Positions 1 through 38,921 of a DNA stretch of 38,921 nt are shown here, in pieces. The stretch covers positions 1 through 38,921 of the forward strand of contig JANQJC010000108.1 in assembly GCA_028281825.1 (NCBI GenBank), read 5' to 3'. Source of the stretch: Flavobacteriales bacterium (GTDB lineage Bacteria > Bacteroidota > Bacteroidia > JANQJC01). Below the pieces are notes generated by a model. It saw only the letters and a list, made by a program, of their open reading frames with translations, made no database searches and was not told the DNA's origin. The number at the start of each line of letters is the position of its first letter. Positions within the stretch are counted from its first letter, which is position 1. The position numbers and the translations under genes are program-made.

Positions 1-2286
1 ACCAACTTTACTTGTAGTGATGTGGGTGCTAATACAGTTGTATTGACTGTGGTAGATAGCAATAGTAACTCATCTACTTGCAGCGCTACGGTTACTGTAA
101 TGGATACGGTATCACCAGCTGCTGTTTGTCAAGATATTACGGTTCACTTGGACGCTAGTGGTAACGCCTCGATTACAGCCCCTGACATTGACGGTGGTAG
201 CAACGACGCTTGCGGTATTGACTCAATAAGTGCTAACATCACTAGTTTTAATTGTAATGATGTGGGTGCCAATACAGTTACATTAACCGTGACTGATAAT
301 AACGGTAATAGCTCAACCTGTGCTTCTACCGTTACAGTTATGGATACTGTAAGTCCAGTGGCAGTATGCCAGGATATCACAATCCAGTTAGATGCTAATG
401 GCAATGCTTCTATCACTGCCTCCGATGTTGACGGCGGCTCAAGCGATGCTTGTGGAATAGCCTTACTGACTGCCAGTGACACTTCATTTACTTGTAGTGA
501 TGTAGGCGCCAATACGGTTACTTTGACTGTGTTCGATAATAGTGGCAATTCATCTACTTGTAATGCCACAGTAACTGTTATGGATACTGTTCCTCCAGTT
601 GCTGTTTGCCAGGACATCACTGTTCAGCTAGATGTTAACGGAAATGCTTCTATCGTTGCAGCAGATGTTGACGGAGGTTCTTCGGATGCCTGTGGTATTG
701 CCTCTATGAGTGTGAGCCCAAGTAGCTTTACTTGTGCTGAAGTAGGTGGTAATACAGTTACGCTAATGGTAACTGACAATAATGGCAATAGCAGCACCTG
801 CACCGCAACTGTCACTGTGATGGATACTGTACCACCAGTTGCTGTTTGTCAGGACATCACTGTTTACCTTGATGTGAATGGCGATGCTTCTATCGTTGCA
901 ACTGATATTGATAATGGCTCCAACGATGCTTGTGGCATTGACACCTTGATGATTGATGTGAGTAGCTTTACTTGTGCCAATGTAGGTGGCAATACGGTAA
1001 CACTTACCGCGGTTGACAATAATGGCAACTCATCTACTTGTACATCAACTGTAACAGTGATGGATACGATAGACCCAGTTGCTGTTTGCCAGGATGTAAC
1101 GGTTTACCTGGATGCCAATGGAAATGCTTCAATCACTCCTTCTGATATAGACGGTGGTAGTAACGATGCTTGTGGAATAGCTTCACTAAGTGCTGATATC
1201 ACCAGCTTTGATTGCAGTGATGTGGGTGGCAATACGGTAACACTTACTGCTACTGATAACAACGGCAACAGCTCAACCTGTACTGCCACTGTTACAGTAC
1301 TGGATACTTTACCTCCGGTAGCCATCTGCCGCAATGTGACTTTGACGTTGAATGCCAACGGCTCTGCATTTGTAAGCTCAAGCAACCTGAACAATGGCTC
1401 GTTTGACAACTGCGGCGGCCCGCTTACATTCAGTGCATCTCAAAACCAATTTGATTGCTCAGATGTGGGAGTGAATACAGTTACACTTACTGTAACGGAT
1501 GTGAATGGTAATACCAGCACTTGTACATCAACAGTAACTGTGGTTGACAATACGCCTCCAACGGCCATTTGTCAGAACGTAACCGTTGCATTGGATGCTA
1601 ATGGTAACGCTTCAGTAACTGCTGCTGAAATTGATGACAACAGCTTTGATGTGTGTGGCATTGATACCATGACCATTGATGTAAGCACCTTCACTTGTGC
1701 TGATATCGGTGATAATAATGTAGTATTAACAGTAACTGACGTAAACGGCAATAGCAGCACTTGTACTGCAGTTGTTACTGTGATTGATATTACACCTCCG
1801 TTCGCAGCTTGTAATGCCATTACAGTTCAGCTTGATGCTAATGGTAACGCCGTTATTGCAGCTAGTGATGTAGATGGCGGTAGCCAGGATGTTTGCGGAC
1901 CTGTTACGCTTAGCGTATCGCAAGACACATTTACTTGTACTAACGTAGGCACCAACACTGTGACATTGACAGTAACTGATGAGAGTGGTAACACTTCATC
2001 TTGCAACACAACAGTTACGGTTGAAGATACCGTTTCACCAACAGCAGTATGTCAAGACTTTACAGTAGTGCTTGATAATAATGGCAACGCTAGTATCTCT
2101 GCAACAGACGTTGACGGTGGTAGCAACGATGCTTGTGGTATTGCATCTATGAGCGTTACGCCAGATAGCTTTACATGTGCTGACTTGGGTAACGGCAATA
2201 CTGTAACTCTTACTGTTACAGACAACAACGGCAATACTTCAACATGTACTGCAACAGTAACTGTTGAAGACCATACATTGCCAGAG
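1..2286 (+). repeat. Tandem 240-bp coding repeats (about 80 aa)
   Basis: Repeat units begin at about 124, 364, 604, 844, 1084, 1324, 1567, 1807 and 2047, after a partial unit at 1-123. The period is 240 bp exactly, except for one 243-bp step at 1324-1567. Protein consensus features are CQDxTVxLDANGNAS, DVDGGSxDACG, SFTCxDVG and GNSSTCTATVTV. Units 1-5 are closest to each other, units 6-8 are more diverged, and unit 9 returns to the consensus. The array continues leftward beyond the window. Confidence 0.95.
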
Positions 2287-3972
2287 TTTATCTGCCCTGC
2301 TGACATCACTGTGTTTAACGACACAAGTGTTTGTGGTGCGGTAGTTAACTACAACCCACCAAGTGGTAGCGATAATTGTACCAGTGTAACAGTTACCCAA
2401 ACTGACAACACTGGCCTGTCCAGCGGGGATACATTCCCAGTAGGTGTGACGGTTCTTACTTACACAGCAACGGATGGCAGTGGCAATACCACTACTTGTA
2501 GCTTTAGCGTTACTGTGATTGACAATGAAAGACCTGAGATTACGGTGCCTGCTAACATCACCGTGTGTGCTACCAGCAACAATGGTGCAGTAGTTAACTT
2601 CCCTGCTGTTACAGCAACTGATAACTGTCAGGTGAATACCTTAACACAAACTTCAGGATTTACTCCTGGCTCAACGTTCCCAGTGGGTACAACCACTAAC
2701 TTCTACACAGCTACTGATATCTACGGTAATGTGAGAACGGAATTGTTTACAGTTACTGTATTACCAATGCCAGTGGCAGACTTCAATGCCAGCAATGCTT
2801 GCTTTGGTGATGCAATAAGTTTCAACAACACATCAGGTGGTACTGGTTTGCAGTATGAGTGGGACTTTGGTGATGGTAACTCATCAGCAGCACAAAACCC
2901 AACTCACACGTATGACACGAGCGGTACATTTACTGTTACCCTAACGGTGACTAATGGTCAAGACTGCTCAGGAAGTGTAAGCCAAACCGTGACTGTTTAC
3001 CCAGAGGTGGTTGCAACAGCTAGTACCACAAGCACTACTTGCAATGGTGGTAGCGACGGTAGCTTAGTAGTAACGGTAAGCAGTGGTGCACCTGTATTCA
3101 GTTACTCACTGAATGGTGGCACACCACAATCATCAGGGGTATTCTCTGGCTTGCCAGCTGATACTTACAATGTGACGGTTACTGATGGCAATGGTTGTAC
3201 TACTACTGTTACTGCAACAATTGATGAACCAACTGCCATAACAATTGATGTAAGCAACATCATTGGTGTTGAATGTAAGGATGATGCCACGGGTTCTTTA
3301 ACTGCTATGGCAAGCGGTGGCACTGCCCCTTACTTCTACTCTATTGATAATGGTCCTAACCATGCTTCGGGAGTGTTTAACTTCCTAACTGGTGGTGGGC
3401 ATACTATCACGGTAACAGATGCCAACGGTTGCACTGCAAGTATCAATGCGGTGATACCAGTTTTAACTGGTGCTCCGGTAGCTGCTTATAGTTTTGACAT
3501 CAACGGCCTGCAAGTATTACTTACTGACCTATCTACAGGCGCAGTTGACTACTTCTGGGATTTCGGTGATGGCAACACATCAACTTCAGTTGACCCACAA
3601 CACATATATGCTGACCCAGGTGCTTACACCATCACACTTATCGTGAGTAACGATTGTGGTTCTGATACCTTGAGTGTGAACCTTGGGCAGTTGTATACTG
3701 GTGTGGCTGATATCGACAATAGTGCGATATTCAACCTGTATCCAAACCCGAACAATGGTGACTTTACCATTGAGTTTGAAAGCGCCAACTACTTTGAGCG
3801 CCTCACAATGAGGGTATGGACAATTGAAGGCCGCTTGATAAGCGATAACCAGTTGACTGGAAGCGGCAACACTTACAGAGAAGATTTCAGCTACCAATTA
3901 GCTCCTGGTGTTTACCACGTTGAGTTGGTGGTGGATGACCGCACTTACCACAAACGCGTGGTAGTGAGGTAA
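1..3972 (+). CDS. T9SS-secreted multidomain repeat surface protein, 5' truncated by window edge
   Basis: The frame is open from base 1, where it is already inside a repeat, so the start codon and signal peptide lie outside the window; 1323 residues are visible. Order: a partial repeat, then nine Cys-rich repeats of about 80 residues (residues 42-760), two HYR-like domains (about 760-924), a PKD domain with WDFGDGN (about 925-1003), two SprB-type repeats (about 1004-1158; CNGGSDGS and GGTAPYFYSI), a second PKD domain, and a C-terminal T9SS type A sorting domain (YPNPNNGDF to the final KRVVVR). Each 80-residue unit has four conserved Cys (VCQD, DACG, FTCSD, STCTA), which suggests two disulfides per unit. 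Family knowledge: such proteins are exported by T9SS and anchored or released at the cell surface, often as adhesins. The next gene is a diverged paralogue with the same tail. The ligand is unknown. Confidence 0.93.
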   Translation, partial: TNFTCSDVGANTVVLTVVDSNSNSSTCSATVTVMDTVSPAAVCQDITVHLDASGNASITAPDIDGGSNDACGIDSISANITSFNCNDVGANTVTLTVTDNNGNSSTCASTVTVMDTVSPVAVCQDITIQLDANGNASITASDVDGGSSDACGIALLTASDTSFTCSDVGANTVTLTVFDNSGNSSTCNATVTVMDTVPPVAVCQDITVQLDVNGNASIVAADVDGGSSDACGIASMSVSPSSFTCAEVGGNTVTLMVTDNNGNSSTCTATVTVMDTVPPVAVCQDITVYLDVNGDASIVATDIDNGSNDACGIDTLMIDVSSFTCANVGGNTVTLTAVDNNGNSSTCTSTVTVMDTIDPVAVCQDVTVYLDANGNASITPSDIDGGSNDACGIASLSADITSFDCSDVGGNTVTLTATDNNGNSSTCTATVTVLDTLPPVAICRNVTLTLNANGSAFVSSSNLNNGSFDNCGGPLTFSASQNQFDCSDVGVNTVTLTVTDVNGNTSTCTSTVTVVDNTPPTAICQNVTVALDANGNASVTAAEIDDNSFDVCGIDTMTIDVSTFTCADIGDNNVVLTVTDVNGNSSTCTAVVTVIDITPPFAACNAITVQLDANGNAVIAASDVDGGSQDVCGPVTLSVSQDTFTCTNVGTNTVTLTVTDESGNTSSCNTTVTVEDTVSPTAVCQDFTVVLDNNGNASISATDVDGGSNDACGIASMSVTPDSFTCADLGNGNTVTLTVTDNNGNTSTCTATVTVEDHTLPEFICPADITVFNDTSVCGAVVNYNPPSGSDNCTSVTVTQTDNTGLSSGDTFPVGVTVLTYTATDGSGNTTTCSFSVTVIDNERPEITVPANITVCATSNNGAVVNFPAVTATDNCQVNTLTQTSGFTPGSTFPVGTTTNFYTATDIYGNVRTELFTVTVLPMPVADFNASNACFGDAISFNNTSGGTGLQYEWDFGDGNSSAAQNPTHTYDTSGTFTVTLTVTNGQDCSGSVSQTVTVYPEVVATASTTSTTCNGGSDGSLVVTVSSGAPVFSYSLNGGTPQSSGVFSGLPADTYNVTVTDGNGCTTTVTATIDEPTAITIDVSNIIGVECKDDATGSLTAMASGGTAPYFYSIDNGPNHASGVFNFLTGGGHTITVTDANGCTASINAVIPVLTGAPVAAYSFDINGLQVLLTDLSTGAVDYFWDFGDGNTSTSVDPQHIYADPGAYTITLIVSNDCGSDTLSVNLGQLYTGVADIDNSAIFNLYPNPNNGDFTIEFESANYFERLTMRVWTIEGRLISDNQLTGSGNTYREDFSYQLAPGVYHVELVVDDRTYHKRVVVR

Positions 3973-3990
3973 GATATATCTTGATGCCTT

Positions 3991-4024
3991 AAAAAGGGCG
4001 GACCTTAATTGGCCCGCCCTTTTT
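3991..4024 (+). terminator. Rho-independent terminator after the first surface protein
   Basis: A-tract, then GGGCGG paired with CCGCCC around a short loop, then TTTTT, starting 18 bp after the stop codon. The arms AAAAAGGGCGG and CCGCCCTTTTT are complementary, so it may work in both directions. Confidence 0.85.
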
Positions 4025-4122
4025 GCTTTTATACCACCTTGTGGTTGTTCAGAATAATTATTTAAATTTACTCAAACAGATGCGACCAATGTGCAGAAGG
4101 CTCTACCCTATTGAACCCATTT

Positions 4123-7100
4123 ATGAAAAACCTATACTTCTCTTTTCTGGTTGCCCTGATGGTTCTGATTGGCTATACTGCCAATGCGCAAGACACCATA
4201 GCCCCTACAGCACTCTGCCGTGATGTAACTGTTTACCTGGACTCATTGGGCAATGCCAGCATCACAGCCGCTGATGTGGATAGTGGCTCCTACGATAATA
4301 TTGGTATTGATACCATGTACTTGAGCCAATATGATTTTGATTGCAATCAAATATGGATAACTATCCCAATTACCCTTTATGTAAAGGATGCATCTGGTAA
4401 TATTGATAGCTGCAGTTCCGTTGTAACCCGTCGAGATACTGTTCCTCCAGTAATTACTTGTCGCGACACCACTATGTATTTACGTTCTACCGGATATGTT
4501 GCAACCAACTACCAAACTTTATTAGGAGTCCCTGCAATTGATGCTTGTACTGGTGTAGTATCAATTAGCGACCTTTCTGGTAGTATTTCTTTTCGTATTC
4601 CACCACCATTACCAGGTATGTCATTTGGTTGTGATAATATAGGTATGAATAACGTTATCATGACGGCTGACGATGGCAGAGGAAATACTTCTAGTTGCCT
4701 GATGGTAGTTACTATAATTGACACTTTTTTAGCTCCCATAACCAACTGTAGAAGCCCCATAACCCGCTATCTTAATTCAAGTGGATATGTGGATATATAT
4801 CCCTATCATCTATATTCAGGTGCAAGTTGCGTAACAGATACCATTACTATTAGCCAAACCCATTTTACCTGCGCTGATGTAGGTGTGAATGATGTGGTAG
4901 TTACTGCTTATGATTCATTGGGGAATTTCACTACTTGCACTACACAGGTAACCATAGTTGATACATTTATTACACCAACAGGTTGCCAAGACTTGGTGTT
5001 ATATCTTGACTCAGGTGGATTGGCTACTATCACCCCTTATGATATATTGACTGGGAACCCCTGTGGGTATAACTCAATAGAAATTGACCATAGTACATTT
5101 ACATGCAATGAAGTTGGGGCTAATGTGGTCAACCTTATCACAACTGACACCTTGGGCAATGTGGATACCTGCGTGAGTTCGGTAACGGTGTTTGATACCA
5201 TCGCACCCATGGCGATATGTAACGACACCACCCTTTATCTGGATGAGTCGGGTGATGCATCCATCGTTGAGCTTTTGCTTATCCCATATATCCATGATAA
5301 CTGCGCGATAAGCCAAATTACCCTTCAGATTAGTCAAGGGTTCCGTCCTTTGGCATGCCCACCACCGCCAATGCCCGGCCCTCCTGAGTCCTTTTTTGAT
5401 TGCGAAGATATTGGCGTGACCGAATACCTATACACCATGACAGACCCCAGTGGCAACCTTGCGAGTTGCACCGCCACGATAACGGTATTGGACACCACCC
5501 CTCCCGAGCTCATTTGCGAGAACGTGGATATGTACCTGCAACAGTCTATTTGGAATGGCAATATGTATATCTGGGGTACTGACTATTATCTTGACTATGC
5601 CGTGGCTGCAATTGATAACTGCGACGGGCCTTGGGTCAACCCTTACATTATTGATATCCGTAGCTCGGTGCCACCACCCTTGCCACCTCCTGATTATGTC
5701 TTTACCTGCAATGATTATGGCACTAATGAGGTATTGGTGGGCGTCGATGATAGTTACGGAAACACTTCTACTTGTACTTCCATTGTTAACGTTTTAGACA
5801 CTTTTCCGCCCACCATTGTGATGCCACCTAATGACACGCTTACATTTTGCATTGGTGACACCAATGGCGTTATTGTAAATTACCAAGAGCCAGAAGCTTT
5901 TGACGCTTGCGGGGTAGACTCTTTTCAGCAAATTGATGGTTTGCCAAATGGCTTTCTTTTCCCAATGGGTGTTACAGTTAATGTATTCAGGGCAATTGAC
6001 TCACATGGCAATGATATCAGCGATACACTAGTTATCAAAGTAACTTCAGGAGACGCCCCTTCAGCCGACTTCTCCTATAATGGTAATGGCTGTGTGGGCA
6101 GTGAGTATGAGTTTGAGGCCCATTATGTTGATACCAGTTTCCATTGTATGTGGTATTTTGGTGACTATACCAATCCAGCCCAAGGCATTAATACCACTCA
6201 TATTTATCAAAATGAGGGCGCTTATAATGTCACGCTTCATGTGACTGACGAAACTGGCTGTATGTCATCGGCATCGGAAACCATCTATTTGTTGCCCCAA
6301 CCTAGCTTGGCCGTTGACGCTACTGATGCATCCTGCCACAATACCCCTGATGCGACAGTTACCGCCCTGGCATCAGGTACACAAGCATTGCTCTACTCTA
6401 TTGATGGACATCCCGCGACAGCGCACAATATTTTCTATAATGTGTCCGCTGGCTCGCACAATGTGGTAGTGACTGATGGTAATGGTTGCACCAATAATGT
6501 CAATGTTTTTATAGGCCACGGTGGTGTGGAAGGCTATTATTTTGATGCCTTAACCCGCCCCGATTGTGAGACTAGCGCCAATGGCAGCCTAACGGTTGTT
6601 GCTTTTGGCGGCACCCCACCTTATTTCTATTCAATAAACAATGGAGGCAACCATGCTTCAGGTACTTTTAATTATCTGACTGGCGGGGAGCACACCATCA
6701 CCGTTACCGACTCAACAGGTTGCCAGTACAGTGGTACATTTACACTAGTTGCTGACCAGCCTATGCCCGTTGCTGGTTTTGATTTCACTTCAACCAGCCC
6801 AAACTATAGTTTTGACAATAGCTCATTGGAAGCTACGCAGTATCAATGGAGCTTTGGGGATGGCAGCACATCGACCCAGGAAAACCCCGGCCATAGTTAC
6901 ATGAATAACGGGGCTTACCTGGTTACCTTGATTGCCAGCAATGAGTGCGGTGCAGATACCATCAGCCAATGGGTGCAAGTAACGGGAGTTGGTATCAATG
7001 ACCTGAATGAAGAGTTGTTGATTGATATCTCCCCCAACCCCAATGATGGTAGTTTTTCGTTGCAGTTAGATGCCGCGAATGCCTTAAACGACATTGAAAT

Positions 7101-7263
7101 GAGGATATGGTCGGTAGAAGGCAAGCTGGTGAGCGAGCGCCAATTAAATGCTTCTGGAAAGACTTACAGAGGTAACTTCAATTACCCATTAGCAAGTGGG
7201 GTTTACACCTTGGAATTGTTGGTAGATGACATGAGTTATCACAAACGACTGGTGATTAAGTAA
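4123..7263 (+). CDS. T9SS-secreted HYR/PKD/SprB repeat surface protein
   Basis: 1046 residues from the ATG at 4123. This start is preferred over an in-frame TTG at 4111 because it gives a clean signal peptide (MKNLYFSFLVALMVLIGYTANA, cleavage before Q23). Six diverged versions of the 80-residue Cys repeat follow, then one HYR-like domain, a PKD domain (WYFGDY), two SprB-type repeats, a second PKD domain (WSFGDGS) and a T9SS type A sorting domain (SPNPNDGSF to the final KRLVIK). The C-terminal half is strongly similar to the upstream protein (shared YFYSI, NHASG and LTGG motifs), so the two are tandem paralogues. Three repeats carry Pro-rich inserts at the same place (about residues 159, 412 and 516). 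The first repeat has lost the DACG cysteine. A surface or adhesive role is inferred from the domains. Confidence 0.93.
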   Translation: MKNLYFSFLVALMVLIGYTANAQDTIAPTALCRDVTVYLDSLGNASITAADVDSGSYDNIGIDTMYLSQYDFDCNQIWITIPITLYVKDASGNIDSCSSVVTRRDTVPPVITCRDTTMYLRSTGYVATNYQTLLGVPAIDACTGVVSISDLSGSISFRIPPPLPGMSFGCDNIGMNNVIMTADDGRGNTSSCLMVVTIIDTFLAPITNCRSPITRYLNSSGYVDIYPYHLYSGASCVTDTITISQTHFTCADVGVNDVVVTAYDSLGNFTTCTTQVTIVDTFITPTGCQDLVLYLDSGGLATITPYDILTGNPCGYNSIEIDHSTFTCNEVGANVVNLITTDTLGNVDTCVSSVTVFDTIAPMAICNDTTLYLDESGDASIVELLLIPYIHDNCAISQITLQISQGFRPLACPPPPMPGPPESFFDCEDIGVTEYLYTMTDPSGNLASCTATITVLDTTPPELICENVDMYLQQSIWNGNMYIWGTDYYLDYAVAAIDNCDGPWVNPYIIDIRSSVPPPLPPPDYVFTCNDYGTNEVLVGVDDSYGNTSTCTSIVNVLDTFPPTIVMPPNDTLTFCIGDTNGVIVNYQEPEAFDACGVDSFQQIDGLPNGFLFPMGVTVNVFRAIDSHGNDISDTLVIKVTSGDAPSADFSYNGNGCVGSEYEFEAHYVDTSFHCMWYFGDYTNPAQGINTTHIYQNEGAYNVTLHVTDETGCMSSASETIYLLPQPSLAVDATDASCHNTPDATVTALASGTQALLYSIDGHPATAHNIFYNVSAGSHNVVVTDGNGCTNNVNVFIGHGGVEGYYFDALTRPDCETSANGSLTVVAFGGTPPYFYSINNGGNHASGTFNYLTGGEHTITVTDSTGCQYSGTFTLVADQPMPVAGFDFTSTSPNYSFDNSSLEATQYQWSFGDGSTSTQENPGHSYMNNGAYLVTLIASNECGADTISQWVQVTGVGINDLNEELLIDISPNPNDGSFSLQLDAANALNDIEMRIWSVEGKLVSERQLNASGKTYRGNFNYPLASGVYTLELLVDDMSYHKRLVIK

Positions 7264-7282
7264 ACGTCTATAACCCAGATAG

Positions 7283-7316
7283 AAAAGCCGTCTGCTACCA
7301 AGTGGATGGCTTTTTT
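7283..7316 (+). terminator. Rho-independent terminator after the second surface protein
   Basis: AAAAGCC pairs with GGCTTTT across about 20 nt that includes a further GTC/GAT partial pairing, and six T follow. It ends 16 bp before the next start codon, so the HTTM gene probably has its own promoter or depends on read-through. Confidence 0.75.
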
Positions 7317-7331
7317 CATTATTCTTGCCCT

Positions 7332-8660
7332 ATGGATATCAGCAAAATACTGGCGAAACCTATTAGCCCAACCAACCTGGGCCTATTCAGGATTATTTTC
7401 GGTGTGGTGATGCTTATCCAACTGGTCAGGTTACAACCCTACATCAACGAGACACTTACCCAGTCTTTATTTTTTCTCACCTACCCAGGTTTTAATTGGA
7501 TTACCATTACAAGCCCTGAAAACCTAAAACTGATTTTTACAGGGGGCTATGTTGGGTCAATACTATTGGCATTAGGTGTTTTCAGCAGGTGGGTTGCTGG
7601 TTTTCTTTTCATTACCTGGGGCTATCTTTTCTTACTCGATTCAGGGCATTATAACAACCACTACTACCTGATTTTATTGTTGTTGCTGCTATTTACAGTC
7701 ACCAACGCCGATGCCGCATTTCCAGTTCTTAAGAAGAAACGAAAAGATACCATCCCCTATTGGCAATTGTTTCTGTTTAAGTTCCAGATAGTATTGGTGT
7801 ATTTCTATGGTGGTTTGGCAAAGTTCAATATGGACTGGTTGAATGCAGCACCCATGAAAATCTGGCTAAGCATGAAGCCCTATGAGTGGCTGCAATCCGA
7901 TGCCATATCTTACTTTATTTGTTGGAGTGGATTAATCTTTGACCTTGCCATTGGTTTTCTCTTATGGAATAGAAAGACCCGCTTACTGGCGATATGTCTT
8001 TTAGTGCCTTTTCACCTATTCAATCATTTCATCTGGCAAATTGGGGTATTCCCATGGTTGATGATATTGGCAACTGTACTTTTTATTGAACCTGAAAAAC
8101 TCAATGCCCTACTGAAAAGAAAAGAAGCTAAAACCAAAAGTACCGCACTCTCATTTCCAACGCTAGCTAAAACCTTCGTGATGGTGTATATCGCTTTTCA
8201 ATTACTTTTTCCTCTAAGGCAAAGGCTCTATCAAGGGTATTCTTTTTGGAATGGCTATGGTTTTCGTTTTGCCTGGAACATGATGCTATACGATAACCTG
8301 GAAGACTTCAGGATTAAGGTTTCAGTGCCAGGTGAAGGAGTGGTGGGTTACATTGAACTGGAGCGCTACATGAACAAAAGACAGATTCGGAAATTCAACC
8401 AGTGCCCTCAAAACCTTACACGGCTGGGACATTTTCTAGCTGGCGAAATGAAAAATAATGCAGGCATTGCTAACCCTGAGTTGAATGCTTTGGTGCTGCG
8501 CTCCATCAATGGTAGGGCATACCAGCATTTTATAGATACAACAGTCAACATGGCCACTGCTGAATACTCCGCTTTCAAAGTTGCGGATTGGATAATCCCC
8601 TTTAAAGATACAGAGTATATTACTACTTCCGCGACAGAAGATATAGATGAATTGTATTAA
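7332..8660 (+). CDS. HTTM-domain membrane protein, vitamin K-dependent gamma-carboxylase-like
   Basis: 442 residues from the ATG at 7332; an in-frame ATG at 7302 lies inside the preceding terminator and is rejected. It opens with SPTNLGLFRIIFG, typical of HTTM proteins, and has several hydrophobic membrane spans through about residue 280, then a soluble C-terminal part. The segment YFYGGLAKFNMDWL aligns with the region of human GGCX that holds the catalytic Lys218 (AGVKKLDADW); the matching lysine here is K164. Known family role: GGCX uses reduced vitamin K, O2 and CO2 to carboxylate glutamates. Bacterial homologues are widespread and their substrates are mostly unknown, so the activity here is inferred. 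It is followed after 34 bp by mscS, which has a promoter of its own. Confidence 0.85.
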   Translation: MDISKILAKPISPTNLGLFRIIFGVVMLIQLVRLQPYINETLTQSLFFLTYPGFNWITITSPENLKLIFTGGYVGSILLALGVFSRWVAGFLFITWGYLFLLDSGHYNNHYYLILLLLLLFTVTNADAAFPVLKKKRKDTIPYWQLFLFKFQIVLVYFYGGLAKFNMDWLNAAPMKIWLSMKPYEWLQSDAISYFICWSGLIFDLAIGFLLWNRKTRLLAICLLVPFHLFNHFIWQIGVFPWLMILATVLFIEPEKLNALLKRKEAKTKSTALSFPTLAKTFVMVYIAFQLLFPLRQRLYQGYSFWNGYGFRFAWNMMLYDNLEDFRIKVSVPGEGVVGYIELERYMNKRQIRKFNQCPQNLTRLGHFLAGEMKNNAGIANPELNALVLRSINGRAYQHFIDTTVNMATAEYSAFKVADWIIPFKDTEYITTSATEDIDELY

Positions 8661-8666
8661 CTCTGC

Positions 8667-8674
8667 TATCTTTG
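8667..8674 (+). promoter_or_regulatory. Candidate Bacteroidota -7 box for the MscS gene
   Basis: TATCTTTG is an exact match to the -7 consensus TAnnTTTG and sits 20 bp before the MscS start codon, in the short gap after the HTTM stop. No well-spaced -33 TTG was found. Confidence 0.5.
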
Positions 8675-8694
8675 GATTTTACTAGACACAAGCT

Positions 8695-9561
8695 ATGACC
8701 TTTAAAGAGCTTTTGGAATATAAACTCATCGACCTTGAGAAGTTTGACCTAACCGTCTACCACTTACTCATGCTATTGGGGGTAATAATAGTTACCAGGC
8801 TCATTTTGTGGATTATCAAAAAGATAATCTACCGCTTTCAATTCAAGCATGAACAAGACCCGGGACGCAAAGCGGCATTCTATCAAATCATCAAGTACTT
8901 CGTTATCGTAATAGCCATAACCATTGGCCTAGAAACCATTGGCGTCAAAATCACGATACTACTAGCAGGGTCCGCGGCGCTGTTGGTAGGCGTAGGACTT
9001 GGTTTACAGGACTTCTTTAGAGATACCTTTTCAGGAATAGTACTATTGATTGAAGGCACCATAAAAGTAGGAGATGTACTCGAAGTGGATGATATCGTTT
9101 GTCAGGTGAACCATATTGGCATTCGCGCGTCAGAAGTAACTACCAGGGACGACGTAATTATGATTATCCCTAACTACAAGTTCATTAATGAGAACGTAGT
9201 GAACTGGACACACGCCAACGACAATACCCGCTTTCACCTGAAGGTAGGAGTAGCCTATGGTTCAGATACAGACACCGTGCGCCGCATATTAGAAGAATGC
9301 GCCGATCGCCATAGTGAAGTATCCAAACACCCTAAACCCAGGGTACGTTTTGAAGACTTTGGCAACTCAGCATTAATATTCAATCTACTCTTCTACAGCA
9401 GAAGCATTTTCAGGATTGAAAACGTAAAAAGTGATTTGCGCTTTATGATTGACAAAGAGTTCCGCAAAAGCAAGGTGGTTATACCATTCCCTCAAAGAGA
9501 TTTACACATCAAAACCGATTTCAGGCATCATGAGTCTGAAAAAGTGGACGATGTTGAGTGA
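8695..9561 (+). CDS. MscS-family small-conductance mechanosensitive channel
   Basis: 288 residues, close to the usual length of a minimal MscS. Two N-terminal hydrophobic helices (about residues 20-45 and 60-84) precede the pore helix and its junction to the beta domain, with the conserved Gly/Ala-rich run (LLVGVGLGLQDFF) and VGDVLEV. The cytoplasmic part includes IPNYKFINENVVNWT, the canonical MscS segment. Family role: an inner-membrane, tension-gated pore that releases solutes in hypo-osmotic shock. Its neighbour upstream is the HTTM protein; downstream is a 393-bp gap before the sigma-54 activator. The start is supported by the -7 box just upstream. Confidence 0.95.
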   Translation: MTFKELLEYKLIDLEKFDLTVYHLLMLLGVIIVTRLILWIIKKIIYRFQFKHEQDPGRKAAFYQIIKYFVIVIAITIGLETIGVKITILLAGSAALLVGVGLGLQDFFRDTFSGIVLLIEGTIKVGDVLEVDDIVCQVNHIGIRASEVTTRDDVIMIIPNYKFINENVVNWTHANDNTRFHLKVGVAYGSDTDTVRRILEECADRHSEVSKHPKPRVRFEDFGNSALIFNLLFYSRSIFRIENVKSDLRFMIDKEFRKSKVVIPFPQRDLHIKTDFRHHESEKVDDVE

Positions 9562-9820
9562 CAACCAAGATTTTCCGTGAGTCCCTCGGGGGTGTCGATA
9601 AACGCATTTTTTGGCCTTTTTCGACCTATTTTGCACTGTTAATTACGGTAGTGAAGTGTTAAAAACTACTGTACATTGCTACCCGAAAAATAACACCCAT
9701 CTCAATTCTTATCTCATCCTACCAACCTGAAGTGCCATTACAAAATGGGGAATAAAATGCGCAATATGTGCAACTATTTCCCGATATGCTTAGGCAATCA
9801 TTTTCATTCAAACACCCCTA

Positions 9821-9845
9821 TAAAGTGTTGTAATACAACACTTTA
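9821..9845. promoter_or_regulatory. Inverted repeat, probable operator upstream of the sigma-54 activator
   Basis: Perfect arms TAAAGTGTTGT and ACAACACTTTA separated by AAT. There is no T-run, so a terminator is unlikely. It lies 110-134 bp before the activator start and shares the AAGTGT core with the palindromic region at 10971-10991. A protein-binding site for the adjacent Fis-type regulator (autoregulation) is inferred. Confidence 0.55.
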
Positions 9846-9862
9846 AATTCAAATTCTTCAAC

Positions 9863-9878
9863 TGGCATGATATATTCA
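9863..9878 (+). promoter_or_regulatory. Weak sigma-54-like promoter candidate
   Basis: TGGCATGATATATTCA has a perfect -24 half (TGGCATG) but a poor -12 half (ATTC where TTGC is expected). It lies 18 bp downstream of the inverted repeat. Listed because the same TGGCATG recurs at 11057. Confidence 0.2.
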
Positions 9879-9954
9879 CTTGATTAGAAAAGCAAATTAA
9901 AGAGCAATAAAACGATTTATATGAAACCTCGACTACGTTATCAAAAAACAAAAC

Positions 9955-10935
9955 GTGACTTCAACCAAAAAATATATTTGGGGTACAAGCCCATTTGCGA
10001 AAAGGCTGTCAGAGGAAATCAAACTTGTTGCTAATACCAATTTAACAGTAATTATCTCTGGAGAAAGTGGCACTGGAAAAGAACATGTAGCCAACACTAT
10101 TCACAGACATAGTCCTCGTCAGTCAAAGCAAATAGTAGCCGTTGATTGCGGCTCAATATCCGAAAAGCTTTTCGAAAGCGAATTGTTCGGACATGAAGCA
10201 GGTTCATTTACGGGAGCTACTCGCGACAAAACCGGCTTGTTTGAGCTAGCGAACCACGGTACGCTTTTTCTTGATGAAATCACTAACCTAAGCTATGCCA
10301 ATCAAGCCAAATTGTTAAGAGCGCTTCAGGAAAGGAAGATTAGAAAAGTGGGAGGGAAAAAATCAATTGAGGTAGACATACGGCTCATAGCAGCTACAAA
10401 CTCAAATATAAGAAATGCCATTGCTAAAGGCATCTTCCGTGAAGACCTGTACCATCGTCTTAATGAGTTTAATATTGACATTAGGCCATTACGAAACAGG
10501 AAAGATGACATTCCAAGTTTTATAGACAGCTTTATTGAAGAAGCTAACGCAGATTTGTTCAAAAATGTAAAATCCATTGATAAAAAAGCCTTGGACAAAT
10601 TAATCGCCTTCCCCTGGCCTGGCAATCTCCGCGAACTTCGAAATGTGATACGACGAAGTGTGTTAGTTGCTCGTAATGAAAGCATTACCCAGGAATGCTT
10701 GCCGGCCTACCTTGACTTATCATTGAAAAGTGAAAATGGGAAAAATGGCTATCCATTGCTTAATGGAAAAGGGCTTGAAGATGTACTGCATAAAACAGAA
10801 AAGAACATCATAGAAAATACCTTGCAAAGCACTCATTATGACCTTGACAGGACTTCAGACTTGCTCAAAATCCATAAACGTACTTTATACAAAAAAATGA
10901 AGCGCCATGGAATTAGATGGCAAAGGAATACCTAA
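9955..10935 (+). CDS. Stand-alone sigma-54-dependent activator (AAA+ plus Fis HTH), PspF-like architecture
   Basis: 326 residues with a GTG start; the frame is closed upstream by TGA at 9922, so no N-terminal sensor domain can be added. The AAA+ domain starts at once: Walker A GESGTGKE (36-43), sigma-54 contact loop GSFTGA (83-88, Ser in place of the usual first Ala), Walker B LFLDE (Asp107, Glu108), sensor I IAATN, arginine-finger region FREDLYHRL, and WPGNLREL. A Fis-type helix-turn-helix ends the protein (about 275-322). Family knowledge: such proteins remodel the sigma-54 holoenzyme using ATP; those without receiver or GAF domains, such as E. coli PspF (325 aa), are controlled by a partner protein or by their own level. 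The downstream T9SS gene with a palindromic site is the likely local target (inference). Confidence 0.92.
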   Translation: MTSTKKYIWGTSPFAKRLSEEIKLVANTNLTVIISGESGTGKEHVANTIHRHSPRQSKQIVAVDCGSISEKLFESELFGHEAGSFTGATRDKTGLFELANHGTLFLDEITNLSYANQAKLLRALQERKIRKVGGKKSIEVDIRLIAATNSNIRNAIAKGIFREDLYHRLNEFNIDIRPLRNRKDDIPSFIDSFIEEANADLFKNVKSIDKKALDKLIAFPWPGNLRELRNVIRRSVLVARNESITQECLPAYLDLSLKSENGKNGYPLLNGKGLEDVLHKTEKNIIENTLQSTHYDLDRTSDLLKIHKRTLYKKMKRHGIRWQRNT

Positions 10936-10973
10936 CCTTTTCGTTGGCAAAACTGTGCCCTAAAGTTCACAAG

Positions 10974-10991
10974 TGTGGAATTAATTCCACA
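10974..10991. promoter_or_regulatory. Perfect 18-bp palindrome, probable activator binding site
   Basis: TGTGGAATTAATTCCACA is its own reverse complement over all 18 bases. It lies 38 bp after the activator stop and about 83 bp upstream of a sigma-54-like -24 box (11057), a spacing typical of enhancer sites for sigma-54 activators. There is no T-run, so it is not a terminator. Confidence 0.6.
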
Positions 10992-11056
10992 TCATTAATA
11001 TATGATAAATAATTCATTTGCCGTGGAAGCCTTACTGATAAAGGTTTATAAGTAAT

Positions 11057-11072
11057 TGGCATGGTCATTGTC
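11057..11072 (+). promoter_or_regulatory. Candidate sigma-54 promoter for the repeat surface protein
   Basis: TGGCATGGTCATTGTC matches TGGCAYRNNNNTTGCW except that the -12 GC is GT and the last base is C. The start codon is 130 bp downstream. A short inverted repeat (ATTCAT, 4 nt, ATGAAT) lies at 11073-11088. The -12 mismatch lowers confidence. Confidence 0.35.
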
Positions 11073-11201
11073 ATTCATTTCCATGAATCAAACCTTCGCA
11101 TGTTTATGGAAAAAAGACTGCTCATTTTTGACTATTTCCCTTAACCCTTACAATTAATGAAGAAGAAAACACTTTTTTAATAACCAAATATTTTATACAA
11201 A

Positions 11202-14189
11202 ATGAAAAACACAATACTTAACCTTATCAAATCCGGATTTGTACTTACTTTACTGATTGCAAGTGCTCAATTCGGTCGTGCAGCCACTTTTACAGCTATA
11301 GCCTCAGGTGACTGGAGTAGCTCAGCTACTTGGGGAGGTACCCCTCCTACGTATAATATCACAGCTGACCAAATAACCATTCCTACTGGAATAACTGTTA
11401 ACCTGGATAACAACACCACAATCAATGGTGCACTTGCTTCGCTAAATGTTCAAGGTACCCTTACATCCTCCGCGAGCACTTCACTTACGGTCGATTTGGG
11501 AACAATAGTAGGTGCTGGTACTATTGCTGTGAATGAACTGATCATGAATGCTGGCGCCACACTTACCTTCACCGGCTCTATTGCAGTAAATGCGATGACT
11601 AACGCAGCAGCAACACTTTCAGTGGCGGCTGATGTTGTAGTTGATCAGGCACTTACACTTGCTGCCGGTGCATTTAGCTTAGAATCAGGCGGAAGCCTAG
11701 GCCTGGGAAACAACGCTGATATAGTTGTATCAGGCGGTACAATTGCCGTAACTAGTGGAACTCTTTCTCTTTCAGGTTCATACAACGTTGTTTACACATC
11801 AGGCTCGGCAACTGCAGGACTTGAATTAAGTGGTTCAGGATTAAATGATATAACCGTTGATGTTGGCAATGCAAATAATGTAACACTTACTTCAAGCCTT
11901 GATGTGAATGGCACTTTACACTTAACAGGAGGCTCACTTGTACTGAATGGTAACGATTTATCTATTTCAGGCGATGTTTCTGCCTCAGGCAATGGCTACA
12001 TAGTTTCTACCTCAAGCTCAAACATTACTATTGATGCCAACGGAGGTATCTCTGGAACACTAAGTTTTGACGGCAATGCAAACAGTGTAAACAATCTTAC
12101 TATTGATGTTGGCTCTTCCAATAGCGCCAATATAGGTGGTATGTTAACTGTAAGTGGAAACTTGGCACTAAACAGTGGTACTATAGACTTCTCTGGAGCT
12201 AGCTTGGAGCTTGATGGCACAGTTAGTGGCTCAGGAAACCTTGCTGGTAACTCTTCTTCAACTTTAAATATTACTTCTACAGGTGGAGTTGGGGGTGCCT
12301 TGCATTTTGCTAGTGGCAGCCAGGCAGTAGGCGACTTTACTGTGAATGTAGGTTCTGGCAACTCTGTAGCTTTGGGCTCTAACCTTAGTGTTCATGGCTT
12401 CCTTAACCTAAATGGAGGAAGCAACATTGACATTAGTGACCAATCACTTACAATTACTTCAAATGGTGACATCACAGGTTCAGGCTCTTTTGTTACCAAT
12501 GGAAATTCCAGCTTGATGATTAACTCAAGTGGCGGCACCTCTGGTGATTTATCACTATCAGGAAGCAGTATAGGCTCTTTAACAATAAATGTTGGCAACG
12601 GCAACTCTGTGAGTTTAGGTAGTGATGCTAATGTTTCAGGAAACCTTTCACTTCAAGGAGGAAGCCTAGATTTGAATAATAACGATTTAATGATTTCTGG
12701 TGATATTGCTTCTGGCGGTAGCGGCAGTATTTCTGCCAATGGAAATTCTAATGTCTCTATATCTGGAAACACCTCCCCATCTGGTTCATTAAGTTTCTCA
12801 GGTAGTGCAAATACTGTTGGCAACCTAACCATAGATGTTGGTTCAGGCAATTCTGTTCAACTAGGCTCTGACGTTAATGTAAATGGAGATCTTGCATTAA
12901 ATGGCGGAAGCCATATAAACATTAATGGACAAACCGTTACTATTGGTAGCAATGGAGACATAACTGGCTCTGGTTCATTTATGGTAAATACCTCTTCAGG
13001 TTTGGTAATTAATTCAACTGGAGGAACATCTAGTAATATTTCATTATCAGGAAGCAGTATAGGGACACTTTCAATAAACCCTGGAAGCGGTAGTTCAGTA
13101 ACTTTAGGAAGTGACGCCAACGTTTCAGGAAATCTTGATTTGCAAAGCGGAATGCTAGTGCTTAATGACAATGACCTGATAATCTCTGGTGACATTTCTT
13201 CGAGTGGTAACGGAACAATTAGCTCTTCAGCCAATTCAAATATTTCCATCAATAGCAGTACTACACCTTCAGGCTCATTGAGTTTCTCTTCCAATGCAAA
13301 TACTGTTGGCAACTTTACTGTTAACATTGGTAATAGCGGTCACATAGATGTTGCATCCGACCTCACAGTAGATGGCACACTTGCTTTAGATAATGGAAGT
13401 GTGAATATTGGCGACAATCAAATTACTGTTGATGCAAACGGTTCAATATCAGGAGCCGGCAGCACCTCATATATTATGACCGATGCTGATGGTTCACTCA
13501 ATTTGAACGTTTCTTCAAGCGGTGGTGGTTCTGTTAACTTCCCGGTAGGAACAACATCTCATTTTTGCCCAGCCAATATCTCGCTTAATTCAGGAGATGG
13601 AATGGTAATGGTAGGCGTAATGGCTGATGTTTTTGCACAAGGCACAGGAGGAGTTGACCTTTCTGCAACACAGTCAGTTGTTGATGCTACCTGGAATATT
13701 GAAAGCTCAATTTCCTCTAATTTGGATATGGACATTGAACTGATGTGGAATACTGCTATGGAAGTAAATAGCTTTACCAACTCAGCAGTTTATGTTTCAC
13801 ACTATACCAATGGAAACTGGGATGCTGTTGCTGCTACTTCTGCTACGGCTCAAGGCAGTGGTATGTTTAGCGTTCAACGCAACAACATTACCTCGCTTAG
13901 CCCATTTGCAGTATTTGATGAAAATACAACCACAGGAGTTGCCCAGCTTGCATCTGAAGATTTGAGACTTTATCCCAATCCGGTAGTGAATGATTTATTC
14001 ATTTCAAATGTTGACATGACAGACCAAATTACCGTTGATATTATAAATATGAATGGTCAAATCATTAAGACCTTTACCATAAACTCTTCTAATGCAAGTG
14101 TTTCACTGGATGATTTAAGCGCCGGAAATTATGTAGTCAATCTATATAATGAACGCATGAATGAAGTACGAAAAATTGTGAAAAACTAA
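11202..14189 (+). CDS. T9SS-secreted Gly/Ser/Asn-rich repeat protein, predicted beta-solenoid adhesin
   Basis: 995 residues. The N-terminus (MKNTILNLIKSGFVLTLLIA to GRA) is a signal peptide, followed by SGDWSSSATWGG, a motif common at the start of secreted Bacteroidota repeat proteins. Residues 60-780 are low-complexity repeats rich in Gly, Ser and Asn with alternating hydrophobics (GSLDLNNNDLMISGDI, TVGNLTIDVGSGNSV), compatible with a right-handed beta-helix; a 163-residue super-repeat is visible. A non-repetitive globular part (about 785-905) and a T9SS type A sorting domain (LYPNPVVNDLFI to the final RKIVKN) follow. It contains very few Cys, unlike the two proteins at the start of the window. 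The preceding gene is a sigma-54 activator, with a palindrome and a candidate promoter between them. The ligand is unknown. Confidence 0.9.
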   Translation: MKNTILNLIKSGFVLTLLIASAQFGRAATFTAIASGDWSSSATWGGTPPTYNITADQITIPTGITVNLDNNTTINGALASLNVQGTLTSSASTSLTVDLGTIVGAGTIAVNELIMNAGATLTFTGSIAVNAMTNAAATLSVAADVVVDQALTLAAGAFSLESGGSLGLGNNADIVVSGGTIAVTSGTLSLSGSYNVVYTSGSATAGLELSGSGLNDITVDVGNANNVTLTSSLDVNGTLHLTGGSLVLNGNDLSISGDVSASGNGYIVSTSSSNITIDANGGISGTLSFDGNANSVNNLTIDVGSSNSANIGGMLTVSGNLALNSGTIDFSGASLELDGTVSGSGNLAGNSSSTLNITSTGGVGGALHFASGSQAVGDFTVNVGSGNSVALGSNLSVHGFLNLNGGSNIDISDQSLTITSNGDITGSGSFVTNGNSSLMINSSGGTSGDLSLSGSSIGSLTINVGNGNSVSLGSDANVSGNLSLQGGSLDLNNNDLMISGDIASGGSGSISANGNSNVSISGNTSPSGSLSFSGSANTVGNLTIDVGSGNSVQLGSDVNVNGDLALNGGSHININGQTVTIGSNGDITGSGSFMVNTSSGLVINSTGGTSSNISLSGSSIGTLSINPGSGSSVTLGSDANVSGNLDLQSGMLVLNDNDLIISGDISSSGNGTISSSANSNISINSSTTPSGSLSFSSNANTVGNFTVNIGNSGHIDVASDLTVDGTLALDNGSVNIGDNQITVDANGSISGAGSTSYIMTDADGSLNLNVSSSGGGSVNFPVGTTSHFCPANISLNSGDGMVMVGVMADVFAQGTGGVDLSATQSVVDATWNIESSISSNLDMDIELMWNTAMEVNSFTNSAVYVSHYTNGNWDAVAATSATAQGSGMFSVQRNNITSLSPFAVFDENTTTGVAQLASEDLRLYPNPVVNDLFISNVDMTDQITVDIINMNGQIIKTFTINSSNASVSLDDLSAGNYVVNLYNERMNEVRKIVKN
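12415..13393 (+). repeat. Two tandem copies of a 489-bp (163-aa) super-repeat
   Basis: Matching landmarks recur 489 bp apart: GGSNIDI at 12415 and GGSHINI at 12904, and the ggaagcagta segment at 12561 and 13050. Both copies hold the series SGSSIG, LGSDANVSGNL, SGDI and SFS.NANTVGN. Older, more diverged repeats precede them from about 11700. Confidence 0.8.
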
Positions 14190-14212
14190 TAGATTGGATT
14201 TTAGTTTTTTCT

Positions 14213-14247
14213 TAAAAGGGCAGTCTCTAATAGAGCTGCCCTTTTTA
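14213..14247. terminator. Bidirectional terminator between convergent genes
   Basis: AAAAGGGCAG and CTGCCCTTTT pair around a smaller CTC/GAG stem and a short loop, with A/T tracts on both sides. It serves the plus-strand repeat protein and the minus-strand gene that ends at 14266. Confidence 0.85.
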
Positions 14248-14265
14248 AATGCAAATCATTATAAT

Positions 14266-14853
14266 CTACCTTTTTACGGCCCTGAAATTAATCCCCAAAC
14301 CAAAAGTTATCCTAAACTCATTTAGGCTTAAAGGCGTGGGGGCATTAGACAAATGCTTACCACTAACATACCGCGTATTGATAAACAAGTGGAAAAGCTT
14401 GGTAGCGAAATAATTCACTCCCACCATCCCTGAAATCAACGGGTTAAGTGTCGCCTCACTCATACTGGGGTCTGTGGGCTCCAATTGGGGGAGACTGGTT
14501 TGAGAATAAGCAATCCCCGGCTGAAAGCCCACATATAAGTCCAAAAGCTTATCAGGGCGAAAATGGTAAGATGCTCCTGAGAACAGCTGGTGGTTTTGCA
14601 ACAAGGGCGAGTCAGGATTATTCAGGGAATTGAGAAACAAGTATGACTCACTCCTGATAGAGATATTCCCATTGATGTAATACTCCAGGTCTCCCGATAT
14701 ATAAACGTTCTTCAGGTCAGCTTTAGGCATATTCCCCGTTGCAAAACTGGAAGATGCGCGTATCAAACCCCTATAAGTATATTCTTGATTCACGTTTTGC
14801 CCCATTGCCAATACTGGCAATATCAAGGCTATGGCTATCATTAACTTTTTCAT
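14266..14853 (-). CDS. Outer-membrane beta-barrel-type protein, function unknown
   Basis: 195 residues with a signal peptide (MKKLMIAIALILPVLAMG, then QNVNQ). The mature part alternates hydrophobic and polar residues in short strands with aromatic ends (YYINGNISIRSESYLFL, LYVGFQPGIAY, FRITFGLGINF), typical of a small porin-like barrel. It is the second gene of a probable two-gene minus-strand operon, 46 bp after the His-rich barrel gene. I do not recognise a specific family. It ends opposite the T9SS repeat gene at a shared terminator. Confidence 0.75.
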   Translation of the reverse strand: MKKLMIAIALILPVLAMGQNVNQEYTYRGLIRASSSFATGNMPKADLKNVYISGDLEYYINGNISIRSESYLFLNSLNNPDSPLLQNHQLFSGASYHFRPDKLLDLYVGFQPGIAYSQTSLPQLEPTDPSMSEATLNPLISGMVGVNYFATKLFHLFINTRYVSGKHLSNAPTPLSLNEFRITFGLGINFRAVKR

Positions 14854-14899
14854 GGCAAGTGGATTTTTAGAATTTTATAAAATAGTTGCTATCCGCAAC

Positions 14900-15529
14900 T
14901 TACCAAAGGTCGGCTACTTTCACATTCAGGCTAAGTGTGACTAATATATGTCCCTCAACCCCTGCATGCCCATGGTCTTCAATATGTACTTCGGCAGGCT
15001 CGCCACCATGAGAATGCACATCTGCATGCATATCATTACCCAGGTGACTCATATATTGCGCTGCCAGTGACACATCAAACTGGTCGGTAAGGTTATAATG
15101 TGTTCCCAAACCCACCTGCATGGCGCTGCTCCATCTCTCCCCCATATTATCAGGATTGGCATTTTCACTCACCTTAGTGTAGTCAAAGCAATGGCCTGCA
15201 ACCAGGTAAGGGTTCAAGGCCCCTTTCACTTTCTCGTCATTTAATGGGTAAAACATTACTGACCACCCAATATGGGCATCCTTGCGATGGGCAATACCAC
15301 CTATATCAGTGGTGATATAGTCGGCATACCATTCGGTATTCAGGCGTTTGCCAAACTTCAGGCGAAATTGCCCCCCGAAACCCGTTCCCGGGCTCCCTGC
15401 ATCAGTAAATAAACTGGTAGTTGTGCGCATACCCAATTCCAGCATCCCGCTGTTGGGCTTTCCTCTCTCCTTTTGTGCGCTCACGGCAAAAGGCAGTAGC
15501 ATAATAGCTGCTAATAGACTGGCTTTCAT
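14900..15529 (-). CDS. Outer-membrane beta-barrel-type protein with a His-rich segment
   Basis: 209 residues from the ATG at 15529, chosen because it gives a signal peptide (MKASLLAAIMLLPFAVSA, then QKERG); the frame runs open upstream to 15649 but those codons look non-coding. The mature protein has amphipathic strands (FGGQFRLKFGKRL, WSVMFYPL, LSLNVKVADLW) and ends in a Trp, consistent with an outer-membrane barrel. Near the C-terminus (about residues 160-195) a stretch has seven His within 28 residues (MHADVHSHGG, VHIEDHGHAG), which looks like a metal-binding loop. It is the first gene of a two-gene operon with the barrel gene at 14266. A link to metal uptake or sensing is only an inference. 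Confidence 0.75.
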   Translation of the reverse strand: MKASLLAAIMLLPFAVSAQKERGKPNSGMLELGMRTTTSLFTDAGSPGTGFGGQFRLKFGKRLNTEWYADYITTDIGGIAHRKDAHIGWSVMFYPLNDEKVKGALNPYLVAGHCFDYTKVSENANPDNMGERWSSAMQVGLGTHYNLTDQFDVSLAAQYMSHLGNDMHADVHSHGGEPAEVHIEDHGHAGVEGHILVTLSLNVKVADLW

Positions 15530-15570
15530 AATTGTGACTGATTGGTGAAAGTATAGTCTGTGCCATAGCA

Positions 15571-15693
15571 ATAGGTGGATTAATGGGTAATTATAGCATA
15601 TAACGCAATGCCTTGGGTGTTTATTATGTAAAAAATGAAACCCCTTCATTCCTTAAAGCCACAAAAGGAAATCAGGGGTTTCACTCCACCTAT
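15571..15693. repeat. Inverted ATAGGTGGA pair flanking a terminator hairpin
   Basis: ATAGGTGGA at 15571-15579 is the exact inverse of TCCACCTAT at 15685-15693. TCCACCTAT also occurs at 16775-16783, inside the pseudogene, and at 17379-17387. Between the inverted pair lies the hairpin at 15630-15683. This could be a small mobile or repeated intergenic element, or an RNA leader motif. Confidence 0.4.
15630..15683 (-). terminator. Terminator after the unknown secreted protein (minus strand)
   Basis: Read on the minus strand, TGAAACCCCT pairs with AGGGGTTTCA, and inside it ATTTCCTT pairs with AAGGAAT, followed by six T. It lies about 105 bp after the stop at 15790 and about 100 bp before the start of the His-rich barrel gene, so it could also act as an attenuator for that gene. 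Confidence 0.75.
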
Positions 15694-15789
15694 GGAAAAA
15701 GGAAATTGTCCTTCCTAAAAAACTATGCAGCTAAACTAGCTCTTTGTCAAAAGCCATCCTTTACAACATTCGGCATAATGTGTGTAAGA

Positions 15790-16731
15790 TTATTTCTCAG
15801 CTAATCTCTTTAGGTATTGGTATTCCACATACACCTCCCAGATAGTATTGCTATCAACCACAGCATCTTTCATACCCACTTCAATGATGTACAATTTACT
15901 ATTGTCCCGTGGCCTGTATTTAAAGCTGGGGTAATTAGAGTATTGTGGGTTTATCTGCTCTAAGGGAATAACTCCATCACTTATCTCCATATCCTCATGG
16001 TCGCAAGCCAATATGTAATACACCATATTGGTAAAGGCGTTGTAGACAGCAGCCTTATCATCATTTCTAAACATGATAAACTTAGCCACCGTACTCTCAG
16101 ATTTGTCGTGATAAATGTATCCGTCCAATGCACCATCTGGTAAATCCGATACCATATACTTATCCTCTTGCCCTGCTATTGGCCCTCTCTTCAACCCTGA
16201 AAAATCCTTTAAGGCATCCTCCACCAATAAGGTAGATGCATGGCAAAAACCATCCGCTATTGAGGCATATAAAAACTTGGCAATTAATTGTTTTTCACCC
16301 CATCTCACTACGTTAAAAGACATCATCAGCAAGTCATGAATTTCTTGATACTCTTTATTCAAATCCTCACTGGGACCTGTCTCCTCAAGCTCGTTTACCA
16401 CCGCTGCCAGCCTTTCATGAACCAATTCATTCAGCTTATTTGAGAATGCTTTCACCTTGGGTAAATACCACGTTTCGTTATGCAAAGGCCGCAGCCCTAT
16501 CACTATGGCCTTCATTGCAGTTGTTTCGCTTTGAAGGTTTCTTAACTCTCTCTTGATTGAATCAATATTACCTTTCTTGGCCGCTTCATCAAACTTGTCA
16601 ACCTTCACCGCCACATTTGCAACAAGCTGCCTGGGCCCAGAGACATAATCTGTTATATCCTCCCGCGTGATAGATTGTGCATTAGCTCCATACGCAAAAA
16701 GCAAAATAGTTATTAAAGCAAGTCTATTCAT
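15790..16731 (-). CDS. Secreted protein of unknown function, paralogue of the adjacent pseudogene
   Basis: 313 residues with a signal peptide (MNRLALITILLFAYGANA, then QSITRED). The mature part is mostly helical by inspection, with Lys/Glu-rich heptad-like stretches (about residues 40-120), a WYLPK motif, then a mixed C-terminal part ending in IEVGMKD and WEVYVEYQ. I do not recognise a family. The neighbouring minus-strand pseudogene (16750-17302) matches its N- and C-termini (WYLPKxKxF, IEVGMKD, TWEV), which marks a tandem duplication. It contains four Cys and no lipobox. Downstream is a strong terminator. Confidence 0.8.
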   Translation of the reverse strand: MNRLALITILLFAYGANAQSITREDITDYVSGPRQLVANVAVKVDKFDEAAKKGNIDSIKRELRNLQSETTAMKAIVIGLRPLHNETWYLPKVKAFSNKLNELVHERLAAVVNELEETGPSEDLNKEYQEIHDLLMMSFNVVRWGEKQLIAKFLYASIADGFCHASTLLVEDALKDFSGLKRGPIAGQEDKYMVSDLPDGALDGYIYHDKSESTVAKFIMFRNDDKAAVYNAFTNMVYYILACDHEDMEISDGVIPLEQINPQYSNYPSFKYRPRDNSKLYIIEVGMKDAVVDSNTIWEVYVEYQYLKRLAEK

Positions 16732-16749
16732 ATTGGTTATTAGGGCAGC

Positions 16750-17302
16750 CTACTCTCCTCCAGCATACCTGCACTCCACCTATACTTCCCATGTTGAAAC
16801 CCTTTCAATAATGACATCTTTCATCCCTACCTCAATGGTGCAGGGTACTTCTTGAGTCTTGGTGGTATATTGAAACAAAGGATAATCTCCTCGACTGACA
16901 CTTACCTCATCATATTTATGCCTCAAGTATTCTGTTTTGTCATGCCCTATCATCCCTTCTATTATTTCATCCAACCCTAAGTTGAACCTCATAAAGCTTC
17001 CTGGTAAACTTCTTTGCCTTGGGTAAATACCACGCATCACCGTCAAGGTCAAGCGGTTGCACCGCATAGATAATGGTGTTTAGATTCTTGCCACCCTCTT
17101 TAAGGGTTTTCAGTATCCCCATATCGTGAATCCTGACAGTTTGGGCAAACTCATACCGCGAGCGCCCACATTGGGCAATTGCCTTTCGCGACGGCAAAAA
17201 ATACTCCACTACTTCCTCATACCTGTCTGCATTAGGCTGTGCCTCAGTCGCAAAACTTCCCAACAGGATAAAAATTAAGATATAGCCAGCCCAACTCTTC
17301 AT
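16750..17302 (-). pseudogene. Decayed paralogue of the unknown secreted protein
   Basis: The frame from ATG 17302 encodes a signal-peptide-like start (MKSWAGYILIFILLG) and the paralogue's N-terminal region through WYLPKAKKFTRKLYEV, then stops at 16967. A second frame resumes with DEIIEGM and matches the paralogue's C-terminus (YPLFQY, TIEVGMKD, STWEV), then meets a TAG at 16780-16782 exactly where the paralogue has Tyr (WEVYVEY); the next codons still read VEC. Relative to the intact copy, about 130 codons of the middle are missing and the frame is shifted. Hence at least one deletion with frameshift and one nonsense change. An expressed short N-terminal protein (111 aa) cannot be excluded. 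Confidence 0.85.
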
Positions 17303-17338
17303 TGCCCAAAAAAACAGGGTTTAATATACGCATAATAC

Positions 17339-17377
17339 AAAAAGCCCCGCCACCCTGTTTAGTCGGGCGACGGGGAC
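17339..17377 (-). terminator. Terminator-like hairpin upstream of the pseudogene (minus strand)
   Basis: Read on the minus strand, CCCCGTCGCCC pairs with GGGTGGCGGGG (one mismatch) around a short loop, followed by TTTTT. It lies 36 bp upstream of the pseudogene's start codon, where a terminator would block rather than end its transcript, so a leader attenuator is possible. It is immediately preceded by ATAGGTGGA, as is the hairpin at 15630. Confidence 0.6.
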
Positions 17378-17573
17378 ATCCACCTATGAAAATCCTTCTT
17401 TTATACTCACCAACCTATCTTAACCTTAAATGGGATTCCGCTAAGGTATCTTTTTAAAAATTATGCCTCGTTACAAAATTTCATTTTTAATGTATGAAAT
17501 CGCTTTATACCCAAAAAGCTGTTCTACGCTGGATTTTTATTTACTTTGTACCCCCTATCGAAAAACGCACCGG

Positions 17574-20459
17574 ATGGCTAAAAGAATACTTTTAACCCTT
17601 TTTCTATTGATAAGTGCCTTTGGTTTAACCTATGCACAAACCCTGAAAGGCACTCTGCTCGATGAAAACAAAGAACCCATGATTGGGGCAGGTGTAACCA
17701 TTAAAGGCACTTCGCTTGGAACGGCAACAGACCTTGATGGAAATTTCAGCATCAATGTTGGTGATACCAAACCCCCATTTACCATTATAGCTACTTACGT
17801 TGGCTACGATGCCAAAGAAATGGAAGTGACCTCATTAGACAAGCCCGTCACCTTACAACTTGGTGCAAGCGCCGTGGTGATGAAAGAGCTCACCGTTACC
17901 GAAAGAAGGTTAAGTGAAAAGCAGAGAGAGTCAGCCCTAACAGTTGAGTCGATGGATATAATTGCCATAAGAGAAACACCAGCTGCCAACTTTTATGATG
18001 GACTAGGGTCATTAAAAGGCGTTGACCTCACAGCCGCGAGTATAGGTTTTAAAATCATTAACACGCGCGGTTTCAATAGCACCTCGCCAGTACGCTCATT
18101 ACAGCTAATTGATGGTGTAGACAATCAAGCTCCTGGCCTGAATTTTTCACTAGGTAACTTCCTGGGCGCCTCAGAACTTGACATCCTCAAAGTGGATTTG
18201 ATACAAGGTGCAAGCTCTGCCTTTTATGGGCCAAACGCCTTCAATGGGGTTATTAGCATGACTACCAAAGACCCTTTCATCAAACCTGGCCTCTCGGTAA
18301 TGGCAAAGGTGGGTGAACGTAACATGTATGAAACTGCAGTCCGTTGGGCACAAGTTTTTAAAAACAAAGACGGGAAAGATAAATTTGCTTATAAGCTCAA
18401 CCTGTTCTATATGCAAGCCAACGATTGGGAAGCAAATAGTGACAATCCAACGCCACAGTCTGAAGTAGGAAAATATAACCCAGGTGGATATGACGCTGTA
18501 AACCGCTATGGTGATGAAAACCTCGCCAGCTCATCCAATAATGCTTCCAGCATAACTGGCCAAAAAGAAGCTCCGGGTTTAGGTATTTGGCATCGCACCG
18601 GCTATTGGGAAAAAGACCTGGTAGATTATGACTCAAGAAATATAAAAGCCGGTATAACAGGAGCTTACAGAATTACGGACGATGTTGAGTTGATAGCAGC
18701 CTCTAATTTCGGAACAGGAACTACAGTATATCAGGGAGACAATAGGTACAGCCTTAAAGGTATATTATTCTTCCAGAATAGGCTAGAGCTAAGAAAGAAA
18801 GACAAATGGTTTATAAGAGCTTATGCCACACATGAAGATGCTGGTGATTCTTACGACGCGGTTTTCACTGCTTTCCTACTTCAAGAAGGTGTTAAATCTG
18901 ATGAAGACTGGAGCCGCGCTTATTACAATTTTTGGACAACCAACAGTTTCTTGGTGGATGGTGATAACATAAAAGCCAAGGTAAGGGGATTGCCTGGCTT
19001 CCCTCCCCTCACTACGCCATTTGATACTGCAACTGCCAATTCAATTCTTGCTTTATACTACGACTCATTAGTAAATTGGCATCAGCAAGCTCATGATTTT
19101 GCCAACTCTCCTGACCCTATTTATGGTGGGGGCTCATACCTTGAGCCGGGCACTGCTGCGTTCGACTCTGCTTTCAATTCCATAATCTCTAAAACGGCAT
19201 ATTCTGAAGGTGGCACTAAGTTTTATGACAAGTCAGCACTATATCATGTTCAGGGTGAATATAAATTCACACCTAGCTTTATGGATATAACCGTGGGTAG
19301 CAACTTCAGGATATATACGCCAAATTCTGATGGAACGATTTTTAGTGACACACTAGAAATTTCAAGAATTGATAGCACTACATCAATAAACGGTAGTGAT
19401 ACCCTTACCCAGTATGATACCATTTATAGGAGAAACGTAATTACCAATTGGGAAGTAGGCTTGTATGCTGGCCTTGAGAAAAAGCTGATGGATGATAAAA
19501 TAAAGTTAAACCTAACCACCAGGGTAGACAAAAACCAAAATTTTGATTTCTTGGTTTCTCCCGCATTATCAGCAGTATACTCCCCCAACAAAAAACACAC
19601 CGTAAGGCTTTCGTTCTCCTCAGCTATACGCAATCCCACCCTGGCTGACCAATACCTGCATTACAATGTGGGTAGGGCGATACTCCTGGGCAACGTAACT
19701 GGATATGACTCATTAGCTACTATAGAGTCGCTTTATGATTATTTCGCTACACCCAATTTAGATGTAGATACTATTCAATACATAAATATCCCCAGAATTC
19801 AACCTGAAAAGGTTAAAACCGTTGAAGTAGGATACAGGGTTACCCTCTTTGAGAAACTGTTTATCGATGCTAACTATTATTATAGCTGGTATGATGACTT
19901 CATAGGATATAAGCTAGGCGCAGAGCTCACATTCCATCCTATATATACCAATTTTCTGCAAGACGCACAAGTATACAGGATAGCAGCTAACGCTGACGAT
20001 AGGGTAACTACCCAAGGCTTTTCAGTAGGAGGTAATTTATTCTTTGCTAAAAGATATTCACTGAACGGTAATTACTCCTGGAACAGACTGGATAAACAGG
20101 GCTCTGATGACCCAATCATTCCTGCATACAACACCCCAGAACACAAGTACAACATAGGGGTTAGCGGTAGAGACGTATCTCTCAAGTTTGGTAGTTTCAA
20201 AATAGGAAACATTGGTTTCAGCCTTAACTATAAATGGGTGCAAGGCTTTGAGTTTGAAGGCTCTCCTCAGTTCACCGGATTTGTGCCTACTTATGACATG
20301 CTGGATGTTCAGGTTAACAAGAAAGTACCCGCCATCAAAACTACTTTCAAGCTTGGCGCCTCCAATGTACTAAACAATAAGAGATTCCATGTTTTTGGCG
20401 GACCAAGGGTTGGTCGCTTAGCATATTTTTCCATCTTAGTTGACCTTGCCGACGAGTAG
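17574..20459 (+). CDS. TonB-dependent outer-membrane receptor with carboxypeptidase-like N-terminal domain
   Basis: 961 residues from the ATG at 17574, chosen for its signal peptide (MAKRILLTLFLLISAFGLTYA, then QTLKG); the frame is open further upstream but over non-coding sequence. Residues 22-108 form the carboxypeptidase regulatory-like fold common in Bacteroidota receptors (GTLLDENKEPMIGAGVTIKG, ATDLDGNF, TYVGYD). The plug follows (about 120-245; NTRGFN, LIDGVDNQ, VDLIQGASSAFYGPNAFNG), then a long barrel. Substrate unknown: no SusD partner is adjacent, which argues against a classic glycan SusCD pair. The nearby GH13 enzyme makes a sugar link possible but unproven. A TTACTTTG stretch at 17541-17548 is a possible -7 box. 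TonB proteins occur at 32671 and 33511. Confidence 0.93.
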   Translation: MAKRILLTLFLLISAFGLTYAQTLKGTLLDENKEPMIGAGVTIKGTSLGTATDLDGNFSINVGDTKPPFTIIATYVGYDAKEMEVTSLDKPVTLQLGASAVVMKELTVTERRLSEKQRESALTVESMDIIAIRETPAANFYDGLGSLKGVDLTAASIGFKIINTRGFNSTSPVRSLQLIDGVDNQAPGLNFSLGNFLGASELDILKVDLIQGASSAFYGPNAFNGVISMTTKDPFIKPGLSVMAKVGERNMYETAVRWAQVFKNKDGKDKFAYKLNLFYMQANDWEANSDNPTPQSEVGKYNPGGYDAVNRYGDENLASSSNNASSITGQKEAPGLGIWHRTGYWEKDLVDYDSRNIKAGITGAYRITDDVELIAASNFGTGTTVYQGDNRYSLKGILFFQNRLELRKKDKWFIRAYATHEDAGDSYDAVFTAFLLQEGVKSDEDWSRAYYNFWTTNSFLVDGDNIKAKVRGLPGFPPLTTPFDTATANSILALYYDSLVNWHQQAHDFANSPDPIYGGGSYLEPGTAAFDSAFNSIISKTAYSEGGTKFYDKSALYHVQGEYKFTPSFMDITVGSNFRIYTPNSDGTIFSDTLEISRIDSTTSINGSDTLTQYDTIYRRNVITNWEVGLYAGLEKKLMDDKIKLNLTTRVDKNQNFDFLVSPALSAVYSPNKKHTVRLSFSSAIRNPTLADQYLHYNVGRAILLGNVTGYDSLATIESLYDYFATPNLDVDTIQYINIPRIQPEKVKTVEVGYRVTLFEKLFIDANYYYSWYDDFIGYKLGAELTFHPIYTNFLQDAQVYRIAANADDRVTTQGFSVGGNLFFAKRYSLNGNYSWNRLDKQGSDDPIIPAYNTPEHKYNIGVSGRDVSLKFGSFKIGNIGFSLNYKWVQGFEFEGSPQFTGFVPTYDMLDVQVNKKVPAIKTTFKLGASNVLNNKRFHVFGGPRVGRLAYFSILVDLADE

Positions 20460-20504
20460 CTCTCAATTAACAAATTCGATGAGTAGTTAAAATTATCAGA
20501 TAAA

Positions 20505-20536
20505 TTGAACTTTGATTAGAGATTTTCCTACCTTCG
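20505..20536 (+). promoter_or_regulatory. Candidate promoter of the first hydrolase-like gene
   Basis: TTG at 20505-20507, 21 bp spacing, then TACCTTCG at 20529-20536 (one mismatch to TAnnTTTG), 33 bp before the start codon. The same TTG-N20-22-TAnnTTCG layout precedes the genes at 22122 and 34559. Confidence 0.45.
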
Positions 20537-20569
20537 CATATTAATTAATTATTAATAAAACACACGACA

Positions 20570-22015
20570 ATGAGAACAAAACTACTTTTGACACTTTTAC
20601 TGGGTCTGTTTTTGACCCCTGCATTCTCACAGAGGTATATTACTGAAGTTTTCAGTAGTGTAAACAGAACTGATACCGTTACCTTCGGTACTAATATCAG
20701 TGTACTTACAGGGTCACCAGAAGCACAAACCCTGAAAATGGATGTATATGAGCCAGCTGGCGACACTGCATCTGCAAGGCCAGTTATTATTTATTTACAC
20801 TCCGGCAGCTTCCTTCCACAGGGCTTAAATCAACAATGTATTGGTAGCATTAGGGATAGTGCTGTTGTTGAAATATGCACCAGGTTGGCAAAAAGAGGTT
20901 ACGTGGTGGCTGCACTTGACTACCGCCTTGGATGGAACCCACTTGCCCCAACGGAAGAAGAAAAAAGAGGCTTGCTAATCAATGCGGTGTACCGCGCCTT
21001 ACAGGACACTAAATCAGCTGTTAGATGGTTCCGCAAGGATAAAGTTGAAGGCTCAAATACCTTCAAAATTGACTCTGATAAATTTGTATTGTTTGGTCAA
21101 GGCTCAGGTGGTTACATTGCTTTGGCATACATCACTCTTGATAAGCCTGAAGAAATGTTTATCGACAAGTTCATTTACTCAAACCAACAACCAATGGTTG
21201 ATACTTCTTTGAGTGGTAACTTTGATGGTACACTCAATCGTCCGCTATGTATAGCTAATCACACTGGCTATAGCAGCGAGGTAACTATGGTTGTAAACAT
21301 GGGTGGTGCTCTTGGTGACTCAACTTGGTTAGAAGCTGGTGATAAGCCAATCGTTGCTTTCCACGTTCCTAGTGACCCATTTGCTCCTTACGCTACTGGT
21401 ACTGTATTCGTACCTGGAACTTCACTTGCTGTTGTTGAAGTAAGTGGTTCTTATGATGTTCTTCGCATTGCTAACCAGTTTGGCAATAATGCTGTTTTTG
21501 AAAACGCGAACATCAGTGATGCATATACTTCAGCTGCTAATGCCAACAATGATGGCTTGACAGGATTATATCCATTTAACCGCCCAGGTGTAGAAGCTGG
21601 TCCATGGGAATGGTGGGATCCTAGCTGCCAATATCATCAAGGTGGCTTAGCAACTAACCCTGATATGTCAAAAACTAAGGCTATGGCTTACATCGATACT
21701 ATCTTAGGTTATTCTGCTATCAGAATAGCTGCCGGTAGTGGCGCTGTTAACGTTGGTATCGAAGAAGCTGTTTTGAACCACTCAGTTGAAGTTTACCCTA
21801 ACCCAACTGAAGATATTCTTAATATCAAGAGCAACTTGGATAATAATGCTGTTGAATTTGTTGAATTTTTTGATGCCATGGGAAGAATGGTATACAATGA
21901 AACTATCAATAGCTCAATATCTACAATCAATACAAACAACATTGCTCCAGGCTTGTATTTGGTTAATATTAAAACCAAACAAGGCGAGGTAGTCAAAAGA
22001 GTTGTAGTGAAGTAA
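20570..22015 (+). CDS. T9SS-secreted alpha/beta-hydrolase-like protein without catalytic Ser (copy 1)
   Basis: 481 residues: signal peptide (MRTKLLLTLLLGLFLTPAFS, then QRY), an alpha/beta-hydrolase domain of the carboxylesterase type (about 40-395), and a T9SS type A sorting domain (VYPNPTEDILNI to the final KRVVVK). The fold is recognisable from VIYLHSGSF (oxyanion region, HSG where HGG is usual), YVVAALDYRLGWNPL and KSAVRWFRKD. At the nucleophile elbow, where esterases have GxSxG, this protein reads GQGSG (176-180) with Gly178 in the serine position. Asp269 may fill the acid position. I see no obvious catalytic His in GLYPFNRPG. It is probably non-catalytic or changed in chemistry, but Ser179 next door keeps some doubt. 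A tandem paralogue with an identical terminator follows. Confidence 0.88.
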   Translation: MRTKLLLTLLLGLFLTPAFSQRYITEVFSSVNRTDTVTFGTNISVLTGSPEAQTLKMDVYEPAGDTASARPVIIYLHSGSFLPQGLNQQCIGSIRDSAVVEICTRLAKRGYVVAALDYRLGWNPLAPTEEEKRGLLINAVYRALQDTKSAVRWFRKDKVEGSNTFKIDSDKFVLFGQGSGGYIALAYITLDKPEEMFIDKFIYSNQQPMVDTSLSGNFDGTLNRPLCIANHTGYSSEVTMVVNMGGALGDSTWLEAGDKPIVAFHVPSDPFAPYATGTVFVPGTSLAVVEVSGSYDVLRIANQFGNNAVFENANISDAYTSAANANNDGLTGLYPFNRPGVEAGPWEWWDPSCQYHQGGLATNPDMSKTKAMAYIDTILGYSAIRIAAGSGAVNVGIEEAVLNHSVEVYPNPTEDILNIKSNLDNNAVEFVEFFDAMGRMVYNETINSSISTINTNNIAPGLYLVNIKTKQGEVVKRVVVK

Positions 22016-22035
22016 TTAACTTCACTTAATACTGG

Positions 22036-22068
22036 AAAAGCCCGACTAAGTTTAGTCGGGCTTTTTTT
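22036..22068 (+). terminator. Terminator of hydrolase-like copy 1
   Basis: AAAAGCCCGACTAA and TTAGTCGGGCTTTT are perfectly complementary 14-base arms, and T's follow. The 30-base hairpin is identical to the one after copy 2 (23580-23610). Confidence 0.92.
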
Positions 22069-22070
22069 GC

Positions 22071-22101
22071 TTGTTATATATCCCATTTGTGTTTATATTC
22101 G
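22071..22101 (+). promoter_or_regulatory. Candidate promoter of hydrolase-like copy 2
   Basis: TTG at 22071-22073, 20 bp spacing, then TATATTCG at 22094-22101 (one mismatch to TAnnTTTG). It starts immediately after the terminator of copy 1, so copy 2 seems to be transcribed separately. Confidence 0.45.
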
Positions 22102-22121
22102 CAAAAAACAACCGTATCACC

Positions 22122-23558
22122 ATGAAAAAATTTACCCTAGCCCTGGCTATTTTGATTAGCCAACTATCATTTGCTCAAACACGATATATTGATGAAGTTT
22201 TTTCCAGCGTCACTGTAACTCAAGAGATTCTTTATGCAACCAATATTTCAGTATTGACAGGATCCCCTCAATCTATGGATCTCACACTTGACCTCTATGA
22301 ACCTACTGGCGATACTGCGTCATCAAGGCCCGTCGTTATTTACTTACACGGAGGTATGTATCTACCCCAGGGAATTAACCAGCTTTGTACAGGTACTAAT
22401 AAAGATAGTTCTGTTGTAGAAATATGCACCAGGCTCGCAAAGCGCGGCTATGTGGCAGCTGCAATTAATTATCGCTTAGGTTGGAACCCACTTGCTTCTA
22501 CAGAAGAAGATAGAAGAAACCTTTGGGTAAATGCACTATATCGAGGGGTGCAAGACACCAGAACATGTGTGCGCTTCTTTAGAAAGGAACAATCGCAAGG
22601 CAACCAATACGGCATAGCTCCAAATAAGCTCATTTTAATGGGTGAATATACTGGCGGCGATATTGTACTGGCTGCCTTAACATTAGATAGGCCAGAAGAA
22701 ATTTTCATAGATAAGTTCATGGATTCTAATCAGTTAGCCATGGTGGACACTTCACTTTCCGGCAATTATGACGGAACCCTCAATCGCCCGTTTTGCACTG
22801 CCAACCATGTAGGTTATAGTAGTGATGTGTGTATGGCTGTTAATCTAGATGGTTCCATAGCTGATACTACATGGTTAGAAAGTGGTGATGAACCCATAGT
22901 TGCATTTCATGTTCCAGGCAATCCTATCACACCTTACAACACTGGAGCGGTGCTTGTAAGTGGCACTGCCAACGTTGTCGTTGAAGTAAGCGGTTCTTAT
23001 GATGTATTAAGGAGAGCAAACAGATTTGGAAATAATGACATTTTTGTAAATGCAAATTTCACAGATCCATACACCCAAGCGGCTAACGTTGATAATGATG
23101 GGCATGAAGGCTTATTCCCATTCTTAAGGCCTGGTGCAGAACACTGCCCATGGGAGTGGTGGGATGCAGCAAACTGCCCCTATACTCAAAATGGCTTAGC
23201 ATCCAATCCTGATATGTCAAAAAGCAAGGCCTATCATTACATTGATACAATTATGGCATATGCTTGTCCACGCATGGTGGTGGGTTGTGCAACAAGCATA
23301 GTGACAGGGCAAGAGAATTATCAATTGACGAAAGCCATAATAAGCCCCAACCCAACTTTTGACAGAGCTAATGTATCCATTAATGATGGGTTGATAAAAC
23401 ATATCAGCATTCATGATATCACAGGCAGGAGAATCTCCAACCAAGCTTTTAACTCTGTAAACTGTGATGTTGATGTAAATGCGCTTACTGCTGGAACGTA
23501 CTTCTTGCACATAGAAACAGATAAAGGTGAATTAGTTGAAAAGCTTATTGTCAACTAG
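22122..23558 (+). CDS. T9SS-secreted alpha/beta-hydrolase-like protein without catalytic Ser (copy 2)
   Basis: 478 residues from the ATG at 22122, chosen for the signal peptide MKKFTLALAILISQLSFA followed by QTRY; the frame continues upstream without a plausible start. It is a tandem paralogue of the preceding protein along its whole length. The oxyanion motif is intact (YLHGGMYLPQG), but the nucleophile elbow reads GEYTG (174-178), so Tyr176 replaces the serine, and the acid position reads PGNP, with Asn267 where copy 1 has Asp. A T9SS type A sorting domain closes the protein (SPNPTFDRANVSI to the final KLIVN). Both copies keep the PWEWWD motif and DMSK before the linker, so the fold is under selection even though the triad is not. 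The function could be binding or structural (inference). Confidence 0.88.
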   Translation: MKKFTLALAILISQLSFAQTRYIDEVFSSVTVTQEILYATNISVLTGSPQSMDLTLDLYEPTGDTASSRPVVIYLHGGMYLPQGINQLCTGTNKDSSVVEICTRLAKRGYVAAAINYRLGWNPLASTEEDRRNLWVNALYRGVQDTRTCVRFFRKEQSQGNQYGIAPNKLILMGEYTGGDIVLAALTLDRPEEIFIDKFMDSNQLAMVDTSLSGNYDGTLNRPFCTANHVGYSSDVCMAVNLDGSIADTTWLESGDEPIVAFHVPGNPITPYNTGAVLVSGTANVVVEVSGSYDVLRRANRFGNNDIFVNANFTDPYTQAANVDNDGHEGLFPFLRPGAEHCPWEWWDAANCPYTQNGLASNPDMSKSKAYHYIDTIMAYACPRMVVGCATSIVTGQENYQLTKAIISPNPTFDRANVSINDGLIKHISIHDITGRRISNQAFNSVNCDVDVNALTAGTYFLHIETDKGELVEKLIVN

Positions 23559-23579
23559 TATATTAAAATCTTAATTCTA

Positions 23580-23610
23580 AAAAGCCCGACTAAGTTTAGT
23601 CGGGCTTTTT
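23580..23610 (+). terminator. Terminator of hydrolase-like copy 2
   Basis: Same 30-base hairpin as at 22036 (14-base arms AAAAGCCCGACTAA and TTAGTCGGGCTTTT), followed by T. It ends 13 bp before the GH13 start codon. Confidence 0.92.
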
Positions 23611-23623
23611 CTATTTTTAGACA

Positions 23624-25363
23624 ATGAAGTTACTATTCCATACCACCCTCTATCTTTTATTGTGCTTGGGAGCTCTCGCGCAGGAAAACCCTTGGTGGAA
23701 AGAAACTACTGTTTACCAAATATATCCCCGCTCTTTTAAAGACAGCGATGGTGATGGTATTGGCGACTTAAATGGAATTATCTCCAAACTGGATTATATC
23801 AAAGGCTTAGGTTTTGAAAGCATCTGGGTTTCACCTTTCTTCAAAAGCCCGCAAGGTGACTTTGGCTACGATGTGGCTGATTATCGAGCTATTGCTACTG
23901 AGTATGGCGACATGGCAACTTGCGATTTGCTGATAGAAGAAGTCCACAAAAGAGGTATGAAAATCATCTTCGACTTGGTGATGAACCACACCAGCGACCA
24001 GCATGAGTGGTTTAAAAACTCCAAATCATCCCCTGATGCGGAAAAACGGGATTGGTACATCTGGCGCGACGGCAAAAAACCTAATGGCAAACGCCCGCCC
24101 AACAATTGGAAATCAATGATTGGTGGAAGCGGCTGGCACTATGACGAAACCACAGGACAATGGTATTGGGCTACTTTTTTACCCTTTCAACCAGACCTGA
24201 ATTACCACAACCCTGAAGTGAAAAAAGCTATGTTGGATGTAGCCCGCTTTTGGCTCGATAAAGGCGTTGATGGCTTTAGGCTGGATATCTTCAACACCAT
24301 TTATGAAGATACCTCTTTTGCCAACAACCCATTCTCATTAAAAATGATACCTGGTGAAGAAAACCCCAATGGCTACTTCCAGAAGGTAAAATACACCCAA
24401 AACCATCCTCAAAGTTTTGAGTTTGCCAAAGAACTGAGAGCCATTTTGGATGAATACCCTGAGCCTAAATACCTGGTAGGTGAAGTGTTCGGCGATACAG
24501 AAACATTGCGTAAATTCTGTGGGGAGAACGCCGATGGTTTGCATTCCATCTTCCTGTTTAAAACCCTCAAAACCAAGATGAAGGCCAAGCACCTTTATAA
24601 GATGATAGAAGAGTTTGAAGAAGCCTTTCCTGAGCCTTACGTACCCGTGTATGTATACAGCAACCATGATAAGGTAAGAAGTATCAGCCGCTACAAGGAG
24701 AATGAAAAAATTGCCCGCCTGCAAGCCATGCTTCAATACACCGTTCGTGGAATACCCTTCACCTACTACGGCGAAGAAATAGGCATGAAGCAAGCCTACA
24801 TTCCATTGAAAGAAGGCAAAGACCCACTCGCCAAGAAATATGAAAAAATGCCCCAATGGTTGGTGAATATGTCAGGACAATCCCTCAACCGCGATGAATG
24901 CCGCACCCCCATGCAATGGGATACTACTGCCAGTGCTGGCTTCTGCCAGGAAGGTGTTGGGCCTTGGTTACCCGTGAATGAGGATTATAGAGAGGTTAAT
25001 GTTCAATTGCTCTCAAAAGGGGACAACTCATTTCAGTCCCTAGTTCAGAATGATAACATACGCCGCCTTTATTCTAGATTAACTTATCTGAGAAACTCAG
25101 AATCTACTCTGCGTAAAGGGTCAATGGAATTAATAAGCTATAAAAAAGGTGTGCTTGCTTATTCCAGGGAACATGAAGGGCAAGAAATAGTTGTCTACCT
25201 GAACTTTACCAACAAACGAAAATCAATTCAAACAAAACCTGGACGAATATTAGACCAAACAGAATTTAATGCAATGATGGGTGTATATGTTAAAGACAAT
25301 TATGCCCTACAACCATATCAAGGTATCATCATTAAAATGAACGCCCCTTCAACTCGCAAATAG
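23624..25363 (+). CDS. Secreted GH13 alpha-glucosidase / oligo-glucosidase-like enzyme
   Basis: 579 residues with a signal peptide (MKLLFHTTLYLLLCLGALA, then QENPWW). The N-terminal VYQIYPRSFKDSDGDGIGD is diagnostic of the oligo-1,6-glucosidase-type GH13 enzymes and resembles their Ca-binding loop. Conserved regions: DLVMNHTSDQH, GFRLDIFN with nucleophile Asp221, LVGEVFGD with acid/base Glu287, and YSNHDKVR with Asp349; QPDLNYHNP is also present. The residue after the nucleophile is Ile222; in related enzymes Val or Thr at this place influences alpha-1,6 versus alpha-1,4 preference, so linkage specificity cannot be read directly. It likely hydrolyses short alpha-glucans in the periplasm. The 3' end overlaps the convergent amidohydrolase gene by 32 bp. 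Confidence 0.93.
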   Translation: MKLLFHTTLYLLLCLGALAQENPWWKETTVYQIYPRSFKDSDGDGIGDLNGIISKLDYIKGLGFESIWVSPFFKSPQGDFGYDVADYRAIATEYGDMATCDLLIEEVHKRGMKIIFDLVMNHTSDQHEWFKNSKSSPDAEKRDWYIWRDGKKPNGKRPPNNWKSMIGGSGWHYDETTGQWYWATFLPFQPDLNYHNPEVKKAMLDVARFWLDKGVDGFRLDIFNTIYEDTSFANNPFSLKMIPGEENPNGYFQKVKYTQNHPQSFEFAKELRAILDEYPEPKYLVGEVFGDTETLRKFCGENADGLHSIFLFKTLKTKMKAKHLYKMIEEFEEAFPEPYVPVYVYSNHDKVRSISRYKENEKIARLQAMLQYTVRGIPFTYYGEEIGMKQAYIPLKEGKDPLAKKYEKMPQWLVNMSGQSLNRDECRTPMQWDTTASAGFCQEGVGPWLPVNEDYREVNVQLLSKGDNSFQSLVQNDNIRRLYSRLTYLRNSESTLRKGSMELISYKKGVLAYSREHEGQEIVVYLNFTNKRKSIQTKPGRILDQTEFNAMMGVYVKDNYALQPYQGIIIKMNAPSTRK

Positions 25364-26525
25364 CCAACCAGGCCATAAGCCCCACACCTGTTTTCAGGGC
25401 ATTCTCGTCAATATCAAAAGTGGACGTATGCAAGCCTGAAGTAATACCTTTAGACTCATTACCTGTCCCTAAGCGATAAAAGCAGCCTGGCATTCGCTGG
25501 GTGTAATAGCTGAAGTCTTCTGCAGTCATACGTAGGTCCATGTCTATCACATTTTCCGCTCCCATGTATTGAATGGCATTCTCACGGGCTTTTAAGGTCA
25601 GCTCTTCATCATTCACCAAATAGGGATATCCCTTTCTTATTTCGATATCGCAGTCACCCCCCATGCTTTGGGCGATTTCTTTTGCAAGGCGTGTTATCTT
25701 GGTGTGTGCATCTGCTCTCCATTCTTCATCCATCGTACGGAAGGTTCCCTCAACCATTACCTTATCAGGGATGATATTGGTAGCCCCATTAGCAATTACT
25801 TTCCCAAAGGAAAGTACAGACGGCACCGATGGAGAGGCATTTCTGCTAACCACCTGTTGCAAAGCTACTATTACATGCGAAGTAATCAATACAGGGTCAA
25901 TATTCAAGTGAGGCAAGGCAGCGTGGCCGCCTTTACCCTTTATAGTCATGTATATCTCATCGGTGGACGCCATATACATCCCCGGCTTAAAACCCACCTT
26001 TCCCACTTCCATGGACGGCAACACATGCTGCCCAAAAATATAGTTGGGTTTGGGGTTCTCCAGCGCATTTTCTTTTATCATCAAGGAAGCACCACCTGGC
26101 AATCTCTCTTCCCCTGGCTGAAATATCAACTTAATAGTACCTTCCCATTGGTCTTTGAGTTCATTCAATATCCTTGCCGCACCTAATAGTGAACTGGTGT
26201 GCACATCGTGCCCGCAAGCGTGCATCACACCCTCATTTTTAGATTTGTACTCCTTGTCATTCTCCTCAAAAATGGGCAGGGCATCCATATCAGCACGCAA
26301 GGCAATAGTCTTTTTACTGGGGTTATTCCCTTCTATCAAACCCACGATACCCGTTTTCACATAACCCTCTTTAAAAGGTATACCATACTCTTGCAACTTA
26401 CCTTTCACAAACTCCGAAGTTTGGTATTCTTCAAAAGACAATTCAGGGTTGGCATGGATATGCCTACGAGTGGCAACCGTATCCTCGAAATACTTTTCTG
26501 CTTTTTCTTTTATTTGGTCAATCAT
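25332..26525 (-). CDS. M20D-family amidohydrolase (N-acyl-amino-acid / hippurate hydrolase type)
   Basis: 397 residues, standard family length, without a signal peptide. Motifs in order: RRHIHANPELSFEE, RADMDALP, MHACGHDVHT (metal-binding Cys and His), FQPGEE (Glu residues), GQHVLP, GKGGHAALPH (dimer-domain His) and a C-terminal GLHTSTFDID (metal His). The family hydrolyses N-acyl amino acids, hippurate or indole-acetyl amino acids with two divalent metals; the exact substrate is not readable. Likely cotranscribed with the TauE/SafE-like gene, which ends 5 bp upstream of the start. The 3' end overlaps the GH13 gene on the other strand. Confidence 0.93.
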   Translation of the reverse strand: MIDQIKEKAEKYFEDTVATRRHIHANPELSFEEYQTSEFVKGKLQEYGIPFKEGYVKTGIVGLIEGNNPSKKTIALRADMDALPIFEENDKEYKSKNEGVMHACGHDVHTSSLLGAARILNELKDQWEGTIKLIFQPGEERLPGGASLMIKENALENPKPNYIFGQHVLPSMEVGKVGFKPGMYMASTDEIYMTIKGKGGHAALPHLNIDPVLITSHVIVALQQVVSRNASPSVPSVLSFGKVIANGATNIIPDKVMVEGTFRTMDEEWRADAHTKITRLAKEIAQSMGGDCDIEIRKGYPYLVNDEELTLKARENAIQYMGAENVIDMDLRMTAEDFSYYTQRMPGCFYRLGTGNESKGITSGLHTSTFDIDENALKTGVGLMAWLAICELKGRSF

Positions 26526-26530
26526 GGCTT

Positions 26531-26923
26531 TTACTTTATGAGCATCCTCACAGCTGCTATCATCATAATCACGGCAAACACCTTTTTCACTAATTTTTGG
26601 TCAAGGGATATAGATAGTTTTGAACCCAAATAGCCTCCCACCACAAAGGTGATACAGAGGATGAGTGCTGCCTTCATGTCAATATTCCCCGATTTGTAAT
26701 AGTTCATCACAGCAAGGATGCCAATGGGTGGTATCATCATTGTGAGGCTGGTGCCCTGTGCCATATGCTGAGAAAAGCCTAAAAAGAATATAAGCGCAGG
26801 CACAATGATAATGCCACCACCCACGCCCACAAAGCCACTGAGCATACCAGCACAAAGGCCTATAACCAATAGAATAGCAATAGTAGAAAGGTTCATGTTT
26901 GATTTGTTTGCTGGTTCTTTCAT
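26531..26923 (-). CDS. Half-size TauE/SafE-family membrane protein
   Basis: 130 residues with about four hydrophobic helices. The first carries the family's Gly-rich signature (LCAGMLSGFVGVGGGIIIVPAL), followed by QGTSL and a second half-repeat-like GGYLGSKLS. Full-length TauE/SafE transporters have about 250 residues made of two such halves, so this one probably works as a homodimer or with a partner (inference). An alternative start at 26896 (MNLSTIA) is possible. The family exports sulfite, sulfoacetate or other organic anions, but the substrate is unknown here. It is 5 bp upstream of the M20 gene and 50 bp downstream of the large barrel fusion, all on the minus strand. Confidence 0.85.
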   Translation of the reverse strand: MKEPANKSNMNLSTIAILLVIGLCAGMLSGFVGVGGGIIIVPALIFFLGFSQHMAQGTSLTMMIPPIGILAVMNYYKSGNIDMKAALILCITFVVGGYLGSKLSISLDQKLVKKVFAVIMMIAAVRMLIK

Positions 26924-26973
26924 AATTTAAAGAACCAAAGATAACTTATGAAGGCGTGAAAACCGAAAAGGAT

Positions 26974-29900
26974 TTAGAAATCGAGGCTTAGGGACACGTA
27001 AAGCAATGGGTCCAACACCTGGCCATTCTCAACACCCCAGGCATAATCCAGGCGAATGAAGTAACCCAAAATACGGCTACGGGCACCAAAGCCATATCCA
27101 CCCACGATAGGCTCCCGTTGGTTCTTCAACCTGATAGTAAGTGGTGCCTGCTCTATCACCTGTCCGGTTAACGAGTTCTCCTCCGAATAAGGTGAAGGGC
27201 CCGTCCAGGCTGAGCCCACATCTCCAAAACCAATCAACTGGAAGTTATTAATGAAGTCAGACTTAATCGGGCGATTAAAGAAATAGCGGAATATGGGCCA
27301 ACGGATTTCACTATTAATCACCGCAAAACTGTTTCCGTTCCTCACATTCTGGTGGAAACCACGCATATTAGTTCCAATAGTTTGGTAAGCATAATTTTGG
27401 CTGTAGTCAATAGGTATAGAGTTATCAAACTTGGGAGCAAACCAATTATCCACCCCACCCAGGTAGTAAATCAGTTTCTGTGTACCGAAAGAGGTACTTC
27501 CAGCCAGGCGGTTAGCCCAAATCAAATCTCTATGTATTCTCAGGTAATGTCTCACATCCAACCCAAGTACCGTGAAATGCTTCCCCTGGTTATTTGCCTG
27601 GTGATAGTACTCTCCAAACACTTTATACCTTAACCCATTGTAAATATTCAACCCGCGTTGAATGGTGTTATCAAATACAAATTCAGCCGTCAGGCCACCC
27701 AGCCACGTTTGTTCATTAGGAGCTTGCAAGCTTCCTAAATCAGTAGATAAAAGCACCTCCCTATCATGGCGGCCTATGACGCCACCTTTAATTGCTGCTA
27801 CCTCACTAAACGGCCAACTCACCTTATAGGTAAGGCTATGGGTGTTGATACGTATCACAGAAAACTGAACCGCATTCAGGAAACTTTGACGGTGGAAAAC
27901 AATTTGTTTATCCAGCCTGTCTCTAAAGTTTTGCCAACTCAGGAAGTACTCATTGCTATTCAGGTTACCAGATATCCTTACACCACCCACAATTTTGTAA
28001 TCCTCCATCAAATCTTGGATACCTATCTTGAAAAGGCCATTAAAACCCGGATTAAAGAATACTGCCCCACCACCAGTAAACTTCTGGTAAGTAGAATTAA
28101 TAAAACTATTATCTAACTGGCTCACCACATAATTGGTAGTGAAATGCACATCATAATTCCTCTGGATAGGTAACTTAAATACCTTGGCTGAGTCTTCTTC
28201 AGTTGGCTCAAGAGAACTGGTGTAAGTTGGTCTCTGCGGCTGTGGTGGACTAGGATTCAATACAATAGTTTGAGGCTGTATCGCTTCTTGTCCACCAAAC
28301 TCCTCTATGCTTTCTCCCTCAAAAGTGTAGTTGTCTATATCAATCGTCCCATTATTCGCAGGTTCCTTCTGGTCCTCATACACCGAGATGATGCGATTGC
28401 TGGGTATTTCAGGTATCCTTGGTTCTTGTATTTCCAGGCCTTCTTCTTCCTTTTTCTTCTCGTTGATAGCCAGGTATTTAGACTCTTCCAACTTAACACC
28501 TGAGCTTGCATTCTCCACTGTTTTATCACGGAAATACATCTTATATTTCCCATCTGAATATACAATCTCAGATATCTGCCCTGATTTTCCCCTTGTGTTG
28601 TGTTTAACAATACTCCTGGAGTAATTCGTTATCGGGAAAGACTTGGTGGTATAATTGTAATGAGCGATAGTATCTACATAGGCCAGCGTACTATCCAGTT
28701 TGCCTAAATACCTGTTAAAGACCCCATTCTGGTCACTCAAGTAGGCAATGTGGCTATCATCAAAATGGAGGGGTTGTATTTCATTCACTCCCGGGGTTTT
28801 AGTCAACCTCCGCAATAATGGGTTCTTTTCAGAATACTTGAACAAAAACAAGTCGGTAGAAGCATCTTTGGGCAACAGTCCAGCCTCAACTGGCTTGATG
28901 GTATCATTCCTCCTGTTAGAGGCAAAAACGATATCCCTGGAATTATTAATAAACCTGGGGTTCAAGTCATCAAAGTGGTCATTGGTGACTTGATAGTAGG
29001 TATTTCCCAAGATACTGTATACGAAGATGTCAGACTGCCCTTTTTGCACCGCCGAAAAAGCAAAACTCTTGCCATCGTCTGAGTATGAAAAATCTAAAAT
29101 CTTCTCAAAGTGATGAATAGGCCTTGAGGTTTTCTTTTTGTTTCTCAAGTCGTATTGGGTGAGCATTATCTTGCCCCTGCGCTCGCTTAGTATTGCCAGG
29201 TATTGTGAAGAGGGATGCCAGGTGATTAGCGGAAAAGAGAGGTCAGGCTTTTGGGTAGACTTATACCCTACCTTCATCAGCTTCTTCTTCCTACCCGTCT
29301 GCAAGTCCCTTATCCACACACGATATTGGCCCATCTCATTAGCGCTGTAGGCCGCATATTTTCCATCGGGGCTCAACTCTAGCTGAGTAAAAATACACTC
29401 GTGTCTTGGCTTCTTGATAATCGGTTCTTCTTTAGGCAAAGAACGCATCTTGTTCAGGTTGTAATACATCTTGTCGTAATAGGCCAACCACTCAAAAGTC
29501 AAACTTTTCAATGAAGTACCCAGTACGAACAGAAAACCACTATCAATATTCCTACTTATGCGGGTCATGTATAGGATATTGGATATGACCGACTCCCCGT
29601 AGGTATCAGCTATAAACCGCCAAATAGAATGACCTGCAAACCTAGCATCATTGCCAGTAAGCCTGTTCAGCTTCTCATAACTACCATTGAGAACACCGTC
29701 CTTCACTTTATTCTCAATTTCAGCATCCCAATCACTGGACAGATAAGATATCAAGCCTTGCATATACCACTCTGGCAAAGTCAGCAATGTCGAGTTTCTC
29801 ACCACATCCTTAATGCTACCGCCATACATCATTTGGTCAAGCACTACCTGTGCAATCCCCGCCTTTATCTGCTCCTCAAAGTCGCGATGGTCGCCATTGA

Positions 29901-30294
29901 AATAGAGTATCACTTTTGACCCAACTATATGGGTAACCCCCCCAATATTGTATTGTTGGTCAGACTCGAGGCCTATATTGCTCTGCTTCAAGTCTGATAA
30001 CTTATTGAAAACGATGAACTCTATTTTATCATCCAGGTCATAATCCAGCATTTTTTCAATCCGCGGAATTTCCTTACTGGCAAATTGTGCAGTATAGATA
30101 GCCAACTCCTTGCCCCCTAGGTAGAAATAGGTGTCAAACCTATCAAAACGATAAAAAGACCAAAACTGGTCTTTCATATATTGAACACGGTTCTTGCCAA
30201 ATTCCATCTGTGAGCCATTGTAGAACTGTGCATATGCCGCCCCACTGGATAACAGTACAAAAAATGTCAAGAATATGTATAGCGTTTTTCTCAT
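26974..30294 (-). CDS. Fusion of MA-peptidase-like domain, TolB-like propeller and outer-membrane barrel
   Basis: 1106 residues. Signal peptide MRKTLYIFLTFFVLLSSGAAYA. Residues about 60-290 resemble an MA-clan metallopeptidase but lack HExxH: the helix reads IKAGIAQVVLDQ (near 140), and the downstream LPEWYMQGL (near 172-180) has Gln where the third zinc ligand Glu is usual. About residues 300-560 are WD40/TolB-like blades (LSPDGKYAAYSANE, SYSDDGKSFAFSA, FASNRRNDT). A Pro/Glu-rich linker follows (about 640-715), then a C-terminal region of beta strands ending in LYVSLSLDF, as in Omp85/surface-antigen barrels (RWPIFRYF, GFGDVGSAW, PIVGGYGFGARSRI, IRLDYAWG). A role in outer-membrane transport or assembly is inferred. 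First gene of a minus-strand run with the TauE-like and M20 genes. Confidence 0.85.
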   Translation of the reverse strand: MRKTLYIFLTFFVLLSSGAAYAQFYNGSQMEFGKNRVQYMKDQFWSFYRFDRFDTYFYLGGKELAIYTAQFASKEIPRIEKMLDYDLDDKIEFIVFNKLSDLKQSNIGLESDQQYNIGGVTHIVGSKVILYFNGDHRDFEEQIKAGIAQVVLDQMMYGGSIKDVVRNSTLLTLPEWYMQGLISYLSSDWDAEIENKVKDGVLNGSYEKLNRLTGNDARFAGHSIWRFIADTYGESVISNILYMTRISRNIDSGFLFVLGTSLKSLTFEWLAYYDKMYYNLNKMRSLPKEEPIIKKPRHECIFTQLELSPDGKYAAYSANEMGQYRVWIRDLQTGRKKKLMKVGYKSTQKPDLSFPLITWHPSSQYLAILSERRGKIMLTQYDLRNKKKTSRPIHHFEKILDFSYSDDGKSFAFSAVQKGQSDIFVYSILGNTYYQVTNDHFDDLNPRFINNSRDIVFASNRRNDTIKPVEAGLLPKDASTDLFLFKYSEKNPLLRRLTKTPGVNEIQPLHFDDSHIAYLSDQNGVFNRYLGKLDSTLAYVDTIAHYNYTTKSFPITNYSRSIVKHNTRGKSGQISEIVYSDGKYKMYFRDKTVENASSGVKLEESKYLAINEKKKEEEGLEIQEPRIPEIPSNRIISVYEDQKEPANNGTIDIDNYTFEGESIEEFGGQEAIQPQTIVLNPSPPQPQRPTYTSSLEPTEEDSAKVFKLPIQRNYDVHFTTNYVVSQLDNSFINSTYQKFTGGGAVFFNPGFNGLFKIGIQDLMEDYKIVGGVRISGNLNSNEYFLSWQNFRDRLDKQIVFHRQSFLNAVQFSVIRINTHSLTYKVSWPFSEVAAIKGGVIGRHDREVLLSTDLGSLQAPNEQTWLGGLTAEFVFDNTIQRGLNIYNGLRYKVFGEYYHQANNQGKHFTVLGLDVRHYLRIHRDLIWANRLAGSTSFGTQKLIYYLGGVDNWFAPKFDNSIPIDYSQNYAYQTIGTNMRGFHQNVRNGNSFAVINSEIRWPIFRYFFNRPIKSDFINNFQLIGFGDVGSAWTGPSPYSEENSLTGQVIEQAPLTIRLKNQREPIVGGYGFGARSRILGYFIRLDYAWGVENGQVLDPLLYVSLSLDF

Positions 30295-30407
30295 TGAACC
30301 TTTTGTGAAGGGAAAAAGGATTTAAAGATAAAACTAAATTGATTAATGTTGTTTCTTAAGCGCTCATTTTTAGCGTATCCTTAATTTAGCACCCCAATTT
30401 CTACAGT

Positions 30408-31046
30408 ATGATACAGATACAAACTTTTACTTTCAATCCCTTTCAAGAGAACACTTTTGTGCTTTATGATGAAACTAAAGAGTGTGTGATTATAGACCCA
30501 GGATGCTACAGCGACAGCGAAAAGGACGAGCTAGCCAATTTTGTTGAAAAGAACGAACTGAAACCCATTCACCTGCTCAATACCCATTGCCATATAGACC
30601 ACATTTTGGGCAATAAATTCGTCTCTGAGCAATACGGGTTACTGCCACAATTCAACGAAAAAGATGTTGAAATATTGCTGGCCACAACAGCTTATGGATC
30701 AAGTATGGGCATTAATGTTGAAACGTCACCCATGCCAGAAAACTACTTGAATGAAGGGGATATTGTGAAGTTTGGTAATTCTGAGTTGGAAATCATCTTC
30801 ACCCCTGGCCATTGCCCCGGCGAGATATGCTTTTACCATAAAGGCCAAAAATTTGTAATTGGTGGCGACGTACTTTTCTACGGTAGCATTGGTCGCACAG
30901 ACTTGCCTGGTGGGGACTATGCTACTCTCATCAGTAGCATCAAAAATAAGCTTTTGCCCCTTGGTGATGACTATGTGGTATACCCGGGCCATGGGCCTAA
31001 AACCAACATTGGGTTAGAAAAAAAGCAGAACCCTTTTTTAAACTAA
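30408..31046 (+). CDS. MBL-fold metallo-hydrolase, glyoxalase II-like
   Basis: 212 residues, cytoplasmic. The metal-binding motif THCHIDH gives His60, His62, Asp64 and His65; further ligands are expected in TPGHCPGE, GGDVLFYGSIGRTDLPGG and the final YPGHG. This set is typical of the hydroxyacylglutathione-hydrolase-like (glyoxalase II) branch, with two metal ions. Family members hydrolyse thioesters or related bonds, but many small members have unknown substrates, so no gene symbol is given. It runs convergent to the polysaccharide deacetylase, with 6 bp between the stops. Confidence 0.93.
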   Translation: MIQIQTFTFNPFQENTFVLYDETKECVIIDPGCYSDSEKDELANFVEKNELKPIHLLNTHCHIDHILGNKFVSEQYGLLPQFNEKDVEILLATTAYGSSMGINVETSPMPENYLNEGDIVKFGNSELEIIFTPGHCPGEICFYHKGQKFVIGGDVLFYGSIGRTDLPGGDYATLISSIKNKLLPLGDDYVVYPGHGPKTNIGLEKKQNPFLN

Positions 31047-31052
31047 GCTCAA

Positions 31053-31661
31053 CTACAATTTGGAAAAGGTATAGTCGCTATATGCCTCTAATATTTTAGG
31101 GAGTATTTCTTTTAAAGTAGGCCCCGCCTTTTTGCTGTCATGCAGCACTATAATACTGCCATTGCGGGTGTAGTTCAATACATTATTCAAGCACTGCTCA
31201 GGTGTTTTCGATAAGTCAAAATCCCCAGCTATCACATCCCAAAACACTACTTTGTAGCTCTTATTCACCGCCTTGAATTGCAAAGGTTTTATCTTACCAT
31301 AAGGCGGACGGAACAAGGAGGACTCAAAAGCTTCATTGGCACATTTCTCCACATCTTTCATATACTCTTTGAAACCCACTTTCCATCCATTGGTGTGGTT
31401 ATAAGTGTGGTTACCCACCGCATGTCCTTCGGCTTTTATCCTGTCAAACAAGTATGGATAGGCCTTCACATTTTTACCCAAACAGAAAAAAGTGGCTTTG
31501 GCATTATGTTTCTTCAATTCATCCAAAACCCAATCTGTTACTCCCGGTATGGGGCCATCATCGAAGGTGAGAAACAACTTTTTATTAGCCTGTTTAAACC
31601 TGAAAAAGGCATCACTATATAACAACCGATAGAAAAATGGGGGGCGTATTGTATATACCAT
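31053..31661 (-). CDS. NodB-type polysaccharide deacetylase family protein
   Basis: 202 residues, about the minimal NodB domain. Motif 1 LTFDDGP (catalytic Asp34, metal Asp35), motif 2 GNHTYNH (His85 and His89), motif 3 RPPYG, motif 4 region VVFWDVIAGDFD, motif 5 IVLHDS. The family removes N- or O-acetyl groups from peptidoglycan, chitooligosaccharide or other polysaccharides. There is no typical signal peptide, although the N-terminus is aromatic (PPFFYRLLY); peripheral membrane association is possible. It runs convergent to the MBL gene and divergent from gcvH, with a 108-bp gap that should hold both promoters. Confidence 0.93.
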   Translation of the reverse strand: MVYTIRPPFFYRLLYSDAFFRFKQANKKLFLTFDDGPIPGVTDWVLDELKKHNAKATFFCLGKNVKAYPYLFDRIKAEGHAVGNHTYNHTNGWKVGFKEYMKDVEKCANEAFESSLFRPPYGKIKPLQFKAVNKSYKVVFWDVIAGDFDLSKTPEQCLNNVLNYTRNGSIIVLHDSKKAGPTLKEILPKILEAYSDYTFSKL

Positions 31662-31769
31662 CCAATAGATAAATTCAATCCCTAAACGATTGTAAAAGTC
31701 GGGAATTATTTTGCACCAGCAATGCTTGCAATTTATGCTTGTAAAAATGTATTTTTGGCCAAAATCTGA

Positions 31770-32156
31770 ATGAACATGAATTTTCCAGTTGACTTAAAGT
31801 ACACTAAAGACCACGAATGGGTAAAAGTAGAAGGTGACACAGCCACTGTGGGCATCACTGAATTTGCACAAAGCGAATTGGGCGACATCGTATACGTAGA
31901 GATAGAAACCCAGGGCGAGACTATCAATGAGGGTGAAGTTTTCGGAACTGTGGAAGCAGTGAAAACCGTTTCGGACCTGTTTATGCCTGTTACCGGTGAG
32001 GTACTTGAAGTAAATGAAGAGCTTGATGCCAAACCTGAAGTGGTAAATGAAGACCCTTACGGTGCTGGCTGGATGATTAAAATCTCTATTGCCGACACCT
32101 CTCAGTTAGACAACCTGTTATCAGCTGACGACTACAAGGCTCACATCGGGCAGTAA
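31770..32156 (+). CDS. gcvH: Glycine cleavage system H protein
   Basis: 128 residues, standard GcvH length. It shows [29 protein letters not shown], then [13 protein letters not shown] with the lipoylated lysine at K65, and [14 protein letters not shown]. The lipoyl arm shuttles the aminomethyl group between GcvP, GcvT and GcvL; none of those genes is in the window, so gcvH is unlinked here. A second in-frame ATG two codons later is an alternative start. VanZ-like follows after 13 bp and is probably cotranscribed. Confidence 0.97.
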
Positions 32157-32169
32157 TTAAGCAAGCCCC

Positions 32170-32553
32170 ATGTTTCTCAAGCACACCAAGTGGGGCTTAA
32201 TCTGGGCACTTATTATATTTATTCTGTGCAGCATCCCCGGCACAGATATCATCGATTTCTCCCTTTGGGAACTCATCAATAGCGATAAGCTGGCACATGC
32301 TTTCGTGTTTTTTGTGTTAGGCGTATTACTCATAAGTGGTTTTTCCCGTCAATATTCTTCAGGCTTACTGATGCACTATCCTATTATCAGCACTACTTTA
32401 ATTTGCATCATGTATGGTGGCCTGCTTGAGCTTTGGCAAGGAACCATGTTTGAGTACCGCACCGCAGACTCACTTGATTTTATCGCCAATAGTTTTGGCT
32501 CATTGCTAGCCATCCCTGGCTATCGTTTTCTCTACTACCGAGGCCTGGCCTGA
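32170..32553 (+). CDS. VanZ-family membrane protein
   Basis: 127 residues with three to four membrane helices. The family pattern is clear: WALIIFILCSIPG in helix 1, DKLAHAFVFFVLGVLL (conserved Lys-x-x-His), then YGGLLELWQGTMFEYRTADSLDFIANSFGSLLA, with the characteristic Glu, Asp and Asn before the last helix. VanZ gives low-level teicoplanin resistance in some Gram-positives; in Bacteroidota such proteins next to gcvH are of unknown role. Only 13 bp separates it from gcvH, so the two are probably one transcript. Confidence 0.88.
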   Translation: MFLKHTKWGLIWALIIFILCSIPGTDIIDFSLWELINSDKLAHAFVFFVLGVLLISGFSRQYSSGLLMHYPIISTTLICIMYGGLLELWQGTMFEYRTADSLDFIANSFGSLLAIPGYRFLYYRGLA

Positions 32554-32670
32554 TTCCCGTAGAGTTCATTTTTACAATAAAAAATTTAGGGTGCCGTTAT
32601 ATGGACAAATCCCTTGTTCCATGAAGTGAAAATTTACTTACACACTAATTATTCACCAAAATTGAAAACC

Positions 32671-33393
32671 ATGGAACTTAAAAAATCCCGCAGGGCCAAC
32701 CTTGAAGGCAAAAGGCCACTCTTTATCCTTACCGGAGCTTTAATCGCGCTTTGTTTCTCACTCTTAGCATTTGAATGGCAAACGCCTTATGAAATTAAAT
32801 CCTACATCCCTCATGACCCTGATGTGACTTACATTGACATAGACATGATTCCATTAGTAACTCCAGAAGATGAAAAAAAAGAGGAAATAAAAGACCCCGA
32901 ACCACCCAGGCACACCACTGACCAGTTTAAGCAAGTGGAGGACAATACGGTAATCAAGAATGAGACAAATCCAGAACCTGAGGTCATGCCAAACCCACTG
33001 GAGGACCTAATGGGGAAATTTAAGATTGTTGATTTAGGTAAGGAGCCTGAGCCAGAGCCGGAAGAAATCCTTCGTTTCCCCGATAAAATGCCAACCTTCC
33101 GTTGTATCAAAGACCAAAAAAAGGCTGAAGATGAACTAATGGCATTCGTAAAAAGAAGAATCCAATATCCACAATTGGCTATTGATAATGGCATTACCGG
33201 TAAGGTGTTTGTGCAGTTTGTAGTTGATAGAAATGGTAGTGTGAAAAACATAGAAGTATTGAAGGGAATCGGTTATGGATGCGACAAAGAAGTAATCCGG
33301 GTTTTGAAAACCTTACCTGAGTGGTGCCCTGGCTACCATCAAGGTAAATACCGCGATACTTACTTCACCATGCCAGTGCATTTCAAACTTTAA
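32671..33393 (+). CDS. Energy transducer TonB (copy 1)
   Basis: 240 residues from the ATG at 32671; an in-frame upstream ATG at 32614 would add 19 residues before the conserved start and is less likely. A single N-terminal membrane anchor (PLFILTGALIALCFSLLAFEW) is preceded by a positive segment. A periplasmic linker mixes Pro, Glu and Lys (DPEPPRH, EPEPEPEE). A C-terminal TonB domain (about 160-240) has IQYPQLAIDNGITGKVFVQFVVDRNG. Two Cys (GYGCDKE, PEWCPGY) near the end could form a disulfide. It couples the proton-motive force, via ExbB/ExbD not seen here, to outer-membrane receptors such as the one at 17574. Tandem with a second TonB. Confidence 0.92.
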   Translation: MELKKSRRANLEGKRPLFILTGALIALCFSLLAFEWQTPYEIKSYIPHDPDVTYIDIDMIPLVTPEDEKKEEIKDPEPPRHTTDQFKQVEDNTVIKNETNPEPEVMPNPLEDLMGKFKIVDLGKEPEPEPEEILRFPDKMPTFRCIKDQKKAEDELMAFVKRRIQYPQLAIDNGITGKVFVQFVVDRNGSVKNIEVLKGIGYGCDKEVIRVLKTLPEWCPGYHQGKYRDTYFTMPVHFKL

Positions 33394-33510
33394 AAAAGTT
33401 TTATGGAAATGTTAAAAGGTTCGCATCTATATAATTGATTTGTTGGGAAACCAATTATTTTTAATTTTACGAACCCTTTTGGGGCCTATGTCCCAAACAA
33501 AACGGTAAAC

Positions 33511-34191
33511 ATGGAACAAAAAAAGAAACCTGAAGTTAACCTGGAGAAGAGGCGCGGCCTTTTCTTAACCAGTGGCTACATCATTGCTTTAGCGGTTGTG
33601 CTAGTGGCATTTGAGTGGAAAACCTTTGAAAAGTCTATATCCTCTCTTGGCCAGTTGCAGATTGAAGACATTGAGCAGGAAGAAATTCCTATCACTGAGC
33701 AAGAAGTGACTCCACCTCCTCCACCACCTCCACCACCAGCCCCTGAGATTGAAATCGTTGAAGACGACGAGGAAATTGAAGAAGAAGTGGAAATCATGGA
33801 TGTGGAAGCCGAAATGGAAACAGTAGTGGAAGTTTTTGAAGCTCCTATTGAAGAAGAAGAGGAAGAAGCAGCCCCTGAGATTTTCCAGATTGTGGAAGAA
33901 ATGCCTCAATACCCCGGCGGTGATGGAGCCCTGTATGGCTTTATTAACAGCCAGATAAAATACCCTCAAATCGCCGTAGAGAACGGTTTGGAGGATAAAG
34001 TTATCGTTCGCTTCGTTGTAGATGAAAAAGGTAACGTATCACAAGTAACAGTGGCTCGTGGTAAGTATGACCTATTGAATGAAGAAGCGATTAGGGTAGT
34101 GAAAAAATTGAGCGGTTTCTCTCCAGGCAAGCAAAGAGGAAAAGCAGTGAAAGTGTGGTTTACACTTCCTGTTGTATTCCAATTGAGATAA
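33511..34191 (+). CDS. Energy transducer TonB (copy 2) with acidic linker
   Basis: 226 residues. The N-terminal anchor (GLFLTSGYIIALAVVLVAFEW) resembles that of copy 1 closely (FEW/FEWK ending). Next come a polyproline run (nine Pro at about residues 69-77), then a very acidic linker of about 55 residues (EDDEEIEEEVEIMDVEAE, EEEEEEAA), then a TonB C-terminal domain (MPQYPGGDGAL, IKYPQIAVENGLEDKVIVRFVVDEKGNV, GFSPGKQRGKAV). MPQYPGG and YPxIAxxNG are family hallmarks in Bacteroidota. Classical TonB linkers are Pro/Lys and Pro/Glu-rich, so the strong negative charge is unusual. A terminator follows 22 bp after the stop. Confidence 0.92.
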   Translation: MEQKKKPEVNLEKRRGLFLTSGYIIALAVVLVAFEWKTFEKSISSLGQLQIEDIEQEEIPITEQEVTPPPPPPPPPAPEIEIVEDDEEIEEEVEIMDVEAEMETVVEVFEAPIEEEEEEAAPEIFQIVEEMPQYPGGDGALYGFINSQIKYPQIAVENGLEDKVIVRFVVDEKGNVSQVTVARGKYDLLNEEAIRVVKKLSGFSPGKQRGKAVKVWFTLPVVFQLR

Positions 34192-34213
34192 GAAAAGATA
34201 TCCCATCATAATC

Positions 34214-34241
34214 AAAAGGCGTGAGTATTCACGCCTTTTTT
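34214..34241 (+). terminator. Terminator of the TonB pair
   Basis: AAAAGGCGTGA and TCACGCCTTTT are 11-base complementary arms around GTAT, followed by further T. Confidence 0.93.
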
Positions 34242-34314
34242 GTTGGGTAATTGTTAAAGGCTAAAAAAGTTAACCAGACAATAAGTATAGTATGATGTTG
34301 TACAATAGCAAAAC

Positions 34315-34347
34315 AAAAGCCCCGCCTCTAAACGAGACAGGGCTTTT
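34315..34347 (-). terminator. Terminator of tRNA-Gln
   Basis: Read on the minus strand, AAAAGCCCTGTCTC and GAGGCGGGGCTTTT form a stem with small mismatches around GTTTA, directly after the tRNA 3' end. Confidence 0.75.
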
Positions 34348-34348
34348 G

Positions 34349-34421
34349 TTGACCGACCAGGGCTCGAACCTGGACTCTTCTGAATCAAAATCAGATGTGT
34401 TGCCAGTTACACCATCGGTCA
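34349..34421 (-). tRNA. tRNA-Gln, anticodon TTG
   Basis: Minus-strand 73 nt. The 7-bp acceptor stem is TGACCGA with TCGGTCA, then a discriminator A. The anticodon arm is TCTGA, loop TTTTGAT, TCAGA, with anticodon TTG (reads CAA). The T arm is CCAGG, TTCGAGC, CCTGG. CCA is not encoded. It stands alone between the tonB genes and the DUF2723 gene. Confidence 0.96.
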
Positions 34422-34502
34422 ATGGTGTCAGATAGCATAACTATCCGTTGGGAGCGCAAAATTAGGAAAAAAATTATTTACAATCCCAAAATACGTTAAT
34501 GA

Positions 34503-34535
34503 TTGGGCAAAGTCCTTTAAAATTTTCTAATTTCG
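34503..34535 (+). promoter_or_regulatory. Candidate promoter of the DUF2723 gene
   Basis: TTG at 34503-34505, 22 bp spacing, then TAATTTCG at 34528-34535 (one mismatch to TAnnTTTG), 23 bp before the start codon. Confidence 0.5.
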
Positions 34536-34558
34536 GACGGCCTTTGAAAAAGTAACAA

Positions 34559-37500
34559 ATGGAAAAATATAATCTTTACAACAAGATATTCGGATGGCTA
34601 ACTTTTGGTATAGCCGCTTTTGTGTACGTTTCAACTATAGAACCTACTGCCAGTTGGTGGGATTGCGGCGAATATATCGCCAGTTCCTATAAGCTAATGG
34701 TAGGTCACGAGCCTGGAGCTCCCATGTTCCAAATGATAGCCAGGCTATTCTCTCTCATGGCTGGTGATGATGTAACTCAAGTAGCCAAGTGGGTGAATAT
34801 CATGTCGGGACTGGCCAGTGCCTTCACCATACTTTTCTTATTCTGGTCTATCACCTTCTTTGCTAAGAAAATCCTGATAAAAGATGACAACCCCTCGATG
34901 GGTAAAATCATCGCCATAATGGGCAGCGGAATGGTAGGTGGATTAGCTTATACCTTTTCTGACTCATTCTGGTTCTCAGCAGTAGAGGGCGAAGTATACG
35001 CCATGTCTTCCTTCTTCACGGCTATTGTAGTATGGTGTATATTGAAATGGGAAAGCGTGGCTGATAAGCCCCATGCAGACAGGTGGATACTACTAATAGC
35101 CTTATTAATGGGTATGTCTATCGGGGTCCATTTGTTGAACTTGCTGGCTATACCTGCACTGGTATTTGTTTATTATTTCAAGAAATTTCCGTTCTCAATT
35201 AAAGGCTTCTTCCTTGCGGGAATTGTCTCAATAGTAATCTTGCTGGGCACACAATACGGTATCATTCCTGGGGTAGTTAAGCTGGCTTCTATGTTTGAGC
35301 TGTTTTTTGTGAACACTATGGGCATGCCATTTAATTCTGGTGTGCTGGTTTATGCCCTATTACTTATCGGTGGTGTAGTGTTTGGCCTTTATTACACACA
35401 GAAGAACGACAAGCCTATCTTAAATACAATATTACTGAGCTTTACCATGCTGATGATAGGTTACTCAGCCTATGCACAAACAGTAATCCGCTCTAGTGCA
35501 AACACACCCATGGATGAAAGTAATCCTGATAACGTATTTGCTTTATACTCCTATCTAAACCGTGAGCAATATGGTGACAGGCCGTTGTTCTATGGACAAT
35601 ATTTCAATGCCAGCCCTACCAAGATAGAAGATGGCTCACCTATCTATCATCAGGACAAGAAAGAAGGGAAATATGTGGTTGTAGACCACAAGAGTGTTCC
35701 CGAGTATGAAAAGAAAAACTGTGGCTACCTGCCAAGGATGTATAGTAGTCAAGCTCATCATATAAGGGAATATAAAAACTGGACAGGCACCAGCGGTAAA
35801 AGAAAACCTAGACCTTCTGAAAACTTCACCTACCTATGGCGTTACCAGATGGGGCACATGTATTTCCGCTACTTCATGTGGAATTTTGCGGGTAGGCAAA
35901 ATGACATACAAGGCAATGGAAGCAATGTGGAAGGTAAGTCTGAATTGATGAATGGCAACTGGATAAGCGGTATTCCTTTTATTGACAATTCACGCTTAGG
36001 GCCTCAGGAAGATTTACCTGCTTCTACTACCTCCAACATGGCGCACAATAAGTTTTACCTTATACCGCTTATACTGGGTCTTTTGGGAGCCTTTTTCCAC
36101 TTCAGAAAAGACAAGTCTGATGCCTTTATTGTTGGGTTACTATTCTTTATGACGGGTATTGCTATCGTTATATACCTGAACCAGTACCCTATGCAACCAC
36201 GCGAGCGTGATTATGCTTATGCTGGCTCTTTCTATGCCTATGCTATGTGGATAGGCTTGGGCGCATTGGCTGTTTTTGATTTATTGCAAAAGAAATTGGG
36301 AGAGGTGCCATCAGCCGGTATAGCTACTATCCTCTGCCTGGCAGCACCAGCCGTAATGGCTAAAGACGGCTGGAACGACCACGACCGCTCAAACAGAACT
36401 GCCGCGCGTGACCTGGCCGCTAACTACCTTAACTCATGTGCGCCTAATGCAATTCTCTTCACCAATGGTGATAACGATACTTTCCCATTGTGGTACGCAC
36501 AGGAAGTGGAAGGCATAAGAACTGACGTCAGGGTAGTTAACTTAAGCCTCTTGAATACCAACTGGTATATCAATCAATTGAGAAGAAGGGCTTATGAATC
36601 TGACCCATTACCATTCTCCTTATCAGAAGAAAAGCTATTGGGCAATAAAAGGTTGCAAGTACCTATTTATGATAGGAATATTAAAGACCATCTGACTCTG
36701 GAGCAGGTAATCAACTTTGTGGCACGCGATGATGATAAAGCTAAAGTGAAAACCCGTTTCGACTCCTACAATTATATCCCATCCAATAAGCTGAGCATAC
36801 CTGTTGACTCAGCTAAAGTTATAGCCAGCGGGGCTGTATCACCTGAAGATGCAGATAAAATAGTGCCCGCAATAGAATGGGAGCTAAAAGAAACGACCAT
36901 TACCAGGAACATGCTCATGGTGCTGGATATCCTTGCCCACAACAATTGGGAGAGGCCGGTTTATTACGCCATTACAGTGGGTAATGATTACTACCTAAAT
37001 CTAGAGAGCTATTTCAGGTTAGAAGGATTGGCTTATCGCATTGTGCCTATCAAAAAAGGCAGGGGCGATGGCATGACTGGAACCGTGAATACCGAAGTAA
37101 TGTATGACAAGTTGGTAGACGAGTTCAAATGGGGTAACATGAAAGATGCTTCTGTTTACCACGGCACTGAAACAGTAAGAATGGCCATCAACTTCAGGAA
37201 TATCTATTCAAGGTTAGCGTTGAATTTATTGGCTGAAGGTGAGAAAGAAAAGGCCCAAAAAGTGCTGGACCGTTGCCTGGAAGAAATGCCAAAAGAGTCT
37301 ATCGGTTACAACTTCTCAATTGTCTCAATCATTGATGCCTATTACAAGCTGGGAAATACCGAGAAGGCCTTAGAACTTTCCAAAGACTTGTGGAAAGTGT
37401 ATGAGGAAGAAATAAGGTATTACAGTTCATTGAAGAAAAAATACGCCATGAGGCTTGACCAGGAACCATACATTGCCTACCGCACCTTGAGGAATATCTA

Positions 37501-37618
37501 TTCTCTGGCTATGCAAAATAGGCAAACGGAATATGGCGAAGAGTTGATGCCTATCATCAAGGAGGTAGTGCTTGAGCTTCAAGACTCACCAGCTGGTGCC
37601 TTGGTTAAATTCGACTAA
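34559..37618 (+). CDS. DUF2723 / TMEM260-like multi-spanning protein, putative protein O-glycosyltransferase
   Basis: 1019 residues. The N-terminal half is a polytopic membrane protein (about a dozen helices) that starts with the family hallmark EPTASWWDCGEYIASSYKL followed by GHEPGAPMF, where an Asp and Glu near the first periplasmic loop recall GT-C glycosyltransferases. A central segment has NQYPMQPRERDYAYAGSFYAYAMWIG, another strongly conserved DUF2723 block, then FTNGDNDTFPLWYAQEVEGIRTDVRVVNLSL. The C-terminus is soluble with TPR-like helices (EKEKAQKVLDRCLEEMP, YKLGNTEKALELSKDLW). Human TMEM260 of this family O-mannosylates extracellular IPT domains; bacterial members are often labelled glycosyltransferase 117, and activity here is inferred. 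It is preceded by a promoter-like site and overlaps the convergent DUF3108 gene by the shared stop bases CTAA. Confidence 0.9.
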   Translation: MEKYNLYNKIFGWLTFGIAAFVYVSTIEPTASWWDCGEYIASSYKLMVGHEPGAPMFQMIARLFSLMAGDDVTQVAKWVNIMSGLASAFTILFLFWSITFFAKKILIKDDNPSMGKIIAIMGSGMVGGLAYTFSDSFWFSAVEGEVYAMSSFFTAIVVWCILKWESVADKPHADRWILLIALLMGMSIGVHLLNLLAIPALVFVYYFKKFPFSIKGFFLAGIVSIVILLGTQYGIIPGVVKLASMFELFFVNTMGMPFNSGVLVYALLLIGGVVFGLYYTQKNDKPILNTILLSFTMLMIGYSAYAQTVIRSSANTPMDESNPDNVFALYSYLNREQYGDRPLFYGQYFNASPTKIEDGSPIYHQDKKEGKYVVVDHKSVPEYEKKNCGYLPRMYSSQAHHIREYKNWTGTSGKRKPRPSENFTYLWRYQMGHMYFRYFMWNFAGRQNDIQGNGSNVEGKSELMNGNWISGIPFIDNSRLGPQEDLPASTTSNMAHNKFYLIPLILGLLGAFFHFRKDKSDAFIVGLLFFMTGIAIVIYLNQYPMQPRERDYAYAGSFYAYAMWIGLGALAVFDLLQKKLGEVPSAGIATILCLAAPAVMAKDGWNDHDRSNRTAARDLAANYLNSCAPNAILFTNGDNDTFPLWYAQEVEGIRTDVRVVNLSLLNTNWYINQLRRRAYESDPLPFSLSEEKLLGNKRLQVPIYDRNIKDHLTLEQVINFVARDDDKAKVKTRFDSYNYIPSNKLSIPVDSAKVIASGAVSPEDADKIVPAIEWELKETTITRNMLMVLDILAHNNWERPVYYAITVGNDYYLNLESYFRLEGLAYRIVPIKKGRGDGMTGTVNTEVMYDKLVDEFKWGNMKDASVYHGTETVRMAINFRNIYSRLALNLLAEGEKEKAQKVLDRCLEEMPKESIGYNFSIVSIIDAYYKLGNTEKALELSKDLWKVYEEEIRYYSSLKKKYAMRLDQEPYIAYRTLRNIYSLAMQNRQTEYGEELMPIIKEVVLELQDSPAGALVKFD

Positions 37619-38427
37619 AGTTTGGCTGACATAGGGTATTTCAAGCCTTTGTAATCTTGTATGTATGCCTTGATGGAGCCTACTACCAATGGTGATTCTA
37701 TCAATACGGGTATTTTGTTCGCGTCATCGGTAACATAAACATACATCTTGGCATCCTCTGAGAATACATCACCCGCCACCAGTTTGGGGCACAACTTGAT
37801 GCAGCGCATTTTACCATACTCGGTTTTTACCACCTCGCGGCCCATGAACTCAACACCTAAATTGTACACTTCCTCATCCAGGAATACCGATACGGGAATG
37901 TAATCCCCTTTTTTGTATTTGCTGGCATCCACATTCCTCAAATGGTATAGAATGGATAGAATATCAAAAGTACATGGATTGATGTCCATAGTATCGCGCT
38001 TACCGTTCTTATGGGCATTACCTTTGCGATAACTGGTCGCTCGACCCTTTTCGTAATCAAAATAGTTGTCGTTGTAGGTAATGTAGCCACCCTCATCCGT
38101 ATCGCGCACAAAGCGGATAGGCTTCAGGGTTTTCATATCCACATAGCTCTCGTACTTGTCGCGTACCTTGTAAAACCAGTCATAGCTCTTGTAGGTACTC
38201 CCATACACACTGTAATTGTAAACAGGTTTTCCGTTTAGAGTAGATTGCTTTACCGTAAAGTCCACTTCACCAGCACCAATCCACATAAAACCCCAGTTGT
38301 AAGACACTTTATAAGTCAACTTCTCGCCAACTGTAAAAGTATGGTTGGGAAGCTCACACGTATTCTTAAAGGCAAGAAGCGGAAGGCCTAAAAGCACTAT
38401 CGCAACTATTGGAATTATCTTTTTCAC
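37615..38427 (-). CDS. DUF3108-family secreted protein
   Basis: 270 residues with an N-terminal hydrophobic signal (MKKIIPIVAIVLLGLPLLAF). The DUF3108 pattern is clear: FTVGEKLTYKVSYNWGFMWIGAGEVDFTV, then YGSTYKSYDWFYKVRDKYESYVD and LKPIRFVRD, later FDILSILYHLRN and a C-terminal VYVTDDANKIPVLIE. Known function is lacking; the predicted fold is a beta-rich, lipocalin-like periplasmic protein. It follows the LytTR regulator gene on the minus strand after a 40-bp gap, so a shared transcript is possible. Confidence 0.9.
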   Translation of the reverse strand: MKKIIPIVAIVLLGLPLLAFKNTCELPNHTFTVGEKLTYKVSYNWGFMWIGAGEVDFTVKQSTLNGKPVYNYSVYGSTYKSYDWFYKVRDKYESYVDMKTLKPIRFVRDTDEGGYITYNDNYFDYEKGRATSYRKGNAHKNGKRDTMDINPCTFDILSILYHLRNVDASKYKKGDYIPVSVFLDEEVYNLGVEFMGREVVKTEYGKMRCIKLCPKLVAGDVFSEDAKMYVYVTDDANKIPVLIESPLVVGSIKAYIQDYKGLKYPMSAKL

Positions 38428-38467
38428 AGTTCAATAAAGTTTAAAAGCTAATTCTCAATATACCAAA

Positions 38468-38921
38468 TTAGTGCCAATTTTCTGAAAATCGCTTCAAAAC
38501 CTCGTCCCTGTATGTTTTTCCAACGGGTATTAGCTTGCTGTTTATTTCCACATTATTGCCATTCATCGCCTCAACGTGGGCAATAGAAACGATGTATGAG
38601 CGATGTGTCCTAAGAAATTTATTCTCTGGCAAGATACTTTCCAGGTTCTTCATGGCTTCAAGGGTAATCACCCTTTTTTCTCTGGTGTATATACTCACGT
38701 ACTCCCTCAAACCCTCTATGTAGAGAATGTCCTCCAGTTTGATGCGCACCAGCTTATGGTCAGCCTTCACTATCAGGTGGTCAATCCCTTCAGATTTGGT
38801 ATTGGCCTTTTTCCTTAATGAAATCAATTCAGAGGCCTTATTCACCGCCTGCACAAATCGCTCAAAAGAAATGGGCTTTAACAGGTAATCCACCACATCC
38901 AACTCATAGCCCTGAAGGGCG
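38468..38921 (-). CDS. LytTR-family response regulator, 5' truncated by window edge
   Basis: The frame is open to the window edge; the visible 150 residues start in the receiver domain with ALQGYELDVVDYLLKP, which holds the conserved receiver Lys, so the phospho-acceptor Asp and the start codon are outside. An LytTR DNA-binding domain follows (KLVRIKLEDILYIEGLREYVSIY, FLRTHRSYIVSIAHVEAMNGNNVEI, IPVGKTYRDEVLKRF). Such regulators usually pair with a LytS-type histidine kinase, probably upstream beyond the window. The DUF3108 gene follows on the same strand. Confidence 0.95.
   Translation of the reverse strand, partial: ALQGYELDVVDYLLKPISFERFVQAVNKASELISLRKKANTKSEGIDHLIVKADHKLVRIKLEDILYIEGLREYVSIYTREKRVITLEAMKNLESILPENKFLRTHRSYIVSIAHVEAMNGNNVEINSKLIPVGKTYRDEVLKRFSENWH

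Follow-up and report, generated by a model that had tools for sequence, protein, structure and literature searches.

What might a cell do with two adjacent genes for exported α/β hydrolases, neither of which retains the catalytic serine? This question is raised by a locus in a 38,921-nucleotide stretch of DNA from a Flavobacteriales bacterium (the window, by which we mean the whole stretch that was analysed), where two such genes lie in tandem on the forward (+) strand, as do all other features of the window given below. Both had been singled out in an original prediction made from the nucleotide sequence without database searches.

The two hydrolase genes and their products

The first gene (copy 1) spans positions 20570-22015 and encodes 481 residues; the second (copy 2) spans 22122-23558 and encodes 478 residues, counted from an ATG (MKKF) that is its likely start, the TTG at 22071 in the open reading frame list being probably a spurious extension. 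Each is followed by a hairpin terminator (22034-22067 and 23579-23610, respectively), and a 30-base core is identical between the two. Both proteins begin with a signal-peptide-like N-terminus and match, above the curated Pfam cut-offs, the BD-FAE family (PF20434; 46.7 bits for copy 1 and 42.0 bits for copy 2, cut-off 26.8) and the Por_Secre_tail family (PF18962). The latter matches, together with those of both copies to the NCBIfam model TIGR04183 above its curated cut-off, confirm the T9SS sorting domain that the original prediction had assigned to each of them; it is of type A and comprises residues 408-481 of copy 1 (21791-22012) and 407-478 of copy 2 (23340-23555). Given this domain, we infer that both hydrolases are delivered to the surface via the T9SS.

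Elsewhere in the window, we observed a secreted-looking protein of the GH13 α-amylase family directly 3′ of copy 2 (23624-25363), a T9SS cargo protein with PKD, HYR and SprB repeat domains (4111-7263), a 995-residue T9SS cargo protein whose sorting tail is its sole Pfam domain (11202-14189), and a protein with HTTM and a vitamin K-dependent γ-carboxylase-like lumenal domain (7302-8660).

At the nucleophile elbow, the predicted residues and their numbering proved exact in our alignment: Gly178 replaces the serine in copy 1 (GQGSGGY, residues 176-182; 21095-21115), and Tyr176 does so in copy 2 (GEYTG, followed by a further glycine; 22641-22655). The same holds for the acid position, where copy 1 keeps Asp269 (DPFAPY; 21374-21376) and copy 2 has Asn267 (22920-22922). 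AlphaFold2 models of the two proteins reached a mean pLDDT of 84 and a pTM of 0.88 each. In the model of copy 1, the strand stops at Gln177 and the helix begins at Ser179, so that the apex of the elbow is predicted to be Gly178, not Ser179; the structural check suggested with the original prediction thus places Gly178, and not Ser179, at the nucleophile position. When this model was compared with the PDB in Foldseek, the top matches were serine esterases (5aoa/7bfn and 6nkf), with E-values of about 1e-9 to 1e-10 and TM-scores of 0.41-0.46 by query length. The Pfam match, the model confidence and these esterase hits all agree with the earlier view that the fold was kept when the nucleophile was lost.

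Descent from an exported esterase family

Relatives were drawn from named genome contigs, from a set of 40 relatives and from 395 genomes of the class Bacteroidia, and a tree was built without the catalytic-loop columns, that is, without the trait under study. In this tree, whose bootstrap had not fully settled, a clade of 74 hydrolases from many Bacteroidia families is split from its sister group by a branch with a support of 100/99, and copies 1 and 2 pair as sisters (100/100). An independent loss of the nucleophile in each copy, as originally proposed, is contradicted by this topology: the copies are sister duplicates inside a clade in which 73 of 74 members lack the serine, and the loss is therefore older than the duplication. 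The homologue alignment that had been suggested as a check accordingly places the loss at the level of the clade. As read from the tree, the nucleophile is lost once, near the clade base; only copy 2 shows later changes, namely Tyr176 and Asn267. In another family, the dead hydrolase has separately undergone a tandem duplication of its own (loci L091 and L092).

The nucleophile position is occupied by Gly in 67 clade members, by Asp in three, and by Tyr, Ala, Asn and Ser in one each, and the clade-wide elbow consensus is GxG[TS]GGY instead of the serine-bearing GxSxG of BD-FAE-type esterases. In the sister family, by contrast, all 21 sequences have the serine, within a GxSAG elbow. The catalytic histidine, on which the original prediction was silent, is likewise gone: its column holds His in 21/21 sister sequences and in 0/74 clade members. 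In the clade, the place of the loop that carried it has been taken by an insertion, at the end of which stands PWEWWD (residues 345-350 of copy 1, 21602-21619; residues 343-348 of copy 2, 23148-23165). The original prediction had listed this motif, next to the rest of the fold, as kept; it is indeed present in both copies, but belongs to the clade-specific insertion and not to the ordinary esterase fold. The former oxyanion loop has been rebuilt as well, as the HGG of esterases became HTG in most clade members (55/74) and was joined by an FLP...N...TG insertion, giving the clade form HTG[SN]FLP..N..xTG. In copy 1, this loop reads HSGSFLPQGLNQQCIG (residues 77-92; 20798-20845) and starts with His77-Ser78-Gly79, while copy 2 has HGG at position 76. 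The HSG of copy 1, noted earlier as unusual, is so in comparison with active esterases, but is close to the norm of its own clade. Taken together, tree and alignment show, as judged from sequence, that the clade has a single origin in a family of T9SS-exported esterases of the BD-FAE type and has lost both the nucleophile and the catalytic histidine.

A few members depart from this pattern. Three divergent, Lewinella-type hydrolases (L014-L016) carry Asp in place of the nucleophile (GFDSAGW) and have lost the acid, yet still adjoin the receptor gene. One basal, long-branched member (L012) has kept the elbow serine (GSSSGAY) and has no receptor neighbour; it may represent an intermediate. A PNP-type motif is found in the C-terminal tail of 65 of 72 clade members, with several of the others being truncated.

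The hydrolases appear to be maintained proteins, since dN/dS values of 0.04-0.17 across 12 close ortholog pairs indicate purifying selection. Of 370 positions, 56 belong to the four loops that once formed the active site; these loops hold 13 of the 30 positions that the clade conserves and the sister family does not. Such conservation could reflect fold stability instead of binding. Where at least 90% of the clade agrees (66 positions), copy 1 deviates twice and copy 2 eight times; several of the latter changes lie in these loops, so that the pocket of copy 2 seems to have been altered further. It has perhaps been remodelled again, possibly for another ligand, or is relaxing.

Pairing with a TonB-dependent receptor

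The gene upstream of copy 1, a neighbour absent from the original prediction, encodes a TonB-dependent receptor of ~961 residues (17574-20459) with CarbopepD_reg_2, Plug and β-barrel domains (Pfam). Its reading frame opens at 17463, with 17574 (MAKRIL) as the likely start, and its stop codon is separated from the start of copy 1 by 110 bases. The closest relatives of solved structure are SusC homologues, across the N-terminal and plug parts only, and with 104 bits the receptor does not reach the cut-off of 368 bits of the SusC/RagA model (TIGR04056, NCBIfam).

This arrangement recurs beside dead hydrolases elsewhere. Among the first 53 loci, 34 have as a neighbour a TonB-dependent receptor of ~950 residues, which in most cases precedes the hydrolase in the same orientation at a distance of 15 to a few hundred bases; these receptors are orthologous, up to 59% identical to the one in the window, with the exception of two divergent ones (L082 and L086). 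As a control, we found no receptor homologue within ~6 kb at any of 20 sister-family loci, and no third gene was conserved around the pair among the examined loci. Three further associations were considered and rejected. A starch locus together with the downstream GH13 gene finds no counterpart, as no GH13 homologue lies near other clade members; a receptor from another class (~33% identity) does not represent an older pair, as no hydrolase occurs nearby or convincingly in those genomes; and the Bacteroidota BAM complex is not the receptor's home, as the additional subunits named for it are different proteins.

To follow the two genes beyond their immediate neighbourhood, a receptor profile was searched against the same 395 Bacteroidia genomes as the hydrolase, with presence thresholds of E ≤1e-70 for the dead hydrolase and E ≤1e-250 for the receptor, and the counts were compiled by hand from the search listings. 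In raw numbers that ignore kinship, the hydrolase is present in 171 genomes and the receptor in 165, with 162 having both and 221 neither; most genomes with the receptor have a single copy of it. Most of the exceptions come from broken assemblies: in eight of the nine genomes with the hydrolase alone, receptor genes are present in split or frameshifted form, and in two of the three with the receptor alone, pieces of the hydrolase lie at the ends of contigs, leaving just two discordant genomes once broken genes are counted. Both positions were listed for 131 genomes; the genes are adjacent in 105 of these, of which 102 have the receptor upstream and in the same orientation, and roughly one mapped pair in five is non-adjacent. 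In 22 further genomes, both genes are present but lie on different contigs. Within one genus, four genomes possess both genes and ten possess neither, and two other genera likewise vary jointly, which argues against ancestry alone as the source of the association. Co-occurrence and synteny thus show a conserved pairing of the two genes.

A proposed uptake unit and its known counterparts

Because the hydrolase almost always co-occurs with one receptor, a binding partner of the channel appears more likely than an enzyme. We therefore favour the view that the dead hydrolases are probably surface ligand-binding subunits of the one dedicated TonB-dependent receptor encoded upstream. By analogy with SusCD, BtuBG and XusAB, the T9SS would carry the hydrolase to the outer cell surface, where the pocket of the old active site, remodelled and lined with residues that are conserved specifically in the clade (Trp and Tyr among them), would capture a ligand; the hydrolase would then hand it over to the receptor, with which it would form a complex, and TonB-driven import would follow. 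In one family (L082-L086), the dead hydrolase is part of larger fusion proteins of 1145-1273 residues that also contain CBM_20/X25 repeats and a dockerin-like domain, and in one member of another (L106) it is joined to a SusE domain. Fusions to starch-binding CBM_20, to X25 or to SusE are compatible with ligand binding, but name no ligand.

The original prediction had left room for a binding, structural or altered catalytic role at the cell surface. A surface role without catalysis is supported, whereas altered catalysis is unlikely, since histidine is the conserved residue at none of the 66 positions on which at least 90% of the clade agrees. One could nonetheless imagine an enzyme with altered chemistry that relies on the residue following the elbow apex (Ser179 in copy 1) or on the retained acid: this residue is Ser or Thr in 73 of 74 clade members, where all 21 sister sequences have Ala, and Asp is kept at the acid position in 70 of 74, including copy 1. 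Such an enzyme would, however, have no conserved histidine to serve as its base. The residue two places before Ser179 varies and frequently has a bulky side chain (Q, I, Y, E or L), unlike in a GxSxG motif, Ser179 lies at the start of the helix and not at the apex, and the acid has itself changed in copy 2 and in the Lewinella-type members. We consider this reading very improbable, and Ser179 as a shifted nucleophile was rejected on account of the missing histidine and the unfit elbow geometry.

Two other readings accept a non-catalytic protein. The hydrolases might be surface adhesins or structural proteins akin to neuroligins, with co-regulation or shared ancestry accounting for the link to the receptor. 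Neuroligins do occur among the weak PDB profile matches (2wqz, E 7.5e-5) and are known non-catalytic members of the α/β hydrolase fold (PMC5943944), T9SS cargo is frequently adhesive, and additional surface domains (CBM_20, dockerin) occur in some clade members. Yet it would be unexpected for an adhesin to keep a near one-to-one relationship with a single receptor subfamily, even where the genes are unlinked, and to vary jointly with it within genera, which makes this an unlikely explanation. Alternatively, the receptor might serve the secretion or assembly of the hydrolase and not a joint import. The strict co-inheritance of the pair would suit this idea, as would the Myxococcus case, in which the TonB-dependent Oar is reported to be needed for PopC secretion (PMC6434023); but the sorting domains already provide the hydrolases with a dedicated export route through the T9SS, and we regard a secretion role as quite improbable.

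If the ligand-binding reading holds, the implications extend beyond this locus. We lean, with some reserve, towards a widespread and undescribed uptake system of Bacteroidia, in which a conserved TonB-dependent transporter is combined with a T9SS-delivered, catalytically dead esterase as its surface ligand-binding subunit, in place of a lipoprotein; in a partial collection of papers, we found no described pair of this kind. The pair likely serves a core function, since ~41-43% of the 395 sampled Bacteroidia genomes carry it, usually with one receptor copy. Some of the Bacteroidia genes that carry an esterase annotation, moreover, probably do not encode esterases.

With respect to fold and descent, the nearest known proteins in the tree are the BD-FAE/Abhydrolase_3 esterases (PF20434, PF07859) and the T9SS-exported sister family found in the same genomes, from which the clade differs by the absence of the catalytic Ser and His, by HTG plus an insertion in place of HGG, and by the new insertion containing PWEWWD. 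Non-catalytic cholinesterase-like proteins, including the neuroligins, likewise are surface α/β hydrolase folds without a functional triad, and they bind proteins (PMC5943944); as animal adhesion molecules, however, they are only remotely similar to the hydrolases of the window.

With respect to gene organization, the pair resembles SusCD/RagAB, which also combine a TonB-dependent barrel with a surface partner encoded in a neighbouring gene, receptor first, in Bacteroidota. Here, however, the partner is a T9SS-carried dead α/β hydrolase and not a SusD lipoprotein, neither copy matches the SusD family in Pfam or NCBIfam, and there is normally one pair per genome, without conserved polysaccharide-utilisation genes around it. 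Dedicated surface ligand-binding subunits of TonB-dependent transporters are also known from BtuB-BtuG (vitamin B12; PMC10404256) and XusA-XusB (xenosiderophores; PMC13142918) of Bacteroides. Since T9SS cargo is not lipid-anchored as SusD, BtuG and XusB are, a lid hinged to the barrel would have to be attached in some other way. Compared with the surface lipoproteins BtuG and XusB, the window hydrolases are T9SS cargo with an esterase-derived fold and would add an enzyme-derived, T9SS-delivered kind to the known surface subunits of TonB-dependent transporters.
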